Origin: Oscillospiraceae bacterium
Lineage (GTDB): Bacteria > Bacillota > Clostridia > Oscillospirales > SIG627
Length of the DNA stretch: 64,000 bases
NCBI GenBank assembly: GCA_015063605.1
Contig: SVTV01000002.1
Coordinates: forward strand, 1 to 64,000
Reading direction: 5' to 3'
In this document: one piece after another, positions 1-64,000 of the stretch
Layout of the letters: the number at the start of each line of letters is the position of its first letter
Position numbering within the stretch: the first letter of the stretch is position 1
Position numbers and translations under genes: made by a program
Notes under the pieces: model-generated
What the model was told of the DNA's origin: nothing
Databases searched by the model: none
Seen by the model: only the letters and a program-made list of their open reading frames with translations

Positions 1-86
1 TTGTTTGTTGTGGTGACTACATTTTACACCTTGGTGAGAATATTGTCTATACTTTTTTCGGGTGTTGCACTTATTATTATAATCTG

Positions 87-135
87 CCGAGGTGGCATGA
101 CGAAGTCATGACGGAGGAATTGTTCTTTGCTTTAA
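87..135. repeat. Solo right arm of type I hairpin-slot element (cluster A)
   Basis: GAGGTGGCATGACGAAGTCATGACGGAGGAATTGTTCTTTGCTTTAA, same as right arms of complete units elsewhere in the window. Confidence 0.8.
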
Positions 136-144
136 ACATTCTAT

Positions 145-1428
145 TTATCTACAAGATTTTACTATCTCAATTCCCGTGTTGATGAGCGTTTCCGCCGTAC
201 CTACGGTGTAGATGGAGGATGTGGCTTCATATCCTGCGCTTGCTTCAAAGGCATCGGAGGTGGGGAGATATCCCTCATATCCGTTTGCACAGCAGCAAAC
301 AAATGTGGTTTTGAATTCGGAAGCCTTCTTTATCTGTCTGCCGATTTCTGTGAAGGGCTCGCCGGGCATGGAAACGAAGCAAATATCGGAAAAAGCGATT
401 CCGCAAACGGGAAGATCAAGCTCTTTCATACCGGCAAAGCGGAGTATCTTTCTTGAAAGAGTGACCTTGCCGAGATTCGTCATATTGCCGCCGGAATATA
501 CGTTTCCTTCTTCTTTGTCTTTGAGGAATTCCTTTGCTTCCTTTACTGCCTCTTCATCCGTATTCTTGAGAGGAACGGGAGCGAATTTTTCCATGAAGCT
601 TACCTTGCCGTCGTCACATTCCGTAAGCTTATCCAACGCTCCGAGAGCGGAAAGAGCGATTATTCTGCCCATGCTCTTGGAATGCTCATAGCCGCCCCAT
701 GCCTTTCCGTTGTGAGGAGCTACATTTATGTGATTTGTATCGCCCTGACAGCCGTTGAAGTATACGCAGTACATGTTGGGCTCAAGAGTCTCCACGGTGG
801 AACGGCAGAAGCCGGGGAAGTCTGCGGATGCCTTCGTGCCGCCTATTACATCGGGATGTACCTGATATTGAACGAGTAAAATATCTTTCTTGCCTTCTCT
901 CTTAATGAGAACAGCCTGGAGCTGAGGATCGGGCTCGCCGATGGGAGCTACTATATCGGGATTGAAAATGCCGGGATTGGTCTTGACCTCGCCGTTTTTC
1001 ATCCTGAATCTACGTATAAACGCAATATCGTATACCTTACTGTGAGCCGTGTAAATTTTGGAATTTGTAAGATCGGCAACAGCCATTTTCGCCGCATCGC
1101 AAAGTCTTCTGAGAAGAAACTCGTTGTACTTGGGATCATGGTCGCCGCCTCTGAGGGAGGGAGCTGTGTGAGTATGTGTGCATGCTACCATTACCGCATC
1201 CTTGGGAACGCCTGCCGATTCAGCTATTGCGGGAAGCCATTCCTGTATCATGGGAATGCCTATGATATCAACGCTCATGAGAACGGCTGTCTTTTCGCCG
1301 TCGGAAACCGCAACCGCACTTGCATACAAGGGATCGAGATATCCGTCGTTGAATCTGTAATTGAAGTATCCGCTTAAGCCTATTCCGCAAAATGGAGTTA
1401 TATCTACACGTGCAAAACCTGTTTTCAT
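145..1428 (-). CDS. Neutral/alkaline non-lysosomal ceramidase-like protein
   Basis: 427 aa ORF; N-terminal MKTGFARVDITP...G and CTHTHTAPSL motif typical of the family. Confidence 0.75.
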   Translation of the reverse strand: MKTGFARVDITPFCGIGLSGYFNYRFNDGYLDPLYASAVAVSDGEKTAVLMSVDIIGIPMIQEWLPAIAESAGVPKDAVMVACTHTHTAPSLRGGDHDPKYNEFLLRRLCDAAKMAVADLTNSKIYTAHSKVYDIAFIRRFRMKNGEVKTNPGIFNPDIVAPIGEPDPQLQAVLIKREGKKDILLVQYQVHPDVIGGTKASADFPGFCRSTVETLEPNMYCVYFNGCQGDTNHINVAPHNGKAWGGYEHSKSMGRIIALSALGALDKLTECDDGKVSFMEKFAPVPLKNTDEEAVKEAKEFLKDKEEGNVYSGGNMTNLGKVTLSRKILRFAGMKELDLPVCGIAFSDICFVSMPGEPFTEIGRQIKKASEFKTTFVCCCANGYEGYLPTSDAFEASAGYEATSSIYTVGTAETLINTGIEIVKSCR

Positions 1429-1574
1429 ATTTATGACCGTACCTTTCTGTTCATGTCCGTTTGGAAGATAATATCTTCCTTTTAATTATACACAAATTGA
1501 CACCCTCATGCAATCCCTTTTTGCTTAATTTTTATTATTTTTTGAAGGGATATTAAAGGATTTTTATGCGCTTC

Positions 1575-1602
1575 TTGACAGAGCGAAAAAATTTGGTATA
1601 AT
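1575..1602 (+). promoter_or_regulatory. Sigma-A-type promoter for TIGR04076/pth/dusB
   Basis: TTGACA-N16-TATAAT about 35 bp upstream of the CDS at 1637. Confidence 0.65.
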
Positions 1603-1636
1603 ATTAGCAGTATGCTTGATATGAAAGGAAAATATA

Positions 1637-1939
1637 ATGGCAAGATGTAAGATAACCGTTTTGAAACGGGCATTTTTTCAAGATATAGTCGATGAATATG
1701 TGGGCTTTGAAAATTATAAGCCTTGTGAATGTATGACCGAGGGTCAGGTATTTTATACCGGCGGAGAAGCGGGCAACGAAAAGCCCGAGGGCTTCTGCGA
1801 TGAAGCGTGGAAGGCGATACACGCATACGCGCTGGTGCTCACCTGCGGCGGCACCGTTTTCGGTCAATCGAGATGTGTCACATGCTGTAATGACGGCGCA
1901 AGACCGGTGGTATTTTTATTGGAAAAGAGTGAGGAGTAA
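1637..1939 (+). CDS. TIGR04076 family protein
   Basis: 100 aa, Cys-rich, small TIGR04076-like sequence (MARCKITVLKR...C...G). Confidence 0.65.
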   Translation: MARCKITVLKRAFFQDIVDEYVGFENYKPCECMTEGQVFYTGGEAGNEKPEGFCDEAWKAIHAYALVLTCGGTVFGQSRCVTCCNDGARPVVFLLEKSEE

Positions 1940-1940
1940 T

Positions 1941-2558
1941 ATGTCAATATTCGATATTTTTAAAAAGCTTGAAAAGGAATCCGCTCCCGTGACTCCTCCC
2001 GAATACATTGTAGCGGGACTCGGTAATCCCGGCAAGGATTATGCCGAAACGCGCCATAATGCGGGATTCATGGTCATGGACTATCTTGCGGAAAAGGAAA
2101 ACATAAGGATCGACAGAGCGAAATGGAATGCGCTTTTTGCCGATGCAGAATTTTGCGGAAAAAGAGTTCTTTTCGTAAAGCCTCAGACCTTTATGAACAA
2201 ATCGGGTGAGGCTATCCGCGATATAGCGGAATTTTATAAGATACCTGCGGAAAAGATACTTATAATATACGATGATATAAACTTCGCTCCCGGCGTTATG
2301 CGTATAAGAAAGAAGGGCTCCGCGGGAGGCCACAACGGCATGAAGGATATAATCTATCAGCTCGGGACGGAAGAATTTCCCCGTTTCAGGATCGGCGTAG
2401 GCGCAAAGCCCGAGGGATGGCAGCTTTACGATTGGGTATTGGGAAAATTCTCCGCAGAGGATATTACCGAAATGAGAAAGTCCGTTGAAAACGCTTACGA
2501 GGCTTTGAAGCTTTACTTTACGGAGGGCATCGAAGAAGCGATGCAGAAATTCAATTGA
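1941..2558 (+). CDS. pth: Peptidyl-tRNA hydrolase
   Basis: IVAGLGNPGKDYAETRHNAGF, KPQTFMNKSGEA, GSAGGHNGMKDI motifs; ATG at 1941 preferred over the longer ORF start at 1800. Confidence 0.95.
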   Translation: MSIFDIFKKLEKESAPVTPPEYIVAGLGNPGKDYAETRHNAGFMVMDYLAEKENIRIDRAKWNALFADAEFCGKRVLFVKPQTFMNKSGEAIRDIAEFYKIPAEKILIIYDDINFAPGVMRIRKKGSAGGHNGMKDIIYQLGTEEFPRFRIGVGAKPEGWQLYDWVLGKFSAEDITEMRKSVENAYEALKLYFTEGIEEAMQKFN

Positions 2559-3532
2559 ATTTCCTTTCATATATAGCCTCTCTCAGCCGGGGTAATGATT
2601 CAAAAGACGCTTCCCCCGTTCTTTTTCTCGCTCCCATGGCGGGCTTTACCGACAGAGCCATGAGAGTGCTTTGCAAAAAATACGGTGCGGATCACGTCAC
2701 CACGGAAATGATATCGTCAAAAGCCGTTTGGTACAAGGATAAAAAGACCTTTGAATTGGGTATGTTCGACAGCACGGAAGCGCCCTGCTCCGTACAGCTT
2801 TTCGGAGACGATCCCGATGTGATGCTTCACGCCGCAAGGGAGCTTCTTGCAAGATATCCGTATTGCGCCGTCGATATCAATATGGGATGTCCCGTGCCGA
2901 AGATAGTGAAAAATCATGAGGGCAGTGCATTGATGAAGGAGCCCGAATTGGTGGAAAGAATAGTTTCCCGTCTTGCGGAAAATCTTCCCGTTCCCGTTAC
3001 GGTGAAAATAAGAGCCGGATGGGACAGCAGATCCATAAATGCTCCCGAGATCGCCCGCCGTGCGGAAAAGGGCGGTGCCGCTGCCGTATTCGTTCACGGC
3101 AGAACGAGAGAAATGATGTATCAGCCTTCGGTAATGCTTCCCGTTATAAAGGATGTAAAGGATGCTGTTTCGATCCCCGTTATCGGCAACGGCGATATAA
3201 CGGACGGAAAGAGCGCTTTGAATATGGTGAATGTTACGGGATGCGACGCTCTTATGGTGGGCAGAGGAGCTTTGGGCAAGCCGTGGATATTCAATGAGAT
3301 AAAGAATTCCTTCAACGAAACGGGAGAATTTTCAATTCCCGATGTGAAGGATGTTATAAAAGAGCATATCGAATTGAAAAAGAGCTTCTGTACCGATCAC
3401 ATTGCCGTAAATGAGCTGAGAGGTCAGATACCGCATTATATCAAGGGCACGACAGGCAGCGCTTCCATGCGTGCAAAAATAAATTCCGCCACAAGCCTTA
3501 CACAGATAGCGGAATTGGTAGAGAAGATGTAA
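2555..3532 (+). CDS. dusB: tRNA-dihydrouridine synthase
   Basis: LAPMAGFTDRAMR, DINMGCPVPKIVKN, GNGDI motifs; TTG start overlaps pth stop. Confidence 0.93.
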   Translation: MNFLSYIASLSRGNDSKDASPVLFLAPMAGFTDRAMRVLCKKYGADHVTTEMISSKAVWYKDKKTFELGMFDSTEAPCSVQLFGDDPDVMLHAARELLARYPYCAVDINMGCPVPKIVKNHEGSALMKEPELVERIVSRLAENLPVPVTVKIRAGWDSRSINAPEIARRAEKGGAAAVFVHGRTREMMYQPSVMLPVIKDVKDAVSIPVIGNGDITDGKSALNMVNVTGCDALMVGRGALGKPWIFNEIKNSFNETGEFSIPDVKDVIKEHIELKKSFCTDHIAVNELRGQIPHYIKGTTGSASMRAKINSATSLTQIAELVEKM

Positions 3533-3588
3533 ATAATTTTAAAAATGCAGGGGCGGTTCAAGGATCGCCACTTAAAATTTCACATATT

Positions 3589-4824
3589 TTACTTACCGCC
3601 TAACAGCCAATCGACTGCATTTACAACATTTATTCCGTCGTAATTTCCGAGAGTGAAGCGGTCAAGAGTTATAACGGTCTTGGAATAATTGTCGCTGATA
3701 CTTCTCAGGGGCATCATTTCTCTTTCAAAGGTAGACTCCTCGACCATAGAAGCAGTCACCTGATAATAATGGATATCATCACCTTTTCTTGCGACAAAAT
3801 CGACCTCGGCGGCTCCGAGCTTTCCGATGTTTATATTGTATCCGCGGCGCAGAAGCTCAAAATAAATTATATTTTCAAGTGAAAAGCCCAGATCATATCT
3901 TTCTCTTGCAAGAAGATGCCGGCGCAAACCGAGATCCACGATATACATCTTCTGATTCTTTTTCAAAAGCTGCTTCCCGAGAATATCAAAGCGCTCTGCG
4001 GGATAAAAAATATACGGCTCTGTTAAAGCCTCCACATAATCATCCACGGTATTTTGTGATACTTTTCTTCCGCTTGATGTAACGTAATCGGCAATGCTTT
4101 TGATCGAAACGGGACTGCCAATGGAGCTTGCAAGAAATTTGGATATATTTTTCAGAAGAGCTATATCCGTTATCTTACGCTTGTTGGAATCGTTCTCTTT
4201 GCGCTTTTGGCGTTCTTCGATATCCTTTATAATTATGGTGTTGTAGATGCCTTCCAGATAGACATCTATTTTTTCGCTGTCGTTTCCGAGCTTGGCTACG
4301 TAAGGCAGTCCGCCGTTTTTCATATATTCAGCAAACAGTACGTCCTTATCACCCGATCGTTTAAGCTCGAAAAATTCGGAGAAAGAGAGCGGAAGCATTT
4401 TTATTTCAACATATCTGCCCGATAAAAGCGTGGCAAGCTCACCGGAAAGCAGATAGGCGTTAGAGCCTGTAATATATACGTCCACATTCTTTTTTACGTA
4501 TAAGCTGTCTACAGCTTTTTGAAAATTCTCAACCTGCTGTATCTCATCAAGAAAAACATAAGTCGTTTTTGTTTCGTGCAATCTTTCTTTCACGTAATTG
4601 TAAAGAACCTTGTAATCCAATAACTCTTCATATTCCAGCTCTTCAAAATTTACGGATATTATCTGCTCCTCTTCGACACCTTGCGTTTTCAAATACTCAC
4701 GGTACATTTCAAGTAACGTGGATTTTCCGCAGCGGCGTATACCGGTAACCACTTTTATTACCTGCTCGTCCTTCCACTTTTTTAATTGATCCAAATATTC
4801 GTGACGCAGTACCATAGCTCTCAA
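3589..4824 (-). CDS. AAA ATPase with C-terminal DUF4143-like domain
   Basis: Walker A GIRRCGKSTLLE, VFLDEIQ, C-terminal EVDFVARKGD nuclease-like motif. Confidence 0.9.
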   Translation of the reverse strand: MRAMVLRHEYLDQLKKWKDEQVIKVVTGIRRCGKSTLLEMYREYLKTQGVEEEQIISVNFEELEYEELLDYKVLYNYVKERLHETKTTYVFLDEIQQVENFQKAVDSLYVKKNVDVYITGSNAYLLSGELATLLSGRYVEIKMLPLSFSEFFELKRSGDKDVLFAEYMKNGGLPYVAKLGNDSEKIDVYLEGIYNTIIIKDIEERQKRKENDSNKRKITDIALLKNISKFLASSIGSPVSIKSIADYVTSSGRKVSQNTVDDYVEALTEPYIFYPAERFDILGKQLLKKNQKMYIVDLGLRRHLLARERYDLGFSLENIIYFELLRRGYNINIGKLGAAEVDFVARKGDDIHYYQVTASMVEESTFEREMMPLRSISDNYSKTVITLDRFTLGNYDGINVVNAVDWLLGGK

Positions 4825-4852
4825 CCTTTCGTAATAATTTTCCTTATGCGAT

Positions 4853-4882
4853 CATTATACTTTATTATATCCTTTTTGTCAA
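4853..4882 (-). promoter_or_regulatory. Promoter of DUF4143 ATPase
   Basis: Minus strand TTGACA-N17-TATAAT. Confidence 0.6.
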
Positions 4883-4886
4883 GAGT

Positions 4887-4947
4887 TTATTCCGAGATCG
4901 GCATAAACTTTCGGATTTGTAAAGATTATTCCGAAATCGGCATAAAC
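4887..4947. repeat. Pair of 22-bp near-palindromic repeats
   Basis: TTATTCCGAGATCGGCATAAAC (4887-4908) and TTATTCCGAAATCGGCATAAAC (4926-4947), one mismatch. Confidence 0.9.
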
Positions 4948-4955
4948 AAGATAAA

Positions 4956-4989
4956 ATCAGGGCTGTCCCACATCTTCGTGAGACAGCCC
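4956..4989. repeat. 34-bp stem-loop repeat, copy 1
   Basis: ATCAGGGCTGTCCCACATCTTCGTGAGACAGCCC, identical to 6067-6100. Confidence 0.95.
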
Positions 4990-5038
4990 CCGTTTTTTTA
5001 TTAATACTCTGTTCCTTTTTACTTGACCGGCGATACTC

Positions 5039-5494
5039 TTATCCTTCGCAAATATTAATAATATCTTTATTTAGCTTTTCCGCATACTTCATCGCCGCGT
5101 AAGCACCGCCTTTACTTCGATTCACGTAAAATATCACAAGATCGGAGCGATCAATCATCCATCTGTTTTTTACCGTGATAACAGCTTTAGGATGTACACC
5201 ATATGTATCCGCCGGAATAAGAACGCTATCGTAATACTTTTCATAATATTCTATATCTGCTACCTTATACGGAAGAACCAATATCATATCATTATTCTCA
5301 TTGCCGTATTCCTTTTGGAGTTGTTTAATGATCGACGCCGCAAATTCATCAAACTCACCGTTACGCCCTATTAGAAACGTTACATACTGTTTAGTACATA
5401 TCAACTCCTTCACAATGGGAATAAGAAATTTTTCCATCTTCGACAGATCTTCGATCTCCCTGTGACCAAACAGAGAAACAGTAAAAACATTCAT
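5039..5494 (-). CDS. SLOG/DUF1273-like protein
   Basis: 151 aa; SLFGHR N-terminus, GEFDEFA, DLVIFYVNRSKGGAYAAMKYA: Rossmann-like SLOG pattern. Confidence 0.6.
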   Translation of the reverse strand: MNVFTVSLFGHREIEDLSKMEKFLIPIVKELICTKQYVTFLIGRNGEFDEFAASIIKQLQKEYGNENNDMILVLPYKVADIEYYEKYYDSVLIPADTYGVHPKAVITVKNRWMIDRSDLVIFYVNRSKGGAYAAMKYAEKLNKDIINICEG

Positions 5495-5711
5495 ATTTTT
5501 CGCTTTGCTCCGTTACTATAAGCACAATATTTTTAAATTTAGTATTTATAGTATATCACAATATGAAAATAATATCAATAGTCTGTGTAATTTTGTTTTA
5601 AATATTTATAGACTATATAGCGGTATTTTTGAATCTATGCTTGGTAATCATTTTAATGCAGTCTGTCTGATGAAAAATGATTCTCCCGTCAAGAAAGGTA
5701 CAGTTCAGATC

Positions 5712-6050
5712 ATGAGTGATTTTGCTAAGATTTTGGGGCAGCGAATAAGAAATTACAGAACATCAAAGGGATTAAGTCAGGAAAAACTTGCGGAGCTTTC
5801 CGGATTTCATCCGACCTATATCGGTCAGGTTGAACGAGGCGAGAAAAACGCCACGGTTGACAGCGTACAAAAGATATCTGCCGCTTTGGGCATTTCTCTG
5901 TCGAAATTATTTGAGAAGCTCGGAGCTCAAGAAACGGAAGCGCGCAATATTCCTCTTGAATGTTACGAATTTCTTTCAGCGAAAACAAAAGAAGAGCAGG
6001 AACATATTTACACGATCCTGCTTGAAATAGACAAATATAAAAACAAATAA
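5712..6050 (+). CDS. XRE-family HTH transcriptional regulator
   Basis: LGQRIRNYRTSKGLSQEKLAELSGFHPTYIGQVERGEKNATVDSVQKISAALG; ATG at 5712 within ORF 5505-6050. Confidence 0.9.
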   Translation: MSDFAKILGQRIRNYRTSKGLSQEKLAELSGFHPTYIGQVERGEKNATVDSVQKISAALGISLSKLFEKLGAQETEARNIPLECYEFLSAKTKEEQEHIYTILLEIDKYKNK

Positions 6051-6066
6051 ATTTATTCTTAAAGTA

Positions 6067-6100
6067 ATCAGGGCTGTCCCACATCTTCGTGAGACAGCCC
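6067..6100. repeat. 34-bp stem-loop repeat, copy 2
   Basis: Identical to 4956-4989. Confidence 0.95.
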
Positions 6101-6123
6101 AAAAACTTTTATTATTCTACCGC

Positions 6124-7989
6124 TTAATATGCGTAAATATATTTCTTTATCGCTAAATACAGCTTAGGATCTACGGAATTTCCGTATTCGTTACGAATCT
6201 CGAAATGGAGATGCGTACCGCTTACACGTCCCGTGTCACCTGCGTATGCAATCAACTGACCCTGCTTAACGATGTCACCGACCTCACAGGCAAAACCGGT
6301 AAATTTCTCCGTTCTTCTGCCGACGTGTCCCAGATGGGCATATCTTGTCAACATACCGTTGGGATGCTTCACATCGATATAATTACCGTAGGAGGAATGT
6401 CCCGTAACAACGGCAACAACCTCGCCCGACATTGCGGCGTAAACGGGAGTTCTGTAATCCGTTTCTATATCCATACCGTTGTGGTAATTGGCGGAAGATG
6501 TATAGAATATACTTCTCCAGCCGAACTTACTCGTAACGATTATCGTATCATCACCTATGGGCGAGAAGAATACCTTCTTGCCGGCATTGGGATCGTTTTC
6601 GGGATAAAGTCTCGTGCCCCGCACAATTACCTTGTCGGTCTTGTCCTCAAGCACTGCCTTTTCCTTGATCGTACGCTTAACTTCCTTACCGTCAACGTAT
6701 GTGACCTCGGCAAGAACGTTCATTACGCCGTTTTTGCCTTCCGTTTCCACATACTCGGTACCTACGTAAGAATCGGGATCGTCCTTATACACAACGGAAT
6801 ATGAAATCATTTCCGTATATTCAAGATCTCTGTTTATCTTGAATGCGGCGTGAACGGATCCTGCCTCATCCATATCCGACATAGCATCGGCAAGAGTCTT
6901 GGAATCTATATAATATGCACTGACCTTGTCTTCGTTTTCCTCTGCTTCTGCGCTGTTGCCGAAGGAAGCGCTTATTACAGTGTTCTTTACCTCTTCGGTC
7001 TCAAGCTCGCTTCTGCTGTATACACTGTACACATCCTCGCTGAGCATTCTTACAAGCTTTGCTTCGCTCTTAAAGGAGGTAACGGGGTATATATCCTCGG
7101 AATAAGTTATCTCATTTGCAAAAGATACATTATTTGCTCCGGGATTGAGCTCTTTTCCGATCTCAATAGCGGTGTTGACAGCGTTTACCAAGGTTTCCTT
7201 ATCGGAACTTGCGGCAAACAGCTCACCGTCTATATAGAGACCGTGGCCTTCTTTTATGTAATCGGCTGTATATGTTTCGAATGTATTCTTCAACGTCAAG
7301 GAAGATACGAAAAGATCCTTTTCCTCGTTTCTCGATTCAATGGAATATGTCACCTTTGCAGGATACTTGAATGCATATCCCAATATATCCGAGGCGTCCT
7401 CTTCGATTTCTTCTATAACACGGTCCACATCGCTTTTGGATTCAACAAAGCCTATTCTATTACCGTTCACATTCGCAACTATATCTATGTTCATTGGGAA
7501 GTAAGAGGAAATAACGAAAACAGCTATTGCGGCGCTTACCGCAGGAGAGATGTAGGCGAAGTTTCGTCTGATGAATCCGAAAATGCGTTTTACAAGCCCC
7601 GCTTTGCACTTTTCATCACCGGGATGACTAACCTTTTCGGTGATCCTTTCGGAAGCGAAATTTTCCAACACGGAAAGGATAACATCGTATACGGAATTAC
7701 GGGTATATTTTCTGTCGTCGCCGTACCATCCCGCAGGATGACGGGCAATATGCTCGAATTCCTTCTTCAAGCGTCTTTCCTTCTTAGAGGATTTCTCGCT
7801 TGCGTAGATATAAAGTGCGTTATAAGCGGAATCGACAAGTCCGAGACCGTTCTTTCTGAAGCTCTTATAAAGCTTCGAATAGCTCTTATTGTCCGATACG
7901 TCATGTCGCGGAGCCGATTGTATGCATTCTTCAGCTTCTGCGCCTACACTGTGATTCGATGATTCGGTTGTCTGCAATGGCTCCACCAC
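6124..7989 (-). CDS. G5-domain and M23 peptidase protein (cell-wall hydrolase)
   Basis: TM segment near residue 150; C-terminal YHNGMDI...GEVVAV...GYGNYIDVKHPNG...YAHL...GDTGRVSGTHLHFEI; likely GTG start. Confidence 0.9.
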   Translation of the reverse strand: MVEPLQTTESSNHSVGAEAEECIQSAPRHDVSDNKSYSKLYKSFRKNGLGLVDSAYNALYIYASEKSSKKERRLKKEFEHIARHPAGWYGDDRKYTRNSVYDVILSVLENFASERITEKVSHPGDEKCKAGLVKRIFGFIRRNFAYISPAVSAAIAVFVISSYFPMNIDIVANVNGNRIGFVESKSDVDRVIEEIEEDASDILGYAFKYPAKVTYSIESRNEEKDLFVSSLTLKNTFETYTADYIKEGHGLYIDGELFAASSDKETLVNAVNTAIEIGKELNPGANNVSFANEITYSEDIYPVTSFKSEAKLVRMLSEDVYSVYSRSELETEEVKNTVISASFGNSAEAEENEDKVSAYYIDSKTLADAMSDMDEAGSVHAAFKINRDLEYTEMISYSVVYKDDPDSYVGTEYVETEGKNGVMNVLAEVTYVDGKEVKRTIKEKAVLEDKTDKVIVRGTRLYPENDPNAGKKVFFSPIGDDTIIVTSKFGWRSIFYTSSANYHNGMDIETDYRTPVYAAMSGEVVAVVTGHSSYGNYIDVKHPNGMLTRYAHLGHVGRRTEKFTGFACEVGDIVKQGQLIAYAGDTGRVSGTHLHFEIRNEYGNSVDPKLYLAIKKYIYAY

Positions 7990-8105
7990 CCTTCTTTAAC
8001 GTATTGCACAGCGGTCTTTTTATATACAAAAAACCGCGGCTATCTATATAAACCCTTGCGGGAAAAGCCTACCACGGTGACAGATACCGTATTGTAGGTT
8101 CATAT

Positions 8106-8134
8106 ATTATACCCTAAAATCTCCCATTTGTCAA
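8106..8134 (-). promoter_or_regulatory. Promoter of M23 peptidase gene
   Basis: Minus strand TTGACA-N17-TATAAT. Confidence 0.75.
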
Positions 8135-8222
8135 GTCTTTTTTTCGTTAAGAACATGACCATTTTCGTATTTTATGGTATATTTTACGAAAAATACCGGT
8201 AAAATGACTGTCTTTGGCGAAA

Positions 8223-9029
8223 TTACCTGCCAAGCTCTTCGGCTCTTTTTGTGCAGGCAAGCATAGCCTCTATAACGGCATTTTTGAAGTCATATTTTTC
8301 AAAAACGTCTCTTGCGGCTCTTGTTGTGCCTCCGGGAGACGTGACCATATCGGCAAGCTCCATGGGAGTTTTTCCGCTCTTCATTATCATTTCCGCAGCG
8401 CCCGCAAAGACCGCCGCAGACAAAAATGCTGCCTCCTCCCTTGAGAAGCCCTGACGGTATGCACCCTCGCTCATTGCATCCGCAAGAAGGAAAAGATATG
8501 CGGGGCTGGAGCTTGTAAGGGATATGACACTGTTCATTTTATCCTCGGTCAATGTGAACGCCGTTCCCGAAGCGGAGAAAAAGCTCTTTACTCTTTCAAA
8601 TACATCACAAGGTACATTTTCGCTCGGCGAAAGAGCGCTTACACCCTTACCAACCATAACGGGAGTGTTGGGCATTACACGGATAACGGGACAATTCTCT
8701 CCCATTATATTCCGGATAAAGGAGATGGATATTCCCGCCGCGATAGTCACAAATACCGTCTTACCGCTTTCATATCCGCCTGCCTTGAATTCCTTTAAAA
8801 CATCCTCTATCTGATTGGGCTTTACAGCAAGAAATACGATCTCGCATTTTCCCGCAAGGTCGCCGGGGCTTGTTGTAAAGGATGCCTCGGGGTAGATCTC
8901 CTTTTTGCCCGTGTCTCTGTCACAGATATAAAGCTCCTTTTCGGATACCAATCCATTGCTTATCATGGCGGAAATAATGGCACCGCCCATATTTCCCGCA
9001 CCTATAAATCCTATCATATTAATTAACAT
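8223..9029 (-). CDS. proC: Pyrroline-5-carboxylate reductase
   Basis: IGFIGAGNMGGAII, VIRVMPNTPVMVGKG, LADMVTSPGGTTRAA. Confidence 0.95.
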   Translation of the reverse strand: MLINMIGFIGAGNMGGAIISAMISNGLVSEKELYICDRDTGKKEIYPEASFTTSPGDLAGKCEIVFLAVKPNQIEDVLKEFKAGGYESGKTVFVTIAAGISISFIRNIMGENCPVIRVMPNTPVMVGKGVSALSPSENVPCDVFERVKSFFSASGTAFTLTEDKMNSVISLTSSSPAYLFLLADAMSEGAYRQGFSREEAAFLSAAVFAGAAEMIMKSGKTPMELADMVTSPGGTTRAARDVFEKYDFKNAVIEAMLACTKRAEELGR

Positions 9030-9060
9030 ACCTTTCTGTCGGTTCTTAATGAAGCCTGAC

Positions 9061-9150
9061 TAAAAACAAATAACCGCCCCGGCAAAAGGTAGCGGTTAAA
9101 TTCTTTAAATTCCAACCTGAGGTCTCACCGTCTGCGGTTGCCTTATTTTC
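9061..9150 (-). promoter_or_regulatory. Putative attenuator-like leader of proC
   Basis: Minus strand: CAACC...GGTTG stem-loop followed by AACCGC...GCGGTT stem and T-rich tract; two AACCGC segments can compete for one GCGGTT. Confidence 0.5.
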
Positions 9151-9215
9151 ATTTATATTATACTATCGAATTACGGGAATGTCAATACATTTTTCCCGTA
9201 AGGTGTTATTTCCTA

Positions 9216-9244
9216 TTGCAAATTTCAAAACCATATAGTATAAT
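9216..9244 (+). promoter_or_regulatory. Sigma-A-type promoter
   Basis: TTGCAA-N17-TATAAT. Confidence 0.7.
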
Positions 9245-9250
9245 AATTCT

Positions 9251-9452
9251 GGGGCAGTCTCACTAACGTGAGCCAAGCCCTGAAATTGAACTCGATGAAT
9301 AAAATTCATCGTTTTGGCACCGAAATTACGTAAAATTTCGTACTAAAGCACGCCAAAAACGTTCAAGTTTCATGAATTGCGAATTTCGCAATTCCAAATA
9401 GCGGGTTCCCGTCCCCTATTTTCGAGGGGCATCGCTTAATGCGACGCCCCCA
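9251..9452 (+). ncRNA. Putative structured leader or small RNA of unknown class
   Basis: Series of nested perfect stems directly downstream of a promoter (see finding). Confidence 0.4.
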
Positions 9453-9482
9453 TTTATCAAGCTGACGAAAGGAATTATAACC

Positions 9483-10388
9483 ATGAAGCTTTTAAAGAAA
9501 ATAGACATCCACGTTCACTCCACTCCCAAGAGATTCACTCCTCCCATGACAAAGGGTGCGGTAAGCTATGCCGAGCCTCACGAATTGAGAGAGATCTACG
9601 ACAAATTCAACATAGAAAAGGGTCTGCTCCTGCCCAGCGGTTCTTATGCCGCTTGTACTCATGACGTTATATCTATGCGTGAGGCGTACAACCTTGTTAA
9701 AGACTACCCCGATACTCTCGGCTGGTGGTTCTGCAACGTAAATCCCGCATGGGGTAAAAACACCCCCGACTGCGACCTTTCTCACTTTATTCTCTTCTAT
9801 AAGGAAATGGGTGCCAAGGGCGTAGGGGAGGTAACGGAAAATCGCCCCTTTGACGATCCCTTCATAATGAATCTTATGAAGCATTGCGAAGCTTGTGAAA
9901 TGCCCCTTACATTCCATCTGGGCGACAAGGGAAATGATTACGGAATAATAGATTCCATCGGACTTCCCGGTCTCGAATTTGCTTTGAAAACATTCCCCAA
10001 GCTTAAATTCCTCGGCCACTCCCAGAAATTCTGGGCAGAAATAGGCTCCGACGTTACGGAAGAGAACAGAAAAGGATATCCGAGAGGTAAGGTAGGCGAA
10101 GGCGGAAGGATCCCCGAGCTTATGAGAAAGTATCCCAATCTTTACTGCGACCTTTCTGCGGGAAGCGGCTCCAACGCCGTCATGCGCGATCCCGAATTCG
10201 GATACAAATTCATTGAAGAGTTCCAAGACAGATTGTTCTTCGGTACGGACATCTGCTCTCCTCTCAATATAACAAATCCCATGCTCAAGCTTTCCGGATT
10301 CCTTGATGAAGCCGTTTTGAACGGATGTATCTCCTATGATGCATATGCCAAGGTAAGCCGTGAAAACGCATTGGAGCTTCTGAAGTAA
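9483..10388 (+). CDS. Amidohydrolase-family TIM-barrel protein
   Basis: IDIHVHSTP, PLTFHLGD, LGHSQKFWAE, LYCDLSAGSG, FGTDI metal-binding pattern. Confidence 0.85.
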   Translation: MKLLKKIDIHVHSTPKRFTPPMTKGAVSYAEPHELREIYDKFNIEKGLLLPSGSYAACTHDVISMREAYNLVKDYPDTLGWWFCNVNPAWGKNTPDCDLSHFILFYKEMGAKGVGEVTENRPFDDPFIMNLMKHCEACEMPLTFHLGDKGNDYGIIDSIGLPGLEFALKTFPKLKFLGHSQKFWAEIGSDVTEENRKGYPRGKVGEGGRIPELMRKYPNLYCDLSAGSGSNAVMRDPEFGYKFIEEFQDRLFFGTDICSPLNITNPMLKLSGFLDEAVLNGCISYDAYAKVSRENALELLK

Positions 10389-10400
10389 TATAATATGTAA

Positions 10401-10436
10401 AAAAAGAGGCTGTACCACGGTATTGTGATACAACCT
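10401..10436. repeat. Hairpin repeat GAGGCTGTACCACGGTATTGTGATACAACCTC, copy 1
   Basis: Near-identical to 10557-10596; terminator-like with T-rich end. Confidence 0.75.
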
Positions 10437-10556
10437 CTTTTCGTTTGCTTTCTATTGCTTGCTATTGCATTCTATCACAAAAAAGCTTATATGTCAATAG
10501 CAAATATTGTATTTTTTTGTCATCCTCGGTAAAATTCGTGCAACACAAAACAAAAA

Positions 10557-10650
10557 ATAAGAGGCTGTACCACGTTATTGTGATACAACCTCTTTTCTAT
10601 TGCTTTCTATTGCTTTCTATTGCTTTTTCTATTGCGTGCAATAGCAAGGG
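10557..10650. repeat. Hairpin repeat copy 2 plus ATTGCTTTCT decamer array
   Basis: GAGGCTGTACCACGTTATTGTGATACAACCTCTTTTCTATTGCTTTCTATTGCTTTCTATTGC. Confidence 0.8.
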
Positions 10651-10721
10651 CAATAGGAAGACACGATATTTCGTACTAAAGTATTTTATTCAAAAAATAT
10701 TTCAAGCTGCATACTCTCATT

Positions 10722-11609
10722 TCAACCCAATTCTCTGTTATAAAGCTTCATAAATTCCTCCTCGGATGTGCCGCCGCAATCTGCGGGCATATCGCCGTAT
10801 CCGGGAGAAGGGCATCCCATGGGACCGCTGTGGTCCGTACCGCCCATTTTATAAAGATTATGTTCTGTGCAGAATCTGTCGAAAAATTCTTCATCATCGG
10901 CACTCAGATCGGGATGGTGTGTCTCAAAGCCCATAATACCCATTTTCACAAGCTCTTCCGCTCTTGCTTCCATTCCTGCGGGATGAGCGATAACGGGAAC
11001 ACCGCCCGCATGTATAACGGTGGATATGACCTCTTCGAGATCGGGAACACCGTCAGCCTTTACAGCTTGTATTTCTTCATAACATTCGCTGGTCTTATCA
11101 ACGGCTTGGGAGAAATTCAATGCCATGAATTCCTTGGCATATTCCTCGGGCTTATATATTCCACGCTCCACCATGAGAGCGAAGACCTGATTGTTGCAAA
11201 GATAGTCGTTATCGGGAAAGCGTTCCGTGACCTCTTTCCATGTAACGCCCTTTCTCAGATTGCCGCACTTCAATCCCCATTCGAAAAGAAGTCTCGTTCT
11301 TTCCGTCTGCATGGGTGATATACGCTTGAAAAGCTTACGCATACGCTCGTTTTCCGTATTGAAATCGAATGCCGCGAGGTGTGCTCCGCCGTAAGGGCTT
11401 TTTGCGGAAAATTCGCATCCCGTAAGGGAAAGAAGCCCCGCTTTCCTTGCGGCTTTTTTCAGAAAATAACAACCTCTTACCGTATCGTGGTCGGTAAGAA
11501 CTACCGCCTTGTGTCCCAAGTCCTTAGCCTTTGAAACGAGCCACTCGGGGGAAAAGTCTCCGTCGGAGAATATGGAATGAAAATGACAATTTGCAAATGA
11601 AACTTTCAT
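10722..11609 (-). CDS. PHP-domain metal-dependent phosphoesterase
   Basis: CHFHSIFSDGDFSPEWLV, VLTDHDTVRGC, VIAHPAGM, GTDHSG. Confidence 0.9.
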   Translation of the reverse strand: MKVSFANCHFHSIFSDGDFSPEWLVSKAKDLGHKAVVLTDHDTVRGCYFLKKAARKAGLLSLTGCEFSAKSPYGGAHLAAFDFNTENERMRKLFKRISPMQTERTRLLFEWGLKCGNLRKGVTWKEVTERFPDNDYLCNNQVFALMVERGIYKPEEYAKEFMALNFSQAVDKTSECYEEIQAVKADGVPDLEEVISTVIHAGGVPVIAHPAGMEARAEELVKMGIMGFETHHPDLSADDEEFFDRFCTEHNLYKMGGTDHSGPMGCPSPGYGDMPADCGGTSEEEFMKLYNRELG

Positions 11610-11647
11610 GAGTTACCTGCTGTTATTATAAATTTGTTTTTATGCCG

Positions 11648-12361
11648 AGAACAATTCCTCAACATTTGCAGACCGTCGAGGACGCCGATCCATACAGTTG
11701 TGTCGGGATGTTCGCATCTGCGCAGCCGTGACGGAGGAATTGTTTTTAACTTTCACAACTCTGAGGCTCTCCCTGTGGGGACGAGCATGCAGTAATGCTG
11801 CGCATTACTGCTAAGAGGGTAAATGTGATACCTCTCTTGTAACCCTCTCTGCCATGACATTGTCATGGCATCTCCCCCATAGGGGGAGACTTTGGGTTGT
11901 TTTGAGAAAAAGGACAATTCCTCAGTCAGCCATACGGCTGACAGCTCCGCAGAAACGCTTGCGTTTCTGATTTACACTTAAAGGAGGAAGTTGTTTTGCG
12001 TTAAGAACAATTCCTCCGTCACGGCTACGCCGTGCCACCTCCTTTTACACAAAGGAGGCTTAAACGATCTAACTTCAAGTGAAAATTGATAAATTAGGGT
12101 TATATCTGACATAAATTATATGTGATTTAATAAAAATCTGCACAAACCAAAGGCTCCTTTAGGTGTAATGCAGATGCGAGCATCTGCGGAGCTGTCAGCC
12201 GTATGGCTGACTGAGGAATTGTTTTTGATAACTAATACTTACATCTAACCTCAAGTCAACGCAGTTCAATAGAGATCCGCACAAACCCATGCCTCCTTTG
12301 TGCAAAAGCAAGGTAGGCAGAAACGCAAACGTTTCTGCGGAGGAATCGTTCTTTACGTTAA
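11648..12361. repeat. Mosaic intergenic repeat cluster B (type II and type I units)
   Basis: Type I unit 12006-12223, type II about 11757-11910, further partial type I core and right arm to 12361. Confidence 0.85.
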
Positions 12362-12366
12362 GTCCC

Positions 12367-13941
12367 TTACCTTATCTTTCTTGCCTCAAGGTAGAATCTC
12401 TTTTCCTCGGGATGACCCATGGAGAAGGTCTTGCGGGGCAGAACGCCGTCATGTATAACGGTCTTGAAAAGCTCATCCTTTCCCATTGCGGGGAGAATGA
12501 AGCCGATGGTATCGTCTTTTTCCGAAGCAAGCTTTCTTACAACGTCCTCACCGTGGATATAATCTATGGAAGCATCCTTATCCTCACCGAGATACTCGTC
12601 AAGCACCGCCTGAAGAGAGCCTACGGAAAGGTTGGAAAGAGGCTTGCCCACATAATAAGTCTTTTCGCCGCCCTTAGTTACTGCCGTAAAGTGCTGACCG
12701 CCGTTGTTTTCCTCTGTAAGAGAGAGCGCGGATGTAAGCTTATCAAGTATTACGGGAATATTACCGCCGAAGATCACTCTGTGTATAGCTTCAAGTTCCA
12801 ACGCATCGCAATGAACGTTTTCCAATTCAACGAGAGCGTATCTTGCGGGATGAGCCAATGCAGCATCCTTGGGAAGAGAGGCTTTTATCTTTTCATAAGA
12901 CGCCTTTGCGGTTGCAAGTGAATGGTTTCCGTCGCCTACGGCGAAAACGAGAGTTCCCATATCGGCAGATGCAAGATATTTATCCTCAAAACGCTTCCTG
13001 TCATAAAGTCCCTTCAATGCGTTTATAACATTTTCCTTTCTGTCACGGTCGAGAAGGTAGCCCGCAACTCTGCCGCCGTCCATCATAAGCTCAAAATCGT
13101 AAAGCTTTTTCATGGAATCAAGCTCAAGGCAGAGAGGCTCGATCACATTTTTCTTATCGTCGTCGATAAGAACGAGAACATGGGGAAGCTCTATGGGAGC
13201 GTTCTTTCTTACCTTCAATCTTGGAGGTATGCGTTCTACCACTGTCTTCTCCGTTGCTCTTATGGGTGTTTGGCTTCCCGGTGTATAATCGTACTTTTCA
13301 AGGTCGATATTACCTATAAGACCGGGACGCACCGTTCCGTCGGCAAATGTCCTTACCGTAAGGATAAATGCATTTCTATACTCCGCGAACACCTCTTTTG
13401 TAAGGTATTCACGCATTTTTTTATGGATATTTACTATTCTTTCCTCGGAATCCGGCTCCTCCAGATATATTTCGGGGAATATAAGCTGAAGAGTGGAGGG
13501 GTAAAGCTCGGTAATATTCTTCACCTCGTCCCAATATTCCGGCTGTGAGGTATATTGATCGCATGCCACCACAGACCACTTGCTCATCTTTTCGGGATCG
13601 GATGAAAAAGCGGGAATGAGGATATCCGCACGGGAAAAGGCGGGAGTTTCCGCAGAGGAAGTCCCTTCGTCATTTTCCTTGCCGTCAAGCTCGCCGTCTA
13701 TAACAGCCTGCATTGCTTTGGAGAGCTGATCGGAGCATGAGGTTTGCTTCATACCGCACGTTATTCCGGAAAAAAGCTCTTTTATCTCTTCCGCTGTCTT
13801 TCCTTCGCAAGCCTTGGATAAGGCTTTAAGATTTCCGTTACATCCGCCGTAAAAGGAAATATTTCTTATAACATTCCCCTTTTCCACGTCAAAGGATATA
13901 ACCTTGGCACATGTACCCGTGGTCTTATATTCAAATCTCAT
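12367..13941 (-). CDS. TSCPD-domain (TIGR03905-like) fused to DUF1015 protein
   Basis: N-terminal MRFEYKTTGTCAKVISFDVEKGNVIRNISFYGGCNGNLKAL...CGMKQTSCSDQL, then DUF1015 (GDGNHSLATAK, YIHGED). Confidence 0.85.
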   Translation of the reverse strand: MRFEYKTTGTCAKVISFDVEKGNVIRNISFYGGCNGNLKALSKACEGKTAEEIKELFSGITCGMKQTSCSDQLSKAMQAVIDGELDGKENDEGTSSAETPAFSRADILIPAFSSDPEKMSKWSVVACDQYTSQPEYWDEVKNITELYPSTLQLIFPEIYLEEPDSEERIVNIHKKMREYLTKEVFAEYRNAFILTVRTFADGTVRPGLIGNIDLEKYDYTPGSQTPIRATEKTVVERIPPRLKVRKNAPIELPHVLVLIDDDKKNVIEPLCLELDSMKKLYDFELMMDGGRVAGYLLDRDRKENVINALKGLYDRKRFEDKYLASADMGTLVFAVGDGNHSLATAKASYEKIKASLPKDAALAHPARYALVELENVHCDALELEAIHRVIFGGNIPVILDKLTSALSLTEENNGGQHFTAVTKGGEKTYYVGKPLSNLSVGSLQAVLDEYLGEDKDASIDYIHGEDVVRKLASEKDDTIGFILPAMGKDELFKTVIHDGVLPRKTFSMGHPEEKRFYLEARKIR

Positions 13942-13985
13942 TATATCAGCTCCTTTTTTAAAATTTGTTTTATGTTGAGGACGAT

Positions 13986-15215
13986 TCAAAGCAATTCCTT
14001 AAACTTCTTTACCCCGTCATTGAAGCTTCCGTCATACAATGCGGTAGCGCGGGCAAAATCGCTTTTACCGCCGCCCTTACCGCCGAAGGCTTCATTCGCT
14101 TTCATGCAAAGTGCTTTGCAGTCAATTTGGGGATTCCCGCCCTTTGCGAATATATATCCTATTCTGTCCTCGGAGGTCTTATAAAATACGGCTCTTCCGA
14201 AATGTGCAAAAGTGCCTTTTACGGGCATTTTCGCAATAAGCTCCGCTTCCGCCGCTCCCAAAATATCGGAAGCGCAGAAAAGGATACCGTTTATTTCCTC
14301 CGAGCTCTTTTCCAATGATAAAGCCAAGGCTCTTGACTTCTCCGAAAGCTCCCTTTTCATATCGGCAAGCTTCTTTTCCATACCTTCTACAGCGGAAAGA
14401 ATGTCGTTCTGCTTTGCGGAGAGCTTACCGCTCAAGGATGATATTATCTCCGACTTTGCTCTGTAGTCCTCGAGAGCACGTGTACCGCAAAGGAAATAAA
14501 CACGTGTACCGCCTCTTAAGCGTTCGGATGAAATTATCTTTACCGCCCCTATCTCCCCTGTGTTCTCCACATGGAGACCGCAGCAGGTACAGGAATCATT
14601 ATCCTCCACGAATACAACTCTCATACTGCCGTGAAGCTTTTCCGTGCGCTTTCTTAATTCCATGGAGTCTGTTTCCTCCTCGGAATACGTACGGTCGTAT
14701 ACCCGCTTGTTTTTCATTACGGCTTCATTGACATCCTTCTCGCATTCAATAAGCTGCTCATACGTAAGAGGAATGTCAAAATCGCAGGTGGAGAATTCCG
14801 AATTCATGTGGAATCCCACATTGACAGCACCGTAAAGCTTTTTCATGCTGTAGGATATCATATGCTCAGCCGTATGCTGACGCATGAAATCCACTCTGCG
14901 GGGGTATACGTCGGGATAAAGCATCACCTTTGTATTTACCGGGGGTATATATACGGAATGTGCATCCCCGTTTTTGGAGGTGCACAGATGGTATATGTTT
15001 CCGTTCTCTTCATAAACATCCGTAACATCAAGCACGTTATCACTTTCGCCGCATATAACGATGCGTCCCGTATCGGAGGGCTGACCGCCTCCGCAGGGAA
15101 AAAAGACGGTTCTGTCGAGAAGTAGAAGTATTCCTTTTTCGCTTTCGGCGGCACTTATAACGACCGCCTGTGCATTGTCAAGATATTGGCTCGTATAATA
15201 AAGCCGCTCAGTCAT
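13986..15215 (-). CDS. Alanyl-tRNA editing protein (AlaX-like with DHHA1 domain)
   Basis: RTVFFPCGGGQPSDTG, RQHTAEHM, CTCCGLHVENTGEIG, GGGKSDFARA. Confidence 0.9.
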   Translation of the reverse strand: MTERLYYTSQYLDNAQAVVISAAESEKGILLLLDRTVFFPCGGGQPSDTGRIVICGESDNVLDVTDVYEENGNIYHLCTSKNGDAHSVYIPPVNTKVMLYPDVYPRRVDFMRQHTAEHMISYSMKKLYGAVNVGFHMNSEFSTCDFDIPLTYEQLIECEKDVNEAVMKNKRVYDRTYSEEETDSMELRKRTEKLHGSMRVVFVEDNDSCTCCGLHVENTGEIGAVKIISSERLRGGTRVYFLCGTRALEDYRAKSEIISSLSGKLSAKQNDILSAVEGMEKKLADMKRELSEKSRALALSLEKSSEEINGILFCASDILGAAEAELIAKMPVKGTFAHFGRAVFYKTSEDRIGYIFAKGGNPQIDCKALCMKANEAFGGKGGGKSDFARATALYDGSFNDGVKKFKELL

Positions 15216-15441
15216 TGTCCGCAGTCTTTTCTGTAACCGTACCGTCTTCAAGAACCTCAAGATCGTTTACGAGAGCATAAAGCTTGGATATGGATTTTAC
15301 AAAGCTCTTATCCTTCTTCAATCTGTCGAGTCTTCCGAAATTGCATATGGTGCTGTGGCGTGTAACGCCCTTCTCATCACGGTAGGACTCAACTACCTTT
15401 ACGTAACAATAATCCTTGATCTGTGTAAGCTTAACAAACAT
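15208..15441 (-). CDS. 77-aa protein resembling IS1634-family transposase N-terminus
   Basis: YVKVVESYRDEKGVTRHSTICNFGRLD; overlaps the AlaX start by 8 bp. Confidence 0.6.
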   Translation of the reverse strand: MFVKLTQIKDYCYVKVVESYRDEKGVTRHSTICNFGRLDRLKKDKSFVKSISKLYALVNDLEVLEDGTVTEKTADND

Positions 15442-15799
15442 TTTAAGTCTTCCTTTTCATAAAATTATTCTTTAATATTCATCGGTATGCCGTCAATAAA
15501 CAACGCACACGGCATCATGCTCTGATATTATACCACACGAAAAAGATTTTTTCAATAACTTTTTTAAAAAAGTTTAAAAAATTTGACTTTTTACTTAAAT
15601 AATCCGCAAAATTCTCCGTAAAGCCCTGTGATGCTTTTATCCGAGTTCATAATTCTGTAAAAAAATTACACATAAAAATTAAATATATATTTTGTTTTGC
15701 CACTGTACAAATTCTGCAATATATGATATAATAGTATATAATAGTTATAATACTGTCATATTGTATGCTTTAATTTTTTACATTCGGAGGACTTAAATC

Positions 15800-16084
15800 A
15801 TGGCTAAGCGCAGCTTAATAATGCTGTTTGTAATACTGATGATATCGTCTGTGTTTTCTGTTGGTGTTATTGCCACAGGCGAGGGAAACGAAGCAACAGG
15901 TGAAGCGGCATTGAAGTCAAGCGACCCCGACGAGGCGGTCAAGGAAATATTCACGGAAGCCGATGAAACTTATGTTAAGTCGACATATGATAAATTGGGT
16001 TGGATATTGTGGATACTTTTGGGTGCCATTTTTATGACAGCCGTAATAATAATATCAAAATGGATCGGAGGTAAGATCCGCTGA
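15800..16084 (+). CDS. Small secreted/membrane protein of unknown function
   Basis: Signal peptide-like N-terminus, C-terminal TM (WILWILLGAIFMTAVIII); first gene before Wzz/CpsD/CpsB. Confidence 0.6.
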   Translation: MAKRSLIMLFVILMISSVFSVGVIATGEGNEATGEAALKSSDPDEAVKEIFTEADETYVKSTYDKLGWILWILLGAIFMTAVIIISKWIGGKIR

Positions 16085-16154
16085 TTATTCAATAAAGTGT
16101 TTTTGAAACTCGGTATAATGTAAAAGTATCAAAAATACACGGATCACACGAAAC

Positions 16155-16886
16155 ATGCAAACAGAAATCGGAACTGAAATATCCTTGAAGGATATTTTCC
16201 AACTGATACGAAAAAATCTTATCGGTATAGTAATATTCATGGAGTGCGTTATAATCGTAGTTTCCCTTTTTACTTTTTTGTTTATGGAAGATCAGTTTAC
16301 CTCTTCGGTAGTATTTTCCGTTGTAACAAAGAGCGAGGAAAACCCTGATGCCGCAATATCCTCGGGTGCACTCAGCGCCAACCTCCAGCTTGTTAACGAC
16401 TATAAGATAATAGTCAACAGCCGTACCGTAAAGGAAGCTGCAGCGGCAAGATTGGGACTTGAAGATCTCAAGGGATACTCTATATCGGTCAACTCCGAAG
16501 GAACGTCCTCCAGAGGTATCAACATAACCGTTACAGGTCCTTCTGCATATATGGTTGCAAACATTGCAAATAACCTTTACCTTGAATTTAAAGAACAGGT
16601 TTACCGTCTTCTTAAGGTCGAAAATGTTGCAGTTATTGATTCCGCAATAGTTCCCGAGTCTCCCTCCGCTCCCGGAAGAGAAAAAATAATACTTCTCGGT
16701 GCAATAGTAGGTGTTGTTCTTGCAATAGCATTTGTTATAGTAAGAGATATTCTCGATACCACAGTAAAAACTGCTGAAGATGTTGAAAAACAGCTCGGTC
16801 TTGCCGTGCTTGCGCAGATACCCAAGGTAGAAGAAGAAAATTCGACATCTGACAAAAAAAACAAGAGAGGAGTCAAAGCCGAATAA
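16155..16886 (+). CDS. Wzz/CpsC-type polysaccharide chain-length determinant
   Basis: Two TM helices bracketing an extracellular region, PESPSAPGREKIILLG motif. Confidence 0.88.
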   Translation: MQTEIGTEISLKDIFQLIRKNLIGIVIFMECVIIVVSLFTFLFMEDQFTSSVVFSVVTKSEENPDAAISSGALSANLQLVNDYKIIVNSRTVKEAAAARLGLEDLKGYSISVNSEGTSSRGINITVTGPSAYMVANIANNLYLEFKEQVYRLLKVENVAVIDSAIVPESPSAPGREKIILLGAIVGVVLAIAFVIVRDILDTTVKTAEDVEKQLGLAVLAQIPKVEEENSTSDKKNKRGVKAE

Positions 16887-16914
16887 TATTTTTCGGACGT
16901 AAACGGTCTAAGTT

Positions 16915-17613
16915 ATGAACAATAATTTTGATGAATTGTACGACGGCGATGTGCTGGAGTCAATAAAGACTCTCAGAACAAATCTTGAATTTGCCGGAAT
17001 GGACAGGCCCTTAAAAAGTATCAGTATCACAAGTACTCAGCCCAGCGAGGGTAAAACAACCGTAGCTCTCCTCCTCGGTATGGCAATGGGCGAAGCAAGC
17101 AAAAAAACTCTCATAGTAGAAAACGACTTCCGCCACCCTCAGATAGCGAAGAGAATAGAAAAGAGAATGCCTCTCGGCATAACGGATCTTCTCACCGACA
17201 AGAACACTCTTGACGAGGTAATTTACGAAACAGAGTTCAATAACCTTTACATGCTCAACGTAGGCAGAAGAATAGCCAATCCCGTTGAGGTATTGGGCTC
17301 AAACAAGTATCTGCGTATCGTGGAAGAGGTAAAGGAAAAATTCGATTTCGTAATATTCGATACTCCTCCCATGGGACTTTTCATTGACGGCGCTATAATC
17401 GCCTCTAAGGTAGACGGTGTTCTTCTCGTTATCAACAGCGGCTCCACACCCGCAAACGATATCAAGGAAACGGTAGACCAGCTTGAAAAGGCAAAGGCAA
17501 ATATTCTCGGTGTTGTTCTCAATGCGGTAACAAGAGAAAACGGATACCACAAGTCAAGCTACTACAGATACCGTTACATGAACAAGGATAAGGAAGGCAG
17601 TACAAACCGCTGA
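16915..17613 (+). CDS. CpsD/CapB-family tyrosine autokinase
   Basis: SIKTLRTNLEF, TSTQPSEGKTTVA, DFVIFDTPP, C-terminal Tyr cluster YYRYRY. Confidence 0.92.
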   Translation: MNNNFDELYDGDVLESIKTLRTNLEFAGMDRPLKSISITSTQPSEGKTTVALLLGMAMGEASKKTLIVENDFRHPQIAKRIEKRMPLGITDLLTDKNTLDEVIYETEFNNLYMLNVGRRIANPVEVLGSNKYLRIVEEVKEKFDFVIFDTPPMGLFIDGAIIASKVDGVLLVINSGSTPANDIKETVDQLEKAKANILGVVLNAVTRENGYHKSSYYRYRYMNKDKEGSTNR

Positions 17614-17617
17614 CAAA

Positions 17618-17650
17618 AAGGGTTGCTCCACGATGTGTGCAACCCTGTTT
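17618..17650 (+). terminator. Rho-independent terminator
   Basis: GGGTTGC...GCAACCC followed by TGTTTTT. Confidence 0.7.
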
Positions 17651-17666
17651 TTAACAGAAAGGCACG

Positions 17667-18335
17667 GTGATAAACATGTTGGATTTCCATTGCCATATTC
17701 TGCCCGGTGTTGACGACGGGGCAAGAGATCTCGATGAATCGGTCAGAATGCTCGAGGCTGCAAAAAATGCGGGCTTTGACAGAATAGTATGCACCTCCCA
17801 TATAAAAAAGAGAGGCGAATCTGTTGATAAATTGGATGCGGCTTTTGAAATTCTCCGTCCCGTTGCCGAGGATATGGGAATATCCCTCATGCGGGGATGC
17901 GAATTGAATCTGTCCGCAATAGATCCTCTTGCGATCGAGGAAGCGGAGCGCTACTGCATTGCGGGAACAAAAACTCTTCTTCTTGAAATGCCTTACGATA
18001 TATGGCCGCCCCGTTGGGAGGATATGATCCATAAAATGGCGGTAAGGGACATAAATGTAGTCATAGCTCATCCCGAAAGATATATGCCGATAAAGCAGGA
18101 TCTGAAGATCGCCGATCTCCTTGATGAAATGTACTGCACATTTCAGGTCAATGCCTCCGCAATAAAAAAGACGCTGTTCGGCGGCATAAAGAATACCACG
18201 ATAGCGTATCTGCTCCATAAGAATTGGGTATCGTACATAGCTTCGGACGCTCACAGAGTCGAGGATTACGAATGTTTCCCAAAGGCGTATGAGATCGCAC
18301 GGAAAAGCGGATTTTCCGGAAGAAAAATGAAATAA
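17667..18335 (+). CDS. CpsB/CapC-family PHP tyrosine phosphatase
   Basis: MLDFHCHILPGVDDGARDLDESVRML; ATG at 17676 or GTG at 17667. Confidence 0.92.
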   Translation: MINMLDFHCHILPGVDDGARDLDESVRMLEAAKNAGFDRIVCTSHIKKRGESVDKLDAAFEILRPVAEDMGISLMRGCELNLSAIDPLAIEEAERYCIAGTKTLLLEMPYDIWPPRWEDMIHKMAVRDINVVIAHPERYMPIKQDLKIADLLDEMYCTFQVNASAIKKTLFGGIKNTTIAYLLHKNWVSYIASDAHRVEDYECFPKAYEIARKSGFSGRKMK

Positions 18336-18347
18336 ACGCAATAAAAG

Positions 18348-18380
18348 CCGATACGGATGAACGATCTGTATCGGCTTTGT
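18348..18380. terminator. Stem-loop terminator
   Basis: GCCGATACGGATGAACGATCTGTATCGGC. Confidence 0.65.
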
Positions 18381-18483
18381 TATCTCTTAAATCATCGCAG
18401 TTTTACACCTCATCACGCAAAAATTAATAAAAGTGTGATTTTCATCACACTTTTATACATAATTATGTGATCGTAAGGTTAAT

Positions 18484-21400
18484 TCAGCCCTTCAGAATGT
18501 CCACCGTGTAAACTCTCTTTTCGGCTGTGACCTTTCCCGTAAGGAGTATCTCCTCATCGAAAACGGAATCCTTACTGCCGCCCCGTTTCATATAAAGCTC
18601 TGCCGCGGGTGACAGAGGAGCTTTTTCGTGAAGCGTTACGGTAAGCGGATTTTCCGAGAAGAAATACCTTCTCAAAGCTCTCTTAAGAGAGCCGTAGGGA
18701 TCGAAAAGCTCCGATGATGCGGTAAGGTTCTTTTCATCAAGCGAGGTAATGACGGTAAATGACTTACGGGCGCTTGCAAGCATTTCACCGAACATTCTTT
18801 CACCGTAAGCGGAAGCGGTAACGCCGCCGCCCGAGGGAAGTATACCCGGGAATACCGATGAATGAGGTAATGACAGTACGGCAGAGAATATGACACCGTC
18901 GGCAGGAAGGATCAGACGACTTTCGGGTGACAATACGGCGATAAGCTTTCCGCCTCTTGCAAGGTCTTTCTTTTCGATCTCCTCCTTTATAAGAGCGCAT
19001 TGAGCATCGGTTAATGCGTATATAATGCAGGAATCATATTCGTCCGAAGCCAGAAGCTTTTCCGCTTCACATACGGCAAGGGCAGCCTCGGTTTTGTTGA
19101 TATAGGATGAGCGGACCATATCGTCTGCTCTTCTTTCCGTCACAGCGGGATAAACGCTGTCCGGAGAAGAAAGGCACATTCCGTCTGCTCTTATCAATGA
19201 TACCGAAACGCTTTCGTTTTCAACGAACGCTGACAGACTCTTTTCATTGTAATACGGGAAAAGAGCGTCTGCTCTGTAATACGTATCGAACACTCTTGAG
19301 GCGCAGGAGGACGCAGTCATCGTCTCCCTCTCGTAAGTAAATATACGGCTCGTATCGATAACGGCACGCTTATCCGTCTCACCCTCACGCTCAAGGGAAA
19401 GGATAAGGCAGGTCTCGCCCAATGACATTACGGGAGAAAGAAGGGATGCGGGAGCTGTTTCACTGTCATCGAAGATAACGAGATCGAATTTCCTTCCTCC
19501 GAAATATTCCGAGGGAATATCCGTAACCGAGGATACCTCCACATTTCCGATACTGTCATCATAGCATATGCGTGCGGAGTATCTTTCAAGCCTTATGCAC
19601 TCCGCAATAAGTTTTTCCGTGTTTTCCGTATATTTTTCCGAGGAAAACTCTCTCAGAACATCGCTTCCCTCGATTATATGATCGCAAACCGTCTTATAAA
19701 AGCCTTTTACGAAAGCATCCCTTGCCTCGTCTGCGGTAATGATATTACCTGCAAAAAGTAAAGTCAAGCTGTCGAAGCCGTATTCCCTCGCCTCAACGTT
19801 AACGTATCTCCATTTGCACCACAAGGGGATGAGAGAAAGAGAATCGTCGAGAGCTTTGAAATAATCTTCCGTTTCCTTGTATCCGTCTCCTGCTTCGGGT
19901 ACATCCTTCATAAAGAGCATTTCCGAAAGCTGTCTGATAAGAGACGAAATGATATCGGCGGAGGAGGATATCTCCTTTATATATCCCTTAATCCTGTCTC
20001 TTTCATGCTTGTCCTCGAGCCTGAGAAGACATTCTCTCACATTCTTGCTCATAAAGAGTGACGGTGTCTTTCCGAAAGCTTCACCGTAAAGCGATGCTAT
20101 CCTTTCTGCACCCTCGGAAAGTCTGAACAGTATCTCGGCAAGCTCTTCCATTACAGCGCTGTCCTCGTTATCTCCGAATATGGCTCTCGCAACGCCGATA
20201 TCGGCTTTGCTTTCAAGCTCATACGCCCGGGCAAGACGGTCGGTATACATTTCCGCCTTTCCCGCATCAACGAGAGAAGGATCGGAAAGGAGATTTTCAA
20301 ACTGCTTTAACAGAGTTGTTTTTGCTCCCTTTTTCGCAAAAAATCCCTTTTTCATGCTTTGAGCATAGGAATCACGGAATGTCACGGGATCGGGAGGAAG
20401 CTTGGGAAGTGCGGAAAGCTCTTCACCGAATATCTCTCTGCCCTTTTTAAGCTCTCTTGCTTCACCCAGCAGCGACAATGCTATGCGGGCATCGGCATAC
20501 ATAGATATATCGCCCTCGGGCAAAACGTATTTTGATGCTTTTTCCGACGAAAGAAGAAGAGATGCGAATCTGCAAAGCTCCTTTATTTTTTCGAATTCGG
20601 GTTTTGATGCTTTTCCGAAAATAAATTCCGTAAGAAGACCGTACGCACTGTCCAAGGCGGAGAGCCTTTCGAGAAGATCCTTGCAAAGCACGGAGGCATT
20701 TTCGCAGAGGCGTCCGCTTTCCTCATCGGATGATGAGGTCATATAAACCTTATTCAGGGGAGTATCGAAAATATTTACGTTTTCCCCGTCTTTTTTCAAT
20801 GCTTCGAGAAGCTCGTCCGCAACGGAAAGGTATTCGGATACCTTCAAAAACAGCTCCGATACATCTTCCCTCGTCATCTTTCCCAAACGGCTCTTATCGA
20901 ATAATGATATATGAGGAGAATCGTACTGCTGATAATATCCCTTGCAAGCGGACAGCAGAGAAAGACCGATGGGATGCTTTTTGACTATTGCCTCAAGGTA
21001 TGAATCGTGCCTTTTCTTCATGGCGGTAACGTCTTCGGCTTCATCACACTTTTGTGCGAGAATCTCCTCCTTGAGGAACACCTTATCATGCTCCGAAAGC
21101 TTTTTACCGTTTGAGCTTACGCATGTATGATCTTTATATATCTTTTTGACGCCGAATGCATCAAAGTATGACTTGAATAACTCCGCAGATCTTAAGGAAT
21201 CGGATACGTAAAGAACCCTTTCGCCTCGATCGGCGCTTTCCTTTGCGGCTTTGAATGCAAACAAAGCCTTGGAATGGAGAGAATCGGAGCGGACAAATGT
21301 ATCCTTCTTTTCTCTTATACTCTTCAATGCCTCGTAAGCGGAGCCGCCCAAAAGTATTTCTGCGGGAGAAGCTTCAACCTCCTTCGGAACGAAGAAAGGA

Positions 21401-23268
21401 GTCTTATACATTTCGGCTGTCACCCTATCGGAAGGAGAAACCGCCGATATTTTATCCTTGAAGGATGAACGGAGAGACGTAAGGGGAGTTATATCGGCAA
21501 ATTCAAGGAATGCTTCCTTTTCGTTTACGAATATTTCCGACCTTGAAAATCCGAAGGTCCTGTCCTTGATATATTTTACGGCTTCCGCAAGACCGCCGTT
21601 ACAAAGCTTTTCGCAATCGTAAAGATCTGCGCCGAAAAGCTTGTCAAGTCTTTCCGTCAGAACGGTATTGAGTATCAGATTATTGGGTGATGCTTTTTCA
21701 AGTATCAGCTTACCCGTTGCCTCATCAGCCTTTGCTTTCACGGGAACAAAGCACAAGGGTGCGGTGTAATAATGCCCCTTCGCCTCATCCTTGTAGGTGA
21801 TAGGACAGAAGGACAGCAAAAGCTCTTCTCTCGATGAACGTGTATACCTTGAAATACCGTAAGCATTTACGGCTTTGGCGGTATAACCGATACTTTCCCT
21901 TGTCAAAAGGTACATTTTTCCGTTATCGGTATATTTATTTTCGGGGACACAGTAAAGCTCTGCCTTGCCATGTGATATGATATCAAAAAGCTTATCACCG
22001 TTTACGGTCAGGCTGCAGCATCTATCGGTAGCGTAATATGAGCCTCTTTCGGCGGACATCGCTCTGCCCGCAAGGTGAAGACTGCGGTCAAGCACCTTTC
22101 TTTTTCCGCTGACAGGTCTTTTATCTTTGCCTTTTTCGAATTCATCTCTTTCACCGCCTACGGCAAAGAAATTCTCGGGTACACCTGTGCTTTCATCGGC
22201 AAACATAAGACCCTCATCCGTCACCATTCTGGGAGGAAGGCTTCTTATACCTCTGTCATTGCAGGCTTTTATATCAAGCGTAAGGTAATACTTATCATTG
22301 CGCTTCAAAATCTCCCATGCCCCCTCCTCGGAGGAATCAAAGGAGACATTTATTCCCTTTATTACCGTGGAGGGATCTATGAGGATAAGCCTTCCGTCAC
22401 GCACCGCATTTCTGACCTCATCTGCTCCGTCGATCACCGGAACGGAGAAGGAAATGCCCTCTGTAAACACACCGGGAAGCGTTGCTGCAGATGTAAAGAC
22501 AAGTACCGTATTCATTCCGAGACTCTTTAAAACGGATACGATCACCAAAGCAAGCTCCATGGAATTTCCGCTTTTTTTATGGAGAGTAAGCTCGGGAGGA
22601 GAAACGTATACGCCCTTTTCATCGGGGTAAAAGGCTCCCGAGGCGTATGTTATCCGCATCTCTCTGACAGCAACATACACCGCAGAGAAAAGACGTCTCA
22701 CATCTTCACAGCTTTTTGAGGAATAACCGTCGGTACCGTATTCACCGCCGTAAAGCTTTCTCGCTCTTTCCGCAAGCTCCTTCACATCGTCGCAATCGGG
22801 GCTTATAAAGGAAGCGGCTATCTCGGGACAGCAATGAACACCGCCCCACGAGGTTATGGCGGCAAGCTTTGCCATGACCGTCTTTTCCGCAAGGAGAGTG
22901 CCGTCCTTTTTATTGAATGCGACCGTATATTTTACTGCCGTATCCTTGGGAAGGAATGCAAGAGCGGACGGATCCTGCTTCAGCTTCGGGCACTTGAATA
23001 CACATACGCTCTTCCCCTTTATCTCATCGGCTGTTACCGTTACCCTTTCAAAGAATGACGGATCCGCAGATACGGTCAATACACCGTCCACCTCTTCATC
23101 CGTGTTGTTTTCAAGGCGGATATTACCTATGGGAGAATCGTATATATATTCGCTTGCGCTGTAATATGCGGGATATCCGTAATATTCTGCGCAGTCGAAT
23201 TCCACACGGAAAGGCTCCGCTTTTATTTCGTTTTCAAGATCTGTTATTTCTTCTGTAATGTTTTTCAT
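18484..23268 (-). CDS. Large DUF4011-type helicase-like protein, apparently with degenerate catalytic motifs
   Basis: 1594 aa; N-terminal transglutaminase-like region (SWGGVHCCPEIAASFISP...GYSSKS...YVSPPELTLHKKSGNSMELALVIVSVLKSLGMNTVLVF), DUF4011-like TAPLCFVPVKA...LILNTVLTERL, SF1-like FDLVIFDDSETAPASLL and GERMFGEMLASARKSFTVITSLDEKNL. Confidence 0.7.
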   Translation of the reverse strand: MKNITEEITDLENEIKAEPFRVEFDCAEYYGYPAYYSASEYIYDSPIGNIRLENNTDEEVDGVLTVSADPSFFERVTVTADEIKGKSVCVFKCPKLKQDPSALAFLPKDTAVKYTVAFNKKDGTLLAEKTVMAKLAAITSWGGVHCCPEIAASFISPDCDDVKELAERARKLYGGEYGTDGYSSKSCEDVRRLFSAVYVAVREMRITYASGAFYPDEKGVYVSPPELTLHKKSGNSMELALVIVSVLKSLGMNTVLVFTSAATLPGVFTEGISFSVPVIDGADEVRNAVRDGRLILIDPSTVIKGINVSFDSSEEGAWEILKRNDKYYLTLDIKACNDRGIRSLPPRMVTDEGLMFADESTGVPENFFAVGGERDEFEKGKDKRPVSGKRKVLDRSLHLAGRAMSAERGSYYATDRCCSLTVNGDKLFDIISHGKAELYCVPENKYTDNGKMYLLTRESIGYTAKAVNAYGISRYTRSSREELLLSFCPITYKDEAKGHYYTAPLCFVPVKAKADEATGKLILEKASPNNLILNTVLTERLDKLFGADLYDCEKLCNGGLAEAVKYIKDRTFGFSRSEIFVNEKEAFLEFADITPLTSLRSSFKDKISAVSPSDRVTAEMYKTPFFVPKEVEASPAEILLGGSAYEALKSIREKKDTFVRSDSLHSKALFAFKAAKESADRGERVLYVSDSLRSAELFKSYFDAFGVKKIYKDHTCVSSNGKKLSEHDKVFLKEEILAQKCDEAEDVTAMKKRHDSYLEAIVKKHPIGLSLLSACKGYYQQYDSPHISLFDKSRLGKMTREDVSELFLKVSEYLSVADELLEALKKDGENVNIFDTPLNKVYMTSSSDEESGRLCENASVLCKDLLERLSALDSAYGLLTEFIFGKASKPEFEKIKELCRFASLLLSSEKASKYVLPEGDISMYADARIALSLLGEARELKKGREIFGEELSALPKLPPDPVTFRDSYAQSMKKGFFAKKGAKTTLLKQFENLLSDPSLVDAGKAEMYTDRLARAYELESKADIGVARAIFGDNEDSAVMEELAEILFRLSEGAERIASLYGEAFGKTPSLFMSKNVRECLLRLEDKHERDRIKGYIKEISSSADIISSLIRQLSEMLFMKDVPEAGDGYKETEDYFKALDDSLSLIPLWCKWRYVNVEAREYGFDSLTLLFAGNIITADEARDAFVKGFYKTVCDHIIEGSDVLREFSSEKYTENTEKLIAECIRLERYSARICYDDSIGNVEVSSVTDIPSEYFGGRKFDLVIFDDSETAPASLLSPVMSLGETCLILSLEREGETDKRAVIDTSRIFTYERETMTASSCASRVFDTYYRADALFPYYNEKSLSAFVENESVSVSLIRADGMCLSSPDSVYPAVTERRADDMVRSSYINKTEAALAVCEAEKLLASDEYDSCIIYALTDAQCALIKEEIEKKDLARGGKLIAVLSPESRLILPADGVIFSAVLSLPHSSVFPGILPSGGGVTASAYGERMFGEMLASARKSFTVITSLDEKNLTASSELFDPYGSLKRALRRYFFSENPLTVTLHEKAPLSPAAELYMKRGGSKDSVFDEEILLTGKVTAEKRVYTVDILKG

Positions 23269-23312
23269 GAAAATCCTTTCCGCTGTTGTTATTTGTTGAT
23301 GTTGATAAATGA

Positions 23313-24270
23313 GGATAATTCCTCTGCAGATGCAAGCATCTGCGGAGGTGGCACCGAAGGAATCAGTTGCTTCGCAACTGCGGAGGAATTGTACTTTTAC
23401 AATTACAACTCTGAGCCTCTCCCTGCGGGAGAGGTGGCACGGCGCAGCCGTGACGGAGAGGGCAAATAAGTTGTGGTGTTAACCCTTACTTTCAACCCTC
23501 TCTGCCATGACTTCGTCACGGCATCTCCCCCATAGGAGGAGACTTTGGGTTGTTTTGCGTTGAGGACAATTCCTCAGTCAGCCATACGGCTGACAGCTCC
23601 TTTTACACAAAGGAGCCTTATACATCTAACTTCAAGTAAAATTTGATAACTAATACTTATATCTGACTTGAAGTATACGCACTTCAACAAAAATCAGCAC
23701 AAACCCAAGCCTCCTTTGTGTAAAAGGAGGTGCCCCGAAGGGGCGGAGGAATTGTTTTTTTACTTAAAACAACCCATGCCTCCTTTAAGTGTAATGCAGA
23801 TGCAAGCATCTGCGGAGGTGCCCCGAAGGAATCAGTTGCTTCGCAACTGCGGAGGAATTGTTCTTTTACGTTGAGAACTCTGAGCCTCTCACTTTGGGAG
23901 AGGTGGCACGCTTTATGCGTGACGGAGAGGGCAAATAAGTTGGGCATCCCCCTTCTTTAAGCCCTTCTGCCTATCTCATCCCCATAGGAGGAGACTTTGG
24001 GTTGTTTTACGTTGAGTAACAATCCCCCACCGCCTGCGGCGGAGCCCCCTTTACACAAAGGGGCCTTATACATCTAACTTCAAGTAAAATTTGATAACTA
24101 ATACTTATATCTGACTTGAAGTATACGCACTTCAACAAAAATCAGCACAAACCAAAGGCCCCTTTGTGTAAAGGGGGCTGTCAGCGTTAGCTGACTGGGG
24201 GATTGTTCCTTTGCATTAACAAATTGAGCCTCTCCCTGCGGGAGGAGATTTTGGGTTGTTATAAGTTAAG
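23313..24270. repeat. Mosaic intergenic repeat cluster C
   Basis: Type I units 23573-23756 and 24018-24207; type II units about 23405-23562 and 23873-24015, truncated one about 24222-24268. Confidence 0.9.
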
Positions 24271-25740
24271 TCAAGCCCTCTCCATGACCCTGCCTTTTTC
24301 GTCAAAGGTAACATTGACCGAGATGCTTTCCATATAATCCAATATCCTCTCGGAATCGGTCTCATCGGCTTTTGAGAGGAACGTACCCTTCTGAATAAAG
24401 GGATGGAAATAATTTTCAATATTGCCGTCCTCATCGATACAAACTTCTATAAGCCCCGTATCTGTGGTCCAACCGTTGAAAAGATAATTCCCCAGATTAT
24501 ATGCTATCATCTTTCCCTTGTATATTTCAATGCCCTGCAATTGGTGGGCATGAGCACCGATTATAACGTCGGCGCCGGAATCAATATATTCCTTACCCTG
24601 CGTTCTGATTATATCCTCTATTCTGTTTTCATGCTCCGCACCCCAATGGATGTACAATATGACAATATCGCTTTGCGATTTTGCATCCCTGATCGTTTCT
24701 TTGAGAAGGGCTGTGTCGTAGGCTCTGAAAACACCGGGAGAATTTTCCTTTGCACCGGGAGTAAGGATCGTCTTTTCGGCTCTTGTGGCTGCCACATAGG
24801 CGATCTTTCTGCCGTTTATGGTGAAATACTGTACCTCTCTTGCTTCATCGAGGTCTTTGCCCGCTCCTATGCGGTAAACATTATGATCGTCAAGAGCCGT
24901 AAGCGTAGAGAAAAACGCTTCTTCGCCGTAATCGTAAATGTGATTGTTTGCAAGAGAAACGATATCAACGCCTATCTCCCCGAAGATCTTCGTATGCTTC
25001 ACCGAGGAACGGAATACATACTTTTTTCCCTGCATCGGCGTTCCCGTATCGGATATGGGGTATTCGCAGTTGAGAAGCATTACATCCATACCACGCATCA
25101 TTGAAAGGACTTCATTGGCGAAAATGCCCTCTGCACCTTTTCCTCTGTAAACATACTGCCACGTTACGATAGAATCATCATAAAAAGCAAAGTCGCCGCC
25201 GAATCCAAGATGTATATCCTTGCGTCCGGAGCTTAGCGGTACGGCATTTCTTTTGCCGTATCTGTTTTTCGTGATATCGCGTATCACATTGATCGTATTA
25301 CCCGTGATATCGTGCCATACCTCGGGAGTGTATTTTCCCGATTCCGCTTTTTCAATGACTTTTATGACGGTATCCGCTCCGAAATGATCTGCCGCCGCCG
25401 AAATAAATTCCTCATCTAGAGCCTTGCCGTTACTGTCGCTTATAACGCATTTCTCCGCTCTTTTAAGAAGAAGGCGCAGCTTCTCCTTTTCAAGGTCGGC
25501 GAAAAGATAGCTTTCCACGGGATCCTGCGGCATATCTTCGGGAAGATATCTGTTTTCATCTTCTTCGTCGGGGAAAAACTCCGGCAACGTATCGGAAATA
25601 TCTTCCTCTGTAGTAAAGATTCGGGTCTCATATGTGTAAGGCGCTTCGGGGGAACAGGAAGCGAGTAAAAACAAAACAAAGAAAAAAGCCGCCGTAAATA
25701 CGACAGTTTTCACAACGGCTTTCTTTTTTAAAAGATTCAT
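24271..25740 (-). CDS. CapA-family (PGA_cap) lipoprotein
   Basis: LGFGGDFAFYDD, LLNCEYPISD, SLANNHIYDYG, LYIHWGAEHEN, GAHAHQLQGIEIYKGKMIAYNLGNYLF. Confidence 0.9.
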   Translation of the reverse strand: MNLLKKKAVVKTVVFTAAFFFVLFLLASCSPEAPYTYETRIFTTEEDISDTLPEFFPDEEDENRYLPEDMPQDPVESYLFADLEKEKLRLLLKRAEKCVISDSNGKALDEEFISAAADHFGADTVIKVIEKAESGKYTPEVWHDITGNTINVIRDITKNRYGKRNAVPLSSGRKDIHLGFGGDFAFYDDSIVTWQYVYRGKGAEGIFANEVLSMMRGMDVMLLNCEYPISDTGTPMQGKKYVFRSSVKHTKIFGEIGVDIVSLANNHIYDYGEEAFFSTLTALDDHNVYRIGAGKDLDEAREVQYFTINGRKIAYVAATRAEKTILTPGAKENSPGVFRAYDTALLKETIRDAKSQSDIVILYIHWGAEHENRIEDIIRTQGKEYIDSGADVIIGAHAHQLQGIEIYKGKMIAYNLGNYLFNGWTTDTGLIEVCIDEDGNIENYFHPFIQKGTFLSKADETDSERILDYMESISVNVTFDEKGRVMERA

Positions 25741-25743
25741 CGA

Positions 25744-26769
25744 TCAGCAATATTCCTCGGGCTTTTCTCTTCCGTAAAGCTCGTCAAGCTTCATCATTTC
25801 ATCAAAAGGTCTGAGACCGTCGATGGAATTCTTTTCGGAAAGATTAGCACCTGCTGCCGCTCCCGCTACTCTGAGAGCATATTCGGGCTCAAAGCCCTTG
25901 TAAATGGAGTAAAGCATACCTGCACAGAAGGCGTCGCCTGCACCGACCTTACCCTTGATATAACCCTTGGGAAGATAGAGAGAATCGTGATATACCGTCT
26001 CCTTACCCTTTACGGCACACCAGCCGCCTTCGGGAGCGTGGATGCAAACAACTTCCTTTACACCCAATTCAAAAAGCTTATCAATAATAGCCTGTGCATT
26101 TTCATGGCTTATCTTTTTATTTTCGTCTCTTATGGAAATACCTGTGGTAAGGGAAGCCTCAACCTCATTAATTACGATATAATCGCAGTACTTAAGGCAA
26201 GGAGTAACGAATTTAACAAATCTGTCGCTGTGCTCGCTGACAACGTCCATGGAGGTCTTCAAGCCTGCTGCCTGAGCCTTTGCGAGAGCTTTTGCAAACA
26301 CTGTGCCGTATTCCTCGTCTTCAACATCGAATTTGTCGAGAAGGAGCGCATATCCTATGTGGAATATATCCGCATCTATTTCTTCGAAGGGAATATCATC
26401 AATATCGAAAACGGCATTGGCGCCTCTTGCCTGGAAGAATGTTCTTTCGTTTGTATCCATAGCCGCCATAACGTCTGTAAAGGAGGTCATGGCGCCTTCG
26501 GTCTTCTTAACGAAGGTGGTATCGATACCGCATCTCTTCAAGGTGTTGAGAACGAATTCTCCGTCGCTGTCGCATCCTACTCTGCCTATGCACTTAAGAG
26601 GAACGGAGGGATCCATTATACCGATATCGCAAATGGTATTTCCCGCACAGCCTCCGATACAGTCGGAGACCTCTCTGATATTTGTAAGCATTCCCATTGT
26701 AGGATATGTGTCACACATTTTTACGTGGTCAACTATAAGATTGCCCGCTATTGCTATGCCTTTTTTCAT
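25744..26769 (-). CDS. PfkB-family carbohydrate kinase
   Basis: GNLIVDHV, GGCAGNT, GKVGAGDAFCAGML. Confidence 0.92.
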   Translation of the reverse strand: MKKGIAIAGNLIVDHVKMCDTYPTMGMLTNIREVSDCIGGCAGNTICDIGIMDPSVPLKCIGRVGCDSDGEFVLNTLKRCGIDTTFVKKTEGAMTSFTDVMAAMDTNERTFFQARGANAVFDIDDIPFEEIDADIFHIGYALLLDKFDVEDEEYGTVFAKALAKAQAAGLKTSMDVVSEHSDRFVKFVTPCLKYCDYIVINEVEASLTTGISIRDENKKISHENAQAIIDKLFELGVKEVVCIHAPEGGWCAVKGKETVYHDSLYLPKGYIKGKVGAGDAFCAGMLYSIYKGFEPEYALRVAGAAAGANLSEKNSIDGLRPFDEMMKLDELYGREKPEEYC

Positions 26770-26811
26770 TTTTATATTCCTTTCAATATATGTTTATGGT
26801 TTATATTCGTT

Positions 26812-27909
26812 TTAAATATCGGAAACGAGTATTTTTGCGATCCGCTCGCAAGCCAAGCCGTCACCGTAGGGATTGGAGGCACGGCTCATCTTATCGTATT
26901 CGTTTTTATCGTTCAGAAGAAGCTTGAACGTGGAGTATATGACTTCCTCACTCGTTCCTACCAGCTTCAATGTACCCGCATCTATTCCTTCGGGTCTTTC
27001 GGTGGTATCTCTCATTACAAGCACCGGCTTTCCGAGGGAAGGTGCTTCCTCCTGTATTCCTCCGCTGTCCGTAAGGATTATGTGGCATCGGCTCAAGAAA
27101 TTATGGAAATCAAGAACGTCGAGAGGCTCGATAAGGTGGATCCTGTCGCTTCCCGCAAGGGTCTCCGACGCCACTTCTCTTACTGCCGGATTCATATGTA
27201 TGGGATATATGACCTTTATATCCTTTTCCTCATCTGTGATCCGTCTGATGGCACGGAACATTTCACGCATGGGAGCACCGAGATTCTCACGTCTGTGAGC
27301 CGTCAGAAGTACAAGCCTGCTGTCCGATGCCCACTCAAGCTCGGGATGGGTGTAATCATCTCTGACTGTTGTTTTCAATGCATCGATCGCTGTATTGCCC
27401 GTTATGAATATGCTTTCTTCCTTTACGCCCTCACGTATCAGATTATCGGCACTTCGCTTTGTGGGAGCAAAATTATATTTTGCAAGAACGCTTACGGCAC
27501 GTCTGTTGAATTCCTCGGGAAAGGGAGAATATATATCGTATGTGCGCAGTCCCGCCTCCACGTGTCCTACGGCGGTTCCCGTATAGAAGCACGCCAGAGC
27601 GGCTGAAAATGTTGTGGAGGTATCACCGTGAACGAGAACAACGTCGGGAGAGACCTTTTCAAGCACTTCCTTCATTCCGTTCATTACATTTGCGGTAACG
27701 TCGAAAAGAGTCTGTCTTTCCTTCATTATGTTGAGATCGAAATCGGGAACCACATCGAAAGCCTTCAAGACCGCATCAAGCATCTGTCTGTGCTGTCCCG
27801 TAACGCATACGGTAACATCAAGCTCCTTATGCTTTTTCAGTTCGTTTACCAGGGGACACATTTTTATGGCTTCGGGACGTGTCCCGAATACAAGCATTAT
27901 CTTTTTCAT
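26812..27909 (-). CDS. wecB: UDP-N-acetylglucosamine 2-epimerase (non-hydrolyzing)
   Basis: VFGTRPEAIKMCPL, HGDTSTTFSAALACFY, VGHVEAGLRT, LLTAHRRENLG, DSGGIQEEA. Confidence 0.94.
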   Translation of the reverse strand: MKKIMLVFGTRPEAIKMCPLVNELKKHKELDVTVCVTGQHRQMLDAVLKAFDVVPDFDLNIMKERQTLFDVTANVMNGMKEVLEKVSPDVVLVHGDTSTTFSAALACFYTGTAVGHVEAGLRTYDIYSPFPEEFNRRAVSVLAKYNFAPTKRSADNLIREGVKEESIFITGNTAIDALKTTVRDDYTHPELEWASDSRLVLLTAHRRENLGAPMREMFRAIRRITDEEKDIKVIYPIHMNPAVREVASETLAGSDRIHLIEPLDVLDFHNFLSRCHIILTDSGGIQEEAPSLGKPVLVMRDTTERPEGIDAGTLKLVGTSEEVIYSTFKLLLNDKNEYDKMSRASNPYGDGLACERIAKILVSDI

Positions 27910-27980
27910 TTATGTTCCTTTCGGCGCAGATCATAGCTTAGCCCGGGGAAGACGATCCCCGTTTAAATACTACAGATAAT

Positions 27981-28009
27981 ATTATATAATACATAATTCA
28001 ACTTGTCAA
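27981..28009 (-). promoter_or_regulatory. Promoter for epimerase operon
   Basis: Minus strand TTGACA-N17-TATAAT. Confidence 0.75.
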
Positions 28010-28028
28010 TAATTATTTGCCTTTTCTA

Positions 28029-28057
28029 TTGACATATTACAGAAACAGTGTTATAAT
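28029..28057 (+). promoter_or_regulatory. Promoter for glycine riboswitch/AGCS transcript
   Basis: TTGACA-N17-TATAAT, back-to-back with the minus-strand promoter. Confidence 0.8.
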
Positions 28058-28078
28058 ACGCGTACAACAGAAGAATTT

Positions 28079-28188
28079 CGATGATGCTGTCGGATAAAAC
28101 CGATAGCGGAGAAAACTCCGGAGAATCCCGACAGACGGGTGCCGAAGGTGCAAGGCGAAAGCTGAATCTCTCAGGCAAAAGGACAGAG
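28079..28188 (+). promoter_or_regulatory. Glycine riboswitch (gcvT-type)
   Basis: GGTGCCGAAGGTGCAAGGC...GAATCTCTCAGGCAAAAGGACAGAG matches the conserved aptamer core; upstream of AGCS symporter. Confidence 0.93.
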
Positions 28189-28306
28189 TTATTTTTTTAT
28201 ATTACAAGCTGTTTTCTTTTTTTACGGAGTTGCCCTTTTGAGGCAGCTTTTTTGTTTTATAAAACAAAACGGGGGCAGAGCTCCCCGAAGAAGGAAGGTC
28301 ATTATT

Positions 28307-29677
28307 ATGGACACGGTCTTAAACATAGTAAAGACCATCAACGCGTATACGGCGGATTACATTCTCGTATTTCTGCTTATATTCGTCGGTGTGTTCTTTA
28401 CTGTCAAAACACGCTTCGTTCAGGTTCGCTGCTTCGGCGAGGGAATGAAAAAGGTATTCGGTAAATTTTCTCTCAAGGGCGGTAAGCAGAAAAACGGTCT
28501 TACATCATTTCAGGCTCTTGCCACTGCAATTGCGGCTCAGGTGGGAACCGGTAATATAGTGGGTGCATGCGGCGCCATCCTTGTGGGCGGTCCGGGTGCC
28601 ATATTCTGGATGTGGATAATTGCATTTTTGGGAATGGCTACGATCTACGCCGAGGCGGTGCTTGCACAGACCACAAGAGAAATCGACGGCGACGGTTCCG
28701 TAAAGGGCGGTCCCGTATACTACATCAAGAAGGCATTCAAGGGAAAGGCAGGCAATGTCCTTTCTGCGGTCTTTGCGGTCTTTACGATCCTCGCTCTCGG
28801 ATTCATGGGTACTATGGTACAGTCCAATTCCATAGGAGAAGCTGTATATAATGCGGTTGGCATCGCTCCCTGGATAATAGGTATAATCGTTGCTTTGGCT
28901 TCCGCAGTGATCTTTATTGGAGGTATAAACAGAATAGCCTCCGTAACGGAAAAGATCGTTCCCGTTATGGCTGTATTCTATATCGTCTCCTGCCTTATCA
29001 TAGTGGTATCGAGAATAGCATATATTCCCGAAAGTATCGGTATGATATTCAAATACGCCTTTGTGCCTCAGGCGATAATCGGCGGCGGCTTCGGTTCCGC
29101 ATTGAAGCAGGCTATAAGCCAGGGTGCAAAGAGAGGACTTTTTTCCAATGAAGCCGGTATGGGCTCAACTCCTCACGCTCATGCTCTTGCCAATGTTGAA
29201 AAGCCTCACGACCAAGGTGTTGCCGCCATGATAAGCGTATTTATTGATACATTCGTTGTTCTCACTCTCACGGCTCTCACCGTTATTTCAACGCTTTACG
29301 CAGGAAACGGCATCCTTGCCGACGGTGTGGAAGCAGGTGTGGAAAAGACGAACATGGCGCAGATCGCCTTCGGAATGGTATTCGGAAACGGTCTCGGAGG
29401 AGTCCTTGTGGCGATCTGTCTTTTCTTCTTCGCTTTCTCTACTATCTTAAGCTGGAATCTTTTCGGCAAGATCAATTTCGAATATCTTTTCGGCAAAAAG
29501 GCGGCTGTCGTTTATTCCGTAATTTCAATCGTATTCATTTTCCTCGGCTCTTGCCTTTCCAACAAGCTCGTGTGGGAGCTTACCGATATGTTCAATTACC
29601 TCATGGTAATTCCCAACGCTCTCGCCATAATATGTCTGTGGCGGACAGTTGCCGATTCCGCAAAGGGGAAGAAATAA
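28307..29677 (+). CDS. Sodium:alanine/glycine symporter (AGCS family)
   Basis: TAIAAQVGTGNIVGACGAI, GPGAIFWMW, GLFSNEAGMGSTPHAHA; ATG at 28307. Confidence 0.94.
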   Translation: MDTVLNIVKTINAYTADYILVFLLIFVGVFFTVKTRFVQVRCFGEGMKKVFGKFSLKGGKQKNGLTSFQALATAIAAQVGTGNIVGACGAILVGGPGAIFWMWIIAFLGMATIYAEAVLAQTTREIDGDGSVKGGPVYYIKKAFKGKAGNVLSAVFAVFTILALGFMGTMVQSNSIGEAVYNAVGIAPWIIGIIVALASAVIFIGGINRIASVTEKIVPVMAVFYIVSCLIIVVSRIAYIPESIGMIFKYAFVPQAIIGGGFGSALKQAISQGAKRGLFSNEAGMGSTPHAHALANVEKPHDQGVAAMISVFIDTFVVLTLTALTVISTLYAGNGILADGVEAGVEKTNMAQIAFGMVFGNGLGGVLVAICLFFFAFSTILSWNLFGKINFEYLFGKKAAVVYSVISIVFIFLGSCLSNKLVWELTDMFNYLMVIPNALAIICLWRTVADSAKGKK

Positions 29678-29689
29678 TTTAATATGCGA

Positions 29690-30991
29690 ATATAAGGGGC
29701 TGCTTGATGACAGCCCCTTAGCATTTAACGGAGATTTGAGTTGTTTTGCGTTGAGGACAATTCCTCAGTCAGCCATACGGCTGACAGCTCCTTTTACACA
29801 AAGGAGCCTTATACATCTAACTTCAAGTAAAAGTTGATAACTAATACTTATATCTGACTTGAAGTATACGCATTATAATAGAAATTAGCACAAACCCATG
29901 CCTCCTTTGTGTAAAAGGAGGTGCCCCGAAGGGGCGGAGGAATTGTCAATTGACAAATTAGGATTATATCTGACCTCAAGTCAACGTGATTCAATAGAGA
30001 TCCGCACAAACCCATGCCTCCTTTAAGTGTAATGCAGATGCAAAGCATCTGCGGAGGTGTCATTTTCGCAAGAAAATGACGGAGGAATTGTTCTTTTGCA
30101 TTAAGTAATTGAGCCTCTCCCTGCGGGAGGAGTAGGTAGAAACGCAAAGCGTTTCTACGGAGAGGGCAGAGAGAAGGCGTGGTGTTAGCCCTTACTTTCA
30201 ACCCTCTCTGCCATGACTTCGTCACGGCATCTCCCCCATGGGGGAGACTTTGAGTTGTTTTGAGAAAAGGACAATTCCTCAGTCACCTTCGGTGACAGCT
30301 CCTTTTACACAAAGGAGCCTTTGAGTTCTAACTTCGAGTAAATTTTGATAAATTAGGGTTATATCTGATCTCAAGTAAACGTGATTCAATAGAGATCCGC
30401 ACAAACCAATGCCTCCTTTAAGTGTAATGCAGATGCAAGCATCTGCGGAGGTGGCATGACGAAGCAATCAGATGCAAGCATCTGCGGAGGAATTGTTCTT
30501 TTGCTTTAACAACTCTGAGCCTCTCACTTTGGGAGAGGTGGCACGGCGGAGCCGTGACGGAGAGGGCAGATAAGTTGGGGCGTCCCCCTGCTATAAGCCC
30601 TTCTGCAGTTGTTTTACGTTGAGAACAATTCCTCAGTCAGCTAACGCTGACAGCTCCGCAGAAACGCTTGCGTTTCTGATTTACACCTAAAGGAGCCTTT
30701 AAGTTCTAACTTCAAGTAAAATTTGATAAATTGTAAGTATTTCTAACTTCAAGTAAAATATTGCAAATTATACTTATATCTTACTTTAAGTATACGCAGT
30801 TCAATAGAGTTTCGCACAAACCCATGCCTCCTTTAAGTGTAAGGCAGTTGCGAAGCAACTGATTCCTTCGCAGACAGCTCCGCAGATGCAAAGCATCTGC
30901 ATACAAGGGGAGCCTTTGGTTTGTGCGAGCTTCTATTGAATCACGTTGACTTGATGGTAGATATAAGTATAAGTTATCAAATGACAACCTC
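29690..30991. repeat. Mosaic intergenic repeat cluster D between convergent genes
   Basis: Type I units 29755-29946 and 30270-30498; type II units about 30105-30262 and 30508-30620; partial units to the stop codon at 30992. Confidence 0.9.
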
Positions 30992-31519
30992 CTACGCTAT
31001 AGGCGAATTCTCCCTTGTCAAGCCGTGGATAAAGCCGTTTGAATCGGCACTGCAAATGTCGCCGCCGATGACCTTGTCCTTATATACGAGGATATTCGCA
31101 TAGACCGTTCCGTTGTAATCGTAATTCTTCACGATATATGTATAACGCTTTACGGTCTTGCCCTTGTATTTTGAAAGATCGAGTCCTTCGCCCTTCTGAA
31201 GCTCGTTATATCGGCTGTAAACGGAATCGAATTCGTTGGGGATGACCACCTGTGCCACCTCAAACGCTTCCTCCTCAACATTCCAGCCGTAGCTTTGGAG
31301 GAAGGATATCCTGTCTGCCCCGGTTTTTATTCCCGAAAACTCCTTTTGTGTTTTCTGCACAAGGAAAGGAACGCTTCCCTCGGGATAGTCGAGCTTGCCT
31401 GCTCCTGTGGATCCCGAGCTGCCCGCAGATATAAGAAGTACAGCCATAATGATGATTACGGCAAAAAGTATGAGTGCTCCCCATTTCACCGTAGAGCCTT
31501 TCAATGAATATACAAACAT
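30992..31519 (-). CDS. DUF4830-like membrane-anchored protein
   Basis: N-terminal TM; ISFLQSYGWNVE...YNELQKGEGLDLSKYKGKTVKRYTYIVKNY...VYKDKVIGGDICS. Confidence 0.7.
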   Translation of the reverse strand: MFVYSLKGSTVKWGALILFAVIIIMAVLLISAGSSGSTGAGKLDYPEGSVPFLVQKTQKEFSGIKTGADRISFLQSYGWNVEEEAFEVAQVVIPNEFDSVYSRYNELQKGEGLDLSKYKGKTVKRYTYIVKNYDYNGTVYANILVYKDKVIGGDICSADSNGFIHGLTRENSPIA

Positions 31520-31609
31520 ATTTTTTGTTCTCCTTGTTGTGATGTTACTAAAATATATGGGGGCGTTATTTAATATATACGCAATTTAATGGAAATAATA
31601 AAAAAATCC

Positions 31610-31638
31610 TTGATTTTTATTCATGCATGGAGTATAAT
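31610..31638 (+). promoter_or_regulatory. Promoter for TIGR01440/RseC operon
   Basis: TTGATT-N17-TATAAT. Confidence 0.65.
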
Positions 31639-31670
31639 GTCAAGTGGGGGAATTTGCCCCATTGACATAA

Positions 31671-32309
31671 ATGAAATTACTTCCCGATAAAGAAAGGAAT
31701 GACGATATGAACGAAATGACAATGGAAAAAAAGACTGCCGAGGCTCTTTCCTCGGAAATGTATGAAATGATAAAGTCGCAATGCGAAACGGCAATTAATG
31801 AGCTTCTCGCGGTTGCAAAGCTTGAAAAGGGCGATATATTCGTTATCGGATGCTCCTCCAGCGAAATTTGCGGTAAAAGAATAGGATCTTTTTCAAGCAT
31901 GGATGCGGCAAAGGCTGTTTACGATGCGGTCGCTCCCGCATTGAAGGAAAAGGGCGTATACCTTGCGGCGCAATGCTGTGAGCACCTTAACAGAGCGGTG
32001 ATCGTTGAAAAGGAATGTGCAAGACTTTACCGTCTTACCGAGGTGAATGCAATTCCTCACGCTCATGCCGGCGGAGCATTTGCCACCACTGTGTACAATT
32101 CCCTTGATTGTGCCGTTGCTGTGGAAAGTATTCCCGCAAGCGCAGGCATGGATATCGGAAATACACTTATAGGTATGCATATAATTCCCGTTTGCGTTCC
32201 CGTAAGAGTAAGTATTGACAAGATAGGAGAGGCGAGACTCGTTCTGGCGCGCCGCCGTCCAAAATTCGTGGGCGGTCAGAGAGCCATATACGATCCCAAG
32301 CTGATGTAA
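31671..32309 (+). CDS. TIGR01440 (DUF436/YwlG-like) family protein
   Basis: VIGCSSSEICGKRIGSFSSMDAAKAVYDA, QCCEHLNRA, HAHAGGAFAT. Confidence 0.85.
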   Translation: MKLLPDKERNDDMNEMTMEKKTAEALSSEMYEMIKSQCETAINELLAVAKLEKGDIFVIGCSSSEICGKRIGSFSSMDAAKAVYDAVAPALKEKGVYLAAQCCEHLNRAVIVEKECARLYRLTEVNAIPHAHAGGAFATTVYNSLDCAVAVESIPASAGMDIGNTLIGMHIIPVCVPVRVSIDKIGEARLVLARRRPKFVGGQRAIYDPKLM

Positions 32310-32695
32310 TGACGGAAAAGGGATTTGTGGAAAAAACCGAAAACGGTATAGTTTTCGTTGCCGCCATGAGCTCGGGCTGCAGCGGATGTAAGGCGACATG
32401 CGTGGGATGCGGAAAAAAGCGTATCGTCAAAGCCGTATCGGAGGAAGCTCTTTCGGCGGGAGAAGAGGTCCTTCTCATAACACCCGACAGCCTTCTTTAT
32501 AAATTGATGCTGTCGGTGCTCCTTGTGCCGTTGGTGCTTCTTATCGGCGTGTATCTTTTGATATCCCCGTACTTCTCTTCGGCTATGATACCTGCTTTAA
32601 TTTCCATAGCGGTATCCTGCTTATATCTCGCCGCTTTCGGTGCTGTCTCAAAAATGAAGAATTCTTTTCTTCCAAAAGCGGTAAAAGAGCGTTAA
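32309..32695 (+). CDS. SoxR-reducing system/RseC-family protein
   Basis: CSGCKATCVGCGKK Cys motif plus two TM helices; TAATG overlap with upstream gene. Confidence 0.8.
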   Translation: MTEKGFVEKTENGIVFVAAMSSGCSGCKATCVGCGKKRIVKAVSEEALSAGEEVLLITPDSLLYKLMLSVLLVPLVLLIGVYLLISPYFSSAMIPALISIAVSCLYLAAFGAVSKMKNSFLPKAVKER

Positions 32696-32731
32696 GGCTC
32701 GTGAAAGATAAAAATTTAACAAAAATATATA

Positions 32732-32760
32732 TTGCATATTTTTCTTCGTTGTGCTATAAT
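32732..32760 (+). promoter_or_regulatory. pgk-tpiA promoter
   Basis: TTGCAT-N17-TATAAT. Confidence 0.7.
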
Positions 32761-32811
32761 ATTCGGGTATAAATAATATATAAATAAATAATAATCGAAA
32801 GGAACAAAAAA

Positions 32812-33996
32812 ATGTTCAATAAGAAATCAGTAGAAGATATCAAGGTCTCCGGCAAGAAAGTTCTTGTAAGATGCGATTTCAACGTTCCGTTGGATGGCGA
32901 GACCATAACAGACCCCAAGAGAATAGTAGAAGCTCTTCCCACCATCAAGTACCTCAGCTCCAACGGCGCTAAGGTCATCCTTTGCAGCCATCTCGGCAGA
33001 CCGAAGGGCGAATTCAATGCAAAATATTCCCTTAAGCCCGTAGCTGCTAAGCTTTCCGAGCTTCTCGGCAAGGAAATAGCTATCGCAAGCGACGTTATCG
33101 GCGAAGATGCACAGGCTAAGGCTGCCGCTCTCAAGGACGGCGATATAATGCTCATCGAAAACGTACGTTTCCATAAGGAAGAAGAAAAGAATGATCCCGC
33201 TTTCGCAAAGGCTCTTGCTTCTCTCGCTGAAATATATGTAAACGATGCATTCGGTACAGCACACAGAGCTCACGCTTCCACAGCAGGCGTAGCTGATTAC
33301 CTTCCCGCAGTTTGCGGTTATCTCATTCAGAAAGAGATAAAGATCATGGGCGATGCTCTTGAAGCTCCCCAGCGTCCCTTCGTTGCCATCCTCGGCGGCG
33401 CAAAGGTTTCCGATAAGATCGGCGTTATCAACAACCTCCTTGAAAAGGTTGACACAATAATCATCGGCGGCGCTATGGCTTACACATTCAAGAAGGCTAT
33501 GGGTGGCAAGATCGGTATATCTCTCTGCGAAGAGGATAAGCTCGACCTGGCTCTCTCCCTCGTTAAGAAGGCAGAGGAAAAGGGCGTTAAGTTCCTTCTC
33601 CCCGTTGACAGCAAGGCTACAACAGCGTTCTCCAACGATACTCCCGTTATCGTTTGCGATTCCGATTCCATCCCCGACAACTACATGGGACTCGATATAG
33701 GACCCAAGGCTGCTGAAGAATACAGCAACGCAGTTAAGGATGCCAAGACAGTTATCTGGAACGGACCTATGGGCGTTTGCGAATTCTCCAACTACGAAGG
33801 CGGTACAAGAGCTATCGCAGAAGCACTCGCATCCTCCGATTGCACATCCATCATCGGCGGCGGCGACTCCGCAGCGGCTGTTGAAAAGCTCGGATATGCA
33901 GACAAGATCACTCATATATCCACAGGCGGCGGCGCTTCCCTCGAATTCCTCGAAGGACTTGAGCTTCCCGGCATAGCTTGTCTCAACAACAAATAA
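32812..33996 (+). CDS. pgk: Phosphoglycerate kinase
   Basis: [55 protein letters not shown]. Confidence 0.98.
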
Positions 33997-34023
33997 GATC
34001 ATATCGAAAGGCAGAAAAGAATC

Positions 34024-34776
34024 ATGAGAAAGACAATAATCGCAGGAAACTGGAAGATGAACATGACTCCTTCCCAGGCTTCCGTATTGGCAAGTGAAAT
34101 AGTTGCAAAGAACAGCGATCCCAAGTGCGAGGTCGTTATCTGCGTTCCCTTCGTTGACATATTCGAAGCTAAGAAGGCTATTGAAGGCTCCAAGATCCAT
34201 CTCGGCGCACAGAACGTTCATTTCGCTGAAAAAGGCGCATACACGGGCGAGATCAGCGCATCCATGCTTCTTGAATGCGGCGTTGAATACGTTATCATCG
34301 GTCACAGCGAAAGAAGACAGTATTTCGCGGAAACAGACGAAACTGTTAACAAGCGTCTCACAGCGGCTCTCGCTGCAGGCTTGAAGGTCATCCTTTGCGT
34401 AGGTGAAACAGAGGCTCAGAGAGATGCGGGCGAAACATTCTCCCTTATCGAAAAGCAGATCAAGGCGGCGTATGCGGGTGTAAGTGCCGAAAAGGCTCTC
34501 GATATCGTTATAGCTTACGAACCCGTATGGGCTATCGGTACGGGCAGAACCGCTACAAGCGAGCAGGCTGAAGAGGTTTGTGCATTTATCAGAGGCGAGG
34601 TTGCTAAGCTTTATGATGCAAACATCGCTTCCGAAACTACCATTCAGTACGGCGGCTCCATGAATGCAAAGAATGCTGCAGAGCTTCTTGCTATGGAAAA
34701 TATCGACGGCGGTCTCATCGGCGGCGCTTCCCTTAAGTCCGACGATTTCACCGTTATCATCAATGCGGCTGAATAA
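34024..34776 (+). CDS. tpiA: Triosephosphate isomerase
   Basis: IAGNWKMNMT, IGHSERR, AYEPVWAIGTGRTAT, IQYGGSMNAKN. Confidence 0.98.
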   Translation: MRKTIIAGNWKMNMTPSQASVLASEIVAKNSDPKCEVVICVPFVDIFEAKKAIEGSKIHLGAQNVHFAEKGAYTGEISASMLLECGVEYVIIGHSERRQYFAETDETVNKRLTAALAAGLKVILCVGETEAQRDAGETFSLIEKQIKAAYAGVSAEKALDIVIAYEPVWAIGTGRTATSEQAEEVCAFIRGEVAKLYDANIASETTIQYGGSMNAKNAAELLAMENIDGGLIGGASLKSDDFTVIINAAE

Positions 34777-34802
34777 TTTTCCGATATAAGTAAAACATAA
34801 AG

Positions 34803-34832
34803 CGGGGTTGGTGCTTAACACGCCAACCCCAC
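34803..34832 (+). terminator. Terminator after tpiA
   Basis: GGGGTTGG...CCAACCCC stem. Confidence 0.65.
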
Positions 34833-34849
34833 ATAATTAATTTTAATAT

Positions 34850-34926
34850 GCGCCCGTAGCTCAGTTGGATAGAGCATCAGACTCCGACTCTGAAGGCCAT
34901 GCGTTCGAATCGCACCGGGCGTACCA
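34850..34926 (+). tRNA. tRNA-Arg(CCG)
   Basis: GCGCCCG/CGGGCGT acceptor, TAGCTCAGTTGGATAGAGCA D-arm, loop CTCCGAC, GTTCGAATC T-arm, encoded CCA. Confidence 0.97.
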
Positions 34927-35047
34927 TGAAAAAAGCTTGCCTCTTATGCTTTCATGCATTTGAGACAAGCTGTTTTGCGTTAAGTTGTTTTTGGAAGAGA
35001 ACAGTTCCTCTTTTCAAGAGAGTTTTTAATAGTATTTGTAATTTTTG

Positions 35048-35076
35048 TTGACAAAGTAAATGCTTTATGTTATAAT
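35048..35076 (+). promoter_or_regulatory. Consensus sigma-A promoter
   Basis: TTGACA-N17-TATAAT; about 175-nt leader to the CDS at 35258. Confidence 0.85.
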
Positions 35077-35257
35077 GGTAAACGGTAAGTGGAATAACAA
35101 GCCGCATCTCCTTTCGGAAAGGAGAGGTTTTCTTTCGCATTTTGTACATTGGAGTCCGTCACGACTGAAAGTAAAAAATTAAAACGGTATTATCGTTTCG
35201 GCGAAACCGCGAACGATCAATATAAATTGCACTATTCAAAACGAAAGGACATGTAAA

Positions 35258-36112
35258 ATGAAGGCAAAAAGATTATTAATGGTTATTTTGGCTATCGCAA
35301 TGATGGCTGTTATGGCTATCCCCGCTTCCGCTGCTACTCAGTCTACAAAGACATACAAGGGTACAGTTAAAGTTGACGCGGAAATGGATGATGAATGGAA
35401 ATACGCAGAAGAATTCACAGCAAATGAACATGAATCAAACCATTGGACAGCTTCCACAGACCCTAAGACATCTTCTATGAAGATGCGTACACTTTGGGAT
35501 GAAGATTATGTATACGTATGGTGCGAGATCACCGATCCTACGGTAGTTACAACAAAGCGCGCAAGCCTTTGGGCAACAGACTGTATGATATATCACCTTG
35601 ACTACGCTAACGATAAGACCTCCGGCGGCTTTGACGCTAATAAGGCAGGTTACCTTTACGCTACAGCAGGCGAAGGACTCGTTCAGACCTCTATGGTTTG
35701 GGAAGGTGCTAAGGAAGCCTTCAAATATGCTCAGAAAATGACATCCACAGGTTGGATAATCGAAATGGGTATACCCGCTAAAGCCATCGGCTTCACTATC
35801 AAAGAAGGCGATAAGCTCGGATTTGAACCCCAGTACAATGACTCCAATGATTCTTCCGCAAGCGGCGGCAGAGTAGGTCTTTGCACATGGAACTTAAAGG
35901 GTGCGGGCGGATATAATAACACTTCTCTTTACGGTACTCTTGAGCTTTCCGGCGTTTCCCCCAACAAGCCCTCCGATAAGCCCGTAGAAGACAAGCCCAC
36001 AGAAAAGCCTACAGAAAGTTCTCCCGCTACAAGCGACAACATGGTAGTGTTTGCGCTCCTCGGCGCAGCAGCTCTTGCAGGTGCGGCAGTTGTTTCCAAG
36101 AAAAGAGGCTAA
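35258..36112 (+). CDS. Secreted CBM9-like surface protein with C-terminal sorting-like tail
   Basis: Signal peptide; VDAEMDDEWKYAEEF...VYVWCEITD; C-terminus SSPATSDNMVVFALLGAAALAGAAVVSKKRG. Confidence 0.8.
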   Translation: MKAKRLLMVILAIAMMAVMAIPASAATQSTKTYKGTVKVDAEMDDEWKYAEEFTANEHESNHWTASTDPKTSSMKMRTLWDEDYVYVWCEITDPTVVTTKRASLWATDCMIYHLDYANDKTSGGFDANKAGYLYATAGEGLVQTSMVWEGAKEAFKYAQKMTSTGWIIEMGIPAKAIGFTIKEGDKLGFEPQYNDSNDSSASGGRVGLCTWNLKGAGGYNNTSLYGTLELSGVSPNKPSDKPVEDKPTEKPTESSPATSDNMVVFALLGAAALAGAAVVSKKRG

Positions 36113-36144
36113 ATAAATTAGTTCAAAGTTTTTTTGATCAAATC

Positions 36145-36180
36145 CCGTACGGACATCGCAAGCCCGTACGGGGTTTATAA
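36145..36180 (+). terminator. Stem-loop terminator
   Basis: CCCGTACGG...CCGTACGGGGTTT. Confidence 0.75.
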
Positions 36181-36371
36181 TTTCATCGGAAAAAGACACT
36201 TGAAAATACGTTTTTACTGTATTATTTATTCTGTTTACAGAATAAAGGAAAAGAAAGCGCCCAAAATACTCGCAGCGATCTTCATAGCCTCATATATCAT
36301 TTGCTCCGTTCTTACATACCGTGTTCCCTACGATCTTCTTTCCGCGGCGGCAATGACGTGCGCTTTTGCTC

Positions 36372-37286
36372 TTATTCCGCCATGCCTTGTGCCCGTGTCA
36401 ATGCTCCGTAAACGGGAGCTTTGTCGGGCTTTACGAGTTCAGCTTCTCCGTTACAGCGTCTGCGTAAGGGCTCAAGAAGTATATCCTCTTCCTTGAACAT
36501 ACCGCCGCACATGGATATCACGGGTACGGTATCTTCAAAATGTGACTTCAACGCCTTGATGAGAAGAAAAAGCTCATCCTCGGCGTTTCTTATTATTTTT
36601 TCCGCTTCCTTATCGCCCAAGCGGAATGCATCAAAGGCAATGGGAGCGAAGGAGGCGATGTAGACCTTACCGCCCTCATACACATCACGAAGACCGTCCC
36701 GTAGAGTTCTGCCCGTCTTTTTTTCGACCATTTCAGCCATAACGGTCTTGTTTCCTCTGCCGTCAATGCTTCTGTAGGCGGCTTTCAAGACCTTCTGACC
36801 GATGGAGCATCCGCTTCCCTCGTCGTCAACGAGATATCCCCAGCCGCCGATATTCGATATAACACCGTCTTTTCTGAAAAAAGCGGCACTTCCCGTACCT
36901 GCGATAAGACAGCATCCGTCACCGCATCCGGCGCTTAAGGCGATACTGTTTGCAGCATCGGATTCCACGGCAAATTTTGTTTTTGCGGAAAACTTATTTT
37001 TGAAAAGCTCAAGAAAAGATTCCTTGTTTCCTCGGGAAATACATCCCGCAAGACCTCCGAAAACGCTTGCAATATCATCAATATCAAGGGAAGACGAACT
37101 TATAACATCATCAAGACCGTCGGAAATGACGTTCAATGCGTTATTAAGTCCCACATCATTGGGATTTGACGCCTTGAATGTCTTTTTTGTTATTATGTCT
37201 GTCTGACCGCAGGCTGTCACCGCCAAGGCAATATCTGTCTTTGTGCCGCCGCCGTCAATACCTATAATATACTTTTTGTCTGTCAT
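36372..37286 (-). CDS. BadF/BadG-type ATPase (N-acetylglucosamine kinase-like)
   Basis: IIGIDGGGTKTDIAL, CLIAGTGSAAFF, VSMCGGMF. Confidence 0.9.
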   Translation of the reverse strand: MTDKKYIIGIDGGGTKTDIALAVTACGQTDIITKKTFKASNPNDVGLNNALNVISDGLDDVISSSSLDIDDIASVFGGLAGCISRGNKESFLELFKNKFSAKTKFAVESDAANSIALSAGCGDGCCLIAGTGSAAFFRKDGVISNIGGWGYLVDDEGSGCSIGQKVLKAAYRSIDGRGNKTVMAEMVEKKTGRTLRDGLRDVYEGGKVYIASFAPIAFDAFRLGDKEAEKIIRNAEDELFLLIKALKSHFEDTVPVISMCGGMFKEEDILLEPLRRRCNGEAELVKPDKAPVYGALTRAQGMAE

Positions 37287-37969
37287 TTGTAAAATCCTTC
37301 TGCTTCTCTGTGCAATTCCTGAACCTTTTCTTCCATTGAGGCGATCTCCTCGGAATATAACTTCAGCTTTCCGTGAAATCCCTCGGGGACTGTGCCTTCG
37401 TTTTTATATTTCAATCTGTGCTCCAGCGTTGCCCAATAGTCCATGGCTATCGTGCGTATCTGTATCTCCGTGGGGACCTTGATAAAGCCCGAGGAAAGAT
37501 ATACCGATACATATGCTATTACATGAAGGCTTCTGTATCCGCTGGGCTTTGGTGTAACGATATAGTCTCTTTTTTCGATGAGCTCAATATCGTTATGAGA
37601 GAGAAGAAGCTCCGCTATGCGGTAAGCGTCATCAATGTAATTAACGATGACACGCACTCCCGCAATATCGGTGAGATTCTCTTTCATGGATTCTATCGTT
37701 GCGGGCATGCCTCTTTTTTCAAGCTTTTTAAATATGCTTTTAGGCGTTTTCAGCCTTGTTTCAATGTGGTGGATTGGATTGTAGTCGTTTTTGACGTGAA
37801 ATTCGTTGTCAAGTATTTCGAGGGTTGTGCGTACCTTTTTTATAGCGGAATTGTATATGAACATCTGTTCAAGAAATTCTGTCATATTTACTCCGAGCTG
37901 CTTTCGTTTTATATACTCGCTTGCATCTTCAACGAATCGTCCGTCCTCGGGCATCATGTGTTCGGGCAA
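37283..37969 (-). CDS. Small alarmone synthetase (RelA/SpoT-domain GTP pyrophosphokinase)
   Basis: HIETRLKTPKSIFKKLEKRG, DIAGVRVIVNY, GYRSLHVIAYV, TEIQIRTIAMDYWATLEH. Confidence 0.92.
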   Translation of the reverse strand: MPEHMMPEDGRFVEDASEYIKRKQLGVNMTEFLEQMFIYNSAIKKVRTTLEILDNEFHVKNDYNPIHHIETRLKTPKSIFKKLEKRGMPATIESMKENLTDIAGVRVIVNYIDDAYRIAELLLSHNDIELIEKRDYIVTPKPSGYRSLHVIAYVSVYLSSGFIKVPTEIQIRTIAMDYWATLEHRLKYKNEGTVPEGFHGKLKLYSEEIASMEEKVQELHREAEGFYK

Positions 37970-37998
37970 ATCCTTACCTCCTTTGCCAAATTGCTTTT

Positions 37999-38895
37999 CT
38001 AACCGTTTTCAATTTCCGATATTTTCTTTAATCTGTGTGCAAGTCCCGATTTTGATATTTTTCCGTTTGTTCTTTCAGCCAACTGCGCCAGAGTGTCTTC
38101 GGGATATTTTTCACGAAGCTCGGCGGCTTCTCTCAGCTTATCGGGAAGTGAAGAGAATGCTCCCGACTCTCTCAAAGAATCTATAGCTGCCAGCAAGCGC
38201 TGTGTATAATCAATGTTTCTCGAAAGGTTGGCGTTTTCCGAATTGTTCTGGCGGTTGACGGTATTTCTCACGTCGTTCATAATGCCCTGCTCCATTACCT
38301 TGAGAGCGTGGCTCTGAGCACCGATGAGAGTGAGAAAATCTTCTATTTTTGATGTTTCCTTGTAATATATGACACAGGCTTCTCCGCGTTTGGAAATCTT
38401 CGCCGCCATATCCAATGATTCAAGATGCTCCGCAAGAGCGTCGGCACTTGATTCATTTTGTGTGACTATTTCAAGGTGAAGCCCCTTTTTGGGGTCGAGC
38501 ATCGTTCCCGATGCGAGAAATGCTCCTCTTAAAAAGTATCCGCCGCATTTGGGACATTTTTCGTAAAACAGCGGCTCGCCATCCTTCATCATGAAGGAAA
38601 GGACAGAGGGATCCTCCGTCATAAGCGCTTTGATTTTTCCCACGGATGATACTTTCAGCTTCGCTTCCGTGTCATAAAGTGATATAAGTAAAAATTCGCA
38701 TATCTCAAGAAATGCTTCGTTTTCCGACCTTAAAACAGAACCGTCGGGAGTTCCTCCGAATGAAAAGGCGGCGCGCAAAAACGCCTCGCAGCAGCATGGC
38801 TTCTTGCTCTTTTTTCTGTTGAGCGAAATGCCGAATTCCTCCGAGGTGTCCTGGCAAAGCTGCCTTTTCAGATCCGATGAAAAGGTTTCTTTCAT
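37999..38895 (-). CDS. whiA: DNA-binding protein WhiA
   Basis: CCCEAFLRAAFSFGG, YFLRGAFLASG, C-terminal HTH REKYPEDTLAQLAERTNGKISKSGLAHRLKKI. Confidence 0.93.
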   Translation of the reverse strand: MKETFSSDLKRQLCQDTSEEFGISLNRKKSKKPCCCEAFLRAAFSFGGTPDGSVLRSENEAFLEICEFLLISLYDTEAKLKVSSVGKIKALMTEDPSVLSFMMKDGEPLFYEKCPKCGGYFLRGAFLASGTMLDPKKGLHLEIVTQNESSADALAEHLESLDMAAKISKRGEACVIYYKETSKIEDFLTLIGAQSHALKVMEQGIMNDVRNTVNRQNNSENANLSRNIDYTQRLLAAIDSLRESGAFSSLPDKLREAAELREKYPEDTLAQLAERTNGKISKSGLAHRLKKISEIENG

Positions 38896-38939
38896 AATGT
38901 GTGTGTTGATGAGTGGTTTTATTTTTTTTGGGGGTAAAG

Positions 38940-39705
38940 TTGTTTAAAGTTAAGAACAATTCCTCCGCAGTTGCGAAGCAACTGATTCCTTCGGTGACAG
39001 CTCCGCAGAAACGCTTGCGTTTCTGATTGCATGGGAGGACAATTCCTCCGTCGCGGCTACGCCGTGCCACCTCCTTTTACACAAAGGAGGCTTAAATGAT
39101 CTAACTTCAAGTAAATTTTGATAAATTAGGGTTATATCTGACATCAAGTCAACATGATTCAATAGAGATTTGCACAAGCCAAAGCCTCCTTTGTGTAAAA
39201 GGAGGTGTCATTTTCGCAAGAAAATGACGGAGGAATTGTTCTTTGCGTTGAGTAACAATCCCCCACCGCCTGCGGCGGAATTGTTCTTTTGCGTTGAGTA
39301 ATTGAGGCTCCCCCTTTGGGGGAGCTGGCACGCCTTGTGCGCGACTGAGAGGGCGGAGAGAAGGTGTGGTGTTAGCCCTTACTTTAAGCCCTCTCTGCCA
39401 TGACTTCGTCACGGCATCTCCCCCATGGGGGGAGACTTTGAGTTGTTTTGCGTTGAGTAACAATCCCCCACCGCCTGCGGCGGAGCCCCCTTTACACAAA
39501 GGAGGCTTATTGATCTAACTTCAAGTAAATTTTGATAAATTAGGGTTATATCTGATCTCAAGTAAACGTGATTCAATAGAAATTTGCACAAACCAAAGGC
39601 TCCTTTAGGTGTAATGCAGATGCGAGCATCTGCGGAGCTGTCTGCGAAGCAATCAGATGCAAGCGTCTGCGGAGGAATTGTTCTTTACACAAAACAACTT
39701 AACAA
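38940..39705. repeat. Mosaic intergenic repeat cluster E
   Basis: Type I units 39039-39240 and 39459-39682; type II about 39298-39455. Confidence 0.9.
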
Positions 39706-40575
39706 TCATTCCCCTACGACCCTTACCTCGCATTCAAGGGAAACGCCGTAGCGGGCGTATACTGTCTTCTTGATATGATCTATGAGTGCAAGCACATCTT
39801 GCGCCGTTGCGCCGCCTCTGTTGACGATGAAGCCCGCATGTTTTTCGCTGACCTGGGCGCCGCCGATGCGGTAACCCTTGAGACCGCATTTTTCTATCAT
39901 TTCTCCCGTGAATCTTCCTTCGCAGCGCTTGAAAACACTGCCTGCGCTTGGGAATTCAAGCGGCTGCTTGTCCTTACGGCGTGCCATATATTCGTCGCAC
40001 AACGCAAGAGACTCTTCGGGCGAGCCTTTTTTCAATGAAAGCTTTGCGGAAAGGATAACGGTATTCATATCCATAAAGGATGTCTTTCTGTAACCGAAAT
40101 ATATTTCCTTTGCCGGAACGTTCTTTACCTCTCCCGATGATATGTCGAAATATTCAACGCTTTCGATAACGGAAGAAAGCTCGGAGCCGTAAGCACCTGC
40201 ATTCATATAAACACCGCCGCCAACGCTTCCGGGGATACCATAGGCAAATTCAAGACCGCCGTATCCCATTTTCGATACCTTGTAAGCAAGAAGCGTCAGA
40301 TTCACTCCCGCACCTGCCGTTACAGCTCCTGTATCTTCGTCGATGGCTATTTCATTTAATCCGGTGCAGGAGATTATGTGACCGTCAAAACCGTTATCGG
40401 AAAAGAGAACGTTCGTTCCGTTTCCCAATATAAAATATTTTTCGCCGTGCTCATTCATGTAGGCAATTATTCTTTTAACGTCGTCTCCGTTTTCGGGGTA
40501 AATAACGGACTTGCACTTTCCTCCTATTTTAAACGAGGTAAGTGAAGAGAGAGTGGTATTTAAAGTGTAATTCAT
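39706..40575 (-). CDS. murB: UDP-N-acetylenolpyruvoylglucosamine reductase
   Basis: LTSFKIGG, LGNGTNVLFSD, YGIPGSVGGGVYMNAGAYG, PSAGSVFKR. Confidence 0.96.
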   Translation of the reverse strand: MNYTLNTTLSSLTSFKIGGKCKSVIYPENGDDVKRIIAYMNEHGEKYFILGNGTNVLFSDNGFDGHIISCTGLNEIAIDEDTGAVTAGAGVNLTLLAYKVSKMGYGGLEFAYGIPGSVGGGVYMNAGAYGSELSSVIESVEYFDISSGEVKNVPAKEIYFGYRKTSFMDMNTVILSAKLSLKKGSPEESLALCDEYMARRKDKQPLEFPSAGSVFKRCEGRFTGEMIEKCGLKGYRIGGAQVSEKHAGFIVNRGGATAQDVLALIDHIKKTVYARYGVSLECEVRVVGE

Positions 40576-40606
40576 AAAATTTAAAATGATTTGGTGGTAT
40601 TTTTTA

Positions 40607-41566
40607 TTACTTTCTCAGATATGCCGCTCCGATTATGCCGGCTTCGTTTCCGAGCTTTGCGATAACGACCTTGGTCTGCTTATCACTGCGTGCGGAATAC
40701 TGGAATTTGGACAGGGGCTCGTTAATAAGGTTGAGAAGGAAATCGCCTTCGCCGGAGATACCGCCGCCGATGGAAAGGATCTCGGGCTGGAATATATTGA
40801 TAATATTCACAAGGCCGCAAGTAAGGTAATCGATGTATTCTTCAACTACTTCCTTGCCCGCCTTGTCGCCTGCGCGCATAGCGTTAAAGGATGTTCTTCC
40901 GCTTGCCTTTTCAATATCATTTCCGCAAAGCTCCCACATCATGGAGTCACGGTTTGCAAGCATCTTTTCCTTTGTGGTAACGATAAGACCCGTTGCGGAG
41001 CTGTATGTTTCCCAGCAGCCCTTTCTGCCGCACTTACACTGTCTGCCGTTATGCTGTATTACGATGTGACCAAGCTCTGCTGCGGAGAAATTGCATCCCG
41101 TAAGGATCTTATTATCTATTATGACACCGCCGCCGACACCCGTTCCCAGAGTTATCATAACGGAATCCTTATATCCCTTTGCGGCACCGGCAACGTGCTC
41201 TGCCTTTGCGGCTGCATTTGCATCGTTTTCAATATCTACATCCGCAATACCCGTTTTGTCCTTCAATATCTGTACAAGGGGGAAACGGACAAAGGGAAGG
41301 GATGAACAAAAGTCAACGAGTCCCGTGGATGTATTTGCTATACCGGGAGTGCCCACACCCAGAAATTCTATATCGGAGGGAGTGAGAGAAAATTCCGCCA
41401 TAAGGCTCTTCGCCAGATTCGCCATATCCTCCGCAATTTCTTCGGGAGCACGATGTGCCAATGTGGGAGCGGATACCTTCTTTAAAATGTGTCCGTTGTC
41501 GTCTACAAGACCTGCAGCGATTTTTGTTCCGCCTAAGTCTATGCCGATATACCTTTTATTATTCAT
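40607..41566 (-). CDS. glk: ROK-family glucokinase
   Basis: IGIDLGGTKIAAGLVD, NDANAAAKAE, TLGTGVGGGVII, CKCGRKGCWETYSS. Confidence 0.92.
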   Translation of the reverse strand: MNNKRYIGIDLGGTKIAAGLVDDNGHILKKVSAPTLAHRAPEEIAEDMANLAKSLMAEFSLTPSDIEFLGVGTPGIANTSTGLVDFCSSLPFVRFPLVQILKDKTGIADVDIENDANAAAKAEHVAGAAKGYKDSVMITLGTGVGGGVIIDNKILTGCNFSAAELGHIVIQHNGRQCKCGRKGCWETYSSATGLIVTTKEKMLANRDSMMWELCGNDIEKASGRTSFNAMRAGDKAGKEVVEEYIDYLTCGLVNIINIFQPEILSIGGGISGEGDFLLNLINEPLSKFQYSARSDKQTKVVIAKLGNEAGIIGAAYLRK

Positions 41567-41664
41567 GGTGATCGCCTTTCTTTTGTATATTTTTGTGTGG
41601 AAAAATTATGTTTTTATTTGTTGTAACACCTTACACTTATCTTGAAATGGGAGGCAAGGGAGTC

Positions 41665-42275
41665 GTTTTAAGAGGAGGACAATTCCTCAGTCAGCTAACG
41701 CTGACAGCTCCGCAGTTGCAACGCAACTGCCTTACACTTAAAGGAGCCTTTGGATTGTGCAGACTTCTATTGAAGTGCATATACTTCAAGTCAGATATAA
41801 TTACAATTTATAAGATTATACTTGAAATTAGCACTTATATGCCTCCTTTGTGTAAAAGGAGGTGGCATGACGAAGTCATGACGGAGGAATTGTTCTTTTG
41901 CGTTAAGTAATTGAGCCTCTCCCCGCGGGAGAGGTGGCACGGCGCAGCCGTGACGGAGAGGGCAAATAAGTTGGGGCGTCCCCCTGCTATAAGCCCTCTC
42001 TGCAGTAAGGGCGAAGCCCTTCTGCCTATCTCACCCCATGGGGGGAGACTTTGAGTTGATTTAAGAGGAGGACAATTCCTCAGTCACCTTCGGTGACAGC
42101 TCCTTTTACACAAAGGAGCCTTTGGTTTGTGCGGATTTCTATTGAAGTGCGTATACTTAAAGTCAGAAATAATTATAAGTTACTGAATTTTGCTTGAAGT
42201 TAGAACTATAAGCCTCCTTTGTGTAAAAGGAGGTGGCATGACGAAGTCATGACGGAGGAATTGTTCTTCTGCTTT
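41665..42275. repeat. Mosaic intergenic repeat cluster F
   Basis: Type I units 41679-41894 and 42071-42264; type II 41908-42062. Confidence 0.9.
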
Positions 42276-42322
42276 AATAAAAATCCTCAATTCTGCGACA
42301 AACCTCAATTTTGTCGACAAAA

Positions 42323-42526
42323 CTAATTCTGTCGTTGAACCGTTTTATACTCATCATAAAACTTATAAAACGGGCAGCGGGATGATGAGACCATACGGTA
42401 AAACTCATCCTCGTCAAGGTTTGCGCCGCAGACATTTTCCTGCATGAATTCATCCCATACGTAATACTCACAGGTGGTGCAATCGCTTTCGGGGGCTGAG
42501 TTATTTGTTTTTTTCGCCTTTTCCAT
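42323..42526 (-). CDS. DUF6472-like small four-Cys protein
   Basis: 67 aa; CTTCEYYVWDEFMQENVCGANLDEDEFYRMVSSSRCPFYKFYDEYKTV; TAATG overlap with hprK. Confidence 0.7.
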   Translation of the reverse strand: MEKAKKTNNSAPESDCTTCEYYVWDEFMQENVCGANLDEDEFYRMVSSSRCPFYKFYDEYKTVQRQN

Positions 42527-43479
42527 TATCTATCGCTGTCGTCCAACTGACCCATAAGCTTTTTATTGAATTCAATAGCGGTATTATAGCCCATCTTCTT
42601 CTGTCTGTGGTTCATTGCCGCAATTTCAAGAATGATGGCAAGGTTACGTCCGGGCTTGACGGGGATAGTTATAACGGGGATCTTTATGCCCATTATTTCG
42701 GTATATTCGGTATCTGCACCGAAGCGGTCATAGAATTTGCCCTGCTGCCACAGCTCAAGATTTATTACAAGGTCGATCTTTTCGGTAAGCTTGACGGCGC
42801 CCATACCGAAAATACGTCTGACGTCAACGATTCCGATTCCGCGGAGCTCAACGTAATGGCGGATAAGCTCGGGAGCGCTTCCGACGAGAGTTTTTTCGGA
42901 GACCTTCTTAATTTCCACCGCATCATCGGCTATAAGACGGTGACCTCTCTTTACAAGCTCGATGGCTGTTTCACTCTTACCAACGCCGCTGTCTCCGAGA
43001 ATGAGGATACCTTCGCCGTATACCTCAACGAGAACGCCGTGGCGTGTTATTCTGGGAGCTAATTTTACATTGAGTGAGGATGTCATTGCGGCAATAAGCT
43101 GAGTTGTCGCCTGGCGTCCTCTGAGAAGGGGGATTCCGTGTTCCTGCGCCGAAGCGATGAATTCCTCATGGGGAGGTTCGTCGCTTGTAGTAATGACGGC
43201 GACGGGAGCGGTATCGAGAAATGCCGATATACGTGCTTTTCTCGTTTCCTTATCAAGGGATTCCAGATAGCAGCGCTCCGCATTTCCCACTATCTGCATG
43301 CGCTTGGGCTCAAAACGGTCAAAAAATCCCGTAAGAGCAAGTCCGGGACGGTTAACGTCCGATCTTGTTATTTCTATATCTCTCCAATTATCGGGCACCC
43401 ATTCGGGAGTAAGGGCAAATTCGTCGGCGATTTCTCCCAAAGGAGAAGAGTATACGTCGTCATTGTACATTTTATCCAC
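42526..43479 (-). CDS. hprK: HPr kinase/phosphorylase
   Basis: LRGRQATTQLI, GDSGVGKSETAIELVKRGHRLIADDAVEI, RGIGIVDVRRIFG; GTG at 43479 proposed, ORF runs to 43521. Confidence 0.95.
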   Translation of the reverse strand: MDKMYNDDVYSSPLGEIADEFALTPEWVPDNWRDIEITRSDVNRPGLALTGFFDRFEPKRMQIVGNAERCYLESLDKETRKARISAFLDTAPVAVITTSDEPPHEEFIASAQEHGIPLLRGRQATTQLIAAMTSSLNVKLAPRITRHGVLVEVYGEGILILGDSGVGKSETAIELVKRGHRLIADDAVEIKKVSEKTLVGSAPELIRHYVELRGIGIVDVRRIFGMGAVKLTEKIDLVINLELWQQGKFYDRFGADTEYTEIMGIKIPVITIPVKPGRNLAIILEIAAMNHRQKKMGYNTAIEFNKKLMGQLDDSDR

Positions 43480-43726
43480 AGTGAACACTTCCTTTCCGAA
43501 GCTTATATTCTTCAGCCTCAAGGCTCAAAGCCTTAGCTTTGAAGCTTTAGCCGTCATGCTTACAGGACGGCAGAGGTATCATTATAATCTTATGTTAATT
43601 GTATCACATATTTTCAAAAAGGTCAATGATTTTATAAAATAAGATTGAAAAATATAAAAAGGGCAGGGAATTTTCATCCCTGCCGAATTTATTCACTTAA
43701 GCCGGCTTGTGCCGAGTAGATAAAAT

Positions 43727-44992
43727 TTATCTTACCTTCTTGAATGTGAAAGCACCTGCGAGTGCAACTGCGCCGAGGATAGCGAATACAGCCATGTTGT
43801 CGCCTGTGGGAGCTGCTGTTTCGTCCTTGGGTTCTTCAGCCTTTACAGCGTCAGCGAATACATAGTTTGTAGCGCCTTCTATTGTGGAGAAGAATACACC
43901 GTCGGACAATGTATCTGTGTAGCCCATTTCAACTGCTGCGCCGTCAACGATAGCGAACATCTTAGCGCTTTCGTCTATGTTGGAAGCTGTGCAGAGAGAG
44001 TTAACATCAGCAGTTACCTTGTATTCCTTGAATACCTTGTTGAAAAGAGCTGCGCTTTCGTTTACTTCATTGATACCTACGGGATATTCGGATGTGGGCT
44101 TGAAGCCTGTGAATGTTGTGCCGCCGCTCTGGTATGCCTTTTCAGCCTTACCTGCGTTAGCGTGGCCGTCAACGTTAACTGCACTTACGGAAGCGTTTCC
44201 GGAGATGAAGAGCCATACGTTAGCATCGAGAAGAGATGTCTGACCGTCAGCATGGAATGTTGAAAGAACTGCGTTGTCCTGAAGGAACAAACCGAGGTTC
44301 GTTGTGCAGTCTCCGGAGCTGTTCCACAATGTAGCCTGAACCGTGTCACCGCCGAGAACAACTACTGTATCGGAAGGAGTAGCAACTCCGGAGCCGGAAA
44401 CATAGTTAGCGAAGATGTGAGCGAATCCGTAAGGATGATACCATTCGAATACGCCGTTGCAGTATACGTAGTTGCCTGCAGAGCCTGTGATCTCGTTGTC
44501 AGCCAATACCACGCACTGTCCGTTGAATGCGGAGAACATAACGCGTCCGCCGCCGTTCATGGAGATAACACACTTGGAGTATGTGATGTTACCGATGTTG
44601 TTGTAGTTCATGCTTTCGGAATTGGAGAATATGATTCCGCCGCCTTCGGATGTGATAACTACATCACCCTTAGCAATGAGGTCAACTCTGTCTGTGTAGA
44701 GTTCATCTGTCATGTAAGAGTTGCCGTCGTCGTCTTTAGCCCACTTGTATATGTTGAGCTTTGCAAGAGGATCTACGTCACCGATAATAACGACCTTGCC
44801 GCCGTTTTCAAGAGCTGCGAGAGCATCTACAAGGTTGTTGAAAGGCTTATCCTTAGCACCTGTAGCGCCGTCAGCAACGTCCTTGCCGTTTGCGCCGTCA
44901 ACGTATACAACTTCGTCAGCGGCGAATACATTCATAGCGCACATGCTTACTACGAGCATGAGAGCCATGAGAGCAGAAAGTAATTTTTTCAT
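43727..44992 (-). CDS. Secreted surface protein with sorting-like C-terminus
   Basis: Signal peptide MKKLLSALMALMLVVSMCAMNVFA; C-terminus AAPTGDNMAVFAILGAVALAGAFTFKKVR; start at 44992. Confidence 0.8.
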   Translation of the reverse strand: MKKLLSALMALMLVVSMCAMNVFAADEVVYVDGANGKDVADGATGAKDKPFNNLVDALAALENGGKVVIIGDVDPLAKLNIYKWAKDDDGNSYMTDELYTDRVDLIAKGDVVITSEGGGIIFSNSESMNYNNIGNITYSKCVISMNGGGRVMFSAFNGQCVVLADNEITGSAGNYVYCNGVFEWYHPYGFAHIFANYVSGSGVATPSDTVVVLGGDTVQATLWNSSGDCTTNLGLFLQDNAVLSTFHADGQTSLLDANVWLFISGNASVSAVNVDGHANAGKAEKAYQSGGTTFTGFKPTSEYPVGINEVNESAALFNKVFKEYKVTADVNSLCTASNIDESAKMFAIVDGAAVEMGYTDTLSDGVFFSTIEGATNYVFADAVKAEEPKDETAAPTGDNMAVFAILGAVALAGAFTFKKVR

Positions 44993-45447
44993 TTTTCTTT
45001 CCTCCGAGGAATATTTTGAAAATTTATGAACCAAATGAGATATTCGGACATAATATTTACACATTTATTATATAACACATGACTTAATTTGTCAATGGTT
45101 TTTTCAAATTTTATTATGCTTTTGCGGATTTATTTACTGATATATCAACACTTTTGTCTGAAACCGCTTTTTCTGTCCATAAATCGACCGTATGTTTTCC
45201 AATATGAATACACAACCAAAACGGACATTTTACAAATATCATCATTCTGACGAAATCGGACATCGGATCTGCGTTTTTTACGTTACGAACGCTCATCGCT
45301 GTTTAAATGCACCGTATATTGATATCCGACATCGATCTGCGCTCATTTAATATCCGATTAAGACAAATAAAAAAATACCGGATTGGTAAAAAAAGAGCCG
45401 TCTTACCGATGCAAGACAGCTCCTGATATCATATTTGCGAAGATATA

Positions 45448-45786
45448 TTATTTTTCCTCCTCGGGTGCGTCAACGGGAACAACTACTTCTCTTACAGCCC
45501 ACTTGAATATCTTGAGCTTTGTCTTGTCTGATCCCATTTCCAATGTAATGATATCGTCCTTTATCTTAACGATACGTCCGATAAGTCCGCCGTTTGTGCA
45601 TATCTCATCGCCGACGTGAAGATTGTTTCTCATATCGGCTATCTGCTTTTCCTGCTTCTTCTGAGGTCTTATCATACCGAAGTACAGGAAAAGAACCATT
45701 ATTATAAGTGTACCTACTGTCATCCAAAGCTGACCGCCGGCTGCGGGGTTAGCTGCGTTGGCAGCTTCATCCAAAAAGAATAACAT
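45448..45786 (-). CDS. yajC: Preprotein translocase subunit YajC
   Basis: TM then FGMIRPQKKQEKQIADMRNNLHVGDEICTNGGLIGRIVKIKDDIITLE. Confidence 0.93.
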   Translation of the reverse strand: MLFFLDEAANAANPAAGGQLWMTVGTLIIMVLFLYFGMIRPQKKQEKQIADMRNNLHVGDEICTNGGLIGRIVKIKDDIITLEMGSDKTKLKIFKWAVREVVVPVDAPEEEK

Positions 45787-45984
45787 TATATTCTGTTCCT
45801 CCGTTTTATTATTAATTACATGTACCGATATATTATACCCTATTTGGAAGCGTAAGTCAAGACATACGGGTGAAATTCATGAAAATGATGATCGTTGTTT
45901 AGAGAAAAGGAGAATTTCTCCGCAGACGTAAAACGGAGCGTCACCAAAGAAACGCCCCGTCTGAAATCATGATCGATCTTAAAA

Positions 45985-48621
45985 TTATTTCTTTATATTG
46001 CGCTGAATGAGCTTTACAACCTCAACTATCGGTATAACGAGAGCGCCGATAGCTATTGCAATGACATATTCAACCAAGGAAACGGAAGCGAAGCCGAATG
46101 CCGAAGCGAGGAAGGGAATCTCACATACTATCGTTGTGGCGATGAGAGAGCCGACAGCCGCTATAAGAAGCACTTTGTTCTGTCCCTTGAGCTTGAATAT
46201 ACTGCCTCTCTGGGAACGCATGTTGAAGGAATGGAATATTTCAGCCATTGACATGGTGAGGAACGCCATTGTCATTCCGTCGCTGCTGTTTTCGATCGCC
46301 CATGTACCCGCTTCGATAAAGTGACCCACAAAGTAAGATATGAGCACCAATACGGAGACCATAAGGCCCTGATATACAACGTCTATACCCATGCCGCCCG
46401 CAAATATTCCCGACTTGGGATCACGGGGCTTGCGCTCCATTATATCGGGCTCTGCCTTTTCCATACCCAATGCCAATGCGGGGAAGCAGTCTGTTACAAG
46501 GTTGATCCAAAGAAGATGAACGGGCTTAAGAATGGTGAAGCCCATGAGAGTGGCGGCGAATATACTGATGACCTCGCTCATGTTGGAGCCGAGAAGGAAC
46601 TGGATTGACTTACGCATGTTATCGTAAATTCTTCTGCCCTCTTCAACTGCGCCGACAATAGTAGCGAAGTTATCGTCGGCAAGCACCATATCTGCAACGT
46701 TCTTTGTAACGTCCGTACCGGTGATACCCATTCCAACGCCGATATCGGCGGATTTGATGGAAGGAGCGTCGTTAACGCCGTCGCCTGTCATGGCGGTGAT
46801 ATATCCCGCATTTCTCCATGCGTTGACTATACGTGTCTTATGCTCGGGCTGAACTCTTGCATATACGCTGATGCTTTGGAATTTTTCCCCAAATTCCTTA
46901 TCATCCATTTCGGAAAGCTGTGCGCCTGTGATCGCCATTTCGCCTTCCTTTATTATACCGAGCTCCTTGGCAATGGCAACCGCCGTGTCAACGTGGTCAC
47001 CCGTTATCATAATGGCGCGGATACCCGCTTTCTTACATTCAGTTATAGCATCCTTTACCTCGGGACGTACGGGGTCTATCATTCCCTCAAGACCGAGGAA
47101 TATAAGATCCTTTTCCATATCCTCGGGTTCATAGGAGGAAGGAGCGGATGCGTGATCCTTGTATGCCGCCGCAAGAACTCTCAGCGCCTTATCGGCAAGA
47201 GCCTTGTTTGATGCGGCGATCTCACGGCGTATATCATCTGTAAGCTCCGTTACCTTGCCGCCGCGGAGGATGTGTGTACATCTTCCCACAACAACGTCGG
47301 GAGCACCTGTGGTGTACTGAACGAATGCACCGCCGTCCTTGTGAACGGTAGTCATCATCTTTCTTCCGGAATCGAAGGGTATCTCGCCTACACGGGGATA
47401 TTTTTCTTCGAGATCGTACTTGGGGAGATTCAATTTTGCGGCGTAATCTACAACAGCTGTCTGTGTGGGGTCGCCTTCGGAGCGTGTTTCACCCTTTTCA
47501 AGCTTAGCATCCGTGCAAAGGCAGAATGCAATGGCTGTCTTTTCTCTGTCGCCGCAGTAATCGTCAACAACGGTCATCTTATTCTGTGTAAGAGTACCTG
47601 TCTTATCGGAGCAGATTATCTGAGCACATCCGAGAGTTTCAACCGCTGTAAGGCGGCGGATAATGGCGTTTCTCTTTGACATATTTGTAACGCCGATGGA
47701 GAGCACTACGGTAACCACCGCGGCAAGTCCTTCGGGAATAGCCGCTACCGCCAAGGATACTGCTACCATGAAGGAATCGAGCACAAGATCAAAGCTTACG
47801 TTACCCGATCTTATTATCTGAACTGCGAAAACTACCGCACAAATACCGAGAACGAGCCATGTAAGTATCTTGGAAAGCTGGCTCAGTTTTATCTGGAGAG
47901 GTGTCTGACCTTCTTCCGCAGATGCCAATGCACCTGCTATCTTACCCATTTCCGTTTCCATGCCCGTTGCCGTAATGACCACAGTTCCTCTGCCGTATAC
48001 GACGGTGCTTCCCATGTATACCATGTTTTTACGGTCTCCGAGGGAAACGTCCTTTTCACCTTCCTTAAGGTTTATAAGGTCGATGAATTTTGTTATCGGA
48101 ACGGATTCACCCGTAAGCGCCGCTTCCTCTACCTTAAGGCTTGCACATTCTATGATACGTCCGTCGGCGGGAACAGCGTCGCCCGCTTCAAGAAGAACGA
48201 TATCGCCTACCGTAAGATCCTCGCTGTGTATAACGATCATCTTACCGTCTCTTATTACCTTCGACGTGGCTGCCGACATTTCCTGCAGTGCTTCGATAGC
48301 CTTTTCCGCTTTGCTTTCCTGATATACGCCGAGGACCGCATTTACGATAACGACCGCAAGTATTATGAATACATCCGCAAAGCTCTCGTTTTCGATGAAA
48401 GCAAGAACTCCGCTTACTGCGGCAGCTACAAGAAGTATGATTATCATGGGATCCGAAAGCTGCTCAAGAAAACGAGCTAAAACGGACTTCGATTTTGCGG
48501 CGGCAAGCTTGTTCTTTCCGTTTTCTTCAAGACGCTTTGCCGCTTCCGATGATGAAAGACCTTTTTCGGAGGTGTTAAGCTCTTTCAATACCTCCGAGGC
48601 ATTTTCACAATAGAATTTCAC
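45985..48621 (-). CDS. P-type cation (Ca2+-type, possibly Mn2+) transporting ATPase
   Basis: AALTGESVP, CSDKTGTLTQNKMTV, MTGDGVNDAPSIKSADIGVGMG; GTG at 48621 with GGAAAAG upstream. Confidence 0.93.
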   Translation of the reverse strand: MKFYCENASEVLKELNTSEKGLSSSEAAKRLEENGKNKLAAAKSKSVLARFLEQLSDPMIIILLVAAAVSGVLAFIENESFADVFIILAVVIVNAVLGVYQESKAEKAIEALQEMSAATSKVIRDGKMIVIHSEDLTVGDIVLLEAGDAVPADGRIIECASLKVEEAALTGESVPITKFIDLINLKEGEKDVSLGDRKNMVYMGSTVVYGRGTVVITATGMETEMGKIAGALASAEEGQTPLQIKLSQLSKILTWLVLGICAVVFAVQIIRSGNVSFDLVLDSFMVAVSLAVAAIPEGLAAVVTVVLSIGVTNMSKRNAIIRRLTAVETLGCAQIICSDKTGTLTQNKMTVVDDYCGDREKTAIAFCLCTDAKLEKGETRSEGDPTQTAVVDYAAKLNLPKYDLEEKYPRVGEIPFDSGRKMMTTVHKDGGAFVQYTTGAPDVVVGRCTHILRGGKVTELTDDIRREIAASNKALADKALRVLAAAYKDHASAPSSYEPEDMEKDLIFLGLEGMIDPVRPEVKDAITECKKAGIRAIMITGDHVDTAVAIAKELGIIKEGEMAITGAQLSEMDDKEFGEKFQSISVYARVQPEHKTRIVNAWRNAGYITAMTGDGVNDAPSIKSADIGVGMGITGTDVTKNVADMVLADDNFATIVGAVEEGRRIYDNMRKSIQFLLGSNMSEVISIFAATLMGFTILKPVHLLWINLVTDCFPALALGMEKAEPDIMERKPRDPKSGIFAGGMGIDVVYQGLMVSVLVLISYFVGHFIEAGTWAIENSSDGMTMAFLTMSMAEIFHSFNMRSQRGSIFKLKGQNKVLLIAAVGSLIATTIVCEIPFLASAFGFASVSLVEYVIAIAIGALVIPIVEVVKLIQRNIKK

Positions 48622-48681
48622 TTTTCTTTTCCTTTCTCTGTACGGTGATATTACAATACTATCCGTTTGGTGCAAAATATA

Positions 48682-48713
48682 TGCAAAAAACGGATAAGCC
48701 GAAAAGCTTACCC
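48682..48713 (-). terminator. Riboswitch expression-platform terminator
   Basis: Minus strand GGGTAAGC...GCTTATCC then TTTTTT. Confidence 0.75.
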
Positions 48714-48732
48714 GAAAAAAAACAAAATATTA

Positions 48733-48840
48733 CTCGTGTACGGCTTTAAGGCATATACATGAGTCTCGCAATTATAAACAGACCGGACATAAAAGTCGTG
48801 ATGTTGATCTGCTTCGGTAACACCGCTGCTACTCCCTCAA
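48733..48840 (-). promoter_or_regulatory. yybP-ykoY (Mn2+) riboswitch
   Basis: Minus strand GAGGGAGTAGC...AGATCAACATC...GGTCTGTTT...GCGAGACTCATG, upstream of P-type ATPase. Confidence 0.88.
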
Positions 48841-48845
48841 GTGAT

Positions 48846-48874
48846 ATCATAGCACGATACCTTTTGAAAGTCAA
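48846..48874 (-). promoter_or_regulatory. Promoter of riboswitch/P-type ATPase
   Basis: Minus strand TTGACT-N17-TATGAT. Confidence 0.75.
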
Positions 48875-49093
48875 TAGATTTTACAAAAACTTTACATTAA
48901 AAATATCATTTCATCAACTCGGTCAAATATGCGTCCCCAAAATTGCCTTGTATCTTCACTCCTATTTTATAGCTAAATCATATTGACTTCACATGAAAAT
49001 ATTATAATGCTCCTTAACAGGAATGTTATTGTTAATAATAACATTTTTTAACATAAGGTGGGTGATAGCCGCTTTCAGGCGGCGGTTTTTTTA

Positions 49094-50149
49094 ATGAAGA
49101 ATCTTTTAAACTTATTTATTTGCTTTGTATTGATGGGCTCCTGTGCACTCAGCTCATGCTCTTCTGAAATAGAAAAGGGACATATCCTTATAGACGGCGA
49201 AAAGGTGATACCCGAAACGGTGATGACTATCGGCGGAGAGGCGGTTCCCTTCGATGAATACAGATATGTTTATCTTTTCATGCGCAACTCCCTCGACGGC
49301 GGCGATCTTACGTATTGGGACGGCGACGGAACGAATATAGCGGAATTGAAGAAATCGGTAGAGGATTACTGCGTGGAAACATACGCCATGAAGACTATGG
49401 CAAAGTCTCTCGGTCTTTCTCTCACCGAGGAGGATAAAAAGGAAACGACGGATTATCTCGAGAACATAAAGTCATCCTATTCCTCCGACAAGGAATTCAA
49501 GGCAGACCTTTCCTCCACATATCTTACCGAGGAGCTTTACAGCAGACTTCTTCTTGACAATGCTCTTTCCCGCAAGCTTTACGATCATTACTACGGCGAA
49601 GAGGGTACGAACGTTATGTCCGATGACGAATACGAAAAGTATTTTGCGGATAATTACTATGCGGCAAAGCATATCCTTGTAAAATTCGCAGACGGCGAAT
49701 CCTACGAAAACTGCGACAGAATAACCGCTATCATAAATCAGGCTTACGAAAAGCTTGAAAACGGTGCTTCCTTCGATGAGGTTATGGCAGAGTTCAATGA
49801 GGACGAGGACATGAACGGCGATTTCAAGGATGGTTATCACTTCAAGGAAGGCGAAATGATAACGGGCTTTTACGAAGCAACAAAGGAGCTCGAAATAGGT
49901 GAATACAGCGAGCCGGTAATGACGAATCTCGGATATCACATAATTCTCCGCTGTGAGATCGATCCCGATATCAGAAAAGAAATGAAGAACGATGTTCTCG
50001 TCGGATATTACGACGCTTACAACAATTGGTTCGGCGGATATTACGAGACATGCTTCTATGAGCTTATAAATGAATATATCGACGGCGGCAAGGTCGAGGT
50101 CACCTACGGCGATATATACGAAAAGATAACACCTTATAATATGTATTGA
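49094..50149 (+). CDS. PpiC/parvulin-type peptidylprolyl isomerase lipoprotein
   Basis: Lipobox ALSSC; AAKHILVKFADGES...FDEVMAEFNEDEDM...YSEPVMTNLGYHIILR. Confidence 0.9.
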   Translation: MKNLLNLFICFVLMGSCALSSCSSEIEKGHILIDGEKVIPETVMTIGGEAVPFDEYRYVYLFMRNSLDGGDLTYWDGDGTNIAELKKSVEDYCVETYAMKTMAKSLGLSLTEEDKKETTDYLENIKSSYSSDKEFKADLSSTYLTEELYSRLLLDNALSRKLYDHYYGEEGTNVMSDDEYEKYFADNYYAAKHILVKFADGESYENCDRITAIINQAYEKLENGASFDEVMAEFNEDEDMNGDFKDGYHFKEGEMITGFYEATKELEIGEYSEPVMTNLGYHIILRCEIDPDIRKEMKNDVLVGYYDAYNNWFGGYYETCFYELINEYIDGGKVEVTYGDIYEKITPYNMY

Positions 50150-50194
50150 CAAGCGAAGCCATACTGCGGCAATGCGGTATGGCTTTTTTATATC

Positions 50195-50223
50195 TTGACA
50201 AGGGATAAAAAATCGACTATAAT
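50195..50223 (+). promoter_or_regulatory. Promoter for second DUF4143 ATPase
   Basis: TTGACA-N17-TATAAT. Confidence 0.75.
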
Positions 50224-50263
50224 ATAGTTGAACTATAGATCAGCCGCAATTTGGAGGAAAGAC

Positions 50264-51520
50264 ATGTATATCAGGCGCAGTATAACCGATATTCTGAAAA
50301 GAAGAGCAAAAAACAGCAGATGTATTTTGCTTACGGGTCCGAGGCAGATCGGAAAATCCACGCTTCTTAAGAAAACATATCCCGATGTAAAGTACTATAC
50401 ATTTGATGATAAGCTCCTTCTGACATCGGCAACAGACGATCCTAAGCTGTTTATGAGAAATCTTCCCAAGCCCTCCGTTCTTGACGAGGTGCAGTACGCA
50501 AAGGAGCTTTTTCCCTATATCAAGATGGAGTGCGATAAGGATGACAGGTATGAAAACTATTATCTGACAGGGTCCCAATCCATAAAGCTTATTGAAAAGG
50601 CTCAGGAATCTCTCGCAGGCAGAGTGAGTATTCTGGAATTGCAGGGACTTTCCATGCGTGAGATCAAGGGAGTATCCTTCAATAAGCACTTTGTTCCCAC
50701 GGAGGAATATATAAACGAGCGCGAAAAGGAAATAAAGCCCTACGATAATATATGGAAGATCATTCACCGAGGATCGTATCCCGAGCTTTACGTTACCGAA
50801 AGAGAATGGGTGGATTTCTATTCATCATATGTCAGAACTTACCTTGAGCGTGATATCAGAGATGAAATAGGTCTCCGCGATGAACTCACATTCACAAGAT
50901 TCCTGACTGCGGCAGCCGCAAGAACGGGACAACTTCTGAATTACGCAAACCTTTCCGAGGAGGTCGGCGTTACTCAGGCGACGATAAAGAACTGGCTGTC
51001 GGTATTGGAAAAGACCGGTATCATATATATTCTTGAGCCGTATTATTCAAGCCATCTTACAAGATCGGTAAAGACACCCAAGATCTACTTCCGTGATACG
51101 GGTCTGGCATGCTATTTATCGAGATGGAACAGCTGTGAAGCATTGGAGCACAGTGCGGTAGCCGGAAATATGTTTGAGACCTTCGTCATCAACGAGATCA
51201 TCAAATCATATATCAATGAAGGGTTGGATTACAGATTCAGCGTGTTTTATTACCGCGGAAAAGATAAAAAGAAGGTACGTCAAAACGGTGAGACGGTTGA
51301 GACGGAAAATGAAATAGATCTTATTCTGGAGGAAAACGGTATCTTGTATCCGATCGAGATAAAAAAGAGCGCAAATCCCACTAAAAGCATGGCGGATGCT
51401 TTCGATGTACTTGATAAGGATGTTGACAAACAGCGGGGAACGGGCGTTATCTTATGTTTATATGATAACAAGCTCTTTTTGAAGGAGGATCTTGTGGTAC
51501 TGCCTATAGAATATCTGTAA
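50264..51520 (+). CDS. AAA ATPase with DUF4143-like domain
   Basis: LTGPRQIGKSTLLKKTYP, SVLDEVQYAKELF, TGSQSI, EIDLILEENGILYPIEIKKS. Confidence 0.92.
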   Translation: MYIRRSITDILKRRAKNSRCILLTGPRQIGKSTLLKKTYPDVKYYTFDDKLLLTSATDDPKLFMRNLPKPSVLDEVQYAKELFPYIKMECDKDDRYENYYLTGSQSIKLIEKAQESLAGRVSILELQGLSMREIKGVSFNKHFVPTEEYINEREKEIKPYDNIWKIIHRGSYPELYVTEREWVDFYSSYVRTYLERDIRDEIGLRDELTFTRFLTAAAARTGQLLNYANLSEEVGVTQATIKNWLSVLEKTGIIYILEPYYSSHLTRSVKTPKIYFRDTGLACYLSRWNSCEALEHSAVAGNMFETFVINEIIKSYINEGLDYRFSVFYYRGKDKKKVRQNGETVETENEIDLILEENGILYPIEIKKSANPTKSMADAFDVLDKDVDKQRGTGVILCLYDNKLFLKEDLVVLPIEYL

Positions 51521-51605
51521 GATCTGTGTTATCGCAGTAAAAATAATTAAAGCTTCGACCGATCCATAGTTTGACTACAGATCGGTCGTAATTTTTTTTA
51601 TCGGC

Positions 51606-54035
51606 TTAATATTTGAATGTAACCTTGTTTACATTGACTCCGTTAAGGAAATAGAAGTTGCCGTAACCGTCGCCCACGTGGTACCAGCCTACATTTTCAA
51701 CAAGCATTTCAAGCTTATCGGAGGCTATATCGTATCTGTAGAAATCTCTTGTGGAGGCGCTGGAAATGAAGATACATGTTCCGTCGCCGCCGAGAGACAT
51801 CTTGATATCTCTCCATGTGGTATTGGAGCAAGCTATATCCACCTTCTTATTGTATACGAACTTTTCCGTTGAGGGATCGAAGCAGAAGAGGTTGTTCCAT
51901 CCCATACCCCATATCTTACCGTCTCTGTCTGTGCAAAGAGCAGTGATAGAACCTGCAGTGAAGGGAAGCTCATACTCTTTAAATTCCTTAGAATCCATGT
52001 TCATCTTCGCCAGAACTGCCTGCTTCTTTATTGCGGAGGTACCGTATCCCGCAGATACCGTTGTTCCCATATAAAGATCTCCGCCGGAATAAGCAAGGGA
52101 AGCGGCGCTCATATGCTCTATGGGGAACTTTGCGAAGTATTTAGCGGTATTGTTATTCGCATCAATAAACGCAAGCGAACCCGTTGTAAAGTTCTGTGCG
52201 GGAATAGATGCAACTACCATAATACCCTTTTCGTATACGGGCAGGAAATTATAAGGTCTGTCCTGATTGTGATATCCCGATACGGAGGTGTTTTTGCCCA
52301 TGTTGAGAACTGATTGATATGTGAAGGATGTTATGGAGGGAACTGCCTTGTGTATTACCGCATTCGGGTAAGAGCCTAAGAATACGTTGCTGCCGTAAGC
52401 GCATACGCCTTCCTGCTGTCCTATTCCTTCGTAAGTTTTCTTTATACCGGTGTCTATATCGTATATGCCGGTGCTGCCGCCGTAGCCGCCGCCGACGATG
52501 AGAAGATCGGAATCGGTTATGGTAAGGCAGTTGCCTTCGTTCATACCGCCGGAAATGTCGGTAAGAAGCGATGTGACCTTTTTATTTGTAAAGTTTACAA
52601 ACTGAGTGCTGCCCTTATGGCTGTAAAGGCTGACTGCGGAGTATCCGGGATACTTTTTCTGATCGAGCTTCAGAAGGACCATACGTATCATCTGTGTATT
52701 CGCGGGAATATCGGTGATCTTGTATGTCATTGTCTTTGTATCAAAGAGAGCTATCTTGTTATCGAGAACGCTGTAGAATCTTGTATCGTCCTCGGGATCG
52801 ATGGAGGGCTGGCGGACATATGTCTTCATGGGCCACTTTGCTCCTGTTTTACCCTCCTGATTGAAGGCTACAAGCTTATCTTCTCTTATGTTGAAGAAAA
52901 GTGTTTCTTGAGTGGAAGGATAGCGGATGAAGAGTATGTCGCCGCAGACCATCATATCATAGAACTGATACTTTGCATTATTCTTATATTCTTCGGGAGT
53001 AATGTCCTTTATCTTTCTCGTTTCAAGATCTACTCTGAAAAGGTAATTCTTGGAATCTTTTGTTATAACGGAAACGTAAAGATCGTTTTCCTTCTTATCA
53101 TACGCTACTGCCGGATATCTTGTAGCGTTGCTTTTCAGCGAAGGCATTGTGAAGAGCTTTCCGGTAGAGGGATTGTATCCCCAATAATATCCGGAGTCGG
53201 TGGAACCCGAATATACCGTTCCGTCCGCAGTTTCGCACATTACCTGTCCCAAAGAGGAGCCTCCGGGAAGTGCACCTATTTCTTTTATTTCTTCCGTCTC
53301 ATGGTCGAAAATGTAAAAATAAGGCTTACCGTGAGCTACTATATATACGTCCTTGGAGGAATGAACGAATACCTCCCATGCACCTGAGCTGTGCTTCAAT
53401 TCCTTTTCAAGAATTATCTTGCCCGTTTCGGCATTGAGCATAACGAAAAGTGCAATGGGGTTTCCGTCAGAAACGGTATAGAGAACGGGAGTGCCGTCCT
53501 TTCTGTAGCCGCCGCCGTTCATTCTCAGGTATATTGTTCTTGTAAGGTTTCCTAAATTCTCAACCTCGTATTTTGTGTCTTTAGTGGGGGTGGGAACGAT
53601 ATCGGTGTAATTACATACCTTGCATACATTTCCGCCGTTTTCAAAGGTGTGTCCCATGTTTTGTGTTTTTCCGCAATTCACACAGGAGTGCTTATGCGAC
53701 TTTTTCGTTGTTTCCCATTCGGAATAAATATGTCCCAATGCGGGAATGGCTTCGGATTCCTGGAACACCTCGCCGCAAAGTGAACATTTACTGCCTGCGG
53801 TTGCGCCTTTTTTAACACACGTGGGCTCAAACGCTTCCGTTTCCACTATAACGTGGCCCGCAGGAATGACTTCTTTTGTATTTTTGCCGCAAAGAGAGCA
53901 GGTGCCTTCTCTTTCGCCGCTTTCGGTACATGTTGCCGCCTTCAGAACTGTCCAGTCGTATTCATGCTCGCATCCGCAGGACGCAAGAAGCATGAGACAA
54001 GCAGCGAAGACCGCAAGTAACATTATCTTTTTCAT
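51606..54035 (-). CDS. Beta-propeller-like lipoprotein paralog 1
   Basis: Lipobox LLASC; CxxC repeats ATCTESGEREGTCSLCGK...IPALGH; propeller-like repeats; long identity blocks shared with the next two. Confidence 0.8.
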   Translation of the reverse strand: MKKIMLLAVFAACLMLLASCGCEHEYDWTVLKAATCTESGEREGTCSLCGKNTKEVIPAGHVIVETEAFEPTCVKKGATAGSKCSLCGEVFQESEAIPALGHIYSEWETTKKSHKHSCVNCGKTQNMGHTFENGGNVCKVCNYTDIVPTPTKDTKYEVENLGNLTRTIYLRMNGGGYRKDGTPVLYTVSDGNPIALFVMLNAETGKIILEKELKHSSGAWEVFVHSSKDVYIVAHGKPYFYIFDHETEEIKEIGALPGGSSLGQVMCETADGTVYSGSTDSGYYWGYNPSTGKLFTMPSLKSNATRYPAVAYDKKENDLYVSVITKDSKNYLFRVDLETRKIKDITPEEYKNNAKYQFYDMMVCGDILFIRYPSTQETLFFNIREDKLVAFNQEGKTGAKWPMKTYVRQPSIDPEDDTRFYSVLDNKIALFDTKTMTYKITDIPANTQMIRMVLLKLDQKKYPGYSAVSLYSHKGSTQFVNFTNKKVTSLLTDISGGMNEGNCLTITDSDLLIVGGGYGGSTGIYDIDTGIKKTYEGIGQQEGVCAYGSNVFLGSYPNAVIHKAVPSITSFTYQSVLNMGKNTSVSGYHNQDRPYNFLPVYEKGIMVVASIPAQNFTTGSLAFIDANNNTAKYFAKFPIEHMSAASLAYSGGDLYMGTTVSAGYGTSAIKKQAVLAKMNMDSKEFKEYELPFTAGSITALCTDRDGKIWGMGWNNLFCFDPSTEKFVYNKKVDIACSNTTWRDIKMSLGGDGTCIFISSASTRDFYRYDIASDKLEMLVENVGWYHVGDGYGNFYFLNGVNVNKVTFKY

Positions 54036-54149
54036 TATTTAATTTTTCCTTTCGATCGCTTCTTCACGATTCTTTATTTCGGCTTCTTTATATTTTACAT
54101 TATTCCGAGTATTATGTCAAGGGTAAAATGAAAACGACGGGGAATAAAA

Positions 54150-54510
54150 GTTGTTTTATGTTGAGAACAATTCCTCCGCAGTTGCATCGCAACTGATTTA
54201 CACAAGGAAGAAAGTTGTTTTGCGTTTAGAACAATTCCTCCGTCATGACTTCGTCATGCCACCTCCTTTTACACAAAGGAGGCTTTGGTTTGTGCGGATT
54301 TTTATTGAATCACGTTGACTTTAAGTCAGATATATGTTTAAGTTATCAAATTTCACTTGAAGTTAGCACTCATAAGCCTCCTTTGTGTAAAAGGAGGTGG
54401 CACGGCGGAGCCGTGACAGAGGAATTGTTTTTTACGTTAACAACTCTGAGGCTCCCCCGGCATACACGGGCGATTCGTGGATCGACCCTACCGAAGGGTG
54501 TATAATTCAT
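54150..54510. repeat. Mosaic intergenic repeat cluster G
   Basis: Type I unit 54230-54430 plus partial arms between paralogs 1 and 2. Confidence 0.88.
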
Positions 54511-54512
54511 TT

Positions 54513-56942
54513 TCAATACTCAAATGTCACCTTATTGACATTCGTGCCGTTGATGAAATAGAAATTACCCTCCTTATCACTTGTGTGGAGTGATCCCACA
54601 CCCTCGGCGATGAGATCGAATTCCTTTGTTATAAGGTCAAATCTGTATAAATTCTTTGTATATACTCCCGATATAAATACACAAGTGCCGTCACCGCCGA
54701 GAGTCATCTTCAGATCTCTCCAGCCGCCGTTATTGCAATTTATATCAAGCTTCTTTGAAAATTCGAATTTTTCCGTTTTCGGGTCGAAGCAGAATATATT
54801 GTTCCAAGCCATGCCCCATATCTTGCCGTTGTCATCGGTGCACATGGTAAGAATGCCGCGGACCGTAAAGGGAAGATCGTATTTCTTCACCTCTTTCGTA
54901 TCCACATCCATGGAAATGAGGAGTGCCTGATAGGCACGGGCTGACGTACCGCTTCCCGCGGCTACCGTTGTACCCATGAAAAGTTTTCCGTCGGAATATG
55001 CCAGGGAAGCCGCACTCATATGCTCCACGGGGAATTTGGCATGATATGCCGTAACACCCGTTCTGCCGTCGATAAGAGCTATTGCGCCCGTGGTAAAGCC
55101 CTTAGCGGGGATAGTAGCCACCGCCATCAAGCCCTTTTCGTATATGGGCAGGAAATTATACGGTCTGTCCTGATTGTGATATCCCGATATGGAAGCTGCC
55201 TTGCCCATGTTAAGTAACGGGGAATGCTTTATTGAGGATGCATCCGTATCTATCATGGAAAGCTGTGCCGTGGGATAAGAGCCGAAAAACACCTTATTTC
55301 CGAAAGCACAAGTGCCCTCCTGCTGACCGATACCGCTGTAAAAGGATCTTTCACCCGTCTTGATATTGTAAAAGCCCGTACCGCCGCCGTAATTACCGCC
55401 GATAACGAGAATTCCCGAATCGGTGACGGTAAGGCAGTTGCCTTCGTTTTTGCCGCCATGTACCTTTGTGGTAATGGAAACGTGCTTTTTGTTTTTGATA
55501 TTTACAAACTGTATCTTTCCCAAATGACTTTGGAGACCGCATACGGAATATCCCGGATGCTTTTTCTGATCCAGCTTCAGCATGACCATCTTTATCATCT
55601 GCACCGGTCCCGGAACGGATGTTATCTTATATGTCATGGTCTTCGTATCGAAAAGGGTGAGCTTGCTGTCAACGACCGAATAGAATCTTGTATCGTCTTC
55701 GGGATCTGCGGCGGGAGTTCTGCAATATGTCAGCATAGGCCATTTTGCCCCTGTCTTGCCCTCTTGGTTAAAGCCCATAAGCTTGTTTTCTCTTATATTG
55801 AAGAAGATCGTTTCGGAGGTGGAAGGATATCGGATCATAAGTATATCACCGAATACCATCATATCGTAAAATTGGAATTTCGGTTTGTTTTTATATTCCT
55901 TGGGAGTTATATCCTCCTTCTTTTTCGTATCGGGGTCAACTCTGAAAAGATAATTTTTCGAATCCTTGGAAAAAACAGCAACATAAAGCTTATTTTCCTT
56001 CTTATCGTATGCTATGGAATGGCTTGCCGCATCCAATACAAGATATGGCATATCCGTTATGAACTTACCCGTTTTGGGGTCATATCCCCAGAAATAAAGA
56101 GACTCTGTAGAACCGGAAAAGATCCTTCCGTCATTCGTTTCGCACATTCCCGTGCCGAGAGAAGAACCGTGGGGCAATTCGCCTATGGGAATGATCTCCT
56201 CCGTTTTATTGTCGAATCTGTAAAAATAAGGCGCCCCGTGACCGCTTATATAAACGTCGCCCGAGGAATGGGTGAATACGCCCCATGCTCCGCTGCTCTT
56301 TTCAAGCTCTTTTTCAAGGAGTATTTCTCCCGTCTCTGCGTGAAGCATTATGAAAAGCGCCTTCGGATTTCCGTCGGAGACAGTATATATTACGGGCGTA
56401 CCGTCGTTTCTGTAGCCGCCGTCATTGACTCTGAGATAAATTGTTCTTGTAAAGTTACCGAGATCTGTGACGGTATATTTTGTATCCTTGGTGGGAGTGG
56501 GAATTATTACCTTGTAACCGCAATCGGTACATTCCTTTTCGCCGCTTGGGATATTATGCTTACTCTTCTGTGTCTTTCCACATCCCGTACAAACTCTCTG
56601 ATGCTTTTCGGTATCGATTTCCCACTCTGTGTAGATATGTCCCAATGCGGGAATTGCTTCTGATTCTTGGAACACCTCACCGCAGAGAGAACAATGTCTG
56701 CCCTCTGTCCTGCCCTTTGTAAGACACGCAGGCTCAACAGCCTCATCAATCACCTCAACGTGCCCTGCGGGAATGGTTTCGGTGATTTTTCCGCCGCATT
56801 CCGTGCATACGCCTTCTCTTTCACCGCTTTCGGTACATGTTGCCGCCTTCAGAATATTCCATTCATATGTGTGCTCGCAGTTACATGATGCAAGAAGCAG
56901 GAGACAAGCAGTGAATAACATGAGCAGCATTGATTTTCTCAT
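54513..56942 (-). CDS. Beta-propeller-like lipoprotein paralog 2
   Basis: Same architecture as 51606-54035. Confidence 0.8.
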   Translation of the reverse strand: MRKSMLLMLFTACLLLLASCNCEHTYEWNILKAATCTESGEREGVCTECGGKITETIPAGHVEVIDEAVEPACLTKGRTEGRHCSLCGEVFQESEAIPALGHIYTEWEIDTEKHQRVCTGCGKTQKSKHNIPSGEKECTDCGYKVIIPTPTKDTKYTVTDLGNFTRTIYLRVNDGGYRNDGTPVIYTVSDGNPKALFIMLHAETGEILLEKELEKSSGAWGVFTHSSGDVYISGHGAPYFYRFDNKTEEIIPIGELPHGSSLGTGMCETNDGRIFSGSTESLYFWGYDPKTGKFITDMPYLVLDAASHSIAYDKKENKLYVAVFSKDSKNYLFRVDPDTKKKEDITPKEYKNKPKFQFYDMMVFGDILMIRYPSTSETIFFNIRENKLMGFNQEGKTGAKWPMLTYCRTPAADPEDDTRFYSVVDSKLTLFDTKTMTYKITSVPGPVQMIKMVMLKLDQKKHPGYSVCGLQSHLGKIQFVNIKNKKHVSITTKVHGGKNEGNCLTVTDSGILVIGGNYGGGTGFYNIKTGERSFYSGIGQQEGTCAFGNKVFFGSYPTAQLSMIDTDASSIKHSPLLNMGKAASISGYHNQDRPYNFLPIYEKGLMAVATIPAKGFTTGAIALIDGRTGVTAYHAKFPVEHMSAASLAYSDGKLFMGTTVAAGSGTSARAYQALLISMDVDTKEVKKYDLPFTVRGILTMCTDDNGKIWGMAWNNIFCFDPKTEKFEFSKKLDINCNNGGWRDLKMTLGGDGTCVFISGVYTKNLYRFDLITKEFDLIAEGVGSLHTSDKEGNFYFINGTNVNKVTFEY

Positions 56943-56964
56943 AGTGTGGTTTTCCTTTCAAATT

Positions 56965-57420
56965 ATTGTTTCTTTACTTTAACAACTCTGAGCCTCTCAC
57001 TTTGGGAGAGGTGGCACGGCGGAGCCGTGACGGAGAGGGCAGATAAGTTGGGGCGTCCCCCTGCTTTCAACCCTCTCTGCAGCAAGGTCGAAGCCCTTCT
57101 GCCTATCTCACCCCATGGGAGGAGACCTGAGTTGTTTTGAGAAAAAGGACAATTCCTCAGTCAGCCATACGGCTGACAGCTCCTTTTACACAAAGGAGCC
57201 TTTGGTTTGTGCGGATTTCTATTGAAGTGCGTATACTTAAAGTCAGAAATAATTATAAGTTACTGAATTTTGCTTGAAGTTAGAACTATAAGCCTCCTTT
57301 GTGTAAAAGGAGGTGGCATGACGAAGTCATGACGGAGGAATTGTCATTTGGATAATTTATACTTATATCTGACTTAAAGTTTACGCAATTCAATAGAGAT
57401 TTGCACAAACCATGCCTCCG
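56965..57420. repeat. Mosaic intergenic repeat cluster H
   Basis: Type II about 56980-57140, type I 57149-57344, then partial core up to the stop codon of paralog 3. Confidence 0.9.
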
Positions 57421-57422
57421 TT

Positions 57423-59945
57423 TCAATACTCAAACGATAACTTCTTCACATTCATTCCGCTGATGAAATAGAAATTGCCGAATTTATCCGCAACGTGGTT
57501 CCAGCCCACATTTTCAGCCAATATATCTACCTTTTTCGATGTAAGATCGAATCTGTAAAATGCTCTCGAGGAGGAACTTGAGATCAATATGCACGATCCG
57601 TCTCCGCCCAAGGTCATGCGGAGGTTGCGCCAATCGCCGTTGGAGGCGCTGACAGATATCTTTTCACTGTAAATGAATTTGCTCGTTTTGGGATCGAAGC
57701 AAAACATGGTGTTTGACGCCATTCCCCATATTTTTCCGTCATTGTCGGTGACAAGTGCGGTAACAGCCGCCGAGGCTGCGGGAAGGTCGTATACCTTTAC
57801 GGAATGATCGTCAAGATCCATTTCCACAAATTTTGCCCTCGATGTTTTATTTGCCGTACCGTAGCCGACTCTGACAGTGGTACCCATGTAAAGCTTACCG
57901 TTTGAATAAGCAAGGGAAGCGGCACTCTGGTGCTCAACGGGGAATTTGCATGTATATTTCAATGTATCCGTCTTTGCATCGAATATGGCAATAGCACCCG
58001 TGGTGAAATTCTGTGCGGGTATGGTCGCCGCAACGAGAAGCTCCTTTTCGTATATCGACAGTAAATTATACGGTCTGTCCTGATTGTCATAGTCCTCTAT
58101 CTCTTTGTTCTTCGCCATTGTCAGAAGAAGATTGTGTACGGGGGCTTTGAGATCGGGAATGAGGCTTCTGATCCTCGCCTCCGGATATGATCCTACATAC
58201 ACCTTATTCTTATAGGCTGTCATGCCCTCCTGCTGGCTTATGCCTTCGAAGGTGGTCTTTTCTCCCGTAACGATATCGTATATTCCCGTGCTTCCGCCGT
58301 AATTTCCGCCCACCACAAGCTTTCCGTCGTCGGTAACCGCAAGACAGTTGGCGTCGTTGGGGCTTCCCGATACATTCGTATCGAGAATCACACTTTCGCC
58401 CGTATCAAAGTTGGAAAACTGTATCTTTCCCTTGTGGCTGTATATACTGCACGCCGAATAGCCCGTATACTTGTCGGAATTCAATTTCAGCATGACCATG
58501 CGTATCATATAATTGTTGGGTGCATCCGTATTCGTTACCTTGTATGTGAGCGTTTCCGTATCGAACAAGGCTATCTTATTTTCCATTATGCTGTAAAAGC
58601 GTTTGCTGTTTTCGGGATCTCTTGCAGGCTGTCTGCAATATGTGATAAGCTCCCCGGTGCCGCCCGTTTCACCCTCTTTATTGAAGGTAACAAGCTCATT
58701 TGTACGGATATTGAGGAAAATAGTCTTGAGAGTTGAAGGGTATCGGATGAAAAGGATATCACCGAACACTATCATATCGTAAAACTGGAAGCTTGCATCG
58801 TTTCTGTACTTCTCGGGAGTTACATCCACGGCTTCCTTCGTGTGGGGGTCTACCTTGAAAAGGTAATTTTTCGAATCCTTCGATATTACGGAAACGTATA
58901 TTTTGTCTTCCTTTTCATCGTATGCCACAGCGGGATATCTTGTGGCATTGGGAACAAGAGCGGGAATACCGATGAATCTGTCCTTTGCGGGATCGTATCC
59001 CCAGAATCTGTTTGTATCCGTCGATCCCGAGAAAAGATATCCGTCCTTTGTCTCGCACATTACCTGACCCATGGATGAGCCGTGAGGCAATGCGGATATT
59101 TCGGTGATACGCTCCGTTTCGTGATCGAATTTATAGAAATATGGGCTTCCGTGTCCCACGATAAATACGTCGCCCGAGGAATGTACGAAGGATTCCCATG
59201 CGCCTGTGCTCTTTTTCAGCTCTCTTTCAAGAAGTATTTCACCCGTGAGAGCATCCATCATAACGAAAAGGGCGTAAGGCTTTCCGTCGGTTACAAAGTA
59301 AAGCACGGGAGTGCCGTCCTTTCTGTAGCCGCCGCCGTTCATTCTTATGTATATTGTCTTTGTAAGGTTGCCCAAATCCTCCACTTTCGGTGTCATTCCC
59401 GCCGCAGGTGTGGGAACGGTATAATCTTCCTTGAATACCGCCTTACATACGGAGCAAAAGCCTCCGTCGGCAAGAAGAGTGTGGCTTCCCTCCTCCTTCT
59501 TTCCGCAGGTATTACAAGTTCTCGTATGAGCCTTATCGGATACGTTCCATGCACCGTAGGAGTGACCCTTTGCGGGAACGGATTTCTGAGTTACTGTGAC
59601 CTTTTTGCATACCTCGCAATGACGTCCCGCGGAAAGTCCCTCTTCATCGCAGGTGGGAGCTTTGGGCTTATCCTCCACCTCTTTATGTCCCGGCGCGGAA
59701 ATTATCTCCGATTCCGTTTCGCCGCAGGAGCACACTCTTTGTCTTTTCCCGTCAATGGTACAGTTTCCGGTCTTCACCGTTTCCCACTCACCGAAGGAGT
59801 GAACGTGCTCTGCCGTTCCCGCGGATGTCCCCTCGGTTGCAGCGGAAGCCGTTTCGTTTCCCGTAACGGGAGTTTCATTTCCCGTGCATGAGAATAAAAT
59901 AAAAGCCGCCAGAATTAAGGGTATCAGGATGTAAAGCTTTTTCAT
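57423..59945 (-). CDS. Beta-propeller-like lipoprotein paralog 3
   Basis: 840 aa, lipobox LFSC, same CxxC and propeller architecture. Confidence 0.8.
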   Translation of the reverse strand: MKKLYILIPLILAAFILFSCTGNETPVTGNETASAATEGTSAGTAEHVHSFGEWETVKTGNCTIDGKRQRVCSCGETESEIISAPGHKEVEDKPKAPTCDEEGLSAGRHCEVCKKVTVTQKSVPAKGHSYGAWNVSDKAHTRTCNTCGKKEEGSHTLLADGGFCSVCKAVFKEDYTVPTPAAGMTPKVEDLGNLTKTIYIRMNGGGYRKDGTPVLYFVTDGKPYALFVMMDALTGEILLERELKKSTGAWESFVHSSGDVFIVGHGSPYFYKFDHETERITEISALPHGSSMGQVMCETKDGYLFSGSTDTNRFWGYDPAKDRFIGIPALVPNATRYPAVAYDEKEDKIYVSVISKDSKNYLFKVDPHTKEAVDVTPEKYRNDASFQFYDMIVFGDILFIRYPSTLKTIFLNIRTNELVTFNKEGETGGTGELITYCRQPARDPENSKRFYSIMENKIALFDTETLTYKVTNTDAPNNYMIRMVMLKLNSDKYTGYSACSIYSHKGKIQFSNFDTGESVILDTNVSGSPNDANCLAVTDDGKLVVGGNYGGSTGIYDIVTGEKTTFEGISQQEGMTAYKNKVYVGSYPEARIRSLIPDLKAPVHNLLLTMAKNKEIEDYDNQDRPYNLLSIYEKELLVAATIPAQNFTTGAIAIFDAKTDTLKYTCKFPVEHQSAASLAYSNGKLYMGTTVRVGYGTANKTSRAKFVEMDLDDHSVKVYDLPAASAAVTALVTDNDGKIWGMASNTMFCFDPKTSKFIYSEKISVSASNGDWRNLRMTLGGDGSCILISSSSSRAFYRFDLTSKKVDILAENVGWNHVADKFGNFYFISGMNVKKLSFEY

Positions 59946-60051
59946 AAGAGTTTCCTTTCGTGATCGTTTTTTGCATTAACAATAAAGCAATGCTGCGTGT
60001 ATCCTTGTCCGTTTTCCGAAGATCGATCAGCTTAAAAAGCTTGCTTTGATG

Positions 60052-60879
60052 TTATTTCAACTTGAATTTAAGGCTTATATCCATTGCCTTTACGGTATGG
60101 GTGAGAGCACCGATGGAGATTATATCAACACCTGTTTTCGCCACCTCAAGAAGATCCTTTTCGCCCATATTGCCCGAAGCCTCAAGAAGCGCTCTGCCGT
60201 TAACGTATTCGCAAGCCTTCTTCATTTCCTCGTTTGACATATTGTCAAGCATTATGATATCGGCTTTCGCTTCAAGCGCTTCGCGGAGCATATCCATATC
60301 CTCTACCTCCACCTCGATCTTCAAGGTGTGGGGAGCATTTCTTCTTGCGCTTTCAACTGCCGCCGTAATGGAGCCTGCCGCCGCAATGTGATTATCCTTT
60401 ATAAGTATACCGTCGGCAAGATTGAAGCGGTGATTGGAGCCGCCGCCGCATCTTACGGCATATTTTTCCAAAACACGCATACAGGGCGTTGTTTTTCTCG
60501 TATCGGCAATAACAGCCTTCGTGCCCTTTATGGCTTCGCAAGCCTCGTGTGTTCTCTTGGCTATACCGCTGAGCCTCTGCATTATATTGAGAGCCGTTCT
60601 TTCGGCGGTGAGAACGCTTTGCGCCCTTCCGTGGACCTCTGCAATTATATCGCCCTTGTTTATTTTGTCGCCGTCCTTGAAAAATGCTGTGAATACAACG
60701 GAGGGATCTACCGTTTCAAAGACCTGCTTTGCTATATCCGTACCGCAAAGTACTCCGCTTTCCTTTGCGAGAAATTTTCCGTGTGCCTCTCTGTCTGCGG
60801 GAATGGTGGTGAGAGTGGTGATGTCTCCCGTTCCCACATCCTCCTCCAGAGCGGTCTTTATAAATTCTTTTATATTCAT
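60052..60879 (-). CDS. nadC: Nicotinate-nucleotide diphosphorylase (carboxylating)
   Basis: EDVGTGDITTLTTIP, LNIMQRLSGIA, ADTRKTTPCMRVLEKYAVRCGGGSNHRFNL. Confidence 0.96.
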   Translation of the reverse strand: MNIKEFIKTALEEDVGTGDITTLTTIPADREAHGKFLAKESGVLCGTDIAKQVFETVDPSVVFTAFFKDGDKINKGDIIAEVHGRAQSVLTAERTALNIMQRLSGIAKRTHEACEAIKGTKAVIADTRKTTPCMRVLEKYAVRCGGGSNHRFNLADGILIKDNHIAAAGSITAAVESARRNAPHTLKIEVEVEDMDMLREALEAKADIIMLDNMSNEEMKKACEYVNGRALLEASGNMGEKDLLEVAKTGVDIISIGALTHTVKAMDISLKFKLK

Positions 60880-60923
60880 TGTGAGTTCCTTTCTTTGTTG
60901 AGTGAATCTTTAGATAAGGGTTG

Positions 60924-61286
60924 GAGTTGTATAATGTTAAGGACAATTCCTCAGCAGTAAGAGCGAAGCTCGTCTGCGTACCTCCCTTTAGCAAAGGAGA
61001 CGTAAAGTTGATTTACGTTAAGAAACAATTCCTCCGTCATGACTTCGTCATGCCACCTCCTTTTACACAAAGGAGGCTTTGTACTACAGATTTGTTACTT
61101 TATACATAAAGTTATGGTTTGTAATACCTTGAAGTTTTATTGATGTGTTCGCACATTAAGGCTCCTTTGTGTAAAAGGAGCTGTCATTTTCGTAAGAAAA
61201 TGACTGAGGAATTGTTCTTTTGCGTTAACAAATTAAGCCTCTCCCCCATAGGGGGAGACTTTGAGTTGTATAATGTTAAGGACAAT
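60924..61286. repeat. Mosaic intergenic repeat cluster I with 24-bp direct repeats at its edges
   Basis: Type I unit 61024-61217 with divergent core; GAGTTGTATAATGTTAAGGACAAT at 60924-60947 and 61263-61286. Confidence 0.9.
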
Positions 61287-61288
61287 CC

Positions 61289-62848
61289 CTACACCAGATA
61301 ATGCGCTCCTACGCTTTCCTTTCTGTTTACGGCGCCTCTTGCTATCATCAGCGCAGTTTCCGTCATGTTGCATACCTCCATCTGAAAGGGAGTGGAAAGT
61401 GTAACGTGATCGTATTTATTGTAAAGAGCCTTCAAAATCTCAAGGGCCTTATTCATTCCTTCCGCATTTCTCACAGCGCCGAAATGCTCCGTAAGAGTCT
61501 TGCGGAGAAGCTTTTTATCCTTTGCCGCTTCCTCATCCGTAACGGTAAAGTCAGCCAAGGTTACGGGAATTGCGCCGAAAAAGCTTACCGCATCGAATGT
61601 ACCGTGGCGGCGGCTCGTTTGATTTATATGGCGTGCCGCACGTCTTCCGAATACGAGACATTCAAGAACGGAATTTGATGCAAGACGGTTTGCGCCGTGA
61701 ATACCGGTGCAAGCCGATTCTCCGCAGACGTAAAGTCCGGGAACGTTCGTCTCGCCGTTAAGATCGGCTTCCACACCGCCCATGAAATAATGCTGTGCGG
61801 GATGAACGGGTATCATATCCTTTGTAAGGTTGATACCGTGCTTTTTACACTCACCGTATATAGTGGGAAATCTCTTTGAGAAAAATTCCTCGGTCATTGA
61901 GGAGCAATCGAGAAAAGCATGCTCGTCTCCCGTTTTTTCAAGCTCCTTCAATATGAATCTCGTAACTATATCTCTCGGTGCAAGGTCTGCCATTTCATGC
62001 TTGCCCTGCATAAATGCTTCGCCGTTCTTATTTCTGAGAATAGCACCTTCGCCTCTTACCGCCTCGGATATGAGGAAAAGCCTGTCGGATTCTTCCCCCG
62101 TAATAAGCATGGTGGGATGGAACTGTACCATTTCCATATTAATGCATCTTGCCCCCGCTCTTGCGGCGCAGGCAATACCGTCGCCTACCGCACCCACGGG
62201 ATTGGAGGTGTAGCTGTAAAGCTGACCTATACCGCCGGCGGCGATTATAAGGTTATATGTTTCGCATACACGGTATTTTCCCGTTTCGCCGTCGTAAAGG
62301 ATACATCCCACAACGCCCTTTTCATCGGTAAGGACGTCAACGAGGAATGTATCGAACATAACGTCGATATTGCTTCTTTCCATTACTATCTCGGAAAGGC
62401 GCTTTGTGGTCTCTCTGCCCGTGGCATCACCGCCGCAGTGAACTATTCTGCGGAGTCTGTGACCGCCCTCACGGGTGATCTGAAGCTCTCCCTCGCTGTC
62501 AACATCGAAGGGAACGTTCATGCTTATAAGCTCACGGATGTTTTCGGGTCCTTCTTCCACAAGGACCTCCACCGCTCTCTGATCGCAAAGACCTGCTCCC
62601 GCTTTCAGAGTATCTTCTATATGCATACGTGAGTTGTCTTCCTTTGTCATTACAGCGGCTATACCGCCCTGAGCAAGCCATGAATTTGATTCATCTATCT
62701 TCGCCTTTGTTACAACGGCAACACGGCTCTTGTCATCAATATGCAAAGCGGCGTAAAGACCTGCTATTCCGCTTCCTATGACTACAGTATCGTATTTTTC
62801 CGACTTTATATTGCTGTCGGAGAGCATTCCGAATAAATATCTTCTCAT
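61289..62848 (-). CDS. nadB: L-aspartate oxidase
   Basis: VVIGSGIAGLYAAL, SWLAQGGIAAV, REGGHRLRRIVHCGGDATG, PAQHYFMGGVEAD, NRLASNSVLECLVFG. Confidence 0.94.
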   Translation of the reverse strand: MRRYLFGMLSDSNIKSEKYDTVVIGSGIAGLYAALHIDDKSRVAVVTKAKIDESNSWLAQGGIAAVMTKEDNSRMHIEDTLKAGAGLCDQRAVEVLVEEGPENIRELISMNVPFDVDSEGELQITREGGHRLRRIVHCGGDATGRETTKRLSEIVMERSNIDVMFDTFLVDVLTDEKGVVGCILYDGETGKYRVCETYNLIIAAGGIGQLYSYTSNPVGAVGDGIACAARAGARCINMEMVQFHPTMLITGEESDRLFLISEAVRGEGAILRNKNGEAFMQGKHEMADLAPRDIVTRFILKELEKTGDEHAFLDCSSMTEEFFSKRFPTIYGECKKHGINLTKDMIPVHPAQHYFMGGVEADLNGETNVPGLYVCGESACTGIHGANRLASNSVLECLVFGRRAARHINQTSRRHGTFDAVSFFGAIPVTLADFTVTDEEAAKDKKLLRKTLTEHFGAVRNAEGMNKALEILKALYNKYDHVTLSTPFQMEVCNMTETALMIARGAVNRKESVGAHYLV

Positions 62849-62878
62849 TTAATTTTTTCCTTTTGTTTTGTAATACCG

Positions 62879-64000
62879 TTAATTCGAAAAATATTTCCTG
62901 TCGAGACTTCTTAATTGTACCGCTTCGGAAATATGTATCTCGTTTATTACCTCGCTTCCGTCGAGATCGGCTATTGTACGTGCCACACGCAGTATCCTGT
63001 CATAGCCTCTTGCGGAAAGATTCAATTTTTCAAACGCCGCCTGCAAAAGCATCTTTGCGCCGTCGGTGTAGACGCAGAACTTTTTGAGAAGCGCCGGTGT
63101 AAGAGCGCCGTTGAAGGCAACACCGTACTCCTTATAACGCTCCGATGCCAAGGCTCTCGCCTTGTCCACACGCTTTCTTATCTCCTCGCTTGATTCTCCG
63201 GGAGCTTTATTTGTCATTTCCTCGAAGGAAATGGCAGGGACTTCTATCTGAATATCTATTCTGTCAAGAAGAGGTCCCGATATTTTTGACAGATATCTGT
63301 CTATGGCTTGCTTTGAGCAGATGCATTTTCTGCCTTCGCTTCCGTGATAACCGCAGGGACATGGATTCATGGCGCATACAAGCATGAAAGAGCCGGGAAA
63401 TGTCATCTTTCCTCCCGCACGTGTTATGGTTATCTGTCTGTCCTCCAAGGGCTGACGGAGCACCTCAAGGCTCTTTTTATCGAATTCGGGAAGCTCATCG
63501 AGGAACAGTACGCCGTTATGGGCAAGCGTCACCTCACCCGGCATTGGTATGGCACCGCCTCCCGCAAGTCCCGCAAAGGACATTGTATGATGAGGGGAAC
63601 GGAAGGGACGCACATTCATAACTCCTGCATCGGCGGGAAGTGTTCCGCTGATGGAATGAATTTTTGTGGTCTCTATCATTTCCTCAAAGGTCATTTGGGG
63701 CAATATGCCCGTAAGTGCCTTGGAAAGCATACTTTTTCCGCTTCCGGGAGGGCCTATGAGCAAAATATTGTGACCGCCCGCTGCCGCTATCTCCATGGCT
63801 CTTTTCGCCATTGTCTGACCCTTTATGTCGGCAAAATCCACGGTATATGCATTTCTGCCCATAACCCCGTTTTTGTCCGCCTTTGTTTCCTCAATAAGCT
63901 CATCGCCTCTGAGATGGTGGATGAGAGAAACGATATCCTTCACTCCGTAGACCTGCACATCCTCGGCTACAGCCGCCTCGGCGGCATTGGCTTCGGGCAG
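62879..64000 (-). CDS. YifB/ComM-family Mg-chelatase-like ATPase (5' end truncated by window)
   Basis: GHNILLIGPPGSGKSMLSKAL, RPFRSPHHTMSFAGLAGGG, LFLDELPEF, CNPCPCGYHG; frame stays open to position 64000. Confidence 0.93.
   Translation of the reverse strand: MPEANAAEAAVAEDVQVYGVKDIVSLIHHLRGDELIEETKADKNGVMGRNAYTVDFADIKGQTMAKRAMEIAAAGGHNILLIGPPGSGKSMLSKALTGILPQMTFEEMIETTKIHSISGTLPADAGVMNVRPFRSPHHTMSFAGLAGGGAIPMPGEVTLAHNGVLFLDELPEFDKKSLEVLRQPLEDRQITITRAGGKMTFPGSFMLVCAMNPCPCGYHGSEGRKCICSKQAIDRYLSKISGPLLDRIDIQIEVPAISFEEMTNKAPGESSEEIRKRVDKARALASERYKEYGVAFNGALTPALLKKFCVYTDGAKMLLQAAFEKLNLSARGYDRILRVARTIADLDGSEVINEIHISEAVQLRSLDRKYFSN

What the first reader, a model, noticed from the sequence alone, without database searches (positions are those of the whole stretch)
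23313..24270. Family of modular intergenic elements with interchangeable small palindromes in conserved inverted arms
Seen directly: nine intergenic clusters (A 87-135, B 11648-12361, C 23313-24270, D 29690-30991, E 38940-39705, F 41665-42275, G 54150-54510, H 56965-57420, I 60924-61286) are built from the same parts. A complete type I unit reads AACAATTCCTC-[palindrome]-CTCCTTTTACACAAAGGAG-core of about 90-110 bp-CTCCTTTGTGTAAAAGGAG-[palindrome]-GAGGAATTGTT. I count 12 near-complete units: 12006-12223, 23573-23756, 24018-24207, 29755-29946, 30270-30498, 39039-39240, 39459-39682, 41679-41894, 42071-42264, 54230-54430, 57149-57344, 61024-61217. The slot holds at least 11 palindromes: ATGACGAAGTCAT, CACGGCGCAGCCGTG, CATTTTCGCAAGAAAATG, CCCCGAAGGGG, CAGTTGCGAAGCAACTG, CAGATGCAAGCATCTG, AGAAACGCAAGCGTTTCT, CAGCCGTATGGCTG, CAGCTAACGCTG, CACCTTCGGTG, CCGCCTGCGGCGG. 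Inference: a non-autonomous, MITE- or REP-like family in which foldable cassettes are swapped within a fixed frame. I cannot match it to a named family.
Basis: partly seen in the sequence, partly recalled or inferred. Interest (0 to 1): 0.85.

Follow-up and report, generated by a model that had tools for sequence, protein, structure and literature searches.

The report
Palindrome-armed endonuclease mobile elements
The repeated DNA clusters between genes in this gut Clostridia genome look like gene-less copies of a tiny mobile element whose full version is one nuclease gene (DUF559) held between two swappable hairpin arms, and similar gene-in-hairpins arrangements occur in distant bacteria, which points to a mobility enzyme for repeats that had none.

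Summary
In detail: all 12 units are in the window, and 37 occur in 387 kb of the genome sampled. Their slot palindromes swap independently of the core: two cores are 100% identical while both slots differ.

The arm (hairpin, slot hairpin, GGAGG) occurs in 132/397 genomes of the host's order, with different palindromes in each. The key finding is that the same arms bracket a DUF559 gene, a Vsr/homing-endonuclease-fold nuclease. An arm lies beside 54/76 independently found DUF559 genes, against 6/545 control windows. The upstream arm carries the ribosome-binding site and the downstream arm encodes the stop codon. Arm type follows the DUF559 tree. The host has a frameshifted copy cut off by a contig end.

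Slot loops are C-GNA-G or C-GNNA-G on one strand only (77/115 against 1/115), with hypervariable stems. This is the class of exceptionally stable DNA mini-hairpins. DUF559 genes in Deinococcus, alphaproteobacteria and viral contigs are also bracketed by inverted repeats, with occupied and empty sites in Deinococcus.

Best reading: non-autonomous copies of a DUF559-mobilised palindromic element. That DUF559 moves them is inferred, not shown.

The parts
12007..12222 (.). type I unit (arm-core-arm); slots CGTCACGGCTACGCCGTGCCA / AGTCAGCCATACGGCTGACA
23566..23755 (.). type I unit; slots AGTCAGCCATACGGCTGACA / CGCCCCTTCGGGGCA; core identical to the 24019 unit
24019..24206 (.). type I unit; slots ACCGCCTGCGGCGGA / AGTCAGCTAACGCTGACA; same core as 23566, both slots different
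29757..29946 (.). type I unit; near copy of L033:1756-1945 on another contig
30271..30496 (.). type I unit; right slot half replaced by a GCAGATGCTTGCATCTG insert
39039..39239 (.). type I unit
39460..39681 (.). type I unit with GCAG..CTG inserts
41679..41893 (.). type I unit
42072..42264 (.). type I unit; core identical to the 57149 unit, different left slot
54231..54428 (.). type I unit
57149..57344 (.). type I unit
61025..61215 (.). type I unit
23413..23549 (+). type II unit (arm-spacer-arm, the orientation of the gene-bearing form, without the gene)
   Evidence: compare the gene-bearing loci L095, L105, L179
23882..24001 (+). type II unit, right arm degenerate
11763..11896 (+). type II unit
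30111..30254 (+). type II unit; slot hairpin AGAAACGCAAAGCGTTTCT
39304..39442 (+). type II unit
41913..42055 (+). type II unit
56990..57131 (+). type II unit
23313..24270 (.). cluster C: alternating type I and type II units and fragments between two minus-strand genes

Best explanation
The clusters are arrays of gene-less copies and fragments of a small mobile element. Its complete form is about 450-575 bp: one gene for a DUF559 (Vsr/PD-(D/E)XK-fold) endonuclease between two inverted double-hairpin arms. Each arm is hairpin 1 (CCTCC..GGAGG), then a slot hairpin, then GGAGG(G)ATTGT or a family variant. The upstream arm supplies the gene's ribosome-binding site; the downstream arm encodes the protein's last residues and stop codon and looks like a terminator. 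Shown: this anatomy, its recurrence beside DUF559 genes, the matching of arm type to DUF559 clade, the dispersal, and the independence of slots from cores. Inferred: the endonuclease recognises the arm as folded single-stranded DNA or a cruciform through the constant C-GNA-G / C-GNNA-G loop, so stems may vary freely. It nicks or cuts DNA, and the element (with or without the gene) is copied in during repair, as homing endonucleases do. Repair between arms that share only the frame swaps the slot, which produces the interchangeable palindromes.
For: Arms and DUF559 found together: order-wide 80/132 arm-bearing against 42/265 arm-less genomes (odds ratio 8.2, p 3e-19). An arm adjoins 54/76 DUF559 genes found by protein search alone, against 6/545 control windows and 0/152 shuffles. 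A motif-free inverted-repeat test gives 33/76 against 0/137 control pairs. Physical fusion..GACGGAGGGATTGTA-ATG..QSLSQLR-stop encoded by CAATCCCTCAGTCAGCTTCGCTGA inside the arm. Arm type follows the DUF559 tree: 7 changes against 20.0 shuffled, 0/200. The host carries a frameshifted type-I DUF559 copy directly after an arm, running off contig C37. Mobility: copies with nearly the same inside have different flanks on both sides. A gene-less copy sits between phage scaffold and capsid genes, where most relatives have only a short gap. Deinococcus has occupied and empty orthologous sites. Slot exchange: identical cores with different slots. Loops: G..A 77/115 against T..C 1/115; control hairpins 83 against 78 of 833. 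The same loop class is the known extraordinarily stable DNA mini-hairpin (PMC4686876). Nuclease fold: PDB 3hrl, homing endonuclease I-Bth0305I (3r3p), Vsr.
Against: No base-exact empty site and no consistent target-site duplication was established for gene-bearing copies. 52 of 132 arm-bearing genomes show no DUF559 gene, and 22/76 DUF559 genes show no arm by the strict detector. Cleavage by DUF559 is not demonstrated here, and another DUF559 protein (Caulobacter VsrA) is read as a mismatch-repair endonuclease (PMC12907096). In the host the L-core-R layout is inside-out relative to the gene-bearing form and needs extra rearrangement. Nearest-neighbour DNA energies favour the arm strand only weakly (78 against 51 of 145). 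The genome association is not corrected for phylogeny.
Confidence: 0.6

Rival explanations
1. DUF559 is a passenger: the arms are mobile by another host or phage enzyme, and small nuclease genes are simply tolerated or favoured inside them, as cargo, a repair gene or a defence gene.
For: Some arm-rich genomes lack DUF559 (8 of 34 with at least 10 arms). A GIY-YIG nuclease gene sits between sufB and sufC in one Azospirillum, where a Sphingomonas has DUF559. A Caulobacter DUF559 protein is read as Vsr-like repair (PMC12907096).
Against: Arm type and DUF559 clade are matched. The gene has no room of its own: ribosome-binding site and stop codon lie in the arms. The association recurs in distant phyla. 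No other gene was seen regularly between the arms.
Confidence: 0.2
2. Ordinary MITEs moved in trans by a DDE transposase with matching ends.
For: Terminal inverted repeats, intergenic dispersal, many gene-less copies. One single-arm insertion is flanked by an 8-11 bp direct repeat (L217).
Against: No consistent target-site duplication in gene-bearing copies with sharp ends. Stem sequences change freely between species while the loop stays, which a double-strand-binding DDE transposase would not allow. No DDE gene was seen between the arms.
Confidence: 0.08
3. REP/BIME-type repeats moved by a Y1 (HUH) transposase (RAYT).
For: Short hairpins, single-strand-specific loop, head-to-head and tail-to-tail pairs, one candidate enzyme gene per genome.
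Against: The only Y1 gene in the host is an IS200 TnpA with no arms near it. Y1 presence does not track arms (p 0.35). No GTAG tag.
Confidence: 0.05
4. Not mobile: conserved RNA regulatory leaders, terminators or attenuators duplicated by ordinary recombination, with the SD/anti-SD pairing (CCTCC with either GGAGG) acting as a switch.
For: The arm carries a ribosome-binding site and a terminator-like end. CCTCC can pair with either of two GGAGG.
Against: No Rfam family. Units sit between unrelated genes in either orientation. The tetraloops are about half non-GNRA (GTTA, GTCA, GACA, GATA), which fits DNA rather than RNA preferences. Occupied and empty orthologous sites exist.
Confidence: 0.07

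Closest known systems
REP/BIME elements with RAYT (TnpA-REP) transposases
   Same: Short hairpins in many intergenic copies, often in opposed pairs; one cognate single-copy gene flanked by the repeats; hairpin read on one strand (PMC2817692, PMC3116915, PMC8266576)
   Different: Enzyme is DUF559, a PD-(D/E)XK-like nuclease, not a Y1 HUH transposase; double-hairpin arms with a hypervariable stem; no GTAG tag
CGTC-tagged REPs (Di Nocera 2013, PMC3733652; includes Neisseria dRS3 and Rickettsia RPEs)
   Same: Palindrome with a CGTC (TGTC, CCTC) tag at one end and a CCA-like tail; here slots read CGTC-[hairpin]-GCCA, AGTC or TGTC. That paper says these REPs lack a dedicated transposase
   Different: Described in Proteobacteria, Chlorobi, Bacteroidetes, Spirochaetes and Thermotogae, no Clostridia; no first hairpin described; kinship to the arms here not tested
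EDxHD/Vsr-fold homing endonucleases (I-Bth0305I, PDB 3r3p)
   Same: Same fold and detectable sequence similarity; small selfish nuclease gene
   Different: I-Bth0305I belongs to an intron; DUF559 elements are free-standing with hairpin arms and leave gene-less copies
GC clusters and double-hairpin elements of fungal mitochondria (PMC4478555)
   Same: Mobile palindromes that merge and shuffle into new forms
   Different: No linked nuclease gene reported there; organellar
MITEs
   Same: Inverted ends, gene-less, dispersed
   Different: No consistent duplication, no DDE partner, changeable hairpins

Membership tests
REP/RAYT | High-copy short palindromes, mostly intergenic | tested here: met
   67 hairpin-1 hits and 81 frame hits in 2.67 Mb
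REP/RAYT | Y1 transposase gene flanked by the repeats | tested here: not met
   Single IS200 TnpA, no arm within 1.3 kb; no association
REP/RAYT | GTAG tag | tested here: not met
   Slot tags are CGTC, AGTC or TGTC
CGTC-tagged REP | CGTC(-like) tag and CCA tail around an 8-9 bp stem | tested here: inconclusive
   CGTC..GCCA present in one of two main slot types; stems 4-8 bp, loops 3-4
MITE (DDE) | Terminal inverted repeats | tested here: met
MITE (DDE) | Target-site duplication | tested here: inconclusive
   None at sharp ends of 13 gene-bearing copies; one 8-11 bp repeat at a single-arm insertion
MITE (DDE) | Cognate DDE transposase | not tested
   No DDE family was searched genome-wide
Homing endonuclease element | Nuclease of a homing-endonuclease fold inside the element | tested here: met
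   DUF559 model matches 3r3p (TM 0.80 on target, E 7.5e-4), 3hrl, Vsr
Homing endonuclease element | Occupied and empty orthologous sites | tested here: met
   Deinococcus hpaB/oxidoreductase junction: 3 species occupied, 3 empty; phage scaffold/capsid gap
Homing endonuclease element | Enzyme cuts the empty site and is copied in by repair | not testable with these tools
   needs biochemistry
Rfam RNA family | Match at gathering score | tested here: not met
IS200/IS605 | TnpA between the ends | tested here: not met
   Ends bracket DUF559, not TnpA

The most novel reading that the evidence does not exclude
DUF559 proteins are the mobility enzymes of a pan-bacterial class of palindromic repeats, possibly including the CGTC-type REPs that have no known transposase. 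The class moves by structure-guided (stable DNA mini-hairpin) nicking and repair-copying rather than by a transposase, and hairpin cassettes are exchanged by the same process.
Probability: 0.4. Interest if true: 0.95.

Novelty: new variant of a known kind. Interest (0 to 1): 0.85.

Why it matters
DUF559 is still listed as 'protein of unknown function' in Pfam although it occurs in many phyla, and a large share of intergenic palindromic repeats has no known mobility enzyme; PMC3733652 says so outright for CGTC REPs. Here one gene family and one repeat class are tied together by position, by fused gene signals and by matched subtypes. This makes both questions testable with a 120-residue protein and a 55-base hairpin. 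The loop rule (C-GNA-G / C-GNNA-G, any stem) predicts structure recognition. If right, it also accounts for repeats that probably contribute to broken assemblies of gut Clostridia (the host's own DUF559 copy is cut by a contig end).

Tried and rejected
Rfam at gathering and at permissive threshold: only chance hits. Literature on Clostridia repeats and on DUF559 with repeats or palindromes: nothing relevant. Similar DNA in plasmids: none; in the phage collection only short arm matches in unannotated faecal contigs. Y1/RAYT as partner: rejected. Exact empty site of the phage L218 insertion: pattern scan found none; relatives show only the short gap. Genus-level empty-site search: a locus cannot be the centre. 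RNA or DNA energy as proof of strand choice: inconclusive. Enterotoxin entries in the PDB list are weak chance hits. Strong PADLOC membership: none, only weak nuclease-domain hits.

Full report
What is there. The window is G000:C34:1-64000 of a 2.67-Mb, 61-contig draft genome. Named relatives of the DUF559 gene tied to the repeats are mostly gut Clostridia/Oscillospiraceae MAGs; the host itself is unnamed. The nine intergenic clusters and the 12 type I units are real. The arm hairpin is found 67 times genome-wide (1 in the reversed control) and the slot frame GGAG-N-TG-N-CA..TGAC-N-GAGG 81 times (0 in the control). A type I arm folds as two adjacent hairpins (DNA, z about -5.7). Type II units alternate with type I.

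Slots move independently of their unit. In 37 arm-core-arm units from 387 kb, pairs with cores at least 85% identical (41 pairs) share the left slot in 7 and the right slot in 10. Units 23566 and 24019 have identical cores and different slots at both ends. Paralogous copies at like positions (L043, L045, L049, L051) differ in slots while core and flanks are kept.

The family is order-wide. The frame is present in 132/397 genomes of the order (80/168 genera), with reverse-pattern controls near zero. Outside the order it falls to chance level, with one exception. Palindromes differ from species to species.

The gene. Pairs of arms about 383 bp apart enclose an ORF that is Pfam DUF559. Of 76 DUF559 genes found by protein search alone, 54 have an arm beside the start or stop by a strict detector, against 6/545 control windows and 0/152 shuffles. 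A motif-free inverted-repeat test gives 33/76 against 0/137 control pairs. Gene and arms are fused: the arm's GGAGG is the Shine-Dalgarno sequence of the ORF, and in subfamily A the ORF ends QSLSQLR-stop within the downstream arm. Arm type changes 7 times on the DUF559 tree against 20 expected. Across the order, DUF559 and arms co-occur (odds ratio 8.2, p 3e-19, not phylogeny-corrected). The host has one recognisable copy, type I, frameshifted and cut by the contig end, directly after an arm.

The loop. In arm orientation, slot loops of 3-4 nt are G..A in 77/115 distinct slots outside the own genome (T..C 1/115) and 20/26 inside it. The closing pair is C-G in 108/124. Control hairpins in the same loci are symmetric, 83 against 78 of 833. 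GNA and GNNA loops with N = any base are the loops of extraordinarily stable DNA mini-hairpins (PMC4686876). Stems are hypervariable (64 distinct among 124). I infer that loop and hairpin, not stem sequence, are what is recognised, on the strand that reads inward from each end. Energy models support this only weakly.

Enzyme. The AlphaFold model (pLDDT 88.6) matches 3hrl, the I-Bth0305I homing endonuclease catalytic domain and Vsr; the sequence profile gives the first two.

Mobility. Nearly identical 445-575 bp copies have different flanks on both sides in different genomes. A gene-less copy lies between scaffold and capsid genes of a phage contig, where most of 80 relatives have only a short gap. 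In Deinococcus, three species carry a DUF559 element between hpaB and an oxidoreductase gene while D. radiodurans, D. deserti and D. ficus do not. D. wulumuqiensis has a copy with half the gene deleted and two slot-like palindromes that D. proteolyticus lacks.

Beyond Clostridia. 7 of 12 named DUF559 genes on replicons of Deinococcota, Proteobacteria and Cyanobacteria, and 7 of 16 in other viral contigs, have flanking inverted repeats above the 99th percentile of shuffles. Those repeats are of other sequence families. CGTC-tagged REPs are reported to lack a transposase (PMC3733652), and the slots here carry a CGTC-like tag. Kinship is a lead, not a test.

Mechanism, step by step. Shown: anatomy, association, dispersal, slot exchange, loop rule. 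Inferred: DUF559 nicks at or near arms or targets; repair copies the element; gene-less copies arise by internal deletion and move in trans; mismatched repair between frames swaps slots.

Noticed in passing
L350 (Azospirillum lipoferum AZO_p3) against L342 (Sphingomonas): A GIY-YIG nuclease gene sits between sufB and sufC in one and DUF559 in the other: another small nuclease may use the same kind of niche.
   Followed up: partly
L217, L224, L231: A single arm lies inside the first hairpin of another arm, flanked by the direct repeat CCCCCCTTGCC (8-11 bp): a possible target duplication.
   Followed up: partly
all arms: Frame letters X and Y in GGAG-X..Y-GAGG are locked as (C,T) or (G,G), although they cannot pair with each other; unexplained.
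   Followed up: partly
L112-L117, L318, L319: Subfamily-A elements carry a shared 3' extension of about 125 bp with further hairpins and a sharp end.
   Followed up: partly
window 30111-30254, 30271-30496, 39460-39681 and elsewhere: GCAG..CTG(C) hairpins are inserted after CTCC in hairpin 1 or in place of half a slot: a second, smaller mobile palindrome class.
   Followed up: partly
window 51606-59945: Three consecutive genes of 809, 809 and 840 aa without a Pfam match, possibly paralogues (not compared), with repeat clusters between them.
   Followed up: no
window 28108-28196: Glycine riboswitch aptamer.
   Followed up: no
G712 (other class, same phylum): 12 palindromic arms outside the order: probable horizontal transfer.
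   Followed up: no
L340 (E. coli), L336 (S. meliloti): CCCTCACCC..AACCCTCTCCC-type repeats, present around or downstream of DUF559 genes here, may belong to the same class.
   Followed up: partly
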